Origin: Blattabacterium sp. DPU
Lineage (GTDB): Bacteria > Bacteroidota > Bacteroidia > Flavobacteriales > Blattabacteriaceae
DNA: 64,000 bases
Direction: 5' to 3'
Assembly (NCBI RefSeq): GCF_011290385.1
Contig: NZ_CP049785.1
Span: 124,001-188,000 of the forward strand
Within the stretch, counting starts at the first letter, position 1. Each line of letters opens with the position of its first letter. Under the pieces are notes generated by a model, which was not told where the DNA came from, ran no database searches, and was given only the letters and a program-made list of their open reading frames with translations. This document shows positions 1 to 64,000 of this stretch, piece by piece. The position numbers were made by a program, and so were the translations under genes.

Positions 1-1026
1 GTTATTAGAATTATCAAAAATAAAAATCTTAAAAAATAATTCAGGATTTATAGGCCAATAAGTTGTTAACTTATAATAAGTATCTGGATAATTTTCGTAA
101 TGTTTTCCTATATGCCAATGGTATTTTGGGGGATATTTTCTTAAAAAAAATTTTATTCTTTTGGATATAATATTAATTCCAATAGTTAATAAAATATTAG
201 GTTTCAAACTTATCCATTTTTTAGAATTCATATTGAAAATAAGTTGATCTATATTTGAAAAAAAAAATTTTCCATATACATGAGATGTCGTTTCTGTAAA
301 AATAACAATGGAAGGATCTAAGCTTAATTTTCTTAAAATTTTTTCCATATTTTTTTCTGGATAATATAATCCTAATAGGATCATTTTTTTTTCATGTATT
401 CTCCATATGTGTTGCTCTTTTTTATAATTATATGTTTCAATATAATTTTGAACAGGTATAGTTTTTATAATTTTAGGTTTTACTTGTAAATGATTTGTTG
501 TATTATAAAGAGGTTCTGAAAATGGAATATTAATATGTATAGGTTTTCTTTTGGATATACATTTGTTTATCGATTCATTAATCAAACGATCATTATACCA
601 TATTCCTAATTCAGATTCATCTTCCGTTAGTTGAATAGATGTTTCTACATGTTTTTGAAAAATATTTTCCTGATGAATAGATTGTCCTTCAAATATATTT
701 ATACTTTCTTTTGGTCTATCTGCAGTAACCAAAATAAGGGGTATATTTTGATAGAAAGCTTCCGTTATTGCAGGATAATAATTCACTACAGAAGACCCAG
801 AAGTACAACTCATGACCACAGGTTTTCTTATTTGTTGAGCGATTCCTAATGCAAAAAAACCTGCACATCGTTCATCTACAATACTGTAAGTTTTAAAGTC
901 TTTATGTTGAGTAAAATGTATAATAATCGGAGCATTTCTAGATCCTGGAGATATGATTATATTGAATATAGATTTTGCTTTTAATATTTCTCCTAAACTT
1001 TGTACAATTTTTTTACTAGAATACAT
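1..1026 (-). CDS. menD: MenD, SEPHCHC synthase (partial, C-terminus beyond window)
   Basis: This thiamine-diphosphate enzyme condenses 2-oxoglutarate with isochorismate in menaquinone synthesis. The frame is open from an ATG at 1024-1026 to base 1, giving 342 codons of a family usually near 550 residues, so the C-terminal part lies outside the window. The MenD motif SPGSRNAP is at residues 26-33 and the Glu of VDER at residue 52 fits the catalytic Glu of the PYR domain. menG/ubiE at 57.6 kb is a later step of the same pathway. The next gene upstream on this strand is fabG, whose stop lies 6 bp away. Identity is firm. Confidence 0.93.
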   Translation of the reverse strand, partial: MYSSKKIVQSLGEILKAKSIFNIIISPGSRNAPIIIHFTQHKDFKTYSIVDERCAGFFALGIAQQIRKPVVMSCTSGSSVVNYYPAITEAFYQNIPLILVTADRPKESINIFEGQSIHQENIFQKHVETSIQLTEDESELGIWYNDRLINESINKCISKRKPIHINIPFSEPLYNTTNHLQVKPKIIKTIPVQNYIETYNYKKEQHIWRIHEKKMILLGLYYPEKNMEKILRKLSLDPSIVIFTETTSHVYGKFFFSNIDQLIFNMNSKKWISLKPNILLTIGINIISKRIKFFLRKYPPKYHWHIGKHYENYPDTYYKLTTYWPINPELFFKIFIFDNSNN

Positions 1027-1032
1027 TACAAT

Positions 1033-1767
1033 TTAAATTAATCCTCCATTTACATTTAATACAGTACCGGTAATATAATTTGATAAATCTGAAGCAAGAA
1101 ACAAAGTAGAATTGGCTATATCTTGAGGACTTCCTGGTCTTTTTAATGGAATGTTTTTAATCCAATCTTCTTTAATTTTATATTTAAGATGAGAATTCAT
1201 TTTTGTTACAATAAACCCTGGAGCTATAGCATTACAACGAATATTTTTTTTTCCTAATTCTCTAGCTATTGATTTTGTAAATCCGATAATTCCTGCTTTA
1301 GATGTCGCATAATTAGATTGTCCAATATTTCCCGTTAATCCTACAACAGAACTCATATTAATAATGCTTCCTTTTTTTTGTTTCATCATAGGATGAATAG
1401 CATGCTTAGTTAAATTAAATATAGAATATAGATTAGTTTTAATAACATCATCCCAATCATTTTTTGATATTTTAAGCAAAAAATTATCTTTTATGATTCC
1501 TGCATTGTTCACTAATATATCTATTCTACCGTATTTTTCAATTACTTTTAGCACCAAATTTCCTGATGAATAAAAATCAGAAAGATCTATTTTATATGCT
1601 TCTACTAAATTTTTTAATTCAAATTCTAATTTTTTTGCTTCTTTTTTTGAAGAAAAAAATGTGAAAACAACATTAGCTCCATGTTGTACAAAAGTTTTTA
1701 CTATAGATCGTCCTATATCTCCTGAACCTCCTGTAACTATAGCTAGTTTCCCATTTAATAATTTCAT
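1033..1767 (-). CDS. fabG: 3-oxoacyl-ACP reductase FabG
   Basis: This NADPH-dependent reductase carries out the first reduction of the fatty-acid elongation cycle. At 244 residues it is a normal-length short-chain dehydrogenase. The cofactor glycine motif TGGSGDIG is at 12-19, NNAG at 87-90, and the catalytic Ser140, Tyr153 and Lys157 are all present. The C-terminal ITGTVLNVNGG is typical of FabG. It starts at ATG 1767, only 4 bp after the cmk stop, so it probably shares a transcript with cmk and menD. Other short-chain dehydrogenases look similar, but acpP, fabF and a FabH-like gene elsewhere in the window support FabG. Confidence 0.93.
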   Translation of the reverse strand: MKLLNGKLAIVTGGSGDIGRSIVKTFVQHGANVVFTFFSSKKEAKKLEFELKNLVEAYKIDLSDFYSSGNLVLKVIEKYGRIDILVNNAGIIKDNFLLKISKNDWDDVIKTNLYSIFNLTKHAIHPMMKQKKGSIINMSSVVGLTGNIGQSNYATSKAGIIGFTKSIARELGKKNIRCNAIAPGFIVTKMNSHLKYKIKEDWIKNIPLKRPGSPQDIANSTLFLASDLSNYITGTVLNVNGGLI

Positions 1768-1771
1768 ATAG

Positions 1772-2461
1772 TTATTTTTTTATTTTATTAATTAATTGAA
1801 AAATAATATTCAATTGTTCTTCTATACTTAAATACGTATTATCTATTTCTATAGAGTCTCTAGATTTTTTGAGCGGAGAAATATTTCGTGAAATATCCAT
1901 CATATCTCTATGAACTATATTTTTTCTTACTTCTTCATAAGAAACTTTTTCTCCTCTTTTTTTTAGATCTTTATATCTTCTGTAAGAACGAATTTCTACA
2001 GATCCTTTTATAAATATTTTTAATTCGGATTTAGGAAATACATAATTTCCTACATCTCTTCCTTCTATCACGATTCCTTTATTTTTTCCAATATTTCTTT
2101 GTATAGATGTTAACTTTTCTCGAATTTCAGGAATTTGAGCAATAAAACTTACTTTAGTCGCTACTTTTTCTGATCTAATTTTATCTTGAATATTTTCTTT
2201 ATTTAAAAAAATATCTGTTTTATTATATTTTTTGTTCCATTGAAATTTTAAATTCATATCTTTTAAAAGAGGAATAAAATTTTTTATATCCCACAAATCA
2301 CTATCAAAAATTTTTTTTCGAATAGCAAATAAAGTTACACTTCTATACAATGCCCCACTATCTATATACTTATATTTTAGTTTTTCAGAAATAGCTTTTC
2401 CCAAAGTACTTTTTCCTGATGAAGAATATCCATCTATAGCTATAATAATTTTTTTATTCAT
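1772..2461 (-). CDS. cmk: Cytidylate kinase
   Basis: This enzyme phosphorylates CMP and dCMP to the diphosphates. It has a P-loop, GYSSSGKS, at residues 11-18, the nucleotide-binding segment YIDSGALYR at 32-40, and GRDVG at 134-138, all signatures of bacterial CMP kinase. Length 229 is normal. It begins at ATG 2459-2461 and sits between speB (10 bp upstream) and fabG (4 bp downstream) on the minus strand, as part of a tight run of housekeeping genes. The protein is Lys- and Ile-rich like its neighbours, with nothing to suggest decay or transfer. Confidence 0.95.
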   Translation of the reverse strand: MNKKIIIAIDGYSSSGKSTLGKAISEKLKYKYIDSGALYRSVTLFAIRKKIFDSDLWDIKNFIPLLKDMNLKFQWNKKYNKTDIFLNKENIQDKIRSEKVATKVSFIAQIPEIREKLTSIQRNIGKNKGIVIEGRDVGNYVFPKSELKIFIKGSVEIRSYRRYKDLKKRGEKVSYEEVRKNIVHRDMMDISRNISPLKKSRDSIEIDNTYLSIEEQLNIIFQLINKIKK

Positions 2462-2471
2462 ATTGATGAAT

Positions 2472-3341
2472 TCATATTTTTATATATTTGTATGATAGTA
2501 ATTTATAATAAAGTTTTACAGCTAGAAAATCTGTAGAAGATTCCTTTTTATTAGGTAAAAGTTCTACAATATCAAATCCTATTACATTTTTATTTTTAAA
2601 AACTTTTTTCAAAAATTTTAAGGTAGTATACCAGAATAAACCTCCTGGCTCTGGAGTACCTGTTGAAGGAGCTATACTGGGATCAAAAACATCTATATCT
2701 ATACTGATAAATACATTTTCAGATAATTTATGAATAGCATTTTGCATCCATAAATCATTTTTATAAATTTTATGCATATAAAATATATTTCCTTTTTGAA
2801 TATATTTTTTCTCTACTATATCCATGCTACGAATTCCTATTTGTATTAAAGGATATTTTTGTGAAGCTTCGTACATAGAACAAGCATGATTATAAGGACT
2901 TCCTTTATATATAGGACGTAAATCTGTATGTGCATCCATATGAAGAATACTTAAATTTGTATATTTTTCCCCTATTGCTCTAATACTGCCAATTGATATT
3001 GAATGATCTCCTCCTATAAGTGTTATGAATTTTTCTTTAGAAAGATATTTTTTTGTAATATGATATACTTTTTCAATCATTTTTTTTATAGATATTGAAG
3101 GATTTATGACATCAGGAACAATAAATATTCCTTTTCTATACACTTCTGAATTAGTTTCAATATCATATAATTCTATGTGTTTTGCTGCAGATAAAAAAGC
3201 TTTAGGAGCTTTTTTCGACCCTTTTTTCCATGTTTGAGTATAATCATATGGAACTGGAATAAGTACCGTTTTAGATTTATCAAGTGTTGCATACTTTTTA
3301 GGGATTCCCGCAAAAGTTTTTTTTTTATAATTCAATTTCAA
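2472..3341 (-). CDS. speB: Agmatinase (ureohydrolase family)
   Basis: Ureohydrolase that would split agmatine into putrescine and urea. The manganese-binding motifs are intact: GGDHS at 110-114, DAHTD at 136-140 and DIDVFD at 215-220, followed by the substrate-loop segment STGTPEPGG. Length 289 is normal. The start appears to be TTG at 3339-3341, which overlaps the speA TGA stop in a four-base TTGA, so translation is probably coupled to speA. Arginase and formimidoylglutamase share the fold. The tight pairing with arginine decarboxylase makes agmatinase the best call. Urea release is notable because cockroach symbionts of this group encode urease. Confidence 0.88.
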   Translation of the reverse strand: MKLNYKKKTFAGIPKKYATLDKSKTVLIPVPYDYTQTWKKGSKKAPKAFLSAAKHIELYDIETNSEVYRKGIFIVPDVINPSISIKKMIEKVYHITKKYLSKEKFITLIGGDHSISIGSIRAIGEKYTNLSILHMDAHTDLRPIYKGSPYNHACSMYEASQKYPLIQIGIRSMDIVEKKYIQKGNIFYMHKIYKNDLWMQNAIHKLSENVFISIDIDVFDPSIAPSTGTPEPGGLFWYTTLKFLKKVFKNKNVIGFDIVELLPNKKESSTDFLAVKLYYKLLSYKYIKI

Positions 3342-4729
3342 TAACCTAATATTTTTAAAATTTCTTCTGGACTTTGTGATTTACGGAAAATTTTATATAC
3401 AAAATTTTTTTTTTCATCATCATTTATCAATATATGAATGGGTTGGGGAATTAAACAATGATGTACTCCACCATATCCACTAATTGTATCTTGATAAGCT
3501 CCAGTATTAAAGAAGCCAATATAAAGCGGAATTTTTTGATGAAAACAAGGTAGATATATTGCATTCATATGTTGCTCCGAATTATAATAATCATCACTAT
3601 CACATGTTAACCCTCCTAAAAAAACTCTTTCATAAGAATCGTTCCACCGATTTATCGCCATCATAATAAATCTACGACTGATTGCCCAAGTATCAGGAAG
3701 TGTAGTCATGAAAGAACTATCTATCATATTCCATTTTTCCCTATCATTTTGACGTTTTTGATTCAGTATTTGATATAAAATTCCCCCACTTTCTCCTACT
3801 GTATAAGCTCCAAACTCTGTGTAAATATGAGGTTCTGATATTTTTTCTTTTTGACAAAATTTTTTTATTTGATAAACTATCTCATTAGTCATATATTCAT
3901 AATCATAGTTAAAAGACATGGATGTTTTAATAGGAAAACCTCCTCCTATATTTAAAATTTCTAATTCTGGTGCAATTTTTTTTAATTTAGCATAAATGTG
4001 TAAGCACTTGAAAAGTTCATTCCAATAATAAGCAGTATCTTTGATTCCTGTGTTTATAAAAAAATGCAACATTTTTAATTCTACTTTCGGATTATTTTTT
4101 ATTTTGTTTATATAAAAAACAATAATATCTTTATATCCAATTCCTAATCTAGAAGTATAAAATTCAAATTTAGGTTCTTCTTCAGAAGCTATGCGTATTC
4201 CTAATTTAAAAGGAGAATTGATAACTAAATTTAATTTTTCTAATTCATCTGAATTATCTAATATTGGTATTGTATTATAGAATCCATTATTAATAAGCTC
4301 TGATATATTTTCAATATAATTTTTAGTTTTAAATCCATTACATATAACTTCTATATTTTTAGTAGTTTTTCCTTTCCTATAAAGATTTTTAACAATTTCT
4401 ATGTCATATGCATATGAAGTTTCAATACTAATATTATTTTTCAAAGCTTCTTCTAATACAAAAGAAAAATGAGAACTTTTTGTACAATAGCAATAAGTAT
4501 ATTTATTATTGTATTGGTTAGAATGAATAGCCTTTTCAAACCATTTTTTTGCTTTTTGTATATTTTGAGATATTTTTGGTAAATATGTAAACTTTAATGG
4601 AGTTCCATACCTGTTTATAAGATCCATTAATGGAATTCCGTGAAATTCTAAAAAATTATTTTTTATGGAAAATTCCTCAGTGGGAAAATCAAAAGTTTGA
4701 TCTATAAGATCAGCGTAACGAACTTTCAT
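3338..4729 (-). CDS. speA: Arginine decarboxylase, PLP-dependent fold III type
   Basis: Decarboxylates arginine to agmatine, the substrate of the SpeB encoded next to it. The 463 residues carry the alanine-racemase-like fold of class III decarboxylases. The probable PLP Lys is Lys84 in YCTKSSHF, a glycine-rich phosphate-binding stretch LNIGGGFP lies mid-protein, CDSDD at about 376-380 supplies the active-site Cys-Asp, and FFNTGAY follows near 406-413. It is much shorter than E. coli SpeA (about 650 residues) but resembles the compact flavobacterial form. It ends in a four-base overlap with speB. Diaminopimelate decarboxylase is related but normally shorter and lacks this C-terminus. Confidence 0.87.
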   Translation of the reverse strand: MKVRYADLIDQTFDFPTEEFSIKNNFLEFHGIPLMDLINRYGTPLKFTYLPKISQNIQKAKKWFEKAIHSNQYNNKYTYCYCTKSSHFSFVLEEALKNNISIETSYAYDIEIVKNLYRKGKTTKNIEVICNGFKTKNYIENISELINNGFYNTIPILDNSDELEKLNLVINSPFKLGIRIASEEEPKFEFYTSRLGIGYKDIIVFYINKIKNNPKVELKMLHFFINTGIKDTAYYWNELFKCLHIYAKLKKIAPELEILNIGGGFPIKTSMSFNYDYEYMTNEIVYQIKKFCQKEKISEPHIYTEFGAYTVGESGGILYQILNQKRQNDREKWNMIDSSFMTTLPDTWAISRRFIMMAINRWNDSYERVFLGGLTCDSDDYYNSEQHMNAIYLPCFHQKIPLYIGFFNTGAYQDTISGYGGVHHCLIPQPIHILINDDEKKNFVYKIFRKSQSPEEILKILGY

Positions 4730-4741
4730 TGAAAAATAAAA

Positions 4742-5833
4742 TTAATTTGTATTTTCTCTATTATAGATTAAAAATTTTTTTAAAAAAATGTCTATTTCTC
4801 CATTCATTACCGATTGAATTTTCGTAGTTTCATATCCAGTTCTTAAATCCTTCACCAATTTGTAAGGATGCATTATATAATTTCGAATTTGAGATCCCCA
4901 TTCTATTTTCTTTTTTTTGGATTTTATTTTTTCTTTTTTCTCATTTCTTTTAATCATTTCTATTTCAAATAACCTGGATTTCAATATTTGTAAAGCTTTT
5001 TGCCTATTTTGTGTTTGAGAACGAGATTCTGTATTTTCTATAGTAATTCCTGTAGGATTATGACGTAATCTTACTCCTGTTTCGACTTTATTTACATTTT
5101 GACCTCCTGCTCCACTAGAACGAAAAGTTTCCCATTGTATATCTGATATTTTAATATCTATATTAATAGAATCATTTATCATAGGATAAACATATACAGA
5201 AGAAAAAGAAGTATGACGTTTTGAATTACTATCAAATGGAGAAATTCGAATTAGTCTATGTACTCCATTTTCTCCTTTTAAATATCCAAAAGCATAAAGT
5301 CCATCAATTTCTAAAGTAACAGATTTAATCCCAGTAATGTCTCCAGATACATGATGTATTTTTTTTACTCCAAAATTTTTTTTTTCTGCCCACATAAAAT
5401 ACATTCTCGTTAACATGGAAGTCCAATCACAACTTTCAGTTCCTCCAGCTCCAGAAGATATTTGTAATATAGCATTGAAAGAATCTTCTTTCTCTGAAAA
5501 AATATTTTTTAATTCTATATTTGAAAGTAATTCTTTGGTTTTATTCAATTGAATTCCAAATTCTTTTTCTACATTTTCTTCTTTTGAAAAAGAAAATATT
5601 ATTTTTAGTTCTTCAAAAGCATTTTTTAATTTCGTAAAATCTTTTATACATGCTTTCATATCATGTATTTCTTTTACATAATTTTTATGTTTTCTATAAT
5701 TTTTCCAAAAATTGGGATTTGATGTTTTTTTTTGTTTTTTACTTATATGCTCCTTTATTTGATCTATTTTGAGAATATCATAAATTTTATGAATTCTTTC
5801 TGAAATGGATTGGATTTCATCTTTTTTTATCAT
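4742..5833 (-). CDS. prfB: Peptide chain release factor 2
   Basis: Terminates translation at UGA and UAA. The 363-residue protein has the RF2-specific tripeptide SPF at 198-200 for stop-codon reading and the universal GGQ at 243-245 for peptide release. The N-terminal coiled coil is full length and read in one uninterrupted frame from ATG 5833. The UGA-dependent +1 frameshift found near codon 26 in many bacteria is therefore absent: the region around ILKIDQ at residues 20-25 holds no stop. It is the first gene of a minus-strand run and is divergent from clpB. Confidence 0.95.
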
Positions 5834-5925
5834 AGTGCGAAAATAAATATTTTGAAATAATTAATTTTAATAACTATGTTAATCACAAATTTTTTATCTT
5901 ATAAGAATATAAATTTCATTTTTAT

Positions 5926-8535
5926 ATGAATTATAATAAGTTTACAATCAAATCACAAGAAGCAATACAAGAGGCACAACATATTGCATTAAAAAATAGG
6001 CAACAATCTATTGAAAATGCACATATTTTAAAATCGATATTAAAAATTGAAAAAAATATAATTCCTTTTATGTTAAAAAAATTAAAAGTGAATTCTCTAT
6101 CAATAATAATTGGATTAGACCGTATTATTTCCTCTTATCCAAAAATGCTTAGTGGGTCTTTTATACAACATCTTAGTTCCCATGTAACAAAAATGTTGAA
6201 TATTGCAGAAAACTATGCTAATACATTACAAGATGAATTTATTTCTGTAGAACATATTTTTTATGGAATTTTTATAAGTTTCGATTCTACTTCGCAATTA
6301 TTGATAGATCAGGGGATTACAGAAAAAAATATAAAAGAAATTATTGAAGATATAAGAAAAAAAAGCGGAAAAGTAATTTCTTCTACAGTAGAAAATATAT
6401 ACAATTCTTTAGAAAAATATGCGAAAAATCTGAATGAATGGGCCTATAAAGGTAAGTTGGATCCTGTTATTGGACGTGATGAAGAAATCCGTAGAGTTTT
6501 GCAAATTTTATCTAGAAGAACAAAAAACAATCCCATTTTAATTGGAGAAGCAGGAGTTGGTAAAACAGCTATTGCTGAAGGGTTAGCACATCGTATTATT
6601 AGTGGAGATATTCCAGATAATTTAAAAAATAAACAAGTTTTTTCTTTAGATATGGCTGCATTAATTGCAGGAGCTAAATATAAAGGAGAATTTGAAGAAC
6701 GTCTTAAAGCTGTAGTAAAAGAAGTAACATCTTCAGATGGAGAAATTATATTGTTTATTGATGAAATTCATACTTTGGTTGGGGCAGGAGGAGGAGAAGG
6801 AGCTATGGATGCCGCAAATATTTTAAAACCAGCATTAGCTAGAGGAGAACTTAGAGCTATAGGAGCTACTACTTTAAATGAATATCAAAAATATTTCAAA
6901 ATAGATAAAGCTTTAGAAAGAAGATTTCAACAGGTATACGTAGATGAACCTTCTATTGCAGATGCAATATCCATATTACGTGGAATTAAAGATAAATATG
7001 AAAGTCATCATAAAGTAAAAATAAAAGATGAATCTATAATAGCTGCTGTAGAATTATCTAAACGTTATATTAATGAACGTTTTTTGCCAGATAAAGCAAT
7101 TGATCTTATAGATGAAGCGGCTTCTAAATTAAGAATGGAAATAAATTCAAAACCTGAAGAATTAGATGTTTTGCATAGAAAAATTATGCATATGGAAATA
7201 CAAATAGAAGCTTTAAAAAAAGAAAATGATGAAAAACAATTAATCCCTTTAAAAAAGGAGTTGCATAAATTGAATGAAAAAAAAATGCAATTACAAACTC
7301 AGTGGCAAAATGAAAAAGATTTAGTGGAAGGAATACAAAAAACTAAAGATAAAATAGAGAGTTATAAATTTGAAGCAGAACAAGCAGAAAGATCGGGTGA
7401 TTATGGAAGAGTAGCTGAATTAAGATATGGAAAAATTAAAGAAGAAGAAAATAAGGTAAAAACATTTGAAAATGAATTAAAAAAACAAGAAGATAAGGGT
7501 AAAAAAATGATACAAGAAGAAGTTTATAGAGAAGATATAGCTCAAGTAGTCTCTAAATGGACTGGGATTCCGGTAACTAAAATGTTGCAGAGTGAAAAAG
7601 AAAAATTATTATTTTTAGAAAAAGAATTACATAAAAGAGTTGTAGGACAAAATGATGCTATTCAATCTATAGCAGATGCGATACGACGTTCCAGAGCAGG
7701 ATTACAGGACGAAAAAAGACCTATAGGATCTTTTCTTTTTATGGGAAGTACAGGAGTCGGAAAAACAGAATTAGCTAAAACTTTAGCAGAATATTTGTTT
7801 GATGATGAGAATAATATGGTTCGTATAGATATGAGCGAATATCAAGAACGTCATTCTGTAAGTAAATTTATAGGGGCTCCCCCCGGATATATAGGTTATG
7901 ATGAAAGTGGTCAATTAACAGAATCCATACGTAGACGTCCTTATAGTGTTATTTTACTAGACGAAATAGAAAAAGCTCATTCAGATGTTTTTAACATACT
8001 TTTGCAAATTTTAGATGATGGAAGATTAACTGATAATAAAGGAAGAACAGTTAATTTCACAAATACTATTATTATTATGACTTCCAATATAGGATCAGAT
8101 ATTGTTCAGGAAAATTTATATCAGGAAATTTCTTATAATAGAATAGAGACTACAAAAAAAGCTTTAATAGATTTATTAAAAAATATTGTAAGACCTGAAT
8201 TTGTTAACCGTATAGACGAAATCATTTTATTTAAACCTCTTTCTAGAAAAGAAATAAAAGATATAGTTAAATTACAAATGAAAAAATTAGGAGAATTGCT
8301 ATACAATAAAAAAAATATTTATATAGAATCGACTAATGAAGCTATAGAATATCTATCAGAAAAAGGATACGATCCACATTTTGGAGCAAGACCTTTAAAA
8401 AGAGTAATTCAACATGATATTCTAAATAATCTATCTAAAGAAATCATAAAAGACAAAATACAAAAAAATCATAAAATTTTAATAGATTTTTTCAAAGAAC
8501 AAGGAATTGTATTTAGACAATCAGAAAGAATTTAA
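5926..8535 (+). CDS. clpB: ATP-dependent disaggregase ClpB
   Basis: Hexameric AAA+ chaperone that works with DnaK to pull proteins out of aggregates. The 869 residues show a Clp-N domain (about 1-150), a first ATPase with Walker A GEAGVGKT at 207-214, a charged coiled-coil middle domain (about 410-530) that distinguishes ClpB from ClpC and ClpA, a second Walker A GSTGVGKT at 607-614, and a C-terminal domain containing GARPLKR. All catalytic elements are present. It stands as the first gene on the plus strand after divergent prfB, with era following 18 bp downstream. Endosymbionts commonly retain and express such chaperones strongly. Confidence 0.97.
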   Translation: MNYNKFTIKSQEAIQEAQHIALKNRQQSIENAHILKSILKIEKNIIPFMLKKLKVNSLSIIIGLDRIISSYPKMLSGSFIQHLSSHVTKMLNIAENYANTLQDEFISVEHIFYGIFISFDSTSQLLIDQGITEKNIKEIIEDIRKKSGKVISSTVENIYNSLEKYAKNLNEWAYKGKLDPVIGRDEEIRRVLQILSRRTKNNPILIGEAGVGKTAIAEGLAHRIISGDIPDNLKNKQVFSLDMAALIAGAKYKGEFEERLKAVVKEVTSSDGEIILFIDEIHTLVGAGGGEGAMDAANILKPALARGELRAIGATTLNEYQKYFKIDKALERRFQQVYVDEPSIADAISILRGIKDKYESHHKVKIKDESIIAAVELSKRYINERFLPDKAIDLIDEAASKLRMEINSKPEELDVLHRKIMHMEIQIEALKKENDEKQLIPLKKELHKLNEKKMQLQTQWQNEKDLVEGIQKTKDKIESYKFEAEQAERSGDYGRVAELRYGKIKEEENKVKTFENELKKQEDKGKKMIQEEVYREDIAQVVSKWTGIPVTKMLQSEKEKLLFLEKELHKRVVGQNDAIQSIADAIRRSRAGLQDEKRPIGSFLFMGSTGVGKTELAKTLAEYLFDDENNMVRIDMSEYQERHSVSKFIGAPPGYIGYDESGQLTESIRRRPYSVILLDEIEKAHSDVFNILLQILDDGRLTDNKGRTVNFTNTIIIMTSNIGSDIVQENLYQEISYNRIETTKKALIDLLKNIVRPEFVNRIDEIILFKPLSRKEIKDIVKLQMKKLGELLYNKKNIYIESTNEAIEYLSEKGYDPHFGARPLKRVIQHDILNNLSKEIIKDKIQKNHKILIDFFKEQGIVFRQSERI

Positions 8536-8553
8536 AATGTCAATATAATAATA

Positions 8554-9441
8554 GTGAATCATAAATCCGGTTTTGTTAATATAATAGGATCTCCTAATGT
8601 AGGAAAATCTACTCTTATGAATTCTCTTGTGGGAGAAAAACTTTCTATCATAACAAAAAAGCCACAAACAACTCGTCATAGAATATTGGGAATCATTAAT
8701 AGATCTAATTTTCAAATTATATTTTCGGATACTCCAGGTATGATTGATCCTGTTTATCCCATGCAAAAAATTATGATGCAATATATAGAAAAATCATTAG
8801 AAGATGCAGATATTATTTTGCTCACAACAGAAATAGGAAAAATAGAAGATATTTCAATATTTAATTATATTAAAAAAAAAAATAAGAATGTTCCTATCAT
8901 TATTTTAATTAACAAAATAGATAAAATAGGTTCCCTATACATAGAAAACACATTATATGATGCAGTGAATTATTGGCATAAATTATTCCCTTTTTCAGAA
9001 ATATTACCAATATCTGCATTAAAAAAAATGAATCAAGATCTATTAATGAATAAAATTATATCTTTATTATCTGAACATCCACCTTATTATCCCAAAACTT
9101 ATTTAAGTGATAAATCTGAACGTTTCTTCGTAAATGAAATAATCAGAGAAAAAATATTTTTTCTATATAAAAAAGAAATTCCTTATTCCGTAGAAGTACA
9201 TACAAAACTTTTTAAAATCCAAAATGCTTTTATATATATATTGTCATACATATATGTAGAAAAAGATTCTCAAAAAGGAATATTAATAGGAAAAAAAGGA
9301 AATGCTATTAATAAATTGAAATTTATTTCTATAAAAAGCATAGAATTTTTTTTAAAAAAAAAGATAAAATTAAAATTTTATGTAAAAGTTTGTAAAAATT
9401 GGCGATATGATTATAAAATATTAAAATATTTTGGATATTAA
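8554..9441 (+). CDS. era: GTPase Era
   Basis: Ribosome-assembly GTPase that binds the 3' end of 16S rRNA. G1 is GSPNVGKST at 12-20, the PQTTRHR switch I segment is at 37-43, G3 is DTPG at 59-62 and G4 is NKID at 120-123. A KH RNA-binding domain occupies about 205-290, with GKKGNAINKL near its GxxG loop. The start is most likely GTG at 8554. An ATG at 8537 leads to a stop after three codons. Length 295 is normal. It lies 18 bp downstream of clpB and is convergent with tyrS, with 2 bp between stop codons. Confidence 0.94.
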   Translation: MNHKSGFVNIIGSPNVGKSTLMNSLVGEKLSIITKKPQTTRHRILGIINRSNFQIIFSDTPGMIDPVYPMQKIMMQYIEKSLEDADIILLTTEIGKIEDISIFNYIKKKNKNVPIIILINKIDKIGSLYIENTLYDAVNYWHKLFPFSEILPISALKKMNQDLLMNKIISLLSEHPPYYPKTYLSDKSERFFVNEIIREKIFFLYKKEIPYSVEVHTKLFKIQNAFIYILSYIYVEKDSQKGILIGKKGNAINKLKFISIKSIEFFLKKKIKLKFYVKVCKNWRYDYKILKYFGY

Positions 9442-9443
9442 AT

Positions 9444-10715
9444 TTATTCAATTTTTATAATAAAAAATTCTTTTTTTCCAAATCGAAACAAAATATATTT
9501 TTTTCCTATTATATTTTCTTTTTTTATCAAAATATTTTCTTTTACAAGAATTTTGTTTAAATAAATTGAATTTGCTTTTAAAGCACGATTTGCTTCACTT
9601 TTGGAATAAAAAAACCCACTTTTTTTTAAAAGATCCAATAAAAAAATTCCTTTTTCAAATTCCTCACAAGATATTAACATGTGTGGAATATGATTATATA
9701 TAGAAATATAAGTTTTATCATCCAACAATTGAAAGGATTCACTTTTTTTTTCAAATAATATATTCGTGATTTCTATCATTTTTTTGGAAATTCCATTTCC
9801 ATGAACCCATTCAGTAATTTTATTAGCTAATTTTTTTTGTAATAATCTTTTATTTGGATATTTTCTATGTTCGCAAATTAAATTTTCGATTTTTTCTTTA
9901 GAAAAAAAAGTATATATTCTTATATATTTTTCTACTTCAAAATCAGAAATATTTATCCAAAATTGATAAAATTTATATGGAGATGTTTTTTTTCCATCTA
10001 GCCATATATTTTCTCCTTTCTCGCTTTTACCAAATTTAATTCCATTAGGTTTAATAATTAAAGGAAAGGTAATTCCATACGCTTTTTTTCCTGTTTTTTT
10101 TCGTATTAATTCTATACCTGACATAATATTTCCCCATTGATCAGATCCTCCAACTTGCAATTGACAATTTTTTGCTTGATTTAAATATAAGAAATCATAT
10201 CCTTGTATAAGAGAATAAGAAAATTCAGTGAAGGATATTCCGTTTTTATTATTAATTCTTTTTTTTACAGAATCTCTAGAGATCATATGATTTACAGTAA
10301 AATATTTTCCTATTTCACGGATAAAATCTATAAAAGAAATATTTTGAATCCAATCTAAATTATTTAATAATTCTATTTTTTCTGAATAAAACTTCAAAAG
10401 TTTTAATATTTGATTTTTTATAGATTCCGTATTTTTTTGCAAAATTTCTTTACTTAATAAGATTCTTTGATCTTCTTTTTCTGAGGGATCTCCTATAAAA
10501 CCTGTAGCTCCTCCAATCAATGCTAAAGATTTGTGTCCCTTTCTTTGAAAATGAATTAATATAATAATAGGCAAAAGATTTCCTATATGTAAAGAATCAG
10601 ATGTAGGATCAAAACCTATGTACATAGTAGTAGGTTTTTTTAATTGATTTTCTATACCGGTAACTTTATTTTTAATTAAATATCTCCATGAGAGTTCATC
10701 AATAATATCTTGCAT
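9444..10715 (-). CDS. tyrS: Tyrosyl-tRNA synthetase
   Basis: Class I synthetase that charges tRNA-Tyr. The ATP-binding HIGH-type motif is HIGN at 43-46, the tyrosine pocket has QGYDFL and QVGGSDQWGN, and the KMSKS equivalent is KFGKS at 227-231, the normal bacterial TyrRS form. A C-terminal S4-like RNA-binding domain covers about 355-423. I chose ATG 10713-10715 (423 residues, beginning MQDIIDEL). The frame is open further upstream to a TTG at 10742, but that extension is hydrophobic and unlike the family. Divergent from a small membrane protein whose start is 29 bp away. Confidence 0.95.
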   Translation of the reverse strand: MQDIIDELSWRYLIKNKVTGIENQLKKPTTMYIGFDPTSDSLHIGNLLPIIILIHFQRKGHKSLALIGGATGFIGDPSEKEDQRILLSKEILQKNTESIKNQILKLLKFYSEKIELLNNLDWIQNISFIDFIREIGKYFTVNHMISRDSVKKRINNKNGISFTEFSYSLIQGYDFLYLNQAKNCQLQVGGSDQWGNIMSGIELIRKKTGKKAYGITFPLIIKPNGIKFGKSEKGENIWLDGKKTSPYKFYQFWINISDFEVEKYIRIYTFFSKEKIENLICEHRKYPNKRLLQKKLANKITEWVHGNGISKKMIEITNILFEKKSESFQLLDDKTYISIYNHIPHMLISCEEFEKGIFLLDLLKKSGFFYSKSEANRALKANSIYLNKILVKENILIKKENIIGKKYILFRFGKKEFFIIKIE

Positions 10716-10744
10716 AAGAAAAAAATAATAGAAACTATTCAATT

Positions 10745-11107
10745 ATGATAAAAAAAATCGCAGCATATAATTTACTTACTTTTTTTTTTAGTTTAATTCA
10801 CATTATTTTCACTTCTTTTTTTTCTAAAAATAATTTTTTTTTTGTATTAAAAATATATGTTTTTTTGTTTCCTGTAAATAATTTTTTTTTTTTTGTTTGT
10901 TTATTTATGAAAAATAAATATAAATACACTATATATACATATATTTATATGTTATGTAGTGTACTACAATTACTTTACAGTATTTTTATTTTTTTTTATT
11001 TAATCACTGATTGTTTTCCTTCTTTTTTATTATCGAAAGCTTTGATTCATTTTATTTTTTCATATTTTGTAATTCTTTTTTTCAGAGTTTCATTTTTAAT
11101 TAAATAA
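10745..11107 (+). CDS. Small multi-pass membrane protein of unknown function
   Basis: A 120-residue, very Phe-rich protein with about four predicted membrane segments, near 5-22, 30-52, 64-86 and 98-118. I recognise no catalytic motif. The pattern (MIKKI start, four helices, short basic loops) resembles small flavobacterial membrane proteins found near ATP synthase genes (the DUF6168/AtpI-like type), but this is a pattern match only. The gene contains a run of 13 T at 10882-10894, so the frame is vulnerable to slippage or a sequencing error. It lies alone between divergent tyrS and a convergent gene that ends 6 bp beyond it. It may be real but decaying. Confidence 0.5.
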   Translation: MIKKIAAYNLLTFFFSLIHIIFTSFFSKNNFFFVLKIYVFLFPVNNFFFFVCLFMKNKYKYTIYTYIYMLCSVLQLLYSIFIFFYLITDCFPSFLLSKALIHFIFSYFVILFFRVSFLIK

Positions 11108-11113
11108 TTTTCG

Positions 11114-12667
11114 TTATTTTTGATTATTTTTTAAAAATTTTTCTTTTATAATCAATTCTACAGATTTATTCTCTATTTTTGAATCTATCCAAGAAATAAT
11201 ATCTAAATATAGAAAAGTTCTTTTTTCATAAGGATGATTATAATATTTGATTAATTTATCTTTTAATTTCTTAAATTGATTTTTAATTTGATGTGGATAC
11301 ACATTTCCTAAATTTTGAAAAAAATGAATAATTTTTTTTTGTACAATATACCAATCATCCATTTGAATAAAGAATTTATATGTAGATTTAATTTTTTGAT
11401 CCATATTTTCATCTAGACCACTTTCGTAGCAGGCAATTAAATATAGAAGTCTTGCAAAACATTGTAAATCTTGTCGTATATTTTTTTTTTTACTTTCCAT
11501 AATTTTTGATAAATACAAAATAGTATTTTCATTATCTCCACTTCCAAAATATAAACAAGCAATTTTATAATAAAGAATCATAATGTAATGAGAATCTAAA
11601 CGATTATAAATTTGATTAAATTTTACAAATAATGATGGAATTACTTTTTTAACCCCTTCCGAAAAACTTCCTTCCATATAATGTTTATTAATACGATTTG
11701 TATATGTATACATAAAAATTAATATTTTGGTATTTCCATTGATCAGTATTTCCCCATTTTTCACTTCTTCTTCAAATTTTTTAAATACATGAATAAATTT
11801 TGAATAATGATTCAAATAAAATAAAGTATCTAACAAGTAATGATATCCTTTTAAATAGCTTACAGGAGCTATTTTTTTAGATTTTGTATAATTTTGAAAT
11901 AATTCTATCCATTTATAAGAAGACCTATAACACATTATGAAATCTTGTCGTATATAATGATACCATACTTGAGCTTGATATAAAAATAACTTTTCGTAAA
12001 AACTAAGTTTATTAATGTCAAATTTTGGAAAATTTGTACGAAAATATGTTTCTATAAATATTTTATCTTTCTTGTTTCTTACATATCCTACCTTTAGATA
12101 TAAACCATATAGTTCCAAAGAAAGGCTAGATAATGCATTATTGCATTGAATTTTTTCAATTAATTCTTTTGATTCTGTGGATAATTCTCCAGATCTAGAA
12201 TAAATACTTCTGGTTATATGTTGAGATTCTATCATTTTTTCGAATTCTACTAGTTCTAAAAGAATGGTATTAGATTCATAATATTTAGCAATAATTTTTG
12301 CTTTTCCTAATAATTTTAAACTTTGTATATATAATCCTTTATTATATAAAATTTTTGCAAAATCTAAATATTCACGTATTTGTATATCATGATTTTCTAC
12401 AGTATGTTGTAGTTGTTTAAGACTAATCAAAATTTGTTTATACAAATGAGCTTTAATATTAGATAATTGTTTTTTTTTTATAGGAACATTTTTAAGTATT
12501 TTTTGTTCGTTATAATAATTTATTTTATTTATGATTTCGAATAGTTTCATGAACTTGGCATATTTATTTTTTTTTATGCGATTAGCATAAAGTCTAAAAT
12601 TTCTTTTTTCTGATTTTGATAAAGTTTTAATTAATAAAAAAAGATGTTCTGATTTATAGTTAGACAT
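11114..12667 (-). CDS. Conserved flavobacterial helical-repeat protein, unknown function
   Basis: I do not recognise a named function. From ATG 12665-12667 the product is about 517 residues, almost wholly alpha-helical and rich in Lys, Tyr and Leu, with a repeated helix-turn-helix pattern suggesting TPR-like repeats across about 90-450. It has no signal peptide or membrane segment. The N-terminal stretch LIKTLSKSEKRNFRLYANR resembles a family of uncharacterised Bacteroidetes proteins of this length. The frame is open 11 codons further upstream to 12700, but the start MSNYKSEHL fits better. It contains an in-frame 11-A tract (11481-11491 on the plus strand). Divergent from leuA. Confidence 0.75.
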   Translation of the reverse strand: MSNYKSEHLFLLIKTLSKSEKRNFRLYANRIKKNKYAKFMKLFEIINKINYYNEQKILKNVPIKKKQLSNIKAHLYKQILISLKQLQHTVENHDIQIREYLDFAKILYNKGLYIQSLKLLGKAKIIAKYYESNTILLELVEFEKMIESQHITRSIYSRSGELSTESKELIEKIQCNNALSSLSLELYGLYLKVGYVRNKKDKIFIETYFRTNFPKFDINKLSFYEKLFLYQAQVWYHYIRQDFIMCYRSSYKWIELFQNYTKSKKIAPVSYLKGYHYLLDTLFYLNHYSKFIHVFKKFEEEVKNGEILINGNTKILIFMYTYTNRINKHYMEGSFSEGVKKVIPSLFVKFNQIYNRLDSHYIMILYYKIACLYFGSGDNENTILYLSKIMESKKKNIRQDLQCFARLLYLIACYESGLDENMDQKIKSTYKFFIQMDDWYIVQKKIIHFFQNLGNVYPHQIKNQFKKLKDKLIKYYNHPYEKRTFLYLDIISWIDSKIENKSVELIIKEKFLKNNQK

Positions 12668-12779
12668 TGTAATATTGTGGTGACATTTAATTTGATTCAT
12701 AGAAAAATATAAAAATCTTTTAATGATTAGATATTGTAAATATTATAATAATTTATTTCTATTTTCTATTGGTAAAAAA

Positions 12780-12787
12780 TAGTTTTG
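12780..12787 (+). promoter_or_regulatory. Candidate -7 promoter box for the leu operon
   Basis: TAGTTTTG matches the Bacteroidetes -7 consensus TAnnTTTG exactly and sits 19 bp before the leuA start codon, in the divergent gap between leuA and the helical-repeat gene. I see no clear TTTG box at the expected -33 spacing. In DNA this AT-rich an exact match can occur by chance, so support is weak. Confidence 0.35.
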
Positions 12788-12806
12788 ATGAAAACAATCC
12801 AATGAT

Positions 12807-14030
12807 ATGGAAAAAAAAAGAATACAAATTTTTGACACCACTTTGCGAGATGGAGAACAGGTTCCAGGATGTAAATTGAATGTAAAAGAAAAAGTAAGAA
12901 TAGCTAAGAAATTGGACTATTTAGGAGTAGATGTGATAGAAGCTGGATTTCCCACTTCTAGTCCAGGAGATTATCAATCTGTTCAAGAGATTTGTAAATC
13001 AATTTCGCATACGGTAGTTTGTGCATTATCTAGAGCCGTAGAAAAGGATATAGAAATAGCAGGTTTAGCATTAAAATATGCTAAAAGACCCAGAATACAC
13101 ACTGGAATAGGGACTTCAAATTGTCATATTCGTTATAAATTTAACAGTACTCCAGAAAAAATTATAGAAAGAGCGATACATGCAGTTAAATATGCAAAAA
13201 AATTCGTAGAAGATGTAGAATTTTATGCTGAAGATGCAGGACGGACAGAAAATAAATTTTTAGCAAAAATATGTGAAAATGTGATTAAATATGGAGCTAC
13301 GGTTATTAATATCCCTGATACAACAGGATATTGTTTACCGAAAGAATATGGAGATAAAATCCGTTTTTTAAAGGAAAATGTAAAAGGAATTCACAAAATT
13401 ATATTGTCTACTCACTGTCATAATGATTTAGGATTAGCTACAGCTAATTCTTTAGCTGGTATCATGAATGGAGCGGAACAAGTAGAATGTACTATAAACG
13501 GGATTGGAGAAAGAGCAGGAAATACTTCTTTAGAAGAAATTGTTATGATTATTAAGCAAAATTCCCATTTAAATTTATTTACTAATATTAATACAAAATT
13601 AATTTTTTCAACAAGTAATTTAGTATCGGAATGTACTGGAATGAAAGTACATGCGAATAAAGCTATAGTAGGAATTAACGCTTTTTCTCATTCTTCTGGA
13701 ATTCATCAAGATGGAATTATCAAAAAAAGGGAAACTTATGAAAGTATTAATCCAAAAGATGTTGGAATTGATCAATCTTCAATAATTCTTACAGCTAGGA
13801 GTGGAAGAGCGGCTTTAGCTTATCGTTATAAAAAATTAGGTTATTTATTAAATAAAAATTCTTTAGATTTAGTTTATTCTATTTTTTTAAAATATGCGGA
13901 TGAAAAAAAAGAAATTACTGATATAGAACTAAAGACAATATTAAAAAAAGCAAATTTGAATAATATAAAAAATAATCAAATATTGCATACAGCTAATACA
14001 AATAATAGGATAAGAATAAATGTTGTATAA
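12807..14030 (+). CDS. leuA: 2-isopropylmalate synthase, short form
   Basis: Condenses acetyl-CoA with 2-ketoisovalerate, the committed step of leucine synthesis. The catalytic TIM barrel is complete: DTTLRDGEQ at 10-18 and the metal-binding HCHND with His203 and His205. A linker region with SGIHQDGI follows. At 407 residues it is roughly 100 residues shorter than E. coli-type LeuA, and the usual C-terminal leucine-binding regulatory domain is missing. Feedback inhibition by leucine may therefore be absent or different. It is the first gene of leuA-leuC-leuD-leuB, with leuC starting 2 bp after its stop. Homocitrate or citramalate synthases are related, but the context settles leuA. Confidence 0.93.
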
Positions 14031-14032
14031 AA

Positions 14033-15433
14033 ATGTCAAAATCATTATTTGATAAAATTTGGGGGGGGCATATTATTAAAAAATTGGAAAACGAAATTTA
14101 TGTTCTTTACATAGATAGACATTATATACATGAAGTAACAAGTCCCCAAGCTTTTATTGAGTTAAAAAAAAGAAATTTACCTGTTTTTAGACCAAATCAA
14201 ATTATAGCAACAGCAGATCATAACGTTCCGACGATTAATCAACACTTATCTATTTCAGATTCTTTATCGAGAAAACAAATAAACTTATTAACAGATAATT
14301 GTAATAAGTTTGGAATTACATTATATGAATTAGGAAATAAAAATAATGGAATAGTTCATGTGATTGGACCGGAATTAGGCTATACATTACCTGGAATGAC
14401 AATAGTTTGTGGTGACAGTCATACTTCTACTCATGGAGCTTTTGGATGTATAGCTTTTGGAATTGGAACCAGTCAAGTTACTATGGTTATGGCTAGTCAA
14501 TGTTTATTGTTATCTAAACCTAAACAAATGAAAATACAGTTAAATGGAAATTTAAGAAAAGGAGTGACGCCAAAGGATGTAATTTTATATATTATATCAA
14601 AATTAGGAGTGGATGCTGGTGTAGGATATTTTGTAGAATATATGGGTTCTACCATTAAAAAAATGAGTATGGAAGGAAGAATGACCGTTTGCAATATGAG
14701 CATTGAAATGGGAGCAAAAGGGGGATTAATAGCTCCAGATCAAATCACTTTTGATTATGTAAAAAAATGTAAGAGATTTCAAGAATTGAAAAGAAAAGAA
14801 AAAGAATTCATGGAATATTGGAAATCTTTAAGATCAGATGACAATACAACATTTGATAAGGAATATGAATTCAATGCTGAATATATTGAACCTATGATAA
14901 CGTATGGAACAAATCCTGGAATGGCAATAAAAATATCTGAAAAAATTCCAAAATTGAATATAGATCATAAGTCTTTGAAATACATGGGATTTTCACCAGG
15001 TGAATCTTTGATAGGAAAAATAATTAATTACATTTTTATTGGAAGTTGCACAAATTCTAGGATAGAAGATTTAAGATTGGTAGCTACCCTAATAAAAGGG
15101 AAAAAAAAAGCTAGTCATGTACACGCAATGATTGTACCTGGATCAAATTTGGTTGTAAAACAAGCTAAAAAAGAAGGATTAGATAAAATTTTTAAAGAAT
15201 CTGGATTTGATTTTCGTCAACCAGGATGTTCTGCTTGTTTAGGAATGAATGAAGATAAAATTCCTTCAGGAGAATATTGTATTTCTACATCTAATAGAAA
15301 TTTTGAAGGAAGACAAGGCCCCGGATCTCGCACCTTACTTGCGAGTCCTTTGACTGCAGCTATTATAGCTATTGAAGGTAAAATTGTAGATATTAATAAA
15401 TATATTCATGAAAAAATTTACGATTTTAATTAG
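14033..15433 (+). CDS. leuC: 3-isopropylmalate dehydratase large subunit
   Basis: With LeuD it isomerises 2-isopropylmalate to 3-isopropylmalate through a [4Fe-4S] cluster. The three cluster ligands are visible as Cys339 in GSCTNSR and Cys399 and Cys402 in PGCSACLG. Other aconitase-family motifs include CGDSHTSTHGAFG and the C-terminal NRNFEGRQGPGSRT. Length 466 is standard. It follows leuA by 2 bp and its 3' end overlaps leuD by 26 bp in another frame, so the two subunits are probably translationally coupled. Confidence 0.97.
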   Translation: MSKSLFDKIWGGHIIKKLENEIYVLYIDRHYIHEVTSPQAFIELKKRNLPVFRPNQIIATADHNVPTINQHLSISDSLSRKQINLLTDNCNKFGITLYELGNKNNGIVHVIGPELGYTLPGMTIVCGDSHTSTHGAFGCIAFGIGTSQVTMVMASQCLLLSKPKQMKIQLNGNLRKGVTPKDVILYIISKLGVDAGVGYFVEYMGSTIKKMSMEGRMTVCNMSIEMGAKGGLIAPDQITFDYVKKCKRFQELKRKEKEFMEYWKSLRSDDNTTFDKEYEFNAEYIEPMITYGTNPGMAIKISEKIPKLNIDHKSLKYMGFSPGESLIGKIINYIFIGSCTNSRIEDLRLVATLIKGKKKASHVHAMIVPGSNLVVKQAKKEGLDKIFKESGFDFRQPGCSACLGMNEDKIPSGEYCISTSNRNFEGRQGPGSRTLLASPLTAAIIAIEGKIVDINKYIHEKIYDFN

Positions 15434-16001
15434 TCAAGCAATTCCATTAGCTATAGAGGATATAGATACGGATCAAATCATTCCTGCTCGTTTTTTAAAA
15501 GCGATTAAACGTGAGGAATGTGGAAAAAATCTTTTTATAGATTGGCGTTATCACAAAAATGGAACCTTAAATAAAGATTTTATTTTAAATGATTCTAATT
15601 TTTATGGAAAAATTCTTTTATCAGGAAGGAATTTTGGTTGTGGATCTAGTCGAGAACATGCCGTATGGGCTATTTTAGATTATGGATTTAGAGTGATAAT
15701 ATCTAGTTTTTTTGCTGATATTTTTAAAGAAAATGCATTCAACAATGGATTATTAACTGTAGAAGTATCCGAATATTTTTTAAAAAAATTATTTCAAACA
15801 GTTGAAAAAAATCCCAAAATTAAAATAAAAGTTGATTTAATTCATCAAAAGATTACAATTTTAAAAACAGGAGAATTTGATCCATTTCATATCCACCCAT
15901 ATAAAAAAAATTGTTTTATCCATGGATATGATGATATAGATTTTTTAATTTCCATTAAGGATGATGTGTATAATTTTGAAAAAAATAAAAGATTTTTTTA
16001 A
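15408..16001 (+). CDS. leuD: 3-isopropylmalate dehydratase small subunit
   Basis: Swivelling-domain partner of LeuC. The substrate loop GRNFGCGSSREHA is at 73-85, DIDTDQIIPARFLK at 18-31 is the usual N-terminal signature, and length 197 is normal. The ATG at 15408 lies within the end of leuC, an overlap of 26 bp, and leuB follows 2 bp after the stop. The overlap favours coupled synthesis of the two subunits in equal amount. Confidence 0.96.
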   Translation: MKKFTILISQAIPLAIEDIDTDQIIPARFLKAIKREECGKNLFIDWRYHKNGTLNKDFILNDSNFYGKILLSGRNFGCGSSREHAVWAILDYGFRVIISSFFADIFKENAFNNGLLTVEVSEYFLKKLFQTVEKNPKIKIKVDLIHQKITILKTGEFDPFHIHPYKKNCFIHGYDDIDFLISIKDDVYNFEKNKRFF

Positions 16002-16003
16002 TT

Positions 16004-17062
16004 ATGAAAAAAAATATTTCTGTAATAGAAGGAGATGGAGTAGGACCTGAGGTGATCAAACAAACCATAAAAGTTTTAAATTCCATAGCTATAAAATATG
16101 GTCATGATTTCCATTATAAAAATATTTTAGCGGGATCCAAAGCTATAGAAAAATTAGGAGATCCGATGCCAAAAGAAACCATAGATAATTGTTTAAAATC
16201 AGATGCTGTTTTATTTGGTTGTGTTGGAGATCCAAAATATGATCATAATCCAATAGGTATGAGACCCGAAGACGGATTATTGAAACTTAGAAAAAAAATG
16301 AATTTATATTGTAATATTCGTCCTGTAGTAGTTTTTCCTAAATTAAATAAATCTCCTATAAAAAAAAAATTGTTAAATAAAGTTGATTTTATTATATATC
16401 GTGAATTAACGGGAGGAATTTATTTTGGAAAAAAAGGTCGTTATAAAAATGGAGAAGAAGCTTATGATTATTGTACTTATTCTAAAACAGAAATCGAGAG
16501 AATTGGAGAAATGGCTTTTAAAGCTTCTCTTCATCGTAAAAAAAAAGTAACATTAGTGGATAAAGCGAATGTACTAGAAACTTCTAGATTGTGGAGAGAA
16601 GTTATTAAAAAAATATCATTGGATTATCCCGACGTGCATCTAGATTTTTTATATGTAGATCACGCATCTATGCAAATTATTATGAATCCTAAAAAATTTG
16701 ATATCATTTTAACAGATAACATGTTTGGAGATATTCTTTCAGACGAATCTAGTGTTTTAACGAGTTCTTTAGGGTTACTTCCTTCAGCTTCTATAGGTAA
16801 TTGTAAATGTATGTTTGAACCTATTCATGGATCTTTTCCCCAAGCAAAAGGAAAAAATATAGCAAATCCTTTGGGATGTATTCTTTCAGGTTCTATGATG
16901 TTAGAATATTTTGGAATGTATCAAGAAAAAAATATTTTAGAAAAAGCAGTTAAAAATTCTATAGAAAAAAAAATATGTACTCCAGATATTATCGATTCCA
17001 AATTATCTTCCACTACGGAAGAAGTAGGTGATTATATAGAAAAATATATTATAAGTCAATAA
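16004..17062 (+). CDS. leuB: 3-isopropylmalate dehydrogenase
   Basis: NAD-dependent oxidative decarboxylation of 3-isopropylmalate, the last leu-specific step before transamination. RELTGGIYFG at 133-142 and DNMFGDILSDE at 239-249 are the IPMDH signatures that bind substrate, metal and cofactor. An N-terminal GDGVGPEV at 10-17 begins the Rossmann-like core. Length 352 is typical. It is the last gene of the leu operon and is convergent with the AddB-like nuclease, overlapping its 3' end by 14 bp. Isocitrate dehydrogenase is related but lacks this substrate motif. Confidence 0.96.
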   Translation: MKKNISVIEGDGVGPEVIKQTIKVLNSIAIKYGHDFHYKNILAGSKAIEKLGDPMPKETIDNCLKSDAVLFGCVGDPKYDHNPIGMRPEDGLLKLRKKMNLYCNIRPVVVFPKLNKSPIKKKLLNKVDFIIYRELTGGIYFGKKGRYKNGEEAYDYCTYSKTEIERIGEMAFKASLHRKKKVTLVDKANVLETSRLWREVIKKISLDYPDVHLDFLYVDHASMQIIMNPKKFDIILTDNMFGDILSDESSVLTSSLGLLPSASIGNCKCMFEPIHGSFPQAKGKNIANPLGCILSGSMMLEYFGMYQEKNILEKAVKNSIEKKICTPDIIDSKLSSTTEEVGDYIEKYIISQ

Positions 17063-19666
17063 ATTTTTCTACGAGAGGAATACTAGGATCTAGTAAATCA
17101 GAAATTCTTTTAATAAGAAATGGAAGAACATTTATTTTATAATTTGCATATGTTATGTTATTTTTTGGAGAATTAAAAATAGTTATAGGAACTAGTAATA
17201 TGTTTCCATTCATTTCTGGGGAAACATTTCCTATGATAGGAGATTTTTTTTTATTTTCTTTAAATATGTAAGATTCAAACCATAAATAAACATAAATCAG
17301 TAATTGCATAGTATTTGCATAATTTATATCATAAAAAATATTTTCAATATTTTTTGAAGAAACATTGATTTTTTTAATTTTTGAAAATCCTATTTTATAA
17401 TCAAGAATACGAGTTGTTCCATCATATTCATCTATCCTATCTATAATTCCATGTAAATTTACTTTTTTTGTTCCTACATTTAATATTGCAGACACTTTTT
17501 TTTCTATTTCTTTTATAAAAATTTTATGTCCATTTTTAATAAATTTCTCTTCCCATGAAATAAAATTTTCTATATAATTTTTTATAACATAATAAAGAAA
17601 CATGTTATGTCCTTCAATCATTTCTTTCTTTTCAAAAAAAACTCTTTTTATAGTACATTCATAATTTTGTTTCATTGTATGAATATAATCAATAGTTATA
17701 AAATTTTTTTTTATGGGATCATATAAAATTTTTAATATTTTATGAATAACTTCACCTATTTTTCTTTTATAGGAGATTTCTTCTTTATCCTTTAACTTAA
17801 GAACTTTTTTATAATAAAATAAAAGAGGATTATAATTGTATAAATGAATAGAAGAAGGAGATAATCCTTTTTTTATTAATTCATCTAAACATTGAATTAT
17901 AGATTTTTTTTTATTAATTACAATAGGGATTTTTTTAAAAATTATAGGAAAAAATGGCTTTTTTATTTTTTCTGTTGAAATTTTAGAATTTATTTCTATT
18001 CTGTGAATAAAACGACTTTTTTCTCCAGAATTAATTTCATCTGGTTGATTTTTATATATTAAATATGTTTGATTTGAAAATTGAAAAATCCTTGTTAAAT
18101 GATGAAAATAAAAATTTTCGTCGAATTTATCCATTTCTAATTTTTGATATATATCAAATGAAATAAAAGAACTATTTTCTTTATGATTTTTTGGAATTAC
18201 TCCTTCATTAAAAGAAGTAATAATTCCAACATCAAAATTTTCAAAAAATAAATCCATAAAACCTGTCACATATAATCCTTTTTGATTTTTATGTATATAT
18301 CGTATATTTTCTATATGAGGAAATTGTTCATATATGTTAAATATATCATTAATTCCTATAGAAAAATTTTTATTTTTTCTAACTATTATTCTTAATTTTT
18401 GTATATAAACTTCTAGTTTAAAAATAAATTTCAATTCCAAAAAATGTTTTCTAACATTTGTAATGAGCAACTTTTTGAATTTTCTAATAAAACTAATAAG
18501 ACTTATAAGAATTATTTTGATGTTATTAATTGGAATATTAAAAATAATCCACAAATTATTTTTATATAAGTATTTTTTTATTTCGTTTTCGAAAACATAA
18601 TCTGAATCATTTTCTATATTCAATTTTTTCAATACTGAATTTCTTTTTAAAAAAAATTTTTGAATATATCCATTGGATAATACTTGTACAACATCTTTTT
18701 TAGTGAATTTTTTGAATTTCTTTTTTTTTAACAGTAATTGAAATATAGAATAAAAAGTATAATAAATAGGAAGATCATTTAATGGATAATCTATATTGAT
18801 AGATACATCAACTCCTAATTTTTTTATAGAATGTACTAGTGGAATCGTCAAAGAATTATCTCCTGGTATTACAAGTATTTTATTAGGAGGGATTTTATTC
18901 TTTTTTATAAATTTACATATAATTTTTTCCACAGTTTTCACTTGTTCTATTTCTTTTGAAACACCAATAACTTTTAAATTATCATATTGTAAACGTGTTT
19001 TTGAACTGAAAAATTTTTTTTCACATAAATCATAAACTAGTCCTTGTTTACTTATTTTTCTAATAAAAATTTTTTCACATTCGTTAAATGCAACAGAATC
19101 AACAAGGAATAATACTATTTTTGTGTCTGAATTTTTATATAAAAAAGAATCTAAATGAGAAATTGATGTTTTGAAAAGCATTCCATAATAAGCAATTCCT
19201 TTCTTTAGGAGTTGAGATCTCAAAATATAATAATATTCATGAATATTTTCCCAAAAAAAAATTTTTTTTTTTCTACAAAATCAAGATTCCATTTACTTAT
19301 CTTTTCTGTAGAAATAATAGAAGAGAAAAAATGTTCAACATCAACCATATTTAAATCTATATTTTGAAAATTATTTAATATTTTAGGCGCCCAATTAAAA
19401 AAATAATGAAAATTTTTTTCCATAAAATCATCTTTTTTTAAAAGAGAAAAAAAGTAAAATAATATTGAATAATTATCCAAAATTTTTAGTCCAGAAACAT
19501 TTTCTAAAAATTCTTCCATTATGAAAAATCTAATTTTTGAATTAAATTTTGAACTGTGTTTATTTTTTATATATTCTATAATAGAATGAGATTTTGATAT
19601 GAAAAAAATTTTCTGATTAAAGTTTTTTACTATAAATTCGATAATATTGTCAATTTTTTTTTTCAC
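17049..19666 (-). pseudogene. AddB-like PD-(D/E)XK nuclease, frameshifted at a poly(A)/poly(T) junction
   Basis: Two frames together encode one flavobacterial PD-(D/E)XK nuclease with a degenerate helicase-like N-terminus, related to AddB/RecB repair nucleases. The first (19666 to 19220, 148 codons) runs into a stop just past a tract of 11 A then 9 T (sense; plus-strand 19253-19272). The second (open through the junction to a TAA at 17049) resumes with WENIHEYYYILRSQLLKKG, as expected for the family. One extra base would join them into about 870 residues. The nuclease core near 17400-17455 is intact: GIIDRID and ILDYKIG. Either a pseudogene or a gene rescued by slippage. Its 5' end overlaps ribF by 17 bp. 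Confidence 0.8.
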
Positions 19667-20588
19667 GAGAAAAAAATTTTTTTACATTGATTTTATCTAT
19701 ATATATTTGAGTTATTAACTCTTGTATAGAGTTGAATTTTTTTTCTTCACGGATGATATGAATCATTAAAACATCTATTTTTTTTCCATATATATTCTCA
19801 AAAAAATCGAATATATGCACTTCTATTTTTATTTTTTTATTTTCTCTCTCTATCGTAGGATTTATTCCTATATTTAACATTCCTAAATACATATTATTTA
19901 AATAATTAATTTTTACAGCATAAACTCCCTTTTTAGGGATTAATTTTTTAGAGTCTACTTGTATATTTGCTGTGGGAAAATTAATCTTTTTTCCTATTCC
20001 TTTTCCTTGTATCACATTACCAGATAATGTATAAAAATATCCTAAAGCTTGATTTGCCCACTGGATATTTCCTAATAAAAGAGATTTACGTATGTGAGTA
20101 GAACTAACTATTTTTTTTTTAAATTTTTGGGGATGAACCTGATAAACTCTTACTCCATAAATATGAGATATTTTTTTTAATTCTTCGTAAGAATTGTCTC
20201 TATTTTTTCCAATATGAGAATCATATCCAGTAACGATTTTTTTAATTTTATATTTAGGATGTAAAATTTTTTTCAAAAAATCTTTTGTTTTTAATCTTGA
20301 AAAATTTATAGTAAAAGGATGAATAATCAAGTGTTCTATTCCAGTTTTCTTTAATTTATATATTCTTTCAGAAAGTGTGTTTAAATAAAAAAAGTTTTTG
20401 TCTGAATTTAAAATTTCTTTTGGATGTGGATGGAAAGTAAGCAGAACGGAACAATATTTTTTTTTAGATCTCAAAATTAAATTTTGAATAATTTTTTTAT
20501 GACCTATATGAACCCCATCAAAAACTCCAAGTGTAAATACACATGGATAATTAGAAGAAAATTCATCAATTAATGAATAAATTTTCAA
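19650..20588 (-). CDS. ribF: Bifunctional riboflavin kinase/FAD synthetase
   Basis: Converts riboflavin to FMN and then FAD. The N-terminal adenylyltransferase domain has GVFDGVHIGH at 21-30 and TFHPHP at 51-56. The C-terminal kinase domain has GKGIGKKINFPTANI at about 195-209. Length 312 is normal. It partners functionally with ribE at 23.5 kb. The segment GYDSHIG at 121-127 departs a little from the usual GYDHxFG. It starts at 20588, divergent from atpD, and its 3' end overlaps the frameshifted nuclease gene by 17 bp. Confidence 0.95.
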   Translation of the reverse strand: MKIYSLIDEFSSNYPCVFTLGVFDGVHIGHKKIIQNLILRSKKKYCSVLLTFHPHPKEILNSDKNFFYLNTLSERIYKLKKTGIEHLIIHPFTINFSRLKTKDFLKKILHPKYKIKKIVTGYDSHIGKNRDNSYEELKKISHIYGVRVYQVHPQKFKKKIVSSTHIRKSLLLGNIQWANQALGYFYTLSGNVIQGKGIGKKINFPTANIQVDSKKLIPKKGVYAVKINYLNNMYLGMLNIGINPTIERENKKIKIEVHIFDFFENIYGKKIDVLMIHIIREEKKFNSIQELITQIYIDKINVKKFFSREKKN

Positions 20589-20621
20589 GATTTTTATCTT
20601 TTTCTCTTACATTTACAATTA

Positions 20622-20629
20622 CAAATATA
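20622..20629 (-). promoter_or_regulatory. Candidate -7 promoter box for ribF
   Basis: On the minus strand TATATTTG matches the Bacteroidetes -7 consensus TAnnTTTG exactly. It lies about 34 bp upstream of the ribF start in the ribF/atpD divergent gap. No convincing -33 TTTG is visible, so this is a weak candidate. Confidence 0.3.
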
Positions 20630-20630
20630 A

Positions 20631-22172
<1,542 letters not shown>

Positions 22173-22184
22173 ATAAATTTATTT

Positions 22185-22415
22185 ATGAAAATAAAAATCA
22201 TTAGCTTTCATAAAATTTTGTATGAAGAAAATATAAATTCTATTATAGCTCCTGGCTTTTATGGATCTTTTCAAATATTAAAAAATCATGCTCCATTTAT
22301 ATCTATATTAAAAAATGGTTTTTTAAAATTAGAATCAGAAAATATAAAAAAAGAAATTAAAATAGAAGGTGGAATTTTACAAGTAAAAGAAAATTGGATT
22401 ATTGTTATTTTATGA
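22185..22415 (+). CDS. atpC: F1F0 ATP synthase epsilon subunit, short form
   Basis: Central-stalk subunit following atpD by 12 bp. The 76 residues match only the N-terminal beta-sandwich domain, with the family signature APGFYGSFQILKNHAPFIS at about 22-40. The C-terminal helical hairpin that regulates hydrolysis in longer epsilon subunits is absent, as is common in Bacteroidetes. Its last bases overlap the 3' end of convergent pdxA by 6 bp. The context next to atpD makes the identity secure despite the small size. Confidence 0.92.
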   Translation: MKIKIISFHKILYEENINSIIAPGFYGSFQILKNHAPFISILKNGFLKLESENIKKEIKIEGGILQVKENWIIVIL

Positions 22416-23441
22416 TAATTTTAATGAACCGAATTTCATGTATTCTTTTCTATTTTTAAATATTTTTATAGCATTGAATATTGCTTCTTCAAATGAATTT
22501 TCATTAGCAATTCCTCTTTTAGCTATATCATAGGCCACTCCATGATCAGGAGATGTTCGTATGTGAGACAGACCAGCTGTAAAATTGACACCTTGATTAG
22601 AGGTTAGTATTTTAAAAGGAATTAATCCTTGATCATGATACATAGCTAAAACAGCATCAAAATTTCGATAGCTTTGATTCCCAAAAAAGCTATCTGAAGG
22701 ATAAGGGCCAAAAACTAACCATCCTTGTTTTTGAAATAAATTATCAATAGCTGGTTTAATTTGTATTTTTTCCTCATTTCCTATTAATCCATTATCACTT
22801 AAATGTGGATTACATCCCAATACTGCAATTTTAGGTTTTTCTACAGAAAAATCCATGATAAGAGATTGACGTAAAATTTTAATTGATTTTATTATTTTTT
22901 TTGTATTTAATTCTGAACTTACCTTTTTTAAAGGCAAATGATTAGTTACTAAAGCTATTTTTAAAATGTCGTGAATCATAAACATTAAAGATTCTCCTTC
23001 TAAAATATTTTGAAGATATTCAGTGTGACCTACAAATGAAAAATTTGAAAAATTCATATATTTTTTATTAACCGGAGCTGTTACAAGGACATCTATTTTT
23101 CCTTCTTTCAAAGCTTTTACGGCTTTTTTTAAAGATAAAATAGGATATTTTCCTGATTCAGGATGATTTATTTTTATAGATTCAAATTGAATGTCTTCTT
23201 TCCATATATTGAATATATTGATTTTATAATCAACAACTTCTTGAAAACTTTTTACTTCTCGTATGTTATTGATTTCTATGTTTAAAATTTTTTTATAATA
23301 AAAACATAATTTGGTAGATCCAAATAATATCGGAGTAAAAAAATCTAAAAGTTTTTTTTTACAACATACTTTCAAAAAAATCTCTATTCCTATTCCGTTT
23401 ATATCGCCTGTGGTAAATCCTACTTTAATTTTTTTTTTCAT
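22410..23441 (-). CDS. pdxA: 4-hydroxythreonine-4-phosphate dehydrogenase
   Basis: Oxidises 4-phosphohydroxy-L-threonine in the DXP-dependent route to pyridoxal phosphate. PdxA hallmarks are GDINGIGIE near the N-terminus, TAPVNK, the metal-binding VGHTEYL and the C-terminal YHDQGLIPFK with SPDHGVAYDIAKRG. From ATG 23439-23441 the product is 343 residues, normal for the family. The frame is open upstream to 23504, but that segment is hydrophobic and would overlap ribE. The PLP made would serve SpeA and the many transaminases of such a symbiont. Divergent from ribE with 37 bp between starts. Confidence 0.95.
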   Translation of the reverse strand: MKKKIKVGFTTGDINGIGIEIFLKVCCKKKLLDFFTPILFGSTKLCFYYKKILNIEINNIREVKSFQEVVDYKINIFNIWKEDIQFESIKINHPESGKYPILSLKKAVKALKEGKIDVLVTAPVNKKYMNFSNFSFVGHTEYLQNILEGESLMFMIHDILKIALVTNHLPLKKVSSELNTKKIIKSIKILRQSLIMDFSVEKPKIAVLGCNPHLSDNGLIGNEEKIQIKPAIDNLFQKQGWLVFGPYPSDSFFGNQSYRNFDAVLAMYHDQGLIPFKILTSNQGVNFTAGLSHIRTSPDHGVAYDIAKRGIANENSFEEAIFNAIKIFKNRKEYMKFGSLKLS

Positions 23442-23478
23442 AATAAAATATTTAATTAATTTTAAAAAAATTATAAAT

Positions 23479-24081
23479 ATGTTTACTGGTATCGTAGAAT
23501 ACACTGCAAAAGTACATCAATTAAGTCGAGATCAAAACAATCTTTGTCTAACTTTTATAAATCCATTTTTAAATAAAGAAATTCAAATTAATCAAAGCAT
23601 TTCTCATAATGGAATATGTTTAAGCATTATGAATATCAATCAAAAAACTTATTCAGTTCTGGCTTCTGAAGAAACTTTATTATGTACTAATTTAAATTTT
23701 TTAAAACTTAAAGATAAAGTAAATTTAGAAAGGAGTATGATGTTGCATGAAAGATTAAATGGACATATAGTTCAAGGACATGTAGATACGATTGCTACGA
23801 TTGTTAATATTGAAAATAGGAATGGAAGTTGGCTATTTTTTTTTAGGTCTAAAAAAAAATTGGATCATGTAGTTGTAGAAAAAGGTTCTATTACTATTAA
23901 TGGAATAAGTCTTACTATAGTAACATATAATCAATATATATTTAATGTATCTATTATTCCTTACACTTATAGAAAAACCAACCTTCATATGATGAAGATT
24001 GGTGATATTGTCAATGTAGAATTTGATATCATAGGAAAATATATGAATAAACATATACAAGAATGTAAAAAAAAAATGTAA
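23479..24081 (+). CDS. ribE: Riboflavin synthase alpha subunit
   Basis: Dismutates two 6,7-dimethyl-8-ribityllumazine molecules to riboflavin. The product from ATG 23479 is 200 residues, begins MFTGIVE, and contains two tandem lumazine-binding domains. The first has the ISHNGICLS segment near 40-48. The second starts about residue 97 with VQGHVDT and has the parallel ITINGISLT segment. This internal repeat is typical of RibE. The frame is open much further upstream, but that part reads across pdxA. No FMN riboswitch is visible in the 37-bp upstream gap. Convergent with pckA. Confidence 0.95.
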   Translation: MFTGIVEYTAKVHQLSRDQNNLCLTFINPFLNKEIQINQSISHNGICLSIMNINQKTYSVLASEETLLCTNLNFLKLKDKVNLERSMMLHERLNGHIVQGHVDTIATIVNIENRNGSWLFFFRSKKKLDHVVVEKGSITINGISLTIVTYNQYIFNVSIIPYTYRKTNLHMMKIGDIVNVEFDIIGKYMNKHIQECKKKM

Positions 24082-24087
24082 TATTTG

Positions 24088-25668
24088 TTATAAAACAGGT
24101 TCTCCAGACAAAATATTTTTGTCTATAAATCCTCTATATATATCAAAATTTTTAATAAATTTTTTAGCAAGTATTTTTACTTGATTTTGATATATTTTCT
24201 TATTTTTCCATGAATTTTTAGGATTCAATATGTTGGAAGAGACTCCAGGACAATATTTTGGTATTTGAAAATTAAAAATAGGATATTTTTCGAAAGGTAC
24301 TTTTAATAAAGAACCATTTAAAACATTTTGTACAATTTTACGCGTATCATCTAATTTAATACGATATCCCAACAAATCCCCCCCAGATATTAATCCCGTA
24401 TTGAGCATCCAAACATTAATTTCAGTATTCTCTAATTTTTTCATTAACATTTTTGTATACTGAACGGGATGTAATGGCATAAATGGAGCTCCAAAACAAA
24501 AAGAAAAAGTTGCTTTCGGTTTTTTTATATTTAATTCAGTACCAGCTACTTTAGATGTATATCCTAATAAAAAATAGTAAGAAGACTGTGCTTTATTTAG
24601 TTGAGATATAGGTGGTAAAACACCAAAAGCGTCATATGTTAGAAAAAAAATATTTTTTATGTTAGAAGATAATAATTTTTCTTCAATATTTTTTATAAAA
24701 TAAATAGGATAACTCATTCTTATATTTTGAGTAATTGTATCATTTGAAAAATCAACTTCTCTAGTTTTTTTTTTAAAAATTACATTTTCTAGCATAGCTC
24801 CTTTTCTGATAGCATGATAAATCATAGGTTCATTTTTTGGAGAAATTCCCAATATTTTGGCATAACATCCTCCTTCAAAGTTAAATATAATATTATCATA
24901 AGTCCATCCGTGTTCATCATCTCCCACTAAATTTCTATTTACATCATTAGAAATAGTAGTTTTTCCTGTTCCAGATAATCCAAAAAAAAGAGCCGTATCT
25001 TTTTCTTTTTTTCCTACATTTGCGGCACAATGCATAGGAAAAACATTTTTATACATAGGAAGTATAAAATTTAGAACAGAAAATACAGATTTTTTAATTT
25101 CTCCTGTATATCCTGATCCTCCAATAAGTATTATTCTTTTAGAAAAATTTAATATGGAAAAATTTTTATTTCGTGTTCCATCTTCGATGGGATTAGCATA
25201 AAATCCTGGAGCACACAATAATAACCAATCGGGGATAATTCTTTCTAATTTTGAAAATCTTAAAAAAAGATTATAAATAAATAGATCAGACCATGGATAT
25301 TCACTGATCGAACGAATATTTAATTGATAACGTTTATCGGAACAAAGATATCCATCTCGTATATATAATGTCTTTCCCGATAAATATTGTACTACTTTTT
25401 GATATAAATGATCAAATTTTTTTGAATCAAAAGATTGATTAAATTTTTCATCCCACCATACTTTTTTTTCTGTAATACTATCTTTTACAATAAATCGATC
25501 TTTTGGTGACCTTCCCGTAAAAGGGCCCGTATTTATAGCTAAAACTCCTGATTTCGTTTCAATTCCCATTTTTTTTTGAATAATAATTTTTTGTAGTTCA
25601 TTAGGCGTCAATTGCCAATTACATGAAGAATTCAAAATTCCATAACTTTCTAGAGAAAAAAAAATCAT
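24088..25668 (-). CDS. pckA: Phosphoenolpyruvate carboxykinase (ATP)
   Basis: Interconverts oxaloacetate and PEP with ATP. The kinase-1a Walker A GLSGTGKTT is at 230-238, preceded by the metal-binding histidine segment FPMHCAANVG. GRSPKDRF near residue 52 binds oxaloacetate, and GDDEHGW follows the P-loop. Length 526 is standard for the ATP-dependent family. It is a single gene, divergent from acpP, and would feed amino-acid carbon into gluconeogenesis. That suits an endosymbiont living on host-derived amino acids. Confidence 0.97.
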   Translation of the reverse strand: MIFFSLESYGILNSSCNWQLTPNELQKIIIQKKMGIETKSGVLAINTGPFTGRSPKDRFIVKDSITEKKVWWDEKFNQSFDSKKFDHLYQKVVQYLSGKTLYIRDGYLCSDKRYQLNIRSISEYPWSDLFIYNLFLRFSKLERIIPDWLLLCAPGFYANPIEDGTRNKNFSILNFSKRIILIGGSGYTGEIKKSVFSVLNFILPMYKNVFPMHCAANVGKKEKDTALFFGLSGTGKTTISNDVNRNLVGDDEHGWTYDNIIFNFEGGCYAKILGISPKNEPMIYHAIRKGAMLENVIFKKKTREVDFSNDTITQNIRMSYPIYFIKNIEEKLLSSNIKNIFFLTYDAFGVLPPISQLNKAQSSYYFLLGYTSKVAGTELNIKKPKATFSFCFGAPFMPLHPVQYTKMLMKKLENTEINVWMLNTGLISGGDLLGYRIKLDDTRKIVQNVLNGSLLKVPFEKYPIFNFQIPKYCPGVSSNILNPKNSWKNKKIYQNQVKILAKKFIKNFDIYRGFIDKNILSGEPVL

Positions 25669-25694
25669 ATATCATGTACTATTTATGCATCAAG

Positions 25695-25702
25695 CAAATT
25701 TA
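25695..25702 (-). promoter_or_regulatory. Candidate -7 promoter box for pckA
   Basis: The minus strand reads TAAATTTG, an exact match to TAnnTTTG, 27 bp before the pckA start. A TTTG lies on the same strand further upstream, but at a spacing (about 11 bp) too short for the -33 element. Weak support. Confidence 0.3.
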
Positions 25703-25724
25703 TATATGATTTACAAAAGTTTAC

Positions 25725-25732
25725 TAATTTTG
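25725..25732 (+). promoter_or_regulatory. Candidate -7 promoter box for acpP-fabF-rnc
   Basis: TAATTTTG matches the Bacteroidetes -7 consensus exactly and lies 23 bp before the acpP start, in the same divergent gap as the pckA candidate. No obvious -33 TTTG at the usual spacing. Weak support. Confidence 0.33.
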
Positions 25733-25755
25733 TATCATAAAAAAATTATGAATCT

Positions 25756-26025
25756 ATGTCTGATATAGCATCCAAAGTAAATGCTCTCATTGTAGAAAAA
25801 TTAAGCGTAGAAGAAAGTGAGATTACTCCTACTGCTAGTTTTACCAATGATTTAGGAGCAGATTCCCTAGATATAGTCGAACTCATTATGGAGTTTGAGA
25901 AAGAATTTAATATTAGTATTTCTGATGAAAAAGCAGAAAAAATAACAACAGTAGGTGAAGCCATACAGGCTATAGAAAATCTTTTGATGGAAAAAAATAA
26001 TGTAGAAAAAAAAAAAACAGATTAG
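25756..26025 (+). CDS. acpP: Acyl carrier protein
   Basis: Carries growing acyl chains on a 4'-phosphopantetheine arm. The attachment site is Ser37 in [10 protein letters not shown], flanked by the acidic helices typical of ACP. At 89 residues it has a C-terminal tail of about ten residues beyond most ACPs, ending VEKKKTD. That tail is encoded by a run of 12 A at 26006-26017. Loss of one A would carry translation past the stop and straight into fabF in frame (see findings). It is 10 bp upstream of fabF, the usual acpP-fabF arrangement. Confidence 0.96.
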
Positions 26026-26035
26026 ATATTTATGT

Positions 26036-27304
26036 ATGGATGATATGGAATACTTAAAAAAAGTAGTGGTAACTGGGATTGGTTCTATTACTCCTATAGG
26101 AAATACTGCAGAGGAGTATTGGATTTCTCTTGTAAACGGAAAAAATGGTTGTGGTCCCATTACTTATTTCGATACCAAAAAATATAAAACTAAATTTGCT
26201 TGTGAATTAAAAAATTATGATTCAAGTGTTTTTTTTAATAAAAAAGAAAAACGAAAATTAGATCCTTGTGCACAATACGGGATTATTGCTTCTGAAGAAG
26301 CTATAAAAAGTAGTAGAATAAATTTTTCAAAAGAAAAAAAAGAAAGAGTAGGAGTAATTTGGTCATCTGGAATTGGAGGGCTTTTAAATCTAGAAGAGTC
26401 TATTTCTGATTATGTATATGGAGGAAAATATCCTAGATTTAGTCCTTTTTTCATTCCAAAAATGTTAATAGATATTACGGCTGGTTTTATTTCTATGAAT
26501 TATGGTCTTCATGGTCCAAATTATGCAACAGTATCTGCTTGTGCTTCATCTTCTAATGCTATTGTAGATGCTTATCATTTAATATGTTTAGGAAAAGCTG
26601 ATATAATGGTAACTGGGGGCTCTGAAGCTGCTATCACGCAAAGTGGGGTAGGTGGGTTTAATGCTTTACATGCATTATCTACCAGAAATGAAGATTATAA
26701 AACGGCGTCACGACCTTTTGATGAAAATAGAGATGGTTTTGTATTAGGAGAAGGAGCAGGATGTCTTGTTCTTGAAGAATATAAACATGCTCAAGAAAGA
26801 GGAGCAAAAATATATGCTGAAATAGTGGGAGTGGGAATGTCTGGAGATGCTTACCATATTACAGCTCCTCATCCAGAAGGAAAAGGAATTATTTTAGCTA
26901 TGAAATCTGCAATTAAAGATGCAGGTATTGAATGTGAAGAAGTAGATCATATTAATTCTCATGGAACATCTACCAGATTAGGAGATATTGCAGAGATAAA
27001 AGCAATTCAAAAAGTATTTCATGAAAATATATATAATATCAATATTAATTCCACAAAATCTATGACAGGACATTTGTTAGGTGCAGCTGGAGCCATAGAA
27101 GCAATAGCTTCTATTCTTCCTTTAACAAAGGGAATTATTCCTCCCACTATAAACTTGTTCCATATAGATAAAAATATAGATCCCAAAATTAATTTAACTC
27201 CAAATAAAGCAATAAAAAAAGAAGTAAAAATTAGTATATGCAATACTTTTGGTTTTGGAGGACATAATGTTTGTATTTTATTTAAAAGAATAAATGGTAT
27301 CTGA
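26036..27304 (+). CDS. fabF: 3-oxoacyl-ACP synthase II (KAS II)
   Basis: Elongating condensing enzyme of fatty-acid synthesis. The catalytic triad is Cys169 in SACASS, His309 in NSHGTSTRLGD and His346 in MTGHLLGAAG. The GFGGHN signature is near the C-terminus. Length 422 is slightly above normal because of the first few residues. ATG 26036 is one possible start and an ATG three codons later (26045) another. It follows acpP by 10 bp and overlaps rnc by 11 bp, a conserved acpP-fabF-rnc order. Confidence 0.96.
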   Translation: MDDMEYLKKVVVTGIGSITPIGNTAEEYWISLVNGKNGCGPITYFDTKKYKTKFACELKNYDSSVFFNKKEKRKLDPCAQYGIIASEEAIKSSRINFSKEKKERVGVIWSSGIGGLLNLEESISDYVYGGKYPRFSPFFIPKMLIDITAGFISMNYGLHGPNYATVSACASSSNAIVDAYHLICLGKADIMVTGGSEAAITQSGVGGFNALHALSTRNEDYKTASRPFDENRDGFVLGEGAGCLVLEEYKHAQERGAKIYAEIVGVGMSGDAYHITAPHPEGKGIILAMKSAIKDAGIECEEVDHINSHGTSTRLGDIAEIKAIQKVFHENIYNININSTKSMTGHLLGAAGAIEAIASILPLTKGIIPPTINLFHIDKNIDPKINLTPNKAIKKEVKISICNTFGFGGHNVCILFKRINGI

Positions 27305-28055
27305 AAATAATACTATTAAAAATGATTATTCCATTTTAGTTAGTAAGTTGATAAAAATATTGGGTTTTTATCCAAAAAATACAAAACTTTTAAAAGAAGT
27401 ATTTATATATAATTTTTCTAAAAAAAATTTTCATCAAAATTATTCTCTTAATTTTCAAAGATTGGAATTTTTAGGAGATGCTGTATTGAATTCTATTATA
27501 TCACATTTTTTATGTGAAAAATTTCCTGAAAAAAAAGAAGGAGAATTAACTCAGATACGATCTAAAATTGTATGCAGAAAAAATTTAAATAAAATTTCTC
27601 AAAAATTAACTCTTACAGATATTTTTTTTGATAAATCTATGATATCTGATAACATACTAGGAAATGATAAATCTATGATATCTGATAATATACTAGGAAA
27701 CACACTTGAAGCTTTAATAGGATTTATTTATTTGGAAGTGGGATATCAAAGCTGTAAAAAATTTATATATAACAAAATATTACATATTCATATAAATCTT
27801 GAAAAATTACAGAATGAAATTTTCAGTTATAAAGTATGGATAATAGAATGGTCTCAAAAAAATAAATTTTTTATAAATTTTAAAACTTTTAAAAAAAATA
27901 AAAACAAAAATAAAATTATTTATTTATCTGAATTTACAATATCAGAATGTGGAATTATAACTCAAGGAACAGGTCCTTCGAAAAAAAAATCAGAAGAAAT
28001 GGCAGCTAAAGAAGCTTACTTTATTGTTCAAAAACAATGTAAAAAAAATACTTAA
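27294..28055 (+). CDS. rnc: Ribonuclease III with internal tandem duplication
   Basis: Double-strand-specific endonuclease for rRNA and mRNA processing. The first catalytic motif LEFLGDAVL gives Glu58 and Asp62. The second is GNTLEALIG with Glu139. A C-terminal double-stranded RNA-binding domain covers about 180-250. Two oddities stand out. A 12-residue unit, DKSMISDNILGN, is repeated in tandem at about 113-136, directly before the second motif. The position usually Asp three residues before Glu139 is Asn136. At 253 residues it is otherwise normal. The start overlaps fabF by 11 bp. The enzyme may be active, altered or impaired. Confidence 0.9.
   Translation: MVSENNTIKNDYSILVSKLIKILGFYPKNTKLLKEVFIYNFSKKNFHQNYSLNFQRLEFLGDAVLNSIISHFLCEKFPEKKEGELTQIRSKIVCRKNLNKISQKLTLTDIFFDKSMISDNILGNDKSMISDNILGNTLEALIGFIYLEVGYQSCKKFIYNKILHIHINLEKLQNEIFSYKVWIIEWSQKNKFFINFKTFKKNKNKNKIIYLSEFTISECGIITQGTGPSKKKSEEMAAKEAYFIVQKQCKKNT
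27630..27701 (+). repeat. 36-bp in-frame tandem duplication inside rnc
   Basis: Copy 1 is 27630-27665 and copy 2 is 27666-27701. They differ at two positions (a C/T change at base 24 and a T/C change at base 36), so 34 of 36 bases agree and both encode DKSMISDNILGN. The unit length is a multiple of three, so the gene stays open. The two silent differences show it is not a perfectly fresh copy. Confidence 0.95.
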
Positions 28056-28090
28056 GACTTAAAAACATAAAATCAATAGAAATCGTATGT

Positions 28091-28882
28091 ATGCTTCATA
28101 TTATTAATAAAGAAAAAAAGTTTCCTCATATAAAAAAAGGGAAAGGTCATCCTTTGATTTTACTTCATGGTTTAATGGGAGGATTGAGTAATTTCAAAGC
28201 TCTTTTAGATTTTTTTCCAAAAAAAGGTTATCAAGTAATCATTCCTTCATTACCTCTTTATAACATGCCATTATTTTTGACTAATATTTTTAACATTTCT
28301 AAATATGTTATTCAATTTTTAATGGAAATAGGAATTAAAAAAGCTACTTTAATAGGAAATTCTCTTGGAGGACATATAGCTTTAATCATAGCAAAAAAAA
28401 GAATAGATTTGGTTCATTCCGTTGTTTTGACAGGAAGTTCAGGTTTATTTGAAAAAGCTTTTGGAGATGCTTTTCCTAAAAGAGAAAATTATGAGTATAT
28501 TAGAAAAAAATCACAAGAAGTATTCTATGATCCTAATATAGCAACTAAAGAATTAGTCGATGAAGTTTTTCATATTGTAAATGATAAAAAAAAAGGAATT
28601 AAAATTTTATATCTTGCAAAAAGTGCTATGAAATATAATATGTCTAAAGATTTATCTGTAATTCAACAACCTATTTGTTTAATTTGGGGAAAGCAAGATC
28701 ATGTAACTCCTCCAGGAGTTGCAAAAGAATTTCATAGACTATTGCCTCATTCGGAATTACATTGGATAGATAAATGTGGACATGTTCCGATGATGGAACA
28801 TCCTGAAATATTTATAAATATATTAGAGGAATGGCTTTCTAAATTTGATTTTAATCATGAAAATTTTTTCTGTAAAATTTGA
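28091..28882 (+). CDS. Alpha/beta-fold hydrolase, substrate unknown
   Basis: Single-domain alpha/beta hydrolase of 263 residues. The oxyanion segment LLHGLMGG is near 24-31, the nucleophile elbow GNSLGGH places Ser91, and the acid and histidine are Asp203 in GKQDHVTPP and His231 in CGHVPMMEHP. The triad is therefore complete and the enzyme should be active. No signal peptide. It overlaps the 5' end of engB by 26 bp, a pairing I associate with flavobacterial genomes. The substrate cannot be told from sequence; esterase or C-C hydrolase activity is possible. Confidence 0.88.
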   Translation: MLHIINKEKKFPHIKKGKGHPLILLHGLMGGLSNFKALLDFFPKKGYQVIIPSLPLYNMPLFLTNIFNISKYVIQFLMEIGIKKATLIGNSLGGHIALIIAKKRIDLVHSVVLTGSSGLFEKAFGDAFPKRENYEYIRKKSQEVFYDPNIATKELVDEVFHIVNDKKKGIKILYLAKSAMKYNMSKDLSVIQQPICLIWGKQDHVTPPGVAKEFHRLLPHSELHWIDKCGHVPMMEHPEIFINILEEWLSKFDFNHENFFCKI

Positions 28883-29489
28883 AGGAAGTTATAAAAATAT
28901 TAATCAGTTTTCAATTCATCATTCCTTTCCTGAATATGCATTTGTTGGACGTTCGAATGTAGGAAAATCTAGTTTAATCAATAGTATAGTTAAAAAAAAA
29001 ATAGCCCGGGTTTCTTCTTCTCCTGGAAGAACACAATGTATTAATTATTTTTTAATAAATCATCAATGGTATTTGGTAGATTTACCAGGTTATGGATTTT
29101 TTTATATAAAAAAAAATAAAAAAGAAACGCAAAAATTAATTACAGATTATATTTTTCATAAAAAAAACATCGTTTTTTTATTTTTATTGATAGACTGTAG
29201 ATTGATCATGCAAGAAATAGATTTAAATTTTATACAAAAATTAAACAATGCAAGGATCCATTTTTGTATTGTTTTCACAAAAACAGATAAATTAAGAAAT
29301 CATAAATGTATTGATGAAAATATTTCTTCTTATATTAATACAATTAAAAAAAATGATTTTACTATACCTATATGGTTTAAAGTATCCGTAAAAAATAAAT
29401 ATGGAATTGATAACATTATTCAACATATTAAAAAATTAAATGATTTTTATCAATCTTATAAACAAAAACTCATTATCCCCAATTCATAG
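28857..29489 (+). CDS. engB: Ribosome-biogenesis GTPase EngB/YsxC
   Basis: Essential GTPase of large-subunit assembly. G1 is GRSNVGKSS at 31-39, the SSPGRTQ segment at 53-59, G3 DLPGYG at 75-80 and G4 TKTD at 141-144. Length 210 is normal. I chose ATG 28857 (MKIFSVKFEG). A TTG four codons upstream is less likely. It starts inside the hydrolase gene and its 3' end overlaps convergent aroQ by 34 bp, one of the longer overlaps in the window. Confidence 0.95.
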   Translation: MKIFSVKFEGSYKNINQFSIHHSFPEYAFVGRSNVGKSSLINSIVKKKIARVSSSPGRTQCINYFLINHQWYLVDLPGYGFFYIKKNKKETQKLITDYIFHKKNIVFLFLLIDCRLIMQEIDLNFIQKLNNARIHFCIVFTKTDKLRNHKCIDENISSYINTIKKNDFTIPIWFKVSVKNKYGIDNIIQHIKKLNDFYQSYKQKLIIPNS

Positions 29490-29881
29490 GACTTGAATCC
29501 AAAACCAAAAATGGTTCCCTTACAAACAGGAGAAATAAACGATTTTTTTCTAAAAGATTCTCTAGAATAAATGTTAGATATGTGAACTTCTACAACAGGA
29601 GATAAAATAGATTTTATAGCATCAGCAATTCCTATAGAAGTGTGAGTATATGCTCCTGCATTTAACAGAATCCCATCCGATTTAAATCCTATAGAATGTA
29701 AAATATCTATAATTTTTCCTTCACTATTGTTTTGATAATAATCAATTTCTATATTATTAGAATGTAGTTTTATTTTTAATTTATTAAAATAATCTAAAAA
29801 ATTTTCATTTCCATATAACTCAGGTTCTCTTATTCCTAAAAGATTTAAGTTAGGGCCATTAATAATGGTGATTTTTTTCAT
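29456..29881 (-). CDS. aroQ: 3-dehydroquinate dehydratase, type II
   Basis: Third step of the shikimate pathway. The type II signature INGPNLNLLGIREPELYG opens the protein, with the catalytic Tyr23 in ELYG. NAGAYTHTS holds His80, and the catalytic His100 is in EVHISNIYSRESFRKKS. Length 141 is normal. It supports aromatic amino-acid and folate precursor supply, the latter linking to folP at 50.4 kb. Its 3' end overlaps convergent engB by 34 bp. Upstream on the same strand is the pseudouridine synthase gene, 10 bp away. Confidence 0.96.
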   Translation of the reverse strand: MKKITIINGPNLNLLGIREPELYGNENFLDYFNKLKIKLHSNNIEIDYYQNNSEGKIIDILHSIGFKSDGILLNAGAYTHTSIGIADAIKSILSPVVEVHISNIYSRESFRKKSFISPVCKGTIFGFGFKSYELGIMSFCL

Positions 29882-29891
29882 AAAAAAATAT

Positions 29892-30590
29892 CTATTTAGT
29901 AATATTTTCTATTTCTTTTTTATTTAAGAAACACCAGTTTCCTATTTTAAGATTTTTTTTGGTTATCCCTCCAAAATTAATTCGGTCTAATCGAATAACT
30001 TTATAATTCAGTTTTTTAAATACTCGTTTAATGACTCTATTCCATCCTATAGACAATCCTATTTCTATTTTATTTTTATCATTTTTTTTTATAAAAATGA
30101 CTTTAACTTTTCCTTCTTTTAAAGAAATTTTTCCTTTTCTTATTTTATCTAAATCTTCATTTATAATATTCTTATTTAATGATACATGATATATTTTTTT
30201 TATATGATATTTAGGATGAGTTAATTTTTCAGCTATATATCCGTCATTTGTTAAAAGTAAAACTCCTGTAGTAGAACAATCTAATCTTCCTACAGGAAAA
30301 ATTCTATATTCAGATAAACAAGAAATTAAATTCATTACTGTTCTTCTGTTGAATTGATCTCGTGTCGTAGTGATAAAACCTTTAGGTTTATTTAGTAATA
30401 TATAAATTTTATTTTTAGATTTAATTTTTGATCCATGAAATTTAACAATATCATTAGTATGAATAATCGTGCCTAATTTAAAAACAGGTTTTCCATTTAC
30501 TTCTATTACTCCAGATTGAATAAGTTGATCTGCTTTTCTCCTAGAAGAAATTCCTGCATTGGACAAGTAATGATTTAATCTTATTTTCAT
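29892..30590 (-). CDS. RsuA/RluB-family pseudouridine synthase
   Basis: Modifies uridine in ribosomal RNA. An S4 RNA-binding domain occupies residues 1-60 (RLNHYLSNAGISSRRKAD). The catalytic Asp104 lies in GRLDCSTTGVLLLTNDG, the RsuA/RluB/RluF-type motif. Length 232 is within the family range. RluB-like action on 23S rRNA is the most common role for a single family member, but RsuA or RluF specificity cannot be excluded from sequence. It lies between aroQ and the broken mevalonate kinase on the minus strand. Confidence 0.9.
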   Translation of the reverse strand: MKIRLNHYLSNAGISSRRKADQLIQSGVIEVNGKPVFKLGTIIHTNDIVKFHGSKIKSKNKIYILLNKPKGFITTTRDQFNRRTVMNLISCLSEYRIFPVGRLDCSTTGVLLLTNDGYIAEKLTHPKYHIKKIYHVSLNKNIINEDLDKIRKGKISLKEGKVKVIFIKKNDKNKIEIGLSIGWNRVIKRVFKKLNYKVIRLDRINFGGITKKNLKIGNWCFLNKKEIENITK

Positions 30591-30601
30591 AAAAAAAAGA
30601 A

Positions 30602-31527
30602 TTAAAAACGAAAAAGTACTTTTATGGTGTATTTTTTCAATTTTTTTTGAGATAAATCATAATTTTGTGTAAAACCTAAAAAAAATCCTCCTCCTCCAGA
30701 ACCACATAGCTTCAAATAATACATGTTATTAAATATACCATCTTTCCATATTTTATAAAAATTTTTGGAAATCATGGGACGAAAATGATTAAAAATCCAA
30801 GTAGATAGAAGTTTTACATTTTTCAACAAAATTTTAAAATCTTTTTTTAAAAAAGCTTCAATACATTTTTCATTATATTTTATAAATTCTACAAAAAAAA
30901 TTTTTCTGAATTTATCATGTTTTAATTTTTTTAAAAAAAATTTCATCATAGAATTAGTTTTGCGAGGAATTCCAGAATTTAATAAGAAAATAGCTCCTTT
31001 TCCCTTATTATTATTAGGAATCTTTGTTATAGAAATATCTGTTTTAGATCGAATAAGTAAAGGTTTATTTAAATAGCAAATCAAAGGATCTATTCCAGAA
31101 CTTATTCCATGAAAAAAAGATTCCATTTTGCTAAAAATATTTTTTAATACTATAATATGTTTTTTTAAATATCCTTTTATTTTATGCTTTGCATATTTAT
31201 CATAAATTGCAGCTACTAATGCTCCAGAGCTTCCCAATCCATATCCTTTAGGAATATTTGAATGAAAAAATATTCCTTTTTGTATATCTCTATGTAACTT
31301 ATTTAAATCTAATTTTGTTGGAATTTGTTTTTTTTTTCTAAAATGGATAAAAAATTATAAAATTTTCTAATTTCATAATTAGAATATAAAATATCTTTAT
31401 TGAATTCAGAATGTACTTTCAAAGTCCCTTTGTAAATATCATGAGGAATAGAAAGTCCACTATAATTCTTCAAAATTCCATATTCTCCAAATAACAATAT
31501 TTTTGCCGGAAATAACGATTCCTTCAT
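30602..31527 (-). pseudogene. Mevalonate kinase (GHMP family), frameshifted at a poly(A) tract
   Basis: Two frames encode one flavobacterial mevalonate-kinase-type protein. The first, from ATG 31525-31527, reads FPAKILLFGEYGIL and stops after a 10-A tract (plus-strand T run 31328-31337). The second, open from the tract to 30602, contains PKGYGLGSSGALVAA, the GHMP ATP-binding motif, FFHGISSGIDPL, and the C-terminal CGSGGGGFFLG. One added A joins them into about 308 residues, the expected length, with no other defect. Both halves look well conserved, which favours slippage rescue, a recent mutation or a sequencing error over old decay. uppS at 32.6 kb depends on isoprenoid precursors. Confidence 0.82.
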
Positions 31528-31556
31528 TTTAGGCTTTGTTGTTTTCAAAACAAACA

Positions 31557-31564
31557 CAAATTTA
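31557..31564 (-). promoter_or_regulatory. Candidate -7 promoter box for the mevalonate kinase gene
   Basis: The minus strand reads TAAATTTG, an exact TAnnTTTG match, about 30 bp upstream of ATG 31527. If real it places transcription start after the alternative GTG at 31557 and so supports the ATG start. No clear -33 box. Confidence 0.3.
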
Positions 31565-31641
31565 ATAAAAAACTTTGTATAAATTTAATATAATGAAATA
31601 ATTAATTTCGTAATTTTTAATAATTTTAAGAAAATTTTCAA

Positions 31642-32529
31642 ATGAAAGTAGCCGTGTATGGACAAAAATTTTGTGAAAAAAATATATCATATTTTAATCA
31701 GTTCATAGGCTATGCATCTAGTAATTCAATAGAAATATATATTGAAAAATCGTTTTTCAACATTTTATCTTCTTTTGAAGAATTCAAAAATTTAGATTTT
31801 CCTGTATTTTCTCATTATAAAGAATTAACTACTAAAAATTTTAGTTTAATGTTTACTTTTGGAGGAGACGGAACGATTTTATCTGCTATAACATTAATTA
31901 GAGATTCTGGAATTCCTATAGTGGGAGTTAATACGGGTAATTTAGGTTTTTTAGCAACTTTTAATAAAGACGTTTTTATAAAAAAAATAGATCAAATTTT
32001 TAATCGAAAATTTTATATAATGCCTAGAAGTTTATTGTCGTTAGAAACTTCTATAACGAATCATCAGAAATTTTTTAATTTTGCATTAAATGAAATCGTG
32101 ATTCTTAGAAAAGAAATGGTTTCTATGATCACTATAGATGCTTATATAGATAATGAATTTTTAACTTCTTATTGGGCAGATGGATTGATTATTTCTACTC
32201 CTACTGGTTCTACTGGATATTCTTTAAGTTGTGGAGGTCCTATTATTAGCCCTGAAAATCAAAATTTTGTTTTGACTCCTATATCTCCACATAATTTATT
32301 TTCACGGCCATTAATCATATCAGACGATCAAAAAGTTTATTTAAAAATACATAGTCGTGTTAAGTCTTATTCTTTATCTATGGATACTAGATTAATTTCC
32401 TTGAATCAAGAAAATGAATTATATATTCGAAAAGCTCCTTTTTATATATATATCCTTCAAGAAGGAAAAAATACATATTATAAAACATTAAGAGAAAAAC
32501 TTTTATGGGGAATGGATCAACGAAATTGA
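31642..32529 (+). CDS. nadK: NAD kinase
   Basis: Phosphorylates NAD to NADP. GGDGT at 74-78 is the catalytic motif. NTGNLGFLA and the PTGSTGYSLSCGGPI segment form the NAD-binding C-terminal domain. Length 295 is typical of Bacteroidetes NadK. It starts at ATG 31642, divergent from the mevalonate kinase gene, and leads a long plus-strand run into envelope genes, with uppS 55 bp downstream. Confidence 0.96.
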   Translation: MKVAVYGQKFCEKNISYFNQFIGYASSNSIEIYIEKSFFNILSSFEEFKNLDFPVFSHYKELTTKNFSLMFTFGGDGTILSAITLIRDSGIPIVGVNTGNLGFLATFNKDVFIKKIDQIFNRKFYIMPRSLLSLETSITNHQKFFNFALNEIVILRKEMVSMITIDAYIDNEFLTSYWADGLIISTPTGSTGYSLSCGGPIISPENQNFVLTPISPHNLFSRPLIISDDQKVYLKIHSRVKSYSLSMDTRLISLNQENELYIRKAPFYIYILQEGKNTYYKTLREKLLWGMDQRN

Positions 32530-32584
32530 ATATGAAAAATCTTTATTTTTATTTATATTATAAAAGGTGTACTTATGATTTTCT

Positions 32585-33316
32585 ATGAAAAAATTATTAG
32601 AAAAAATAGATTACAATAATATTCCTCATCATGTAGCTATTATTATGGATGGTAATGGTCGGTGGGCTGAAAAAAGAGGAAAAAATAGAACATTTGGTCA
32701 TGAAAAATCAATACAATCTGTAAGAGATACGATTAACGGATGTAAAGAATTAGGAATTCCTTATATAACTTTGTATGTATTTTCTTCAGAGAATTGGAAT
32801 AGACCAAAAAAAGAAATAGATAATTTAATGCATTTATTTCAAACTAATTTAAAAATTCATTTAAAAGAAATTCATGAAAAAAATGTTAAAATTATCACTA
32901 TAGGAAAAATAGAAAAATTTTCTAAAGTGATTCAAGAAGAACTATTTTTCTTCATGAAAAAAACAAAATATAATACATCTGGAACTTTAATTTTAGCATT
33001 GAATTATGGAGCTAGAGAAGAAATTATAAGAGCAACAAAAAATATTACTAAAAAAGTATGTAATGGATTGTTTTCGGAAAAAGATATAGATTCTTCTTTT
33101 TTTCAAAATCATTTGTATACTAAAGATTTACCAGATGTAGATTTAATTATTAGAACAAGCGGAGAACAACGTATTAGTAATTTTTTACTTTGGCAATCTG
33201 CTTATGCAGAGTTATATTTTACAAATATTTTATGGCCCGATTTTAGAAAAAAAGATTTTTTCGAGGCTATAATCAGTTATCAAAAAAGAAAACGTCGTTT
33301 TGGAAACGTAGAATAA
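32585..33316 (+). CDS. uppS: Undecaprenyl diphosphate synthase
   Basis: Cis-prenyltransferase that makes the C55 lipid carrier for peptidoglycan. The catalytic Asp22 is in IIMDGNGRWAEKRG. The product-binding RTSGEQRISNFLLWQ (residues near 193-207) and the FxxxxWPD segment follow. Length 243 is normal. It is 6 bp upstream of bamA, the usual flavobacterial order nadK-uppS-bamA-skp. Confidence 0.96.
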   Translation: MKKLLEKIDYNNIPHHVAIIMDGNGRWAEKRGKNRTFGHEKSIQSVRDTINGCKELGIPYITLYVFSSENWNRPKKEIDNLMHLFQTNLKIHLKEIHEKNVKIITIGKIEKFSKVIQEELFFFMKKTKYNTSGTLILALNYGAREEIIRATKNITKKVCNGLFSEKDIDSSFFQNHLYTKDLPDVDLIIRTSGEQRISNFLLWQSAYAELYFTNILWPDFRKKDFFEAIISYQKRKRRFGNVE

Positions 33317-33322
33317 TTTTTC

Positions 33323-35830
33323 ATGAAAAAAAATATTTTTATCAGCAGCATTTTTTATTTATTAATAATAATACAATTTCAACAAGCATATTCATCTACT
33401 GTTAGTAATTATAATAATTTTTATACTCATAAAGATACTTTCTTTATTGTAAAAAAAATACATGTTGTAGGAAAAACTAAATATGACGATCGTTTTATTT
33501 CTGAATTATCAGGGATTTCTACAGGAGATAGAATTGATATGTATGGAATAACAACGGATAATATCATAAAAAAATTGTGGAAAAGTAATCTTTTTAAAAA
33601 CATATCTATTTACAGAAAAAATATATATAAAAATGAAATTGATTTATTTTTTGAGTTAGATGATTTAGAAGAAATTCATGAAATAAAAGTAGAAGGAATT
33701 AAAAAAGATCAATTTACCAAAATAAGAAAAATTAAAATTGGAGAAAAAATTTCTGGTGATTTAATTCAATCTATAAAAAATGATATACAAGAATATTATA
33801 TGAAAGATGGATATCATGAAATTAATATAAAACATGAAATAAAAAAAGATAAAAAAAATAATAAAAACGTATTATACTTTTATATAGATAAAGGAAAAAA
33901 AATTGAAATAGAAGAAATATTGTTTGATGGAAATAAAATTCTTAAAAATAAAGAATTACTTAGTTTAATAAATCAAAATAATAAAAATTTATTATCTATA
34001 ATTTCTATAATTAAAAAGCCCCTTTTTGTTCAAGAAAATGTAAAAAAATATTTAAAAAATATTATCCGTAAATATAAATCTATGGGATTTATTGATATTC
34101 AAGTATTTTTAGATTCTGTATGGAAAAAAAAATCCGGAGATTATGGAATAAAGATTAAAATTATAGAAGGAGAAAAATATACGTTAGAAAACGTTCATAT
34201 ATTAGGAAATGAAAAATTAAAAACAGATTTTTTGAAAAAAATTTTCTCGTACAAAAAGGGAGACATATATAATCCAATTGGAATTGAAAAAAATATTTTA
34301 AATCCTTCTTATCCTAATAGTCTTCTATATGCTTATTTAAATTCAGGTTATTTATTTGTTGATATTACTTTTATAGAAAAAAAAATTTTATATCATAAAG
34401 TAGATTTAGAAATACAAATAAAAGAAAATCAACCTGTTTATATAAATCAAGTTATTATATTAGGAAATTCAATTACTAAAGATTATGTTATTAGAAGAGA
34501 ATTAAAAACTTATCCTGGAGATCTTTTCTCTATAGAAAATATAAAGTATAGTTTATTACATTTGTATAATTTAAATCTTTTTGATAAGGTATATTATGAA
34601 ATTAAACCCAACAAAAAAAATGGATTGATAAATATAGAATGGCATGTTGTAGAAAAGAATACTAATGAATTTCAATTTCATGGAGGTTTTGGAGGAAAAA
34701 ATTTTAAGAAAGTTATTGGAAATTTTAAATTAAATTTCGGAAATTTTTCTATTAGAAATATTCTTAATTGGAGTTCATGGAATCCTATTCCTCAAGGGGA
34801 CGGACAGAAACTCACTATTCATAGTCAGTTGGGAAAAGATTTTATATCTTATGGTTTTTCTTTTACAGAGCCTTGGCTTGAAAGAAAAAATCCTACTTCT
34901 TTTACTTTTAAAAGTCAATATTCGATAAAAAGAATTGAAAACGAAGAGGATTTATCTTTTTTGCATCAAAAATATAATAAAAATCCCAAAAATGAAGAAA
35001 AACAATTTTTAGAAAAAATAGGAGGTTCTATTCACTTTAATAAGTATTTAACTTTTTTGGATCCTTATTCTAAAATTTTGACGTCTGTAGATTACGAAAA
35101 AATTATTTATAAAAAAGAAATATTTTCTAATTCATATCAAAAACATGGATTTAATGATCTAAGTTATTTAATTTCATTACAAAGATTAACAACAGAACCC
35201 AATTTTATTTTTCCATTTCAAGGATCAGAAATAGAATTAAATAGTATGTTTACTATTCCATATTCCGTAATTTTTACGAATAATAAAAATAAGGAGTGGA
35301 TGGAGTATTTTAAATTAAAAATAATTTTATTTTGGTATCATAAAATCGTAGATAATATAATACTAAAAACAGGAGGAGAATTAGGTTATTTAGGACAATA
35401 CAATAATGAAAAAGAATTATTTTCCTATCAAAAATTTTATATGGGAGGAGTCCATAATAGTTTATCAGGATCAAATTTATATAATAAAGATCATATTCCA
35501 TTAAGAGGATATTCTTATAAAGATCAAATATTCAATAATGGAGGGAGAATTTATGATAAATTTATTTTGGAAATACGTTATTTAATTAAAAATTTATCAA
35601 ATTTAAAAATTTGGACAACTTGTTTTATGGAAGGAGGAAATATTAGTAATTCTTATCAAAAATTTAATCCATTAAGAATGAATAAATCTTTTGGATTTGG
35701 ATTCCGTTTATTTTGGGAACCAATAGGTTTTTTAGGAGTGGATTTCGGATATCCTATAGATAATAATATAATTCATGGGTTAAATAAATCAAAATGGAAA
35801 ACACATTTTATAATAGGAAAAAATTTGTAA
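33323..35830 (+). CDS. bamA: Outer-membrane protein assembly factor BamA
   Basis: Inserts beta-barrel proteins into the outer membrane. A signal peptide spans about residues 1-25 (MKKNIFISSIFYLL onwards, ending near QAYSS). Five POTRA-like repeats run to about residue 450, each recognisable by a GN or GxKK turn as in ILGNEKLKTDFL and ILGNSITKDYVI. The Omp85 barrel fills the rest, with the RGY motif (PLRGYSYKD) of the essential loop present. Length 835 is normal. The last residue is Leu where the family usually ends in Phe (HFIIGKNL). Retention implies a working outer membrane. Confidence 0.95.
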   Translation: MKKNIFISSIFYLLIIIQFQQAYSSTVSNYNNFYTHKDTFFIVKKIHVVGKTKYDDRFISELSGISTGDRIDMYGITTDNIIKKLWKSNLFKNISIYRKNIYKNEIDLFFELDDLEEIHEIKVEGIKKDQFTKIRKIKIGEKISGDLIQSIKNDIQEYYMKDGYHEINIKHEIKKDKKNNKNVLYFYIDKGKKIEIEEILFDGNKILKNKELLSLINQNNKNLLSIISIIKKPLFVQENVKKYLKNIIRKYKSMGFIDIQVFLDSVWKKKSGDYGIKIKIIEGEKYTLENVHILGNEKLKTDFLKKIFSYKKGDIYNPIGIEKNILNPSYPNSLLYAYLNSGYLFVDITFIEKKILYHKVDLEIQIKENQPVYINQVIILGNSITKDYVIRRELKTYPGDLFSIENIKYSLLHLYNLNLFDKVYYEIKPNKKNGLINIEWHVVEKNTNEFQFHGGFGGKNFKKVIGNFKLNFGNFSIRNILNWSSWNPIPQGDGQKLTIHSQLGKDFISYGFSFTEPWLERKNPTSFTFKSQYSIKRIENEEDLSFLHQKYNKNPKNEEKQFLEKIGGSIHFNKYLTFLDPYSKILTSVDYEKIIYKKEIFSNSYQKHGFNDLSYLISLQRLTTEPNFIFPFQGSEIELNSMFTIPYSVIFTNNKNKEWMEYFKLKIILFWYHKIVDNIILKTGGELGYLGQYNNEKELFSYQKFYMGGVHNSLSGSNLYNKDHIPLRGYSYKDQIFNNGGRIYDKFILEIRYLIKNLSNLKIWTTCFMEGGNISNSYQKFNPLRMNKSFGFGFRLFWEPIGFLGVDFGYPIDNNIIHGLNKSKWKTHFIIGKNL

Positions 35831-35859
35831 AATAACACAAATAAAAACAAAAAAATCAT

Positions 35860-36378
35860 ATGAGAAAAAATACAATTTTTTATTTTTTATTATTTCTATT
35901 TTTATTTGGATATCATTCATATTCTAGGAATTCTGAATGTATTAAAGAATGTCATAATAAAATAGTTTGTCTTAATAGTATGGGATTGATAGAAAAAATG
36001 CCAGAATTTTCTACTGCTCAAAAAGAATTAGATAGAATTAGTAAAATTCATGAAAATATTTTAAATAAATTAGCAAAAGAATTTCATAAAAAAGCGGAAA
36101 AATTTCAGAAAAATAAAAATCCAATTCTTAAAAAAGAATTAGAAATTTTACAAGCAAAGGCTCATGCTTATCAAAAAATAGCTTCAGATGATTTAACTAA
36201 AAAACAAAATAAACTATTAAATCCTATATACAAGAAAATAGAGAATGCGATCCATAAAGTAATCAATAAAGATAAAAATATTATAAGAGTTGATGATTGT
36301 AGTCCCGGAAAAGGTGTTTTAGTTAATAAAGGTGAGGATATTACTGAATCCGTTAAAAAAGAATTAGGCCTAAAGTAA
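35860..36378 (+). CDS. Skp/OmpH-family periplasmic chaperone
   Basis: Periplasmic chaperone for outer-membrane proteins, next to bamA as is usual. Residues 1-22 form a hydrophobic signal peptide ending near YHSYS. The mature part has the MPEFSTAQKELD segment and a long charged coiled coil at about 55-150, the tentacle of Skp. Length 172 is normal. Three Cys lie early in the mature region (ECIKECHNKIVC), which is unusual for Skp and could allow disulphides. Flavobacteria often carry two such genes here; only one is present in this window. Confidence 0.88.
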   Translation: MRKNTIFYFLLFLFLFGYHSYSRNSECIKECHNKIVCLNSMGLIEKMPEFSTAQKELDRISKIHENILNKLAKEFHKKAEKFQKNKNPILKKELEILQAKAHAYQKIASDDLTKKQNKLLNPIYKKIENAIHKVINKDKNIIRVDDCSPGKGVLVNKGEDITESVKKELGLK

Positions 36379-36386
36379 ATTAAGAG

Positions 36387-36459
36387 TGGTACCTCCCGGA
36401 ATCGAACCGGGGACACAAGGATTTTCAGTCCTTTGCTCTACCTACTGAGCTAAGATACC
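36387..36459 (-). tRNA. tRNA-Phe (GAA)
   Basis: The minus strand folds into a standard 73-nt cloverleaf: acceptor GGTATCT with AGGTACC (one G-U pair), D stem GCTC/GAGC, anticodon stem AAGGA/TCCTT with loop CTGAAAA (anticodon GAA), T stem CCCGG/CCGGG with TTCGATT, and discriminator A. CCA is not encoded. It lies antisense between the skp-like gene and lptC, 8 bp from the skp-like stop. Confidence 0.97.
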
Positions 36460-36516
36460 AAAGAAAAACAAAAGTACAATAAAATAATTAGTAATAAATT
36501 CTATTATCATATTTTT

Positions 36517-37029
36517 TTGTTATTTTTTATTATATTTTCTTGTGTGAATAGAGAATCTGTAATAAATAAGAGAAAATCTATAAAAAATAGAAATGAAATA
36601 CCTCATAATATATTTGTTAAAACAAATATTTTCTATAAAGAAAAAGGTTTATTAAAATTTATCATTTATTCTTCCGTTATTAAAGAATATACTTCTTATA
36701 CATTATTTCCAAATGGATTGAATTTATTTATTTATGATCAAAAAACGAATAAATACACTTATCTTAAAGCGGATTGGGTTAAATCAATTAATAAAATATT
36801 TTATCACATCAAAGGAAATATAATAATTATGAGTTATACAGGATATTTTTTGAAAACTGATGAAATTTTCTGGGATAGAAAAAAGAAAAAAATTTTTAAT
36901 AAAAAATATACAACAATCATATCTAATTCAGATGGAACTGTATTACATGCCATAAATGGAATTGATGCTTCTGAAGATTTAAAAAAAATTAGATTAAAAA
37001 AAATTAGTGGAATTTTACCAATTAAATAA
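36517..37029 (+). CDS. lptC: LptC-like LPS export protein (lipoprotein)
   Basis: Periplasmic bridge of the Lpt lipopolysaccharide export machine. Residues 1-9 are hydrophobic and lead to IFSC, a lipobox-like Cys, as in Bacteroidetes LptC lipoproteins. The body is beta-strand rich, and the C-terminal DGTVLHAINGIDAS matches the family. No ATG serves the frame: the first usable start is TTG at 36517, giving an oddly short signal with no basic residues. The frame stays open upstream toward the tRNA (NKFYYHIF), so ATT or ATA starts near 36484-36487 are possible. Followed by the CNNM/CBS gene with a 23-bp overlap, as in relatives. Confidence 0.75.
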   Translation: MLFFIIFSCVNRESVINKRKSIKNRNEIPHNIFVKTNIFYKEKGLLKFIIYSSVIKEYTSYTLFPNGLNLFIYDQKTNKYTYLKADWVKSINKIFYHIKGNIIIMSYTGYFLKTDEIFWDRKKKKIFNKKYTTIISNSDGTVLHAINGIDASEDLKKIRLKKISGILPIK

Positions 37030-38308
37030 TATAATTTTTCATGTTAGTATAGTTTTTATCACCATACTTGTATCTGCTTTTTTTTCTGGAATGGAAATGG
37101 CTATAATTTCTTCTAGTTTATTCCAAATAGAATTAGAAAAAGAAAATAAAAAAGGATCTTTTCATTCTAAACTTCTTTCAAAAAGTATTAGTAATTCTAA
37201 AAAATTTATTACTACAATGGTAATTGGAAATACTATATCTTTAGTTATATATGGTATTTATATGGGAAAAATATTTTTATATATCTTTCCAAAAGAATTT
37301 TTGGATAATTCTTTATGGATGATTTTTTTAGAAACCATTTTTTCTGCTACTATTATTTTAATTATTGGAGAATTTGTTCCAAAAATAATATTTAGTGTGT
37401 ATTCAAATGAATTGTTGAGTTTATTTATTGTTCCTGCATATGTGATATATAAAATATTTTCCCCTATTACAAACTCTATAATTTGTATTTCTAATGTTTT
37501 TCTAAAAATTTTAGGAGAACAAGAAAATGATAAAAAAAAAATTTTTGATAAGGAAGATTTGATTTATTTTTTATCAGAAAATATAGAAAAAAATCTAAAA
37601 GGAAAAAATATTGTCGAATCTGAAATTGAAATTTTTCATAAAGCTTTGGATTTTTCAGAAAAAAAAGCGCGAGAATGTATGGTTCCTAGAAAGGAGATTG
37701 TTTCTTCTAATTTAGTTTTTTCTTCTATAGAAAAAATTCAAAATATTTTGACTGGAAGTGGATTATCTAAAATCGTAATTTATAAAAATAATATAGATAA
37801 CATTATAGGTTATATTCATTATTTAGAATTACTTAAAAAACCAAAAAATATTGAATCTATAATTAGATCGGTGGAATTAGTATATGTAACAACTCCTGTA
37901 AGAGAAATTATGGATCTGTTAATTAAAAAAAAAAGAAGTATTGCTATAGTTTTAGATGAATATGGAGGGACTGCAGGAATGATAACTATGGAAGATATTT
38001 TAGAAGAGTTTCTTGGAGATATTAAGGATGAACATGATGGAAATTTATTATTAGATAATAAATTAAATGACAATGAATTTTTATTTTCTGCACGTTTAGA
38101 AATTGATTTTATTAATTCTAAATATAATTTAGATCTTCCTCAATCTGATAAATATGAAACTTTAGGAGGTTTAATTGTAACATATATAGGAGATATTCCA
38201 AAATATGGAGAAAAAATTGTTATTAACAAAAATTTTTATATTGAAATTAAAAAAGTATCTAAAAATAAAATAGAAGAAGTTTTTCTTAAAAAAAATTTTT
38301 TAAAATGA
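37007..38308 (+). CDS. CNNM/CBS-domain (HlyC/CorC family) membrane protein
   Basis: Integral membrane protein of the CNNM/CorC family linked to magnesium or other cation transport. The DUF21 membrane domain (about 1-185) has three to four helices and opens with the AFFSGMEMAIISSS motif. Two CBS domains lie at about 215-335 (ARECMVPRKEIV and VLDEYGGTAGMITMEDILEE), followed by a CorC/HlyC domain (about 350-430). The start is probably GTG 37007, inside lptC. It overlaps ppiD by 4 bp (ATGA). In flavobacteria the order lptC-CNNM-ppiD recurs. The transported ion is not evident. Confidence 0.9.
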   Translation: MEFYQLNNIIFHVSIVFITILVSAFFSGMEMAIISSSLFQIELEKENKKGSFHSKLLSKSISNSKKFITTMVIGNTISLVIYGIYMGKIFLYIFPKEFLDNSLWMIFLETIFSATIILIIGEFVPKIIFSVYSNELLSLFIVPAYVIYKIFSPITNSIICISNVFLKILGEQENDKKKIFDKEDLIYFLSENIEKNLKGKNIVESEIEIFHKALDFSEKKARECMVPRKEIVSSNLVFSSIEKIQNILTGSGLSKIVIYKNNIDNIIGYIHYLELLKKPKNIESIIRSVELVYVTTPVREIMDLLIKKKRSIAIVLDEYGGTAGMITMEDILEEFLGDIKDEHDGNLLLDNKLNDNEFLFSARLEIDFINSKYNLDLPQSDKYETLGGLIVTYIGDIPKYGEKIVINKNFYIEIKKVSKNKIEEVFLKKNFLK

Positions 38309-40431
38309 GTTTTTTAGAAAAAATTAGAAAAAATACATGGTTAGTTTTTTTTTTCATTAGTATATCTTTGATATTTTTTATATTGGACCCTAATATAATA
38401 TTGAAATTTTTTACTAAAAATTCCACTATTATTGGAAAAGTGAATGGAGATAATATTTCTTTAAAAGAATATCTTAATTGTTTTCAATTTTTGAAACGAT
38501 TTCGTGAAAATGAACCGGATCATTATTTGAAAAATGATACTTGGAAATTATTAGTTCATGAAAAAGTATTAAATCAACAAGCAAAAAAATTAGGGATACA
38601 AAGTACAAAAGAAGATTTTTGGAAAGCAATAGAAAAACAATCTATATACAGTAAAATAATTGATTTTCAAAATGAAAAGGGTAAAATGAATATGAAAAAA
38701 TTTAGATCATATTTAAAAAATTTAGAAAAAATCCCTTCGTCTTTAGATCCTAAAATAGAAGCAGAAAAAAATATTTGGTTTTATGAAAAAAATAGTATTC
38801 CAAAAAGAATTATTGCAAAAAAATATGTAGAAATGTTGATGTATGGATTAAATACATCTTTTATAGAAGCTCAATTGAATTATAAAGATAAAAATCAATT
38901 CTCCATAATTGATTATATATTTATTCCTTATTCAGAAATAGAAAAAAAATACCGTGAAATTAAAAATTATGAAATTTATAATTTTATTAAAAAAAATAAA
39001 TTTCTTTATAAGAAAGAAAATTTAAGAACCCTAAATTTTGTAATTTTTCATTCTTATCCATCATTGGATGATGAAAAAAATATGAATTCTGAAATAAAAA
39101 AATTATTTAATAAATTTAAAAATTATAATCACAATTCCATAATTGTTTCTAACCAATCTGAAAAACCTTTTGATTCAAATTTTTATTTGAAAAAAAATCT
39201 TCCTATTACTTTGCAACATTTTGTAGAAAAAAACAATAAAATTGGAAGTATGTACGGTCCTGTTAAAGATAATAATATTTATATTATGGCTAAATTAACG
39301 GGGAAAAAAATGGTATATAATTCTGTTTTATCCAGTCATATATTGATTTCTCATAAAGAAGCTATACGTTTTTCTAAAAATAGGACTAAAGAAAAAGCTG
39401 AAAAAATAGCAAAAAAAATATATGATATTGTTATAAAAAATCCTAATCGATTTAATTCTTTAATAGTGGAAAAATCTGACGATGTTATCAATGCAAAAAA
39501 AAATAAAGGAAATTTAGGATGGTTAAAATATGAAGAACAAAATGAAACTTTTAAAGGAAAAGGATCATTTGATTTTTTTTCTTTAAATAATAAAAAAGGA
39601 ACAATAGGTTTAATTGAAACTAAATTTGGATACCATATTATAAGAATTGATAATATAAAAGATATAAAACCAGTTTATCAATTTGCCATAATAATTAAAA
39701 CATTGATTCCGTCAAAAAAAACGGAAGAAATCCTTTATCAAAAAGTTGTTCAATTTATGAAAGAAAATAAAAGTTCAAGTTTAAATACATTTATTAATAA
39801 TGCAAGAAAAAAAAGATATGAAACTCTTTTTTTGAAAGAAATAAAGAGTAATCAATGGAATATTCATGATTTAAACACTGAATTGGACAAAGAAATCATT
39901 AATTGGTCTTATGAAAAAAATAGAAAAAAGGGAGATTTAAAAATTTTTTCTACTTCAAATAAAGATTATATTATGGTTTTGTTATCTAACATTCAAAAAA
40001 AAGGATATCCCATTGAAGAAATAAAAAATAATCTAATTCCTTTTCTATTTAAGAAAAAAATAAATCGTTATTTATATAATATAATAAAAAAAAATATAAA
40101 TCTAGAAAAAATAGCTGTTCGTTTCTCTAAAAAAATAAATAAATCTTATAAAATTAATTTTTATCAGTCGATGATTGAAAATCATACAGAGCCTAAAGTA
40201 GTGGGATATGCTTTTTCTTCAAAATTATATAAGACTTCTAAACCAATACTAGGAGAAAAGGGGCTTTTTTTTGTAAGAACCTTAAAACGTTTTAACACAT
40301 CTAAAAAACTTTCTTATTTTTCTTCTGAAATAGAATCTTTAAATGCTAGTTTAAGAGAAAATGTTTTAGAAAAAATAGGAAATGTATTAATAGAAAAATC
40401 TAATATTAAATATTATAGAAAAAATATATAA
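38305..40431 (+). CDS. PpiD/SurA-like periplasmic peptidyl-prolyl isomerase
   Basis: Membrane-anchored folding factor at the exit of the Sec translocon. One membrane helix lies at about 13-32, then a SurA-N-like helical chaperone region (GKVNGDNISLKEY onwards) and a parvulin domain at about 335-460, recognisable by SHILISHKE and the KKGNLGWLKYEEQ and FGYHIIRID segments. A second, divergent repeat follows to 708. Length agrees with flavobacterial PpiD-type proteins. Its ATG overlaps the CNNM gene stop (ATGA). Convergent with tatA. secDF is close by on the other strand, which fits a role in export. Confidence 0.88.
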   Translation: MSFLEKIRKNTWLVFFFISISLIFFILDPNIILKFFTKNSTIIGKVNGDNISLKEYLNCFQFLKRFRENEPDHYLKNDTWKLLVHEKVLNQQAKKLGIQSTKEDFWKAIEKQSIYSKIIDFQNEKGKMNMKKFRSYLKNLEKIPSSLDPKIEAEKNIWFYEKNSIPKRIIAKKYVEMLMYGLNTSFIEAQLNYKDKNQFSIIDYIFIPYSEIEKKYREIKNYEIYNFIKKNKFLYKKENLRTLNFVIFHSYPSLDDEKNMNSEIKKLFNKFKNYNHNSIIVSNQSEKPFDSNFYLKKNLPITLQHFVEKNNKIGSMYGPVKDNNIYIMAKLTGKKMVYNSVLSSHILISHKEAIRFSKNRTKEKAEKIAKKIYDIVIKNPNRFNSLIVEKSDDVINAKKNKGNLGWLKYEEQNETFKGKGSFDFFSLNNKKGTIGLIETKFGYHIIRIDNIKDIKPVYQFAIIIKTLIPSKKTEEILYQKVVQFMKENKSSSLNTFINNARKKRYETLFLKEIKSNQWNIHDLNTELDKEIINWSYEKNRKKGDLKIFSTSNKDYIMVLLSNIQKKGYPIEEIKNNLIPFLFKKKINRYLYNIIKKNINLEKIAVRFSKKINKSYKINFYQSMIENHTEPKVVGYAFSSKLYKTSKPILGEKGLFFVRTLKRFNTSKKLSYFSSEIESLNASLRENVLEKIGNVLIEKSNIKYYRKNI

Positions 40432-40432
40432 A

Positions 40433-40699
40433 TTACTTATTCCGTTTTATAGAATATGTAGGTACGCATTTTTTTATTTTTTTTTCTTTGTCAATTTCTT
40501 TTTTATTAATAGATTTATCTACATTATTATTATTCCGAATAATTTCATTTTTAATTTTCATTTTTGCATCTCTTAAATATCGGATGCCTTCTCCTAATCC
40601 CCTAGCTATATCTGGTATTTTTTTAGGACCAAAAACAAGTACGGCTATAAAAATGATAAAAAAGCTTTCTTCTATACTAATAAATAATAAATTTTTCAT
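40433..40699 (-). CDS. tatA: TatA/TatB-family twin-arginine translocase subunit
   Basis: Pore-forming subunit of the Tat pathway that exports folded proteins. The 88 residues have one N-terminal membrane helix (about 8-22), the hinge FGPKKIPDIARGLGEGIR at 23-40, an amphipathic helix and a charged tail. The start codon directly abuts the secDF stop (0 bp gap), so both are probably on one transcript. TatA is more likely than TatB because of the FGPKKIP hinge. tatC is not in the window. Confidence 0.88.
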   Translation of the reverse strand: MKNLLFISIEESFFIIFIAVLVFGPKKIPDIARGLGEGIRYLRDAKMKIKNEIIRNNNNVDKSINKKEIDKEKKIKKCVPTYSIKRNK

Positions 40700-43423
40700 T
40701 TATATTTTTTTACAACAATCATATACTATGGATGGAGCAATAAATATAGAGGAATAAGTACCTACACTGATTCCAATGAATAGAGCCAACATAAAACTAT
40801 GAAGAACTTTTCCTCCAAATAGAAAAATAATTAAAACTACTAATAAAGTAATAAAAGAAGTATTTATGGTTCTAGAGAGAGAACTATAAATGCCTTTATT
40901 TATAATCTCTTTCATCAAAAAAGATGTTTTTTTTGAAATTTTTCTAATTTTATCATAAACTATTACGGTATCATTAATTGAATATCCTATTATTGTTAAT
41001 AAAGCAGCTATAAAAGTTTGATCTATTTCCAAAATAGGAAATTTTTTGTGTAAAAAAGAAAAAATTCCAAGTACGATAATTGAATCATGAATTAAAGAGA
41101 TTATTGCTCCTAATCCAAATTGCCATTTTTTGAATCTTATAAAGATATATATAAAAATTCCTACTAAAGAAATTGCAATAGAAATACAAGCTTTATAAAT
41201 CATGTCTATAACTACTGTTGGTCCTATTTTTTCTACAGATAAAATACCTAATGATTTATTTTTTTTTATTTTTTTAAAATTATCAAAATTTATAGGAAAA
41301 AAAGCTTTTAAAGCTATAAATATCTTTTTTAAAATTACTTCGTCCACTTGGTTATTTTCTTCCCGTATTTTATATTTAGTTACTATTTTAAGTTGATTTT
41401 TATCTCCAAATGTTTGAACCCTAGGAAAAGTAGGTTTTCCATTTTCCATAAATGTTTTTGATAAAATTTCTGAAATTTTTTCAGGAACTACTTTACGATC
41501 AAAAAGAATTATGTAAGAACGTCCTCCTACAAAATCTAATCCCAGATTAAACCCTTTTAAAAAAAAAGAAAGTATACTCACAATTATAAAAATAGAAGAA
41601 ATCATATAAACCCATTTTCTTTTAGATAAAAAATCATATTGCATATTTTGAATTTTATTCAGAAAAAAAGTTTTAAAATAAATTTTTTTATATTTTCTAA
41701 AATGCCATTCTAAAAATAATCTTCCTAAACAAATGGAAGTAAACATAGATATTATAATTCCAATAATCAAAGTAGTAGCAAATCCTCGTATTGGCCCTAT
41801 TCCAAAATAAAATAAAATAATTCCACATAATAGAGTGGTAATTTGTCCATCTATAATAGAAGATAAAGCTCCTTGTAAAGTATAACTATTATTAATAGAT
41901 GTTGATAAATGAATTTTATTTTTTATATTTTCTTTGATTTTCTCGTATATTATTATATTTGCGTCCATAGACATTGCTAATGTAAGTATAATTCCAGCAA
42001 TACCCGGAAAAGTTAATACTGCATTCATAGAAATAAGAATTCCAAAAACAAATATAATATTGAAAAATAAAATAATATTAGCATACAATCCTGGAATTGA
42101 ATAATAAAAAAACATCCAAATAAATACAAAAAATAAAGCTATTAAAAAAGATATAATTCCTTTTCGAATAGATTCTTTTCCCAAGTAAGAACCAATTATG
42201 TTTGTTTGAATAATTTTTACAGAGGTTGGTAATTCTCCTGTATTTAATACATTTATTAAATCATTAGATTCTTGTATTGAAAAGTGTCCATATATTTGAG
42301 ACATTCCATTTGGAATAACTGATTTTACTACAGGAACTGCATATACTAAATCATCAAGTACTATTGCAATGTTTTTTCCTATATTTTTTTCTGTGAATAT
42401 TTTCCATTTTTTAGTTCCTTCTTGATTCATTTTAATATTTATATATATTTCATTTAAAGGTCCAAAAGTTTTGTAAGCATCAGTTATCATATTTCCATTT
42501 AAAAAATGAGATGTTTTTTCATCACTTATTTTTATAGCAAATAATTGTAAAAAATTATTTGAATTTTTATATCCCCACAAAAATTTTGTATTATGTAAAT
42601 GATATGGTAAATAATTCATAGCTTCCGTAGAATTTAAAAAATCGGAAATGATTTTTTTATATTTCATGTGAACTAATCCAACTGTATTTGAAGATTTAAT
42701 AAGTGGAATATTCAAAATATCTATAAAAGATTTTTTTATTTTATAATGTTTTTGATAAAATTTATTTATTGTATTAAAATATGGAATCACTTCTTGAACA
42801 TTAAAAGTTTCAAAAAAATGTAATTCCGCTTTTTTTTCTAAAATATTTTTTATTCTATCTACATTTTGTATTCCAGACAATTCAATTAAAATTCGATTTG
42901 AATTTTTGATTCTTTGGATATTGGGTTGTATAATCCCAAATCTATCTATTCTGGATCTCAAAATATTTTGAATGGAAATTATAGATGATTCTATTTTTTT
43001 TTTTAAAAATTTTTTTACCTCTGAATCAGAACTATTAGAATCAATGGATTCATTATTCGATTTATTTCCAAATAAATTTGAAGAGGATAAACTGATATTT
43101 AATTTTTTATTTTTTACTTCTTGATTAAAAGAATTTATAAAATATGATAAATAATCTGTATTTGGATTTTCTTTTTTTTTCTTATCTGTATTCTCCAATG
43201 CTTTTAAAAAAATAAAATTTTGAGAATTGTCAGAAAATTTTTTTAATAAATCTTTTTCAGAAATATCTAAAATCATACTGATTCCTCCTTTTAAGTCTAA
43301 TCCCAGATTTAAAGTTTTTTTGTTATTCTTTATAGAATCTACGCTAGATGATGTAATATAATATAAGCAAATTATAGTCAATATTATAGTTACAAAAATC
43401 GTAAAAAAGTTTCTTACACGCAT
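40700..43423 (-). CDS. secDF: Fused protein-export membrane protein SecDF
   Basis: Proton-driven Sec translocon accessory that helps pull proteins across the inner membrane. The SecD half has an N-terminal helix, the LGLDLKGGISM motif at about 40-50, a periplasmic domain, and six helices beginning near 430. The SecF half begins near 600 with its own LGLDFVGGRSYI motif and a second six-helix bundle. Length 907 is somewhat below free-living flavobacterial fusions of about 1000. An in-frame 11-A tract encodes part of LKKKIE (plus-strand 42994-43004). It is adjacent to tatA. Confidence 0.96.
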   Translation of the reverse strand: MRVRNFFTIFVTIILTIICLYYITSSSVDSIKNNKKTLNLGLDLKGGISMILDISEKDLLKKFSDNSQNFIFLKALENTDKKKKENPNTDYLSYFINSFNQEVKNKKLNISLSSSNLFGNKSNNESIDSNSSDSEVKKFLKKKIESSIISIQNILRSRIDRFGIIQPNIQRIKNSNRILIELSGIQNVDRIKNILEKKAELHFFETFNVQEVIPYFNTINKFYQKHYKIKKSFIDILNIPLIKSSNTVGLVHMKYKKIISDFLNSTEAMNYLPYHLHNTKFLWGYKNSNNFLQLFAIKISDEKTSHFLNGNMITDAYKTFGPLNEIYINIKMNQEGTKKWKIFTEKNIGKNIAIVLDDLVYAVPVVKSVIPNGMSQIYGHFSIQESNDLINVLNTGELPTSVKIIQTNIIGSYLGKESIRKGIISFLIALFFVFIWMFFYYSIPGLYANIILFFNIIFVFGILISMNAVLTFPGIAGIILTLAMSMDANIIIYEKIKENIKNKIHLSTSINNSYTLQGALSSIIDGQITTLLCGIILFYFGIGPIRGFATTLIIGIIISMFTSICLGRLFLEWHFRKYKKIYFKTFFLNKIQNMQYDFLSKRKWVYMISSIFIIVSILSFFLKGFNLGLDFVGGRSYIILFDRKVVPEKISEILSKTFMENGKPTFPRVQTFGDKNQLKIVTKYKIREENNQVDEVILKKIFIALKAFFPINFDNFKKIKKNKSLGILSVEKIGPTVVIDMIYKACISIAISLVGIFIYIFIRFKKWQFGLGAIISLIHDSIIVLGIFSFLHKKFPILEIDQTFIAALLTIIGYSINDTVIVYDKIRKISKKTSFLMKEIINKGIYSSLSRTINTSFITLLVVLIIFLFGGKVLHSFMLALFIGISVGTYSSIFIAPSIVYDCCKKI

Positions 43424-43505
43424 CTTATTTTTCTTATGAAATTATTATATTATTAATAAATTAAAAAATTTTTATAGCTATCTTTATTGGGATTAATAAA
43501 ATTAA

Positions 43506-45329
43506 ATGAATGCACTTGAAAAAATTTTAGCTTATTCGAAGCCCTATAAATATTATTATATCATTAACATATCATGCAATTTTTTATATTCTTTATTTTC
43601 AGTTATATCCATAATATCTATTTCACCTGTATTAAGTATTTTATTTGAACCTTCTGAATACAAAAATAAAACGACATTTTTTAATTCTTTCAATATATAT
43701 TTTGATTTTATTTTAAAATATTTTCATGACTATATAAAAATATCATTATTCAAATATGGAAAAATAAATACTTTAGCTATATTTTGTTTTTTCATTATTC
43801 TTCTTTTCTTAATTCGAAATATATTTCGATATTTAGCGGAATATTTCTTAATAGGAATAAAAACTTCCATAGTTAGAAATATTAGAAATGATTTTCACAA
43901 AAAAATACTTTCTTTACCTATAATTTTTTTTTCAAATAAAAGAAATGGAGATTTAATATCTAGATTGTCTAATGATATTAATGAAATAGAAATATCTATT
44001 GTTAGTTCTTTGGCTAATTTGATTAGTTCTCCTATTATGTTTATTTTTCATTTATTAACCTTATTTTTAATTAGTTATAAGCTTACCTTATTTACTTTTT
44101 TATTGGTTCCTTTAATGGGGGTTTTTTTATCTGTTATAGGAATTAGTTTAAAAAAAGATGCAAGAGGAGCTCAAAACCAATTAGGAAAATTATTTTCTGT
44201 TATAGAAGAAACTTTAAACTCTATTAAAATTATAAATATTTTCAGTGCTGAAAATCAAATGCAAAAACGTTTTGAACAAGTATCTGAATATCAGAAAATA
44301 CTTTCTGCTCGTGTTAATAGAAAAAAAGAATTAGCTTCTCCTATGAGTGAATTTTTTGGTTCCATTACAATGATTTTAATCATTTGGTATGGAGGAAAAC
44401 TTTTTTTAGAAAAAAAAGGAATGGGGCCAGAAATACTTTTTCCTTTCATAGGGTTATTTTTTCAAATTATCAATCCCGCGAAAAGTTTAGTTAATTCTAT
44501 ATCTAATATTCAAAAAGGAAGAGCAGCTGCAGAACGTATTGTAGAAATATTGAATACCAAATGTACATCAAATGAAAAATTTAGATATAAATCCATTTTT
44601 CATTTCGAAAATGAAATTTTATTTCATAATGTATCATTTACTTATAATAAATTGATCTTAATTCAAGATTTAAGTTTCTCTTTAAAAAAAGGAAAAACTG
44701 TAGTTTTAGTGGGGAGATCCGGCAGTGGAAAATCTACCCTTGCTAATTTATTAGCCAGATTTTATGATGTTACATCTGGAGAAATTACTATAGATGGAAT
44801 TAACATTAAATATTTGAAAATTAAAGATTATAGAAAATTATTAGGAATTGTTACTCAAGAACCAGTTCTTTTTAATGATTCTATTTTTAATAATATAGCA
44901 TTAGGATCAGAAAAAAAAGTATCTATAAATTCTGTAATACAAGCAGCTGAAATTGCTAATGCACATTGTTTTATAGAAAAACTTCCAAAAGGGTATGATA
45001 CTATTATAGGATATAATGGAAATAAATTATCCTTAGGTCAAAAACAAAGAATTAGCATAGCTAGAGCTGTATTTAAAGATCCTCCAATTATGATTTTAGA
45101 TGAAGCAACTTCTTCATTAGATACAGAATCTGAAATTACAATTCAAAAAGCATTAAATAAAATAATGAAAAATAGAACATCTCTTGTAATAGCACATAAA
45201 TTATCTTCTACTATTATACAAAATGCAGATCATATTATTGTATTAGAAAAAGGAAAAATTATAGAACAAGGAAAACATGATACTTTAATATCAAATAAGG
45301 GAACTTATAGTAAATTAATGGCTTTATAA
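43506..45329 (+). CDS. MsbA-like ABC exporter, membrane-ATPase fusion
   Basis: Homodimeric type IV ABC exporter, probably flipping lipid A core or another lipid. A six-helix membrane domain fills about 1-320. The ATPase domain has Walker A GRSGSGKST at 403-411, the signature LSLGQ at 508-512 and Walker B IMILDEATSSLD just after. Length 607 is typical. MsbA is the likeliest role because lptC and bamA are retained nearby, but drug or peptide exporters share the architecture. Divergent from secDF. The TerC-like gene follows after 11 bp. Confidence 0.87.
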   Translation: MNALEKILAYSKPYKYYYIINISCNFLYSLFSVISIISISPVLSILFEPSEYKNKTTFFNSFNIYFDFILKYFHDYIKISLFKYGKINTLAIFCFFIILLFLIRNIFRYLAEYFLIGIKTSIVRNIRNDFHKKILSLPIIFFSNKRNGDLISRLSNDINEIEISIVSSLANLISSPIMFIFHLLTLFLISYKLTLFTFLLVPLMGVFLSVIGISLKKDARGAQNQLGKLFSVIEETLNSIKIINIFSAENQMQKRFEQVSEYQKILSARVNRKKELASPMSEFFGSITMILIIWYGGKLFLEKKGMGPEILFPFIGLFFQIINPAKSLVNSISNIQKGRAAAERIVEILNTKCTSNEKFRYKSIFHFENEILFHNVSFTYNKLILIQDLSFSLKKGKTVVLVGRSGSGKSTLANLLARFYDVTSGEITIDGINIKYLKIKDYRKLLGIVTQEPVLFNDSIFNNIALGSEKKVSINSVIQAAEIANAHCFIEKLPKGYDTIIGYNGNKLSLGQKQRISIARAVFKDPPIMILDEATSSLDTESEITIQKALNKIMKNRTSLVIAHKLSSTIIQNADHIIVLEKGKIIEQGKHDTLISNKGTYSKLMAL

Positions 45330-45340
45330 AGCTTTTAAAA

Positions 45341-46057
45341 ATGAATATTGAAAAATGTATAATACAAATTATTCATCATCCTATTCTATCTATTTCTATT
45401 ATAGGAAATTTATTTTTATTAGAAAGTATTTTATCTATAGATAATGCAGCCATGTTATCTTCTATGATTCTGAATCTTAAAAAAGAAGATAGAAAAAGAG
45501 CCATAAAATATGGAATTATTGGTGCTTATTTTTTTCGATGTTTATGTCTATTATTTGCTTCTATATTGATCAAAATATGGTGGTTGAAACCATTAGGAGG
45601 AATTTACTTGATTTTTTTAGGATTAAAACATTTTTTTTTCAATAAAAATTTTATATCAAATAATTTAAAAAATGAAAAAACAAAAGATTCTTTTTGGAAA
45701 GTTGTTTTTATTATAGAAATAATGGATTTAGCTTTTTCTATTGATAATATTTTTGCATCTGTTGCATTATCTGATAATTTTATATTAATTTTTTTGGGTG
45801 TATGTATAGGAATTTTTTCTATGAGATTGATTTTACAATTTTTTGTTCGATTAATGGAAAAATTTCCAGAATTAAAACATTCTACTTTTTTTGTAATCAT
45901 TATTCTTGGAATTAAACTTATTTTTTTTTCAAAAAAATATGTTCCTGATTTTGTATTATTTTTTTTTTCAGAAAAAATATTTTCTTTATTAACTTTTTTA
46001 ATATTTATGTCCCCTATTTTTTTATCATGGATAAAAAAAGTAATTAATAAAAATTAA
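45341..46057 (+). CDS. TerC-family integral membrane protein
   Basis: Multi-pass membrane protein of 238 residues with about seven helices. The TerC hallmarks are two acidic motifs within helices: ESILSIDNAAMLSS near 28-41 and the repeat EIMDLAFSIDNIFAS near 127-141. Family members have been linked to tellurite resistance and, more recently, to manganese export and metal loading of exported proteins. Which applies here cannot be told. It follows the MsbA-like gene and its stop overlaps that of convergent pdhC by 4 bp. Confidence 0.87.
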   Translation: MNIEKCIIQIIHHPILSISIIGNLFLLESILSIDNAAMLSSMILNLKKEDRKRAIKYGIIGAYFFRCLCLLFASILIKIWWLKPLGGIYLIFLGLKHFFFNKNFISNNLKNEKTKDSFWKVVFIIEIMDLAFSIDNIFASVALSDNFILIFLGVCIGIFSMRLILQFFVRLMEKFPELKHSTFFVIIILGIKLIFFSKKYVPDFVLFFFSEKIFSLLTFLIFMSPIFLSWIKKVINKN

Positions 46058-47184
46058 AATAATATGGTAATAGGATCTTCTAAAAAATTTTTAAGAGAAT
46101 GAATATATTGACTTCCTTTAACTCCATCTATAATTCTATGATCACAAGACAATGTAATTTTCATTATATTTCCTATTTCAATTTTATAATTTTTTACGAC
46201 AGGACGTACCATAATAGATCCTACAGATAATATGGATGTATTGGGAGTATTAATGATAGAAGTAAAAGATTCTATTTCATACATTCCTAAATTTGAAACA
46301 GTGAAAGTACTATTTTCTATTTCTTCCGGTTGTATTTTTTTCGATTTTGAACGTAATACTTTATCTCTAATTTCTTTGGAAATTTGTAATAATGATTTTT
46401 GATCTGCATTTTTAATAACTGGAACTATCAATCCATCTTGTATAGCTACAGCTACTCCAATATGAATATGTGGATGTATTATGATTTTTTCATCGTTCCA
46501 TGATACATTTATATCAGGATGTTTTTTTAAAGATTGAGCTACTGCTTTGATAATAATATCATTGAATGATATTTTTTCTTCTAAAGAAAGTTTATGATTT
46601 AAATTTTTTCTAAATTCAATTAATTTATCCGCGTAAATTTCACTAAATAAATAATAATGTGGAGCTGAAAATTTAGAATAAGTTAAATGCTCTGCTATTT
46701 TTTTTCTGATGGAAGAATGAACAATCGTTTTTTGATTTTTTCCTTTCTTTTCCTTAAGGTTAATTTTTTCATAAGATTCTATATCTTTTTTAACAATTCT
46801 ACCATATTCTCCACTTCCTTGAACATTTTCTATAGAAATTCCTATTTTTTTAGCCATTTTTTTTGCTATAGGAGAGATAAATATTTTTTGATTTTTTTCT
46901 TCTTTATTTTTATGTAATTCTGAAATAATATGATTTATATCTTCTCCTTCATAACCTATGATCGCTAATACATCATTAACACGTGTAGTTTCCCCTTCTT
47001 TAATTCCAATAAAAAGCAAAACTCCACTAACATCTATTTCAAAATCTTGAGTAGCTTTATCGGTTTCTATTTCAGCTAGAATATCGCCTTCTGAAACTTT
47101 ATCTCCTATTTTTTTGTTCCATTTGATTACAGTCCCCTCTTTCATTGTATCACTTAATTGGGGCATATATATTATTTCTGCCAT
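46054..47184 (-). CDS. pdhC: Pyruvate dehydrogenase E2, dihydrolipoyl acetyltransferase
   Basis: Core of the pyruvate dehydrogenase complex. It has a single lipoyl domain with the lipoylated Lys43 in ETDKATQDFEI, an E1/E3-binding domain at about 98-137 (SPIAKKMAKKIG...GSGEYGRI), and the catalytic domain with His349 and Asp353 in SCDHRIIDG. At 376 residues it is shorter than two-lipoyl flavobacterial versions of about 540, so one lipoyl domain and linker may have been trimmed. It follows pdhA by 24 bp on the minus strand. The E1 beta gene is not in the window. A 2-oxoglutarate E2 is less likely given the pdhA neighbour. Confidence 0.92.
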   Translation of the reverse strand: MAEIIYMPQLSDTMKEGTVIKWNKKIGDKVSEGDILAEIETDKATQDFEIDVSGVLLFIGIKEGETTRVNDVLAIIGYEGEDINHIISELHKNKEEKNQKIFISPIAKKMAKKIGISIENVQGSGEYGRIVKKDIESYEKINLKEKKGKNQKTIVHSSIRKKIAEHLTYSKFSAPHYYLFSEIYADKLIEFRKNLNHKLSLEEKISFNDIIIKAVAQSLKKHPDINVSWNDEKIIIHPHIHIGVAVAIQDGLIVPVIKNADQKSLLQISKEIRDKVLRSKSKKIQPEEIENSTFTVSNLGMYEIESFTSIINTPNTSILSVGSIMVRPVVKNYKIEIGNIMKITLSCDHRIIDGVKGSQYIHSLKNFLEDPITILF

Positions 47185-47208
47185 TATTTTAATATATTTT
47201 TATGAAAG

Positions 47209-48204
47209 TTAAACTTTATCTAAAAAAGGATAATTATTCTCATAATAAACTACATTATACATTTTTTCTACAGAAGGAAAATCTGATTGTTCTGCGAATT
47301 CCACACAACATTCTATTTTTTTTTTAACTTCATGTTCTATTACATTCAAATTTTCTACAGTTTCCCATTGATTCTGTAAAATCATATTTTTTAATTTTAA
47401 AATAGGATCTTTTTTTTTATACCAATTAACTTCTTCTTTGTTACGATATAATTCAGAATCAGACATAGAATGTCCCCTATATCTATATGTTTTAATATCT
47501 AAAAAAGTAGCACCTTCTCCTTTTCTCGCTTTTTCTATAGCAATAGAAGCGGCTTGTGCTATTTTTTCAGGATCCATTCCATCTACAGGATAAGAATACA
47601 TTCCATATGCCTTTCCTATTTTATAAATTTCTTCTATATTACTACTTCTTTTTATGGAAGTCCCCATAGCATATTTATTATTTTCACATATAAAGACAAC
47701 AGGAAGTTTCCATAACATAGCCATATTAAATGTTTCATGTAAAGATCCTTGTCTTACAGCACCATCTCCCATAATAGTGATAGTTACAGATTCTCTATTA
47801 AAATATTTATCGGCAAAAGCGATTCCAGCTCCTAATGGAATTTGTCCCCCTACAATTCCATGTCCCCCATAAAAACGATGTTTTCTACTAAAAATATGCA
47901 TAGACCCTCCCATCCCATGAGATGTTCCTGTTATTTTCCCTAAAAGTTCAGCCATTATTCTTTTAGGATCCACTCCCATAGAAATAGGTAAGATATGACA
48001 TCTATAAGCGGTTATTATTTTATCTTTAGATAAATCCATTGCATGGGTTAAACCAGCAGGAATTGCTTCTTGTCCATTGTACAAATGTAAAAATCCTCTA
48101 ATTTTTTGTTTTAAGTATAGGGAACGGCATTTGTCCTCAAACTTTCTCCAAAAAGACATATCTTTAAACCACTTAAGATAAGTTTCTTTGGTAATTTCTT
48201 TCAT
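47209..48204 (-). CDS. pdhA: Pyruvate dehydrogenase E1 component, alpha subunit
   Basis: Thiamine-diphosphate subunit that decarboxylates pyruvate. The TPP motif runs from GDGAVRQG at 146-153 to ENN at 174-176. YRCH at 67-70 and YRYRGHSMSDSELYR, carrying the phosphorylation-loop-like segment, are conserved. From ATG 48202-48204 the product is 331 residues, normal for bacterial E1 alpha. The frame extends 20 codons upstream to 48264 but that segment is hydrophobic and lacks homology. It needs the separately encoded E1 beta. It sits between murF and pdhC on the same strand. Confidence 0.95.
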   Translation of the reverse strand: MKEITKETYLKWFKDMSFWRKFEDKCRSLYLKQKIRGFLHLYNGQEAIPAGLTHAMDLSKDKIITAYRCHILPISMGVDPKRIMAELLGKITGTSHGMGGSMHIFSRKHRFYGGHGIVGGQIPLGAGIAFADKYFNRESVTITIMGDGAVRQGSLHETFNMAMLWKLPVVFICENNKYAMGTSIKRSSNIEEIYKIGKAYGMYSYPVDGMDPEKIAQAASIAIEKARKGEGATFLDIKTYRYRGHSMSDSELYRNKEEVNWYKKKDPILKLKNMILQNQWETVENLNVIEHEVKKKIECCVEFAEQSDFPSVEKMYNVVYYENNYPFLDKV

Positions 48205-48279
48205 GAAGAAAAATTTTATGAAATCATTGTATACAAATTTAATCTTTAAGATCCAATATACCAAGAAAAAGAATTTCTA

Positions 48280-49575
48280 TCAAATTAAGGAAATAAGACT
48301 TTCTAATGCAATATTTCTTGATCCTTTAATGAGAAGATAATCCGTTTTTTGAATAGAATATTTTTTAATCCACTCAACGAAATTTTTTTTTGAGATAAAT
48401 TTTTTTATTTTACAGGAAGTATTTTTGGTATTAAAAAAAATGTTTCCAATTAAAAAAGCAATGCTTATATTACTTTTTTTTATAAAAGAAATAATTTTTT
48501 CATGTTCACTATTGGAAAATGATCCTAATTCTAACATATCTCCTAATATTACCATTTTGTTTCCTTTTATATTGTTAAAAAAAATAAGAGCTTCTATCAT
48601 ACTAGTTGGATTTGCATTATAACAATCTATAATAATTTGGATATTTTTTTTCACTAAAATTTGAGAACGATAATTATTGGGGACGTATTCTTCTATCGCT
48701 TCTTTCATTTTTTTTAAAGAAATTTTGAAATATGTTCCAATAGTTATAGCAGAAGCTATATTATATAAATTGTAATTTCCTATTAAAGAAGAAATAATTT
48801 TTACATTTTTAATATATAAAGTAGATTTTATACTATTTTTTTCCCATAAATATTCAACATTTATATCCGTCTTTTTTTTTTTTCCTGAAAAAATATATCT
48901 ATTCATTCCTATACTATTAGATAATTGTATAGGATCATCTCCATTGATAAATACTAATTTATTTTTTTTTTTTAAAAAATTATACAATTCCAACTTGCTA
49001 CGTATGATCCCTTTTACATTTTTAAATCCTTCTAAATGAGCTTTTCCAAAATTGGTAATATATCCATAATCTGGATTAATAATATTACACATTTTTTCTA
49101 TCTCTTTTTCATGATTTGCTCCTATTTCTACTACAGATATTTGTGTATCCATAGGCATGGAAAGTATAGTTAATGGAATTCCTATATGATTATTGAAATT
49201 ATTTTTGTTACAATGAACTTTATTATATTTTTTACCAAGAATAGTCGCAGTAAGTTCTTTAGTTGTAGTTTTTCCATTACTTCCAGTAATAGCTATAATA
49301 GGAATATGATGCAATCTATGTCTATGATAGATAGCCAATTTTTGTAAAAAAAATAATGTATTGTATACAAAAATAATTTTGTCACATAAAACATATTTTT
49401 TGTTATCGACTATAGCTAACATTGCTCCATTTGAAATCGCTTCATATGCAAATTGGTTTCCATCAAAATTTTTTCCTTTTAAAGCTATAAAAATAGATCC
49501 CTTTTTAACTTTTTTACTATTTATTTCTATACCAGAAGAAGTAGAATATAACTGATATATATTTTTGATATTCAT
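48280..49575 (-). CDS. murF: UDP-MurNAc-tripeptide:D-Ala-D-Ala ligase
   Basis: Adds D-Ala-D-Ala to the peptidoglycan stem peptide. The ATP-binding motif TGSNGKTTTKE is at 97-107, with NNFNNHIGIPLT and EIGANH in the central Mur ligase domain and the C-terminal DCYNANPTSM. Length 431 is normal. It contains an in-frame tract of 12 A encoding SGKKKKTD (plus-strand 48872-48883), the longest tract of its kind in an intact essential gene here. It is upstream of pdhA and downstream of cdaA on the minus strand. Presence implies that the cell still makes peptidoglycan. Confidence 0.95.
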   Translation of the reverse strand: MNIKNIYQLYSTSSGIEINSKKVKKGSIFIALKGKNFDGNQFAYEAISNGAMLAIVDNKKYVLCDKIIFVYNTLFFLQKLAIYHRHRLHHIPIIAITGSNGKTTTKELTATILGKKYNKVHCNKNNFNNHIGIPLTILSMPMDTQISVVEIGANHEKEIEKMCNIINPDYGYITNFGKAHLEGFKNVKGIIRSKLELYNFLKKKNKLVFINGDDPIQLSNSIGMNRYIFSGKKKKTDINVEYLWEKNSIKSTLYIKNVKIISSLIGNYNLYNIASAITIGTYFKISLKKMKEAIEEYVPNNYRSQILVKKNIQIIIDCYNANPTSMIEALIFFNNIKGNKMVILGDMLELGSFSNSEHEKIISFIKKSNISIAFLIGNIFFNTKNTSCKIKKFISKKNFVEWIKKYSIQKTDYLLIKGSRNIALESLISLI

Positions 49576-49608
49576 AAATCATATAATGTTTTTAAAATGA
49601 ATAAATAA

Positions 49609-50379
49609 TTAAAGTAAATCTTTTTCAAGTTTTATTTTTAAATTATTAATACTAGTGATAACAGTTCTTTTCTGATCTTTTATGTAAGAAATATAACCTG
49701 TTTCTTCGGATATAACAAGACATATAGCATCCGTTTTTTCAGATAATCCAATGGCCGCTCTATGTCGTAATCCCAAACGAGATGGAATTTCTTTATTGTA
49801 AGAAACCGGAAGAATAGCTCTTGTTTTTATTATTTTATTTCCTACAATAACTACAGCTCCATCATGTAATGGACTATTTTTATAAAAAATACTTTCTAAA
49901 ATAGAAATATTAACTTTAGCATCCATTTCATCTCCATTTTGTATAAATTCTTTTAAGTCTTGATGTAATTGAATGACTATTAAAACCCCTGTTTTATCTC
50001 CTGAAAAAATAGCACAAGCATTTACAATGCTATCTATGGTTTCAGTTTTAATTGATACTCTTGATTTTTTAAATAAAGAAAATATAAATTTTTTAAAAAA
50101 AATTCTACTTCCTACTATGAGAAGAAATTTTCTAATTTCAGGTTGAAATACAATAATTAAAGCTAAAAAACCTCCTTTAAAAAAAGCACTTATAACGATG
50201 CTAAGAAGTTTCATTTTATAAATTTCTACTATTTTCCAGAAAATAAAAGTGGCAATGATTCCATAAAAAATATTTAAAGCAGCTGTTCTGTAAACCAGTC
50301 TGTATATTTGGAATAGAATAATGGTTACTAAAAAAATATCTAAAATATCAATGAAAGAAATTTTCAATGAATATAACAA
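49609..50379 (-). CDS. cdaA: Diadenylate cyclase CdaA
   Basis: Makes the second messenger c-di-AMP from two ATP at the inner membrane. Three membrane helices lie at about 10-80, followed by the DAC domain with the catalytic DGA at 173-175 (HDGAVVIVG) and RHRAAIG at 205-211, both intact. Length 256 is normal for CdaA. It sits between folP and murF. In other bacteria c-di-AMP tunes potassium and osmotic balance and cell-wall synthesis. No phosphodiesterase is visible in the window. Confidence 0.94.
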   Translation of the reverse strand: MLYSLKISFIDILDIFLVTIILFQIYRLVYRTAALNIFYGIIATFIFWKIVEIYKMKLLSIVISAFFKGGFLALIIVFQPEIRKFLLIVGSRIFFKKFIFSLFKKSRVSIKTETIDSIVNACAIFSGDKTGVLIVIQLHQDLKEFIQNGDEMDAKVNISILESIFYKNSPLHDGAVVIVGNKIIKTRAILPVSYNKEIPSRLGLRHRAAIGLSEKTDAICLVISEETGYISYIKDQKRTVITSINNLKIKLEKDLL

Positions 50380-50422
50380 TGAAAAAAAAACTTCATGTAA
50401 AAATAATATAAGTTTTAGTGTA

Positions 50423-51256
50423 TTAGAAAATTTTTTTATAGTATTCTACTAATTTAATGCATTCTACAGCTTCTTTAACATCGTGTACACGTAAAAATTT
50501 GGATCCATTTAAAAGTGATATAGTATGTATAATGGAAGTGGCATTTAATGATTCCTCATCAGATATTTTTAAAATAAATTTAGTCATAGATTTTCTAGAA
50601 ATTCCAACTAAAATTGGATAATCTTTAAATCCTAATAAGGATAAGTGTTTTAATAATTGAAAATTTTGTTCTAGTGTTTTTCCAAAACCAAATCCAGGAT
50701 CAATAATAATATCTAGAATTCCATATTTTTTTAAATAGTAAATTTTTTTAGAAAAAAAATTATTTATTTCTATTATTATATTTTCATGATAAAATGGATT
50801 TTTTTGCATGTTTTCAGGAATTCCTTTCATATGATTTAATATATATGGAATTTTAAGTTTTCCTAATAAAGGAAACATATTTTTATCCAAATTTCCTCCT
50901 GATATATCATTGATCATTACGGCTCCTTCTTCTACTGCTATTCTGGCCACTTCACTTCGAAAAGTATCTATAGATATTTTAACATTTGGAAAATTTTTCA
51001 CAATAGAACGAATAGGTTTTATTACTCTTTTTATTTCTTCTTTTTCCGTTATCAATTTCGATCCTGGACGTGTAGAACAACCTCCAACATCTATAAAATC
51101 AGATCCTTCATTTAATAAAGTATCTATATGTTGTAATATACAATATTCAGAACATAATTTTCCTCCATCATGAAAAGAATCAGGAGTTAAATTGACGATT
51201 CCCATCACTTTGGGGACTTTTAAATTCAATAAAGTGCCTGCACAATTAATTATCAT
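50423..51256 (-). CDS. folP: Dihydropteroate synthase
   Basis: Joins p-aminobenzoate to the pterin diphosphate in folate synthesis. VNLTPDSF at 21-28, the loop-2 DVGGCSTRPG at 56-65, DPGFGFGK at 186-193 and SRKS at 220-223 are all present, and RVHDVKEA closes the barrel. Length 277 is normal. It is divergent from the DUF1599 gene with a 50-bp gap, a pairing typical of flavobacteria. Folate would serve thymidylate and purine synthesis; MetE downstream uses the polyglutamylated methyl form. Confidence 0.96.
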   Translation of the reverse strand: MIINCAGTLLNLKVPKVMGIVNLTPDSFHDGGKLCSEYCILQHIDTLLNEGSDFIDVGGCSTRPGSKLITEKEEIKRVIKPIRSIVKNFPNVKISIDTFRSEVARIAVEEGAVMINDISGGNLDKNMFPLLGKLKIPYILNHMKGIPENMQKNPFYHENIIIEINNFFSKKIYYLKKYGILDIIIDPGFGFGKTLEQNFQLLKHLSLLGFKDYPILVGISRKSMTKFILKISDEESLNATSIIHTISLLNGSKFLRVHDVKEAVECIKLVEYYKKIF

Positions 51257-51306
51257 TGATAAAAACTATTTATTGTAATTTGTTATAAAATTAAATAAGA
51301 TGTAAA

Positions 51307-51798
51307 ATGAATGATCCTTATGTTGATTTTATTATTAAAAAATGTAGAAAACTTTTTTTAAAAAAATTAAAAGATTATGGATTATCATGGAAGTTTATTC
51401 ATAATTATTCTATCATAGATCAAATTTTAATTAAAATAATACGTATAAAAAATATTCAATCAAAAGGATTTCAAAAAATTAAAGAAGAAAAAATAACAGA
51501 TACATATATAGATATTATAAATTATTTAATAATTATGTTAATAAAATTAGATATTTCTTTTACATACAATTTTAACAAAATATCACACAACGATGTAATT
51601 TTGATATATAATCAAAAATTGAAAAGAATAAAAAATTATACAGATTGTAAAAAAAAAACTTTAAATAAGTTTTCCATAAATAATGTATTAAAAAATATTT
51701 TACTGTTAAAAAAAAATCGAATTTTGTTAGAAAAACTAGAAAAATTTTGTTTTAAAATATTAGTTGATATCATTTTTTTATTAAAACAAAACCCGTAG
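51307..51798 (+). CDS. DUF1599 family protein (nucleotide-modification-associated type)
   Basis: Small soluble protein of 163 residues. The N-terminal CRKLFLKKLKDYGLSWKF and DQILIKIIRI segments match the DUF1599 proteins of Bacteroidetes, a group related to all-alpha NTP pyrophosphatases. Two such repeats make the usual fold; the second here (near 85-150) is weak. The function is unproven; nucleotide-pool cleaning is a guess from the related fold. Its place beside folP and tpiA is the conserved flavobacterial arrangement. Sequence is very Lys/Ile-rich, suggesting relaxed constraint in the second half. Confidence 0.75.
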   Translation: MNDPYVDFIIKKCRKLFLKKLKDYGLSWKFIHNYSIIDQILIKIIRIKNIQSKGFQKIKEEKITDTYIDIINYLIIMLIKLDISFTYNFNKISHNDVILIYNQKLKRIKNYTDCKKKTLNKFSINNVLKNILLLKKNRILLEKLEKFCFKILVDIIFLLKQNP

Positions 51799-51843
51799 TT
51801 ATAAAAATTACAATTTGTATATTTATATTTTTAAAAGATAAAA

Positions 51844-52608
51844 ATGAGAAAAAGAAAAAAAGTTGTTATTGCAAATTGGAAAATGAATTATGATTTTTAT
51901 GAAACAACTTCTTTTATTAGAAATTTTTTAAAAATTGTTTTTGAAAGAAAAATAAATCATAACAAAGAAATTATAATAGCCCCTTCTTTTCCTTTTTTAC
52001 ATATTTCAAATCAAATTTCACAAGGAACAACTTTAAATATTGCGGCTCAAAATATTCATCATACAGATAAAGGATCTTACACTGGAGAAGTATCATCTTA
52101 TATGTTAAAATCAATAGGAATTCAAAAGGTTATACTTGGACATAGCGAACGTAGAGAATTTTTTCTAGAAAAAAATAATCTTTTATTCGAAAAGATAAAA
52201 ATAGCATTAAAATATAATTTTAATATTATTTTTTGTGTAGGAGAATCATTTTTAGAAAGATCTAAAAATAAACAATTTGAAATTGTCAAAAGTCAATTAG
52301 AAGAAACTGTATTTCGTTGTACTTCGGATGAAGTAAAATCTTTTTATATAGCATATGAACCAATATGGGCGATTGGAACAGGAAAAACGGCTACATTTGA
52401 AGAAGTTCAAATAATGCATGAATTTATTCGTTCTTTATTTTTTGATAAATACGGAGAAAGTGTTTCTAATAGAATATATATTCTATATGGAGGAAGTATT
52501 AATGATCTTAATGCAAAAGATTTTTTTTCTCAAAAAGATGTAGATGGAGGACTTGTAGGAAATTCATCTTTGAAACTCGATAAATTTTTGAGAATTGTTC
52601 AATCATGA
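51844..52608 (+). CDS. tpiA: Triose-phosphate isomerase
   Basis: Interconverts dihydroxyacetone phosphate and glyceraldehyde 3-phosphate. The active site is complete: Lys13 in NWKMN, His100 in LGHSERR, Glu172 in AYEPIWAIGTGKTA (including the phosphate loop) and YGGSI near the C-terminus. Length 254 is normal. It is followed 17 bp later by tRNA-Arg and preceded by the DUF1599 gene. Confidence 0.97.
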   Translation: MRKRKKVVIANWKMNYDFYETTSFIRNFLKIVFERKINHNKEIIIAPSFPFLHISNQISQGTTLNIAAQNIHHTDKGSYTGEVSSYMLKSIGIQKVILGHSERREFFLEKNNLLFEKIKIALKYNFNIIFCVGESFLERSKNKQFEIVKSQLEETVFRCTSDEVKSFYIAYEPIWAIGTGKTATFEEVQIMHEFIRSLFFDKYGESVSNRIYILYGGSINDLNAKDFFSQKDVDGGLVGNSSLKLDKFLRIVQS

Positions 52609-52625
52609 TATTTAAGAAATTTATG

Positions 52626-52699
52626 GGCCTCGTAGCTTAATTGGATAGAGCATCTGACTACGGATCAGAAGGTTATGGGTTCGAATCCCTTCGAGGTCG
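52626..52699 (+). tRNA. tRNA-Arg (ACG)
   Basis: Cloverleaf of 74 nt on the plus strand: acceptor GGCCTCG with CGAGGTC, D stem GCTT/GAGC, anticodon stem TCTGA/TCAGA with loop CTACGGA (anticodon ACG, read as ICG after deamination), T arm TTCGAAT, discriminator G, no encoded CCA. The T stem ATGGG/CCCTT has one T-T mismatch. It ends 2 bp before the rpoD stop on the opposite strand. Confidence 0.96.
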
Positions 52700-52701
52700 C
52701 A

Positions 52702-53565
52702 TTATCCTAAATAAGGTTTTAATATTTTGCTTCTGGAAGAGTGTTTTAATCTTTTTAAAGCTATACTTTCAATTTGTCTTACACGTTCTCTTGTTAAATC
52801 ACAAGATTGTCCAACTTCTTCTAAAGTCATGGGAGGTGATCCATTTAATCCAAAATGCAAAATAATAACACGACGCTCTCTTTCACTTAAAGTTTCTAAA
52901 ATTCTTTTTATATCTTTACGTAAAGATTCTTTTTCTAAATGTTCATCTGGACGAGGTGATTCATCGGATCTAACTAAATCATATAAGTTAGAATCTTCTC
53001 CTTCTATTAAGGGTGCATCCATTGAAACATGTCTTCCCGAATTTTTTATAGATTCTTCGACGTCTTTCTCATTCATATTTAAATGTTCTGCTATTTCTCT
53101 TGCAGAAGGAGTTCTTTGTAATTCTTGTTCTAATTGAGCCAAAGTCTTTAGGATTTTGTTTAATAAAGCTAATTTGTTCGTAGGTTGCCTTATAGAGCGT
53201 GATTGTTCCGCAATAGCTTGTAAAATAGCTTGTCTAATCCACCAAACAACATATGAAATACATTTAAAACCTCTTGTTTCATCAAAACGCAATATTCCTT
53301 TTATCAATCCCAAATTTCCTTCATTTATTAAATCACATAAACTTAGTCCTTGATTTTGATATTGTTTAGCAACAGAAACAACAAAACGTAAATTAGCATT
53401 GACCAATTTATTTATAGCAGAAGAATCCCCTTCTCTTGCTCTACGAGCGTATTCTACCTCTTCTTCTGGAGTTAATAATGGAATTTTTCCTATTTCATGA
53501 AGGTATTTATCTAACGATTCAGATTCACGATTTGTTACTTGTTTAGTAATTTTAAGTTGTCTCAT
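52702..53565 (-). CDS. rpoD: Primary sigma factor RpoD
   Basis: Directs RNA polymerase to housekeeping promoters. At 287 residues it is the short Bacteroidetes RpoD lacking the large N-terminal region. Region 1.2 is at about 17-45, region 2 at 50-122 with the -10-reading RFDETRGFKCISYVVWWIRQ, region 3 at 125-205 and region 4 with its helix-turn-helix at 225-280 (TLEEVGQSCDLTRERVRQIE). The region 3.0 motif usually IRLP or IRIP reads IRQPTN at 125-130, an unusual change. Its ATG overlaps the pnp stop (ATGA), a coupled rpsO-pnp-rpoD arrangement. Confidence 0.96.
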   Translation of the reverse strand: MRQLKITKQVTNRESESLDKYLHEIGKIPLLTPEEEVEYARRAREGDSSAINKLVNANLRFVVSVAKQYQNQGLSLCDLINEGNLGLIKGILRFDETRGFKCISYVVWWIRQAILQAIAEQSRSIRQPTNKLALLNKILKTLAQLEQELQRTPSAREIAEHLNMNEKDVEESIKNSGRHVSMDAPLIEGEDSNLYDLVRSDESPRPDEHLEKESLRKDIKRILETLSERERRVIILHFGLNGSPPMTLEEVGQSCDLTRERVRQIESIALKRLKHSSRSKILKPYLG

Positions 53566-55724
53566 ATATTTTTTGATTCATTTTTTTTCCCAGTATGGAT
53601 AGGACGGGGTAAAAGTACTTTTCTAGAGAGTTTCATTTTTTTGTTTTTTTTATCTATTCCCATAAATTTAACTTCAATAATATCTCCTATATGTAACTCT
53701 TCTTCGATTTTATTCAATCTATTCCATCCTATTTCTGAAATATGTAGTAAACCTTCTACTCCTTTAGATATTTCAACAAAAGCACCAAAATCTTTTATAG
53801 ATTTTACTTTTGCTTTATAAACTTTTCCTAATTCGGGAACAAAAGCGATTTCCTTAATTTTGTTTATGGCTTTCTCTATTTTTTCATCATCTTTTCCAAT
53901 GATTTCAATACAACCTAAATTTTCTTTTTCTTCAATTAAGATATTTGTGTTTGTACATGATTGTATTTCTTGAATAACTTTTCCACCAGGACCTATAACT
54001 GAACCTATAAAATTTTTTGGAATATTAAAAGTATATATTTTTGGAGTATTAGGTTTCATTTTTTTTCTGTATTTTGGCAATATTTCTAACATTTTTTTTA
54101 AAATAAAAATACGACCTTCTAGAGCTTGCATTAATACTTTTTTTAAAAGATCATATGTTATTCCTTGCATTGTTTTTACATCCATTTGACAAGCTGTTAT
54201 TCCACATTTAGTTCCTGTTATTTTAAAATCTAGATCTCCAAAATGATCTTCTTCTCCTGTTATATCTGATATGATAACTTTTTTTTCATTTTCCATAAAC
54301 AATCCCATAGCAATCCCAGAAACAGGATTTTTTATAGAAATTCCTGCATCCATTAATGCTAAACTAGCGGCACAAGCTGTAGCCATAGAAGATGATCCAT
54401 TAGATTCTAAAATATCCGAAACAACACGAATTGTATATGGATTATTGGGAATAATATTTTTTAATGCACGTTGAGCTAAATTTCCATGCCCAACTTCACG
54501 TCTAGAAACTCCTCTTATATAACGTATTTCTCCTGTAGAAAAAGGGGGAAAATTGTAATGTAAATAAAATTTTTCCTGATTTTCCATAATAACATTATCA
54601 ATTTTATTTGCATCCAATGATGATCCTAATGTGACTGTAGTTAATGATTGAGTTTCTCCTCTTGAAAATAAAGCAGAACCATGCACTCCAGGTAAATAAT
54701 CAACAAAACCAGATATTGAACGTATTTGTTGACTGGTTCTACCATCTAATCTTATTCCTTTTTTTAAAATTAAATTTCTAATTATATTTTTTTTGATTTC
54801 TTCAAAAAATTGGTCTATAAGAATTTCTTTTTTTTCTATTTTTTCTTCTATAAAAAAATTTTTTTTAAAATCATTTAGGATAATTTTTTCTTTTAAAGAT
54901 CTAGTTTTTTTATTTAAAAATTTGTGATAAATTTTTTCAATTTTTTCATGTGAAAATAAGAAAAGTTTTTTTTTTAATATTTTATTTTCTTTAGATAAAT
55001 TCATTGATTCTTGATCATCAAAGAAAAAAAAATTATTTTTTGGTAATTTTTCAACTAAACGAATTTGAGCTTCTATTTGTGGTTTTATAGCTTGATGAGC
55101 TATAATCAAAGTTTTTAAAAATTCATTTTCTTTTATCTCTTTCATTTCTCCTTCAATCATAATAATAGAATGATTGGAAGCTCCCACTATTAAATCTATA
55201 TCCGCTTTTTTTAACTGATCCAAACTAGGATTAATAATGAATTCTCCATTTAAACGGATAATCCGTATTTCTGATATAGGGCCATTAAAAGGAATCCTTG
55301 CAACAGATAAAGCTGTTGATGCGGCTAATCCCACTAAGCCATCTGGCAAAACAGTTTTATCATATGAAAGTAATGAAATCATAATTTGTATTTCCTTTTT
55401 AAAGGAATCTGGAAATGTAGGCCTCAAAACACGATCTACTAATCTCATTGTTAAAATTTCCTCATCAGAAGGTCTACCTTCTCTTTTAATAAAACCCCCC
55501 GGAATTTTACCTCCAGCAGAATATTTTTCTCTATAATCTACTGTCAAAGGAAAAAAATTAGCTTCATCTTTTGTTTCTTTGGAAACAACCACAGTTGCTA
55601 AAAGCATTGTATTTTTTGATCGTACTATAACGGCTCCATCTGCTTGTTTTGCTAATCCTCCTGTTTCTATAATGATAGAACGACCATCTATCATAGATAT
55701 GGTTTCTTTTACTATATCTGGCAT
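53562..55724 (-). CDS. pnp: Polynucleotide phosphorylase
   Basis: Phosphorolytic 3'-5' exoribonuclease of mRNA decay. Two RNase PH domains are separated by a helical linker. The second has GGETQSL-like RGETQSLTTVTLG and the ITGEEDHFGDLDFKITG segment with active-site acids. A KH domain is at about 565-625 (GSVIGPGGKVIQEIQ) and an S1 domain at about 635-710. Length 720 is normal. It overlaps rpoD by 4 bp and follows rpsO by 38 bp. In other bacteria pnp autoregulates through an RNase III site in its leader. I see no strong hairpin in the short rpsO-pnp gap. Confidence 0.97.
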   Translation of the reverse strand: MPDIVKETISMIDGRSIIIETGGLAKQADGAVIVRSKNTMLLATVVVSKETKDEANFFPLTVDYREKYSAGGKIPGGFIKREGRPSDEEILTMRLVDRVLRPTFPDSFKKEIQIMISLLSYDKTVLPDGLVGLAASTALSVARIPFNGPISEIRIIRLNGEFIINPSLDQLKKADIDLIVGASNHSIIMIEGEMKEIKENEFLKTLIIAHQAIKPQIEAQIRLVEKLPKNNFFFFDDQESMNLSKENKILKKKLFLFSHEKIEKIYHKFLNKKTRSLKEKIILNDFKKNFFIEEKIEKKEILIDQFFEEIKKNIIRNLILKKGIRLDGRTSQQIRSISGFVDYLPGVHGSALFSRGETQSLTTVTLGSSLDANKIDNVIMENQEKFYLHYNFPPFSTGEIRYIRGVSRREVGHGNLAQRALKNIIPNNPYTIRVVSDILESNGSSSMATACAASLALMDAGISIKNPVSGIAMGLFMENEKKVIISDITGEEDHFGDLDFKITGTKCGITACQMDVKTMQGITYDLLKKVLMQALEGRIFILKKMLEILPKYRKKMKPNTPKIYTFNIPKNFIGSVIGPGGKVIQEIQSCTNTNILIEEKENLGCIEIIGKDDEKIEKAINKIKEIAFVPELGKVYKAKVKSIKDFGAFVEISKGVEGLLHISEIGWNRLNKIEEELHIGDIIEVKFMGIDKKNKKMKLSRKVLLPRPIHTGKKNESKNI

Positions 55725-55762
55725 ATTTCTTTGTTTTCAACTATAAAAATAGTTTGTTAATT

Positions 55763-56026
55763 CTACTTCCTTAATCCTAAATGTTTAATGATATTTTTAT
55801 AATTGTTTATATCATGCTTTTCTATATACTTTAACAATTTTTTTCTTTTTCCTACCATTTTTACTAAAGCTCTTTCTGTGTTAAAATCCTTTTTATTATT
55901 TTTAAGATGATTATTTAAATGATTGATACGATAAGTAAATAAAGCAATTTGAGCTTTGGAAGAACCTGTATCATAAACAGATTTTCCATAATTTTTAAAT
56001 ATTTCTTTTTTTTCTTCTACTGTCAT
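55763..56026 (-). CDS. rpsO: 30S ribosomal protein S15
   Basis: Primary-binding ribosomal protein of the 30S platform. The 87 residues match S15 throughout, including the DTGSSKAQIALFTYRINHLNNH-type stretch (start near residue 19) and the C-terminal LVKMVGKRKKLLKY. Length is standard. It is upstream of pnp, the order conserved across most bacteria, and 31 bp downstream of the GH3-like gene on the minus strand. Confidence 0.97.
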   Translation of the reverse strand: MTVEEKKEIFKNYGKSVYDTGSSKAQIALFTYRINHLNNHLKNNKKDFNTERALVKMVGKRKKLLKYIEKHDINNYKNIIKHLGLRK

Positions 56027-56057
56027 AATAAAATTATAAATTTATATTTTTTTGAAA

Positions 56058-57578
56058 CTAATTTATATTTTTTTCCATTTTTAAAATGGAGTCAATATAT
56101 CTTCTATCATTGGATAAACGAGGGACTTTATTTTGTCCTCCTAATTTTTTATGTTTTTTTAACCAATCGTAAAATAAGCCATTTCTAGCTACATATATAA
56201 CAGGAGGACCTAATACAATATTTTTGTATCGTTTAATTTCGTAATCAGAATTCAAAGATTTTAATTCATCATCCAAAATATTTATAAAATCACATAAATT
56301 TCTAGGTTGTTTTTCAAATTCTATAATCCATTCATGAGCACCAGAATTTTTTTGATTCATATATACAGGACCTGCAGTATATTCATGAATAATAGAATTC
56401 GTTTTCATACAAGCTATATTTAAAGCTTTTTCTGCATTTTCAATAATTAATTCTTCACCAAAAGAATTAATGTAATGTGTAGTTCTTCCTGAAATAGAAA
56501 TTCGATATGGAGATAAACTAGTAAATCTTACAGTATCTCCAACTATATATCTCCATAAACCTGCATTTGTCGAAATAACTAGTGCGTAATTTTTGTTCAA
56601 TTCGACTTGATCAATCGAAAATATTTTAGGATTGTCATGATCTATTTCTTCTGTAGGAATAAATTCATAAAATATTCCATGATTTAACAATAATAAAAGA
56701 TCTTTCACTTTTTTTTGATCTTGTATAGCAAAGAAACCTTCTGATGCACTGTATATATCGTAATAATTGATAGATTTATCAAATAATTTTTGGTATTGAT
56801 AAATATAAGGACTAAAACTTACTCCTCCATGAAATATTACCTCTATATTAGGCCATATTTCATCAATTTTTTCAAATCCGAATTTTTTCAATAATTTATT
56901 CAAAAAAATCAATAACCAAGAACAAACACCTAATAAAATTCTAACATCTTTATATCCTGTTTCTTTTATTATGTTGTCTAATTTTTTTTCCCATTCACTC
57001 ATTAAAGCTATTTTTTTTCTAGGTACACAAATATTATCAACCCAAAAAGGCATATTTTTAATTAAAATGGAAGATAAATCTCCATAAAATGTGTTATATT
57101 TTTTGTGTAATTCATAGCTTCCTCCTAGACGAACAGCTTTTCCAAAAAAAATTTTTGTCTTGGGATGATTATGAATATAAATGGATAACATGTCTTTTCC
57201 TGCCTTATAATGACATGTATTCATAGATAATTTTGTAACAGGAATATATTTACTTTTTGTGTTAGTTGTACCAGAGGATTTTGCAAACCATTTAACAACT
57301 CCTGGCCATAATATATTTTCTTCTCCTTTACGAATTCTTTTAATAAAAGATTGTAAATCAGAATACCTACATATAGGTATTCTTTCTGAAAATTGTTGAT
57401 ACTTTTTGATTTCACGGAATCCATATTTTTTTCCAAACTCTGTATTTTTTGCATACAAAATCAATTTATTAATTAATTGATTTTGTATTTCTATTGGATA
57501 ACGCATGAAAAATTCTACATTTTTAATTCTTTTTTTAAGAAAAGTAGATGTAAAATATCCCGATAAATACTTTATCAT
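56058..57578 (-). CDS. GH3-family acyl-adenylating ligase, substrate unknown
   Basis: A 506-residue member of the GH3 family, the group that in plants conjugates amino acids to hormones through acyl-AMP. The ATP-phosphate motif SSGTTNTKSKYIPVT is at about 105-119. YSASEGFFA near 275 and the GLWRYIVGDTVRF segment follow, both typical. The C-terminal domain ends with LKKHKKLGGQNKVPRLSNDR. The family is common in Bacteroidetes but its bacterial substrate is unknown. Retention in a compact symbiont genome suggests a needed role. It is upstream of rpsO and downstream of menG on the minus strand. Confidence 0.85.
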   Translation of the reverse strand: MIKYLSGYFTSTFLKKRIKNVEFFMRYPIEIQNQLINKLILYAKNTEFGKKYGFREIKKYQQFSERIPICRYSDLQSFIKRIRKGEENILWPGVVKWFAKSSGTTNTKSKYIPVTKLSMNTCHYKAGKDMLSIYIHNHPKTKIFFGKAVRLGGSYELHKKYNTFYGDLSSILIKNMPFWVDNICVPRKKIALMSEWEKKLDNIIKETGYKDVRILLGVCSWLLIFLNKLLKKFGFEKIDEIWPNIEVIFHGGVSFSPYIYQYQKLFDKSINYYDIYSASEGFFAIQDQKKVKDLLLLLNHGIFYEFIPTEEIDHDNPKIFSIDQVELNKNYALVISTNAGLWRYIVGDTVRFTSLSPYRISISGRTTHYINSFGEELIIENAEKALNIACMKTNSIIHEYTAGPVYMNQKNSGAHEWIIEFEKQPRNLCDFINILDDELKSLNSDYEIKRYKNIVLGPPVIYVARNGLFYDWLKKHKKLGGQNKVPRLSNDRRYIDSILKMEKNIN

Positions 57579-57601
57579 GAAAAAATATTTTTATTTTTGA
57601 A

Positions 57602-58321
57602 TTATTTTTTTTTGACTAAGTAAACAGAAACAATTCCAAAAGTTAGTTTTTGTATGTAAATTGAACTAAATTTATGATATTTCAAAAGTTTATTCATTTT
57701 TTTATTGTGATAAGGAAAAGATAATATAGATTCTTTTAAATAATTGTATGCAAAACAATTTTTTGATATAAAATTTCCTATTTTTTCTACAAAATAGAAA
57801 TATAAATAATAAATTTTCCTTATAAAGAAATTGGGAGGAGTGGAAAATTCTAAAATTGCTAAAATTCCTGAAGGTTTTAAAGTTCTATATATTTCTCTAA
57901 TAGAAAGATGAATGTATTGAAAATTTCGGATTCCGAAAGCAATAGTTACTATATCAAAAGTTTCATTTTGAAACGGAATATTTTGCGAATATCCTTGAAT
58001 AATTTGAATTCTATTTTCAAAAAAATTTTTTTTTATTTTTTTTTCAGCTATTTCTAGCATTTTATTAGATGGATCTAATCCTGTAATGTCAGCGTGTTTA
58101 AATCTGTGAGCTAATAATATAGCTAAATCACCAGTACCAGTAGCTAAATCTAGTATTTTTTTAACTTTTCTTTCATTAAATTTGGATAATAAAAAAATTA
58201 TTTTTTTTCTCCAAATAAAATCTATTCCAAAAGACAATATATGATTTATTAAATCATAATTATTTGCAATATGATCAAACATATTTTTCAATTTTTTCTC
58301 TTTTGAAAAAGAATTATTCAT
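57602..58321 (-). CDS. menG: Demethylmenaquinone methyltransferase
   Basis: SAM-dependent last step of menaquinone synthesis (MenG/UbiE). The SAM motif DLATGTGD is at 58-65, MFDHIANNYDLINH at about 14-27 and FGIRNF mid-protein are UbiE/MenG signatures. Length 239 is normal. Together with menD at the left edge it shows that the quinone pool is menaquinone; a ubiquinone role is unlikely in this phylum. Divergent from the FabH-like gene with an 84-bp gap, in which I see no clear promoter motif. Confidence 0.95.
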   Translation of the reverse strand: MNNSFSKEKKLKNMFDHIANNYDLINHILSFGIDFIWRKKIIFLLSKFNERKVKKILDLATGTGDLAILLAHRFKHADITGLDPSNKMLEIAEKKIKKNFFENRIQIIQGYSQNIPFQNETFDIVTIAFGIRNFQYIHLSIREIYRTLKPSGILAILEFSTPPNFFIRKIYYLYFYFVEKIGNFISKNCFAYNYLKESILSFPYHNKKMNKLLKYHKFSSIYIQKLTFGIVSVYLVKKK

Positions 58322-58405
58322 AACATTAGAAATTCTTAAATTAAAAAATGTGAATTAAAACTATAACAAAAAAATTTTATTTTTTATCACTAAATTTATA
58401 TTTAA

Positions 58406-59542
58406 ATGATTCGATCAGTCATTACAGGAACGGGACATTATTTACCAAATAAAATTATAAAAAAAGATTATTTTCTAAAACATAAATTTTACGATAAAAT
58501 AGGATTAAAAATTAAAAAATCTAACAAGGAAATTATTAATAAATTTCAAAAGATCACAGAAATAGAGGAAAGAAGATATGTAAATAAAGGATTGTTTAAT
58601 TCTGATATTGCTGCTATTGCAGCTAAAAGAGCTTTGATAAAATCAAAAATTAATAAAGAAAAAATAGATTATATTATATCTGCTCATAATTATGGAGATA
58701 TTCATCCTGTTTCTTATCAATCTGATATAATGCCTTCTATAGCAGCTAAAGTTAAAAATAAACTTCAAATACAAAATAAGAAATGTAGACCGTATGATAT
58801 GATTTTTGGTTGTACCGGATGGATAGAAGGAATGATACTTGCAGATCAACTTTTGCGATCTAAATATGCTAAAAATATATTAATTACTAGTTCTGAAACT
58901 TTATCTAAAGTTATAGATCCACATGATAGGAATGCAATGATTTTTTCTGATGGTGCAGGTGCAGCTGTTTTATCTGCTATAGAATATTTAGAGGATGAAA
59001 AACATGGAATTATTCATTATGATACTCAATGTGACAATAATGATAAATTATATTATTTAACTAATGGTCCTTCTTTAAATCCAAATTATAAAAAATCTTT
59101 AGTTAATATTAGAATGAATGGAAGAAGAATTTATGAATATGCATTGACAGAAGTTCCAAATATGCTTAAAAATATACTTGATCATGCTAATTTACATCTT
59201 AAGGATATAAAAAAAATTTTAATTCATCAAGCTAATGCTAAAATGGATTATGCAATTTTAAAAAGACTATTGAAATTATATAATTATACATCCTTAAATA
59301 AGGATTTTTTATATAAAATTATGCCGATGACTATACAAAAATTTGGAAATTCTTCTGTAGCTACTGTTCCTACTTTATTAGATTTAATTCTTAAAGGAAA
59401 AATGCCTCCTCATGAAATTAAATCTGGAGATACGATTCTTATGGCATCTTTGGGGGCTGGAATGCATATTAATGGAATGATTTACCGTTTTCCAAATAAA
59501 ATAAATAAATATGAAAAAAAAAATACATCCAGAAAATTATAG
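58406..59542 (+). CDS. 3-oxoacyl-ACP synthase III-like enzyme (FabH family)
   Basis: Condensing enzyme that probably primes fatty-acid synthesis with acetyl-CoA and malonyl-ACP. The thiolase-fold triad is complete: Cys136 in FGCTGW, His274 in LIHQANAKM and Asn315 in FGNSSVATVPTLL. The C-terminal GAGMHINGMIYRF fits the fold. At 378 residues it is longer than classic FabH (about 320), matching a flavobacterial subgroup. If no other fabH exists in the genome it must serve as KAS III; otherwise it may act on other acyl chains. Its 3' end overlaps rpmE2 by 32 bp. Confidence 0.87.
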   Translation: MIRSVITGTGHYLPNKIIKKDYFLKHKFYDKIGLKIKKSNKEIINKFQKITEIEERRYVNKGLFNSDIAAIAAKRALIKSKINKEKIDYIISAHNYGDIHPVSYQSDIMPSIAAKVKNKLQIQNKKCRPYDMIFGCTGWIEGMILADQLLRSKYAKNILITSSETLSKVIDPHDRNAMIFSDGAGAAVLSAIEYLEDEKHGIIHYDTQCDNNDKLYYLTNGPSLNPNYKKSLVNIRMNGRRIYEYALTEVPNMLKNILDHANLHLKDIKKILIHQANAKMDYAILKRLLKLYNYTSLNKDFLYKIMPMTIQKFGNSSVATVPTLLDLILKGKMPPHEIKSGDTILMASLGAGMHINGMIYRFPNKINKYEKKNTSRKL

Positions 59543-59765
59543 ACCTGTTGTATTTAAAGATATTAATAATGATAAAATAATTATTTGCAAATCCACAGTT
59601 ACAACAAAAGATACTATTTTTATAGATGGAATGGATTATCCGTTGTACAAAATGGAAATATCTAGTTATTCTCATCCATTTTTTACTGGAGAAAAAAGAT
59701 TTTTAGGAAAAACTGGACCAGCTGAAAAATTCAGGAGAAAATACGAAAAATATAAAAAATTGTAG
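59511..59765 (+). CDS. rpmE2: 50S ribosomal protein L31, type B
   Basis: Large-subunit protein at the inter-subunit bridge. The 84 residues begin MKKKIHPENYRPVVF and include SSYSHPFFTGEKRF, the type B signature. There is no zinc CxxC pair, which confirms the zinc-independent form. The ATG lies within the end of the FabH-like gene (32-bp overlap), and the GlmU-like gene starts 1 bp after its stop, so the three are probably co-transcribed. Confidence 0.96.
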   Translation: MKKKIHPENYRPVVFKDINNDKIIICKSTVTTKDTIFIDGMDYPLYKMEISSYSHPFFTGEKRFLGKTGPAEKFRRKYEKYKKL

Positions 59766-59766
59766 A

Positions 59767-60948
59767 ATGAATTTTATATTATATGATGGAGAAGAATGGA
59801 AAAAACTATTTCCTATAACCTTGACTAGACCTGTATCAGAAATTAGATTAGGATTATTTACGATAAAAGAAAGGTGGGAAAAATATATTGGAAAAAATGC
59901 ATATGATGTAATGACACAACCATTTCTTTCAGAAAAATATTCAAAAAAAGAATCTGCATTTTTTGAAAACATATTGTTAATTAATTCTTCATTTCTTCCC
60001 AGTGAAGAATTAATTCAAATTATTTTTTCTTTAAAGGAAAATGAGACTATTTTTTTTAAAGATAAAATGATCGCTATAAAAAAGAATTTTTGGATAAAAA
60101 AAAATATTTTTTCTTTAAAAGAAAACAAAAAAACATATCATGTTCAACATGTTATTCATATTCAATATCCATGGGATGTATTTATAAATAATGAAACTAT
60201 CCTTAAAAGGGATTTTAAGTTTTTTACAAAAGGAAAAAAATCTTTTTCTTTATTGGGAAATAATCATATTATTTGTAAAGAAACAATTTTTTTGGAGGAA
60301 GATATAAAAACAAATAATGTTGTATTAAATGCTCAATATGGCCCCATATATATTGAAAAAGGAGTTAAAATTATGGAAGGGTCTGTAATCAGAGGGCCAG
60401 TAGCAATTGGAAAAAATACTATATTAAATATAGGATCAAAAATATATGGAGGGACAACTATTGCTAGTTTTTGTAAAATAGGAGGAGAAATTTTTAATTC
60501 AGTAATTTTTTCCTATTCTAATAAAGTTCATGATGGGTTTTTAGGAAATTCTATTTTGGGAGAATGGTGTAATTTGGGAGCTGGAACTAACATTTCTAAT
60601 TTGAGAAATGATTATCAAAAGGTAGCAGTTTGGAATTATGAAAAGAAAGATTTTCTTCCTATTAATCTACAATTTTTTGGTATTATTATGGGAGATCATT
60701 CAAAATGTGCAATAAATACTCAGTTTAATACAGCTACGGTCGTCGGTGTTAGTGGTAATATTTTTGGATATGGATTTCCTCCTAGATATATCCCTTCTTT
60801 TTTTTTGGGGGGGCGTCAAATAAAAAAAAAAATTTCTTTTCATAAAGTTTGTGAAACTGCTGAAATAATGATGAATAGGAGAAATATAAGTTTCTCCATT
60901 GTAGACAAAAAAATTTTAGAACATTTGTATCAATTATTGGATATTTAG
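59767..60948 (+). CDS. GlmU-like sugar nucleotidyltransferase family protein
   Basis: Flavobacterial protein of 393 residues resembling GlmU. The N-terminal half opens with ILYDGEEWKKLFPITLTRPV, a degenerate nucleotidyltransferase start, and lacks a clean GTRLxP-type motif. The C-terminal half (about 190-360) is a left-handed beta-helix built from hexapeptide repeats such as IRGPVAIGKNTILNIGSKI and GAGTNISNLRND. The combination suggests sugar-1-phosphate acetyl or nucleotidyl transfer toward cell-wall or LPS sugars, but activity is unproven. It follows rpmE2 by 1 bp, and metE is 23 bp downstream. Confidence 0.82.
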   Translation: MNFILYDGEEWKKLFPITLTRPVSEIRLGLFTIKERWEKYIGKNAYDVMTQPFLSEKYSKKESAFFENILLINSSFLPSEELIQIIFSLKENETIFFKDKMIAIKKNFWIKKNIFSLKENKKTYHVQHVIHIQYPWDVFINNETILKRDFKFFTKGKKSFSLLGNNHIICKETIFLEEDIKTNNVVLNAQYGPIYIEKGVKIMEGSVIRGPVAIGKNTILNIGSKIYGGTTIASFCKIGGEIFNSVIFSYSNKVHDGFLGNSILGEWCNLGAGTNISNLRNDYQKVAVWNYEKKDFLPINLQFFGIIMGDHSKCAINTQFNTATVVGVSGNIFGYGFPPRYIPSFFLGGRQIKKKISFHKVCETAEIMMNRRNISFSIVDKKILEHLYQLLDI

Positions 60949-60971
60949 TTTATTTATATAAAAATTATTTT

Positions 60972-63278
60972 ATGCTGAAACATAATTTGGGTTATCCTCG
61001 TATAGGGATACAAAGAGAGTTAAAAAAAGCTTGTGAGGCTTATTGGTCAAAAAAAATTGATTATAATGCTTTGTTTGAAGTGGGAAAAAAAATAAGAGAT
61101 AAAAATTGGAAAATACAAAATAAAGCGGGGTTGGATTTGATTCCATGTAATGATTTTAGTTTTTATGATCATGTTTTAGATATGTCCTTATTATTAGGAG
61201 TCATTCCGGAATCTTATATTTCGATTCCAGTCATTCATAATAATATTGATTTATATTTTTCTATGGCTAGAGGATTTCAAAAAAATGGATGGGATATTAA
61301 AGCTATGGAAATGACTAAATGGTTTAATACTAATTATCACTATATTGTTCCAGAATTTGATAAAAATCAAAAATTTTCTATTTTTTCGAAAAAAATTTTT
61401 TATGAATTAGAGGAATCTAAAAAAATATTAAAATCGGTAAAAAAAATTAAACCTGTACTCATTGGACCTGTATCTTATTTATTTTTAGGAAAAGAAAAAG
61501 AAAAGTCTTTTCATAAAATGGATTTGATAGAGAATTTGGTTCCCATTTATATAAAAATTATAAATGAAATAAAAAAGAAAGGAGTTCATTGGATTCAATT
61601 AGATGAACCGATTTTAGTTTTAGATATGTCTGAAAAAGAAAAAAAAGTATTTAAATATGCTTATAAAGAAATATCTAAATTTTGTTATGGTATCAATATT
61701 ATGTTAACTTCTTATTTTGATGGTATGTCAGAAAATATAGATCTTCTTCAAGATATATCAGTTCAAGGGGTACATATAGATTTAGTAGAAGACTCAAATC
61801 AATTGGAAAAAATACTTTCTTTTTTTTCAGGAAAGTCAAAAATGATTTTATCTTTAGGAATTATTGATGGAAGAAATATATGGAAAAATAATTATGCTGA
61901 TTCTATTCGAAAAATAGAAAAAACAATAGAATCTATAGGAGAAAATAGAATAATGATTGCTCCTAATTGTTCTCTTTTGCATGTTCCTATAGATATAGAA
62001 TACGAAAATTCTATTCATATGGAGATAAAAAATAGAATGTCTTTTGCGAAACAAAAAATTTATGAATTAAATGATTTAGAAAAAATTATAAAAGGAGATA
62101 AAAGGATTTTACTTAGTAATTCTTATTTATTAGAAAAATCATTTTTTTCCTCTATTTTTTATGATAAAAAAATAAAGGAAAAAATAACTAAAATAACAAA
62201 TCAAGATATACAAAGAGAGAATCATTTTCATATTAGACAAAAAAAACAAAAAAAAAAATTTCATCTTCCTATGTTTCCTACTACAACTATAGGATCGTTC
62301 CCTCAAACGAGGGAAATACGTAGTTTGCGAAATTTATTTAGAAAAAAAAAATTGAGTGAAGAAGAATATAATGAAAAAATTAAAAGTTTTATTATAGATG
62401 TTATTAAAAAACAAGAAGAGATAGATTTAGATGTATTAGTTCATGGAGAATTTGAAAGAACTGATATGGTAGAATATTTTTCAGAAAAACTAAAAGGAAT
62501 ACTTTCTACTGAAAATGGATGGGTTCAAAGTTATGGAAGTCGCTGTGTGAAACCTCCTGTTATTTATGGCGATGTTAGTCGTATTGATGATATGACTGTT
62601 GAATGGACATGTTTTGCTCAATCTCAAACAAAAAAATTAATGAAAGGAATGCTCACAGGACCCGTTACCATTTTACAATGGTCTTTTGTGAGAAATGATC
62701 AACCTATTTCTCATACTGCTTATCAAATAGCTTGGGCTATTCGAGAAGAAGTTTTATCCTTAGAAAAATCTGGAATTCAAATTATTCAAATAGATGAACC
62801 AGCTATAAGAGAAGGATTACCTTTGAAAAAAAAGAATTGGAAATCTTATTTTGATTGGTCAATTAAGGCTTTTCGTATTTCTTCATGTGGAGTAAAGGAT
62901 GAAACCCAAATTCATACACATATGTGTTACAGTGAATTTAACGATATATTTCAACATATAGCAGATTTGGATGCAGATGTTATTACTATAGAAAGTTCCA
63001 GATCTAAAATGGAATTGCTAAAAGCCTTTTCAGATTTTTATTATCCTAATGAAATGGGCCCCGGAGTATATGATATTCATTCTCCAAGAATTCCTTCTGT
63101 AGAAGAAATGTTTGATTTAATAAAAAAAGCTTCTATAAAATTACCTATAGAGAATATTTGGGTGAATCCAGATTGTGGATTAAAAACTAGAAAATGGCAG
63201 GAAGTATTATCTTCACTTTACAATATGACAAAAGCAGCAAAAATGGCAAGATTAAAATTAATCAATTCATATAAATAA
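60972..63278 (+). CDS. metE: Cobalamin-independent methionine synthase
   Basis: Transfers a methyl group from methyl-tetrahydrofolate polyglutamate to homocysteine. Zinc ligands are His650 and Cys652 in THMCYS and Cys735 in NPDCGL, with a Glu between. The N-terminal barrel starts LGYPRIGIQRELKKACE, and the catalytic barrel opens at about 435 with FPTTTIGSFPQTREIR. Length 768 is full. No B12 or SAM riboswitch is visible in the 23-bp gap upstream. It provides methionine without cobalamin, in keeping with provisioning by a symbiont. Confidence 0.97.
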   Translation: MLKHNLGYPRIGIQRELKKACEAYWSKKIDYNALFEVGKKIRDKNWKIQNKAGLDLIPCNDFSFYDHVLDMSLLLGVIPESYISIPVIHNNIDLYFSMARGFQKNGWDIKAMEMTKWFNTNYHYIVPEFDKNQKFSIFSKKIFYELEESKKILKSVKKIKPVLIGPVSYLFLGKEKEKSFHKMDLIENLVPIYIKIINEIKKKGVHWIQLDEPILVLDMSEKEKKVFKYAYKEISKFCYGINIMLTSYFDGMSENIDLLQDISVQGVHIDLVEDSNQLEKILSFFSGKSKMILSLGIIDGRNIWKNNYADSIRKIEKTIESIGENRIMIAPNCSLLHVPIDIEYENSIHMEIKNRMSFAKQKIYELNDLEKIIKGDKRILLSNSYLLEKSFFSSIFYDKKIKEKITKITNQDIQRENHFHIRQKKQKKKFHLPMFPTTTIGSFPQTREIRSLRNLFRKKKLSEEEYNEKIKSFIIDVIKKQEEIDLDVLVHGEFERTDMVEYFSEKLKGILSTENGWVQSYGSRCVKPPVIYGDVSRIDDMTVEWTCFAQSQTKKLMKGMLTGPVTILQWSFVRNDQPISHTAYQIAWAIREEVLSLEKSGIQIIQIDEPAIREGLPLKKKNWKSYFDWSIKAFRISSCGVKDETQIHTHMCYSEFNDIFQHIADLDADVITIESSRSKMELLKAFSDFYYPNEMGPGVYDIHSPRIPSVEEMFDLIKKASIKLPIENIWVNPDCGLKTRKWQEVLSSLYNMTKAAKMARLKLINSYK

Positions 63279-63330
63279 GAAAAGTGTATATTATATTTTC
63301 ATGTTATAATGTTGATATAAAAATTTAGTC

Positions 63331-63774
63331 ATGAGTTTGCATAAAAAAGAAGAAATAATAAAAAAGGAGTTTAAAGTTCTTGAAAGTTGGGAGGAAAAAT
63401 ATGAATATTTGATAGATTTAGGAAAAAAATTACCTGAAAAACCTTCTATTTTCAAATCTGAAGATAAATTGATTCATGGTTGTCAATCCAAAGTTTGGTT
63501 AGAGGCTAAATTTAATGGATCTCGCATTTTTTTCGATGCGGATGGTGATGCCCTATTACCTAGAGGAATGGCAGCTCTCATGATTCGAGTATATTCAGGA
63601 CTTTTTCCTTTTGAAATTATTTCTTCTAATGCTAATTTTATTTATGAAATAGGATTTCAAACTTTTTTATCTCCTATTCGAGCTAATGGAATGCTTTTAT
63701 TTTTAAAAAAGATAAAATTTTATGCCATAGCTTTTAATGCTAAAATTTCTGTTAGACTCAACGGACAAATTTAA
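63331..63774 (+). CDS. sufE: SufE-family cysteine desulfurase sulfur acceptor
   Basis: Accepts sulfur from the SufS desulfurase and passes it to the SufBCD Fe-S scaffold. The acceptor Cys51 lies in HGCQSKVWLEA, the SufE signature. Length 147 is normal. It starts 52 bp after metE. The rest of the suf genes are not in the window. Fe-S client enzymes visible here include LeuC. Confidence 0.94.
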   Translation: MSLHKKEEIIKKEFKVLESWEEKYEYLIDLGKKLPEKPSIFKSEDKLIHGCQSKVWLEAKFNGSRIFFDADGDALLPRGMAALMIRVYSGLFPFEIISSNANFIYEIGFQTFLSPIRANGMLLFLKKIKFYAIAFNAKISVRLNGQI

Positions 63775-63780
63775 AATGAT

Positions 63781-64000
63781 ATGTTTCATACTATTAATCC
63801 TGTAGATGATAATGTATTAAAAACTTATTATTTTTTATCTAATCAAAATATTCAGGCTAAATTATCTGAAGCTCAAAATGCATATAAAGAATGGAAAAAT
63901 TATCCATTAAATTCTAAAATAGAATGTTTAAAACAATTATATTTTTATATGGAAAAAACCATAGACATTATGGCTTTTTCTATTACTCAGGAAATGGGTA
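63781..64000 (+). CDS. Aldehyde dehydrogenase-family protein (partial, runs off window)
   Basis: Starts at ATG 63781, 6 bp after sufE, and is open to the window end (73 codons visible). The N-terminus MFHTINPVDDNVLKTYYFLS followed by a helix with AQNAYKEWKNYPL resembles NAD(P)-dependent aldehyde dehydrogenases, particularly succinate-semialdehyde dehydrogenases. The catalytic Cys and Glu would lie beyond the edge, so the call rests on the N-terminus only. An earlier ATG at 63776 is in another frame and stops after nine codons. Confidence 0.7.
   Translation, partial: MFHTINPVDDNVLKTYYFLSNQNIQAKLSEAQNAYKEWKNYPLNSKIECLKQLYFYMEKTIDIMAFSITQEMG

Follow-up and report, generated by a model that had tools for sequence, protein, structure and literature searches.

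The mevalonate kinase locus

The window analysed here, a stretch of 64,000 nucleotides, comes from a Blattabacterium genome of 623,008 bases in a single contig. On its minus strand lies a mevalonate kinase gene that is divided between two reading frames. The N-terminal part (31309..31527, minus strand) begins with the ATG at 31527 and encodes 72 amino acids (MKESLFPAKILLFGEYG...EKKNKFQQN, followed by the stop) in a frame that differs from that of the remainder. The C-terminal part (30602..31354, minus strand) is open from 31354 to its stop at 30602-30604 and carries both the GLGSSGA ATP loop and a CGSGGGG motif. It has no internal stop: its own frame contains the terminal stop only, whereas each of the five alternative frames has 10-27 stops. 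The point at which the frame has to be switched is a run of ten A's at 31328..31337 (minus strand; T10 on the forward strand). The frame of the N-terminal part stops at 31309, 19 nucleotides beyond this tract, and the C-terminal part stays open for about 245 codons after it. No plausible start codon of its own was found for the C-terminal part, and no lesion besides the A10 frameshift was found in the gene of the window. The gene is broken by one nucleotide missing (modulo 3) at the poly-A tract.

The original prediction described a gene split at a 10-A tract and otherwise intact, with GLGSSGA and CGSGGGG in the second frame and a product of about 308 residues restored by one added A. The tract, both frames and both motifs are there, and the arithmetic is exact: 926 nucleotides plus one make 308 codons and a stop, and the unbroken orthologue in one relative (G035) is 308 amino acids long. 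Two neighbours of the gene are relevant to what follows. An rsuA-type pseudouridine synthase gene (29892..30590, minus strand) is directly downstream. The uppS gene (32585..33316, plus strand), named from its sequence as encoding undecaprenyl diphosphate synthase, a consumer of the pathway product, is unsplit in the 49 genomes compared below.

Identity of the enzyme

The C-terminal part matches PF00288 with 30.3 bits, above the cut-off of 22.3, and its two motifs are those of a GHMP kinase N domain with a GxGxSSGA-type ATP loop and a C-terminal Gly-rich motif. Within this superfamily the best-scoring family is mevalonate kinase, TIGR00549. The unbroken orthologue, a member of a divergent flavobacterial branch, scores 61.7 bits, below the curated cut-off of 163, so fold, motifs and gene context are what the identity rests on. 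For a related orthologue without the break (L004), AlphaFold2 gave a model with a pLDDT of 86.9; in a Foldseek comparison with the PDB its 16 best matches are entries for mevalonate kinase or for homologues that bear the name MK, among them 2oi2, 2r3v, 6mde, 1kkh and 2x7i. In a free-living relative (L008) there is an apparent operon with the order MvaD-MVK-UbiA-RsuA, these identities being read from sequence, with an MvaD-like ORF immediately upstream of the kinase. This order and the RsuA neighbour at our locus support the same assignment. The gene is predicted, from all of this, to encode a mevalonate kinase of the GHMP kinase superfamily. Mapped onto the L004 model, the tract lies in the loop that joins helix 44-62 to helix 72-80, where the alignment shows poor conservation.

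Recurrence of the frameshift in Blattabacterium

We compared 49 Blattabacterium genomes. Both halves of mevalonate kinase are present in every one of them, and in 17 they are out of frame with each other; the break is at the aligned tract and is always a net -1 change (one nucleotide short, modulo 3). The tract is A10 in 15 of the broken genes and A11 in the other two. The remaining 32 genes have a single open frame, with longest A runs of 4 to 13. The distance between FGEY and GxGSSGA varies from 239 to 285 nucleotides, and despite many indels its phase follows a strict rule: modulo 3 it is 2 in all 17 broken genes, 0 in every aligned unbroken genome and 1 in none. In all 17 broken genes the N-terminal frame stops 4-25 nucleotides beyond the tract and in one of them, G031, the C-terminal frame opens right at the tract, which places the frame switch at the tract or beside it. 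An uninterrupted run of at least ten A's is found in 17/17 broken genomes versus 13/33 unbroken ones, outgroup included (genomes were counted singly and kinship was ignored).

The original prediction would not survive if the frameshift were an error of sequencing or of homopolymer assembly, and A10 runs are indeed error-prone on some platforms. This was tested with 13 further genes from the 20-kb stretches around mevalonate kinase, in which the 49 genomes have 222 tracts of at least ten A's. The gene is in frame at 220 of them, the two frameshifts being those of engB in G012 and G038. Mevalonate kinase has 17 frameshifts among 39 such tracts (against 2/222; Fisher p=4e-14), and they occur in 17 species, with varied flanks and in one phase. 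Random homopolymer miscalls would not cluster in this way, so sequencing error cannot account for 17 cases that share a phase. We regard the chance that error explains the pattern as next to nil, even though any single genome could still be misread at its tract.

Probable need for the enzyme

Whether a broken mevalonate kinase matters depends on where the cell obtains its isoprenoids. The original prediction supposed that the mevalonate pathway supplies them, and this holds for the lower half only: mevalonate kinase, a GYDIA GHMP kinase that is presumed to be phosphomevalonate kinase, and MvaD are present in 49/49 genomes. The upper half is gone, with HMG-CoA reductase in 0/49 and HMG-CoA synthase absent from the window's genome. 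A complete MEP pathway, which would make the step superfluous, was looked for as well; Dxr was found in 0/49 genomes and IspH is absent from the window's genome. Further along the route, a type-1 IDI-like gene (97.7 bits, below the curated cut-off) is probably a type-1 IDI, and a prenyl synthase and UppS are present. Type-2 IDI was also sought and gave weak off-target matches only.

Retention of the lower half without the upper one suggests that the kinase step probably starts from host mevalonate and is not dispensable. In a metabolic model of B. cuenoti, too, mevalonate had to come in from the host (PMC3819652), and we consider it to be probably host-supplied. If it is imported, then with no MEP pathway and only the lower half in place, every isoprenoid would pass through mevalonate kinase. 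With no MEP pathway, no HMG-CoA reductase and the lower enzymes in all 49 genomes, the kinase looks essential.

A side observation concerns the gene adjoining MvaD, which encodes a dicarboxylate/glutamate-type symporter (L003 1934-3103, minus strand; G000:C1 about 418071-419240). It could be an importer of host mevalonate, but we mention it as a speculative candidate.

Selection on the broken gene

In the C-terminal part dN/dS is 0.15-0.31 for broken sister pairs and 0.09-0.29 for unbroken pairs, both within the range of neighbouring genes. Rates on terminal branches relative to neighbours tell the same story (medians 1.16 for broken and 1.07 for unbroken genes, p=0.34). The C-terminal part is under purifying selection, and its rate of evolution is not raised compared with unbroken relatives.

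One might nevertheless suppose that each frameshift is a recent inactivation and that the gene is being lost, its conservation being merely decay that has not yet set in. In PMC6039017, mvaK of the P. fuliginosa Blattabacterium is indeed listed as a pseudogene, and true decay is known in the genus. An example is a corC-like gene (L136) of G039, with several frame changes in both directions and no long A tract, in contrast to the tract cases. The 17 broken mevalonate kinase genes look different: of the marks of a pseudogene, further lesions were found in none of these species and relaxed selection was not seen either, dN/dS and branch rates being like those of unbroken genes. Later indels either have a length divisible by three or bring the frame back, an evolutionary model without reversals fits much worse (see below), and no alternative isoprenoid route was found. 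Strict loss had been called unlikely in the original prediction. With the frameshift shared by 17 species, selection maintained, the lower pathway kept throughout and the MEP pathway missing, we would judge it very unlikely.

Origins and repairs of the frameshift

The tree was built from 13 neighbouring genes (4,604 columns; 34 of the 47 inner branches are starred). Nine changes between the broken and the in-frame state are needed on it, and at least eight are forced by starred branches. Of the broken genes, 15 belong to one clade of 24 genomes. A two-state reconstruction with an in-frame root gives a probability of being frameshifted of 0.975 for the ancestor of these 24 and 0.999 for a subclade of 15 genomes, and a model without reversals is 13 lnL units worse. 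G044, tentatively assigned as the Mastotermes symbiont, and G033 are origins of the frameshift separate from this clade.

Inside the clade the frame has been regained in a variety of ways. The A run is A11 in G035 and A8 in G043, and G002 has a net +1 with A12. In four other genomes the A10 is kept and the repair lies beside it: a loss of 2 nucleotides downstream in G047 (its sister G020 is still broken), a gain of 4 nucleotides upstream in G012, and upstream losses of 8 nucleotides in G045 and of 2 in G025. In the broken members G004, G031, G032, G020 and G013, all length changes near the tract are multiples of three. Neither such varied repairs nor such a restriction of indels is expected of a gene without function.

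The 24-genome clade can be tentatively equated with the symbionts of Blaberidae plus Blattella-type hosts, as G043, G047 and G045 appear to be those of Blattella germanica, Nauphoeta cinerea and Blaberus giganteus. The split between Blaberidae and other Ectobiidae has been dated to 134.7 Ma (110.6-162.0) (PMC5478607). With co-speciation, the broken state is probably of the order of 100 million years old. We hold this age as probable only, since the tract is a fast-changing homopolymer; with so mutable a run, the two-state reconstruction may make the time that a given lineage spent in the broken state look longer than it was.

How the frame may be restored

A gene that appears to be needed, is out of frame and remains under selection calls for some correction during its expression. 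The reading that we favour, with a probability of roughly 0.7, is that non-programmed insertion slippage of RNA polymerase at the A tract keeps mevalonate kinase functional. We infer both the slippage during transcription and its efficiency, and the following scenario is conditional on them. The polymerase would slip on A10, so that some of the mRNAs would carry one extra A. These mRNAs would be in frame and would yield the full-length enzyme of 308 amino acids, and unslipped mRNAs would yield the truncated product of 72. The switch would take place where a variable, Lys-rich loop connects two helices, and extra or missing lysines may be tolerated there. The enzyme so produced would catalyze the first step that turns mevalonate, probably host-supplied, into the isoprenoids of Blattabacterium. 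Historically, the frameshift would go back to the ancestor of the 24-genome clade, with at least two further origins in other lineages; the broken gene would have been passed on with purifying selection at its normal level, and different indels would have put it back in frame several times.

What one would look for in a slippage-rescued gene, an indel in an A/T run of at least 9 with the gene otherwise intact, and retention of the frameshift across species under purifying selection, is what we find. The properties of bacterial RNA polymerases are also suggestive. Most of their insertion errors occur within A/T runs, most add one nucleotide, and they become more frequent as the run gets longer; in the Buchnera transcriptome 151/157 insertions were in runs (PMC5574713). 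On 7-11 A's the efficiency of insertion is no less than twice that of deletion (PMC6260861). There are two points on the other side: the Buchnera data of PMC5574713 contained no frame-restoring transcription error, and for the E. coli polymerase A runs are reported to be less slippery than T runs (PMC6260861).

Slippage dominated by insertion predicts that surviving frameshifts should be net -1, the direction that is seen. The survey of frameshifts took in the 20-kb stretches around the mevalonate kinase gene, queried with start-trimmed ORFs, the mvaD and GYDIA loci, and the addB region. Net -1 cases at poly-A/T runs are 17 in mevalonate kinase, 7 in aroQ, 5 in MvaD, 4 in an addB-like gene, 2 each in GYDIA and engB, and one more in G047. 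Over the surveyed genes this amounts to about 38 net -1 against 2 net +1 gene-genome cases, or 14-16 against 1 if roughly independent origins are compared (p about 0.001 or less, on our own count of events). The exception is MvaD of the sister genomes G005 and G029, where tracts of A11-A13 carry a frameshift of the opposite sign. Altogether, MvaD is frameshifted at poly-A in seven species (loci L156-L162) and the GYDIA kinase in two (L170-L171).

Two further genes of the survey may be described for their own sake. The aroQ gene (3-dehydroquinate dehydratase) is intact in the window at 29456-29881 and frameshifted at A9-A13 in 7/49 genomes, in each case net -1 (L101, L109, L122, L124, L125, L135 and L144). 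The addB-like gene, for a PD-(D/E)XK-like DNA repair protein, occupies 17049..19681 on the minus strand of the window, where an A11 tract (19272-19262), followed by T9, divides it into the parts 19681-19220 and 19280-17049. Most relatives have it as a single frame (about 870-897 codons). The split seen in the window recurs at the identical site in G004 and G012, G047 is split elsewhere, and all are net -1.

A net -1 direction also fits -1 ribosomal slippage or a mutational deletion bias, and a deletion bias of DNA replication could contribute to it. The ribosome is the most serious competitor. Frameshifting to -1 on an A AAA AAA heptamer within the tract would mend all 17 mevalonate kinase genes and nearly all the other poly-A cases, and the upstream frame, GAA AAA AAA AAC, does contain such heptamers in the right phase. 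Unstimulated slippage on A heptamers is usually weak. Stimulators were not found: in 17/17 genes the 70 nucleotides downstream fold with z between -1.1 and 0.9 (pseudoknot-free folds), and Shine-Dalgarno-like AGGA, GGAG or GAGG upstream are missing from 17/17. With 80 nucleotides after the tract the fold in the window's genome is mildly stable (z -2.1); with the 70-nucleotide window no genome stands out. Furthermore, a -1 slip would not mend mvaD of G005 and G029. The opposite-direction mvaD and the missing stimulators set back the ribosome as sole mechanism, and its replacing RNA polymerase in restoring the frame seems to us unlikely, if still worth keeping in mind.

It is also conceivable that no frame is restored, the halves being translated separately by re-initiation or coupling and assembling as a split enzyme. 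Both halves are conserved and the stop of the N-terminal frame is close to the opening of the C-terminal one. But from the tract to the GxGSSGA loop the genomes share no start codon in the C-terminal frame. The earliest ATG that many of them have in common comes about 38 codons past the loop, and its use would cost the protein that loop; moreover, the reverted lineages re-fuse the halves. With no start codon shared upstream of the ATP loop we reject re-initiation, and a split enzyme is most improbable.

Comparison with known systems

Rescue of a poly-A frameshift by slippage is already known. What is unusual about insertion slippage in Blattabacterium, should it be confirmed, is the age of the lesion, its recurrence, its repeated repair and the one-sided direction. 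A bolder version may be put forward tentatively, as somewhat less likely to be true than false: that an essential frame has been broken for about 100 million years and sustained only by non-programmed polymerase insertion slippage, in a genus that tolerates only those frameshifts that the insertion bias mends. If this is true, polymerase error shapes which mutations are allowed. On the favoured reading, Blattabacterium genomes would hold essential genes annotated as pseudogenes. The 49 species, with tracts that are broken, repaired or never broken, are a natural experiment on how long dependence on transcription errors can last, on its beginning and end, and on whether survival of a frameshift depends on the direction in which the polymerase slips. 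The case also supports the view that Blattabacterium draws host mevalonate for all its isoprenoids. In the open-licence literature we found no discussion of slippage-rescued poly-A frameshifts in Blattabacterium papers, and a report outside it is possible.

The same gene has been seen broken in the same genus, in the P. fuliginosa symbiont, where it is listed as a pseudogene (PMC6039017). The closest parallels to the proposed rescue are Buchnera and Blochmannia. Several poly-A frameshifted genes are known in Blochmannia (PMC3017870), and for such genes in the two symbionts 12-50% corrected transcripts are given in PMC5009743. As in those cases, we are dealing with a reduced, AT-rich insect endosymbiont and with a single indel in a run of at least nine A's in a gene otherwise intact, a full-length product is expected from slipped transcripts, and some frameshifts are common to several species. 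Unlike them, Blattabacterium is a symbiont from the Bacteroidota. One tract is broken in 17/49 genomes, the broken ancestor would precede the Blaberidae/Ectobiidae split and was followed by several independent restorations of the frame, each of the three lower mevalonate enzymes is frameshifted in at least some species of the genus, and the direction is strongly one-sided. A more distant comparison is with spa13 and mxiE, virulence-system genes of the pathogen Shigella flexneri. These have A/T runs of similar length, A10 in spa13 and T9 in mxiE, on which polymerase slippage has been reported (named in PMC6260861); here, by contrast, the gene is that of a housekeeping enzyme and there is no sign of programming.
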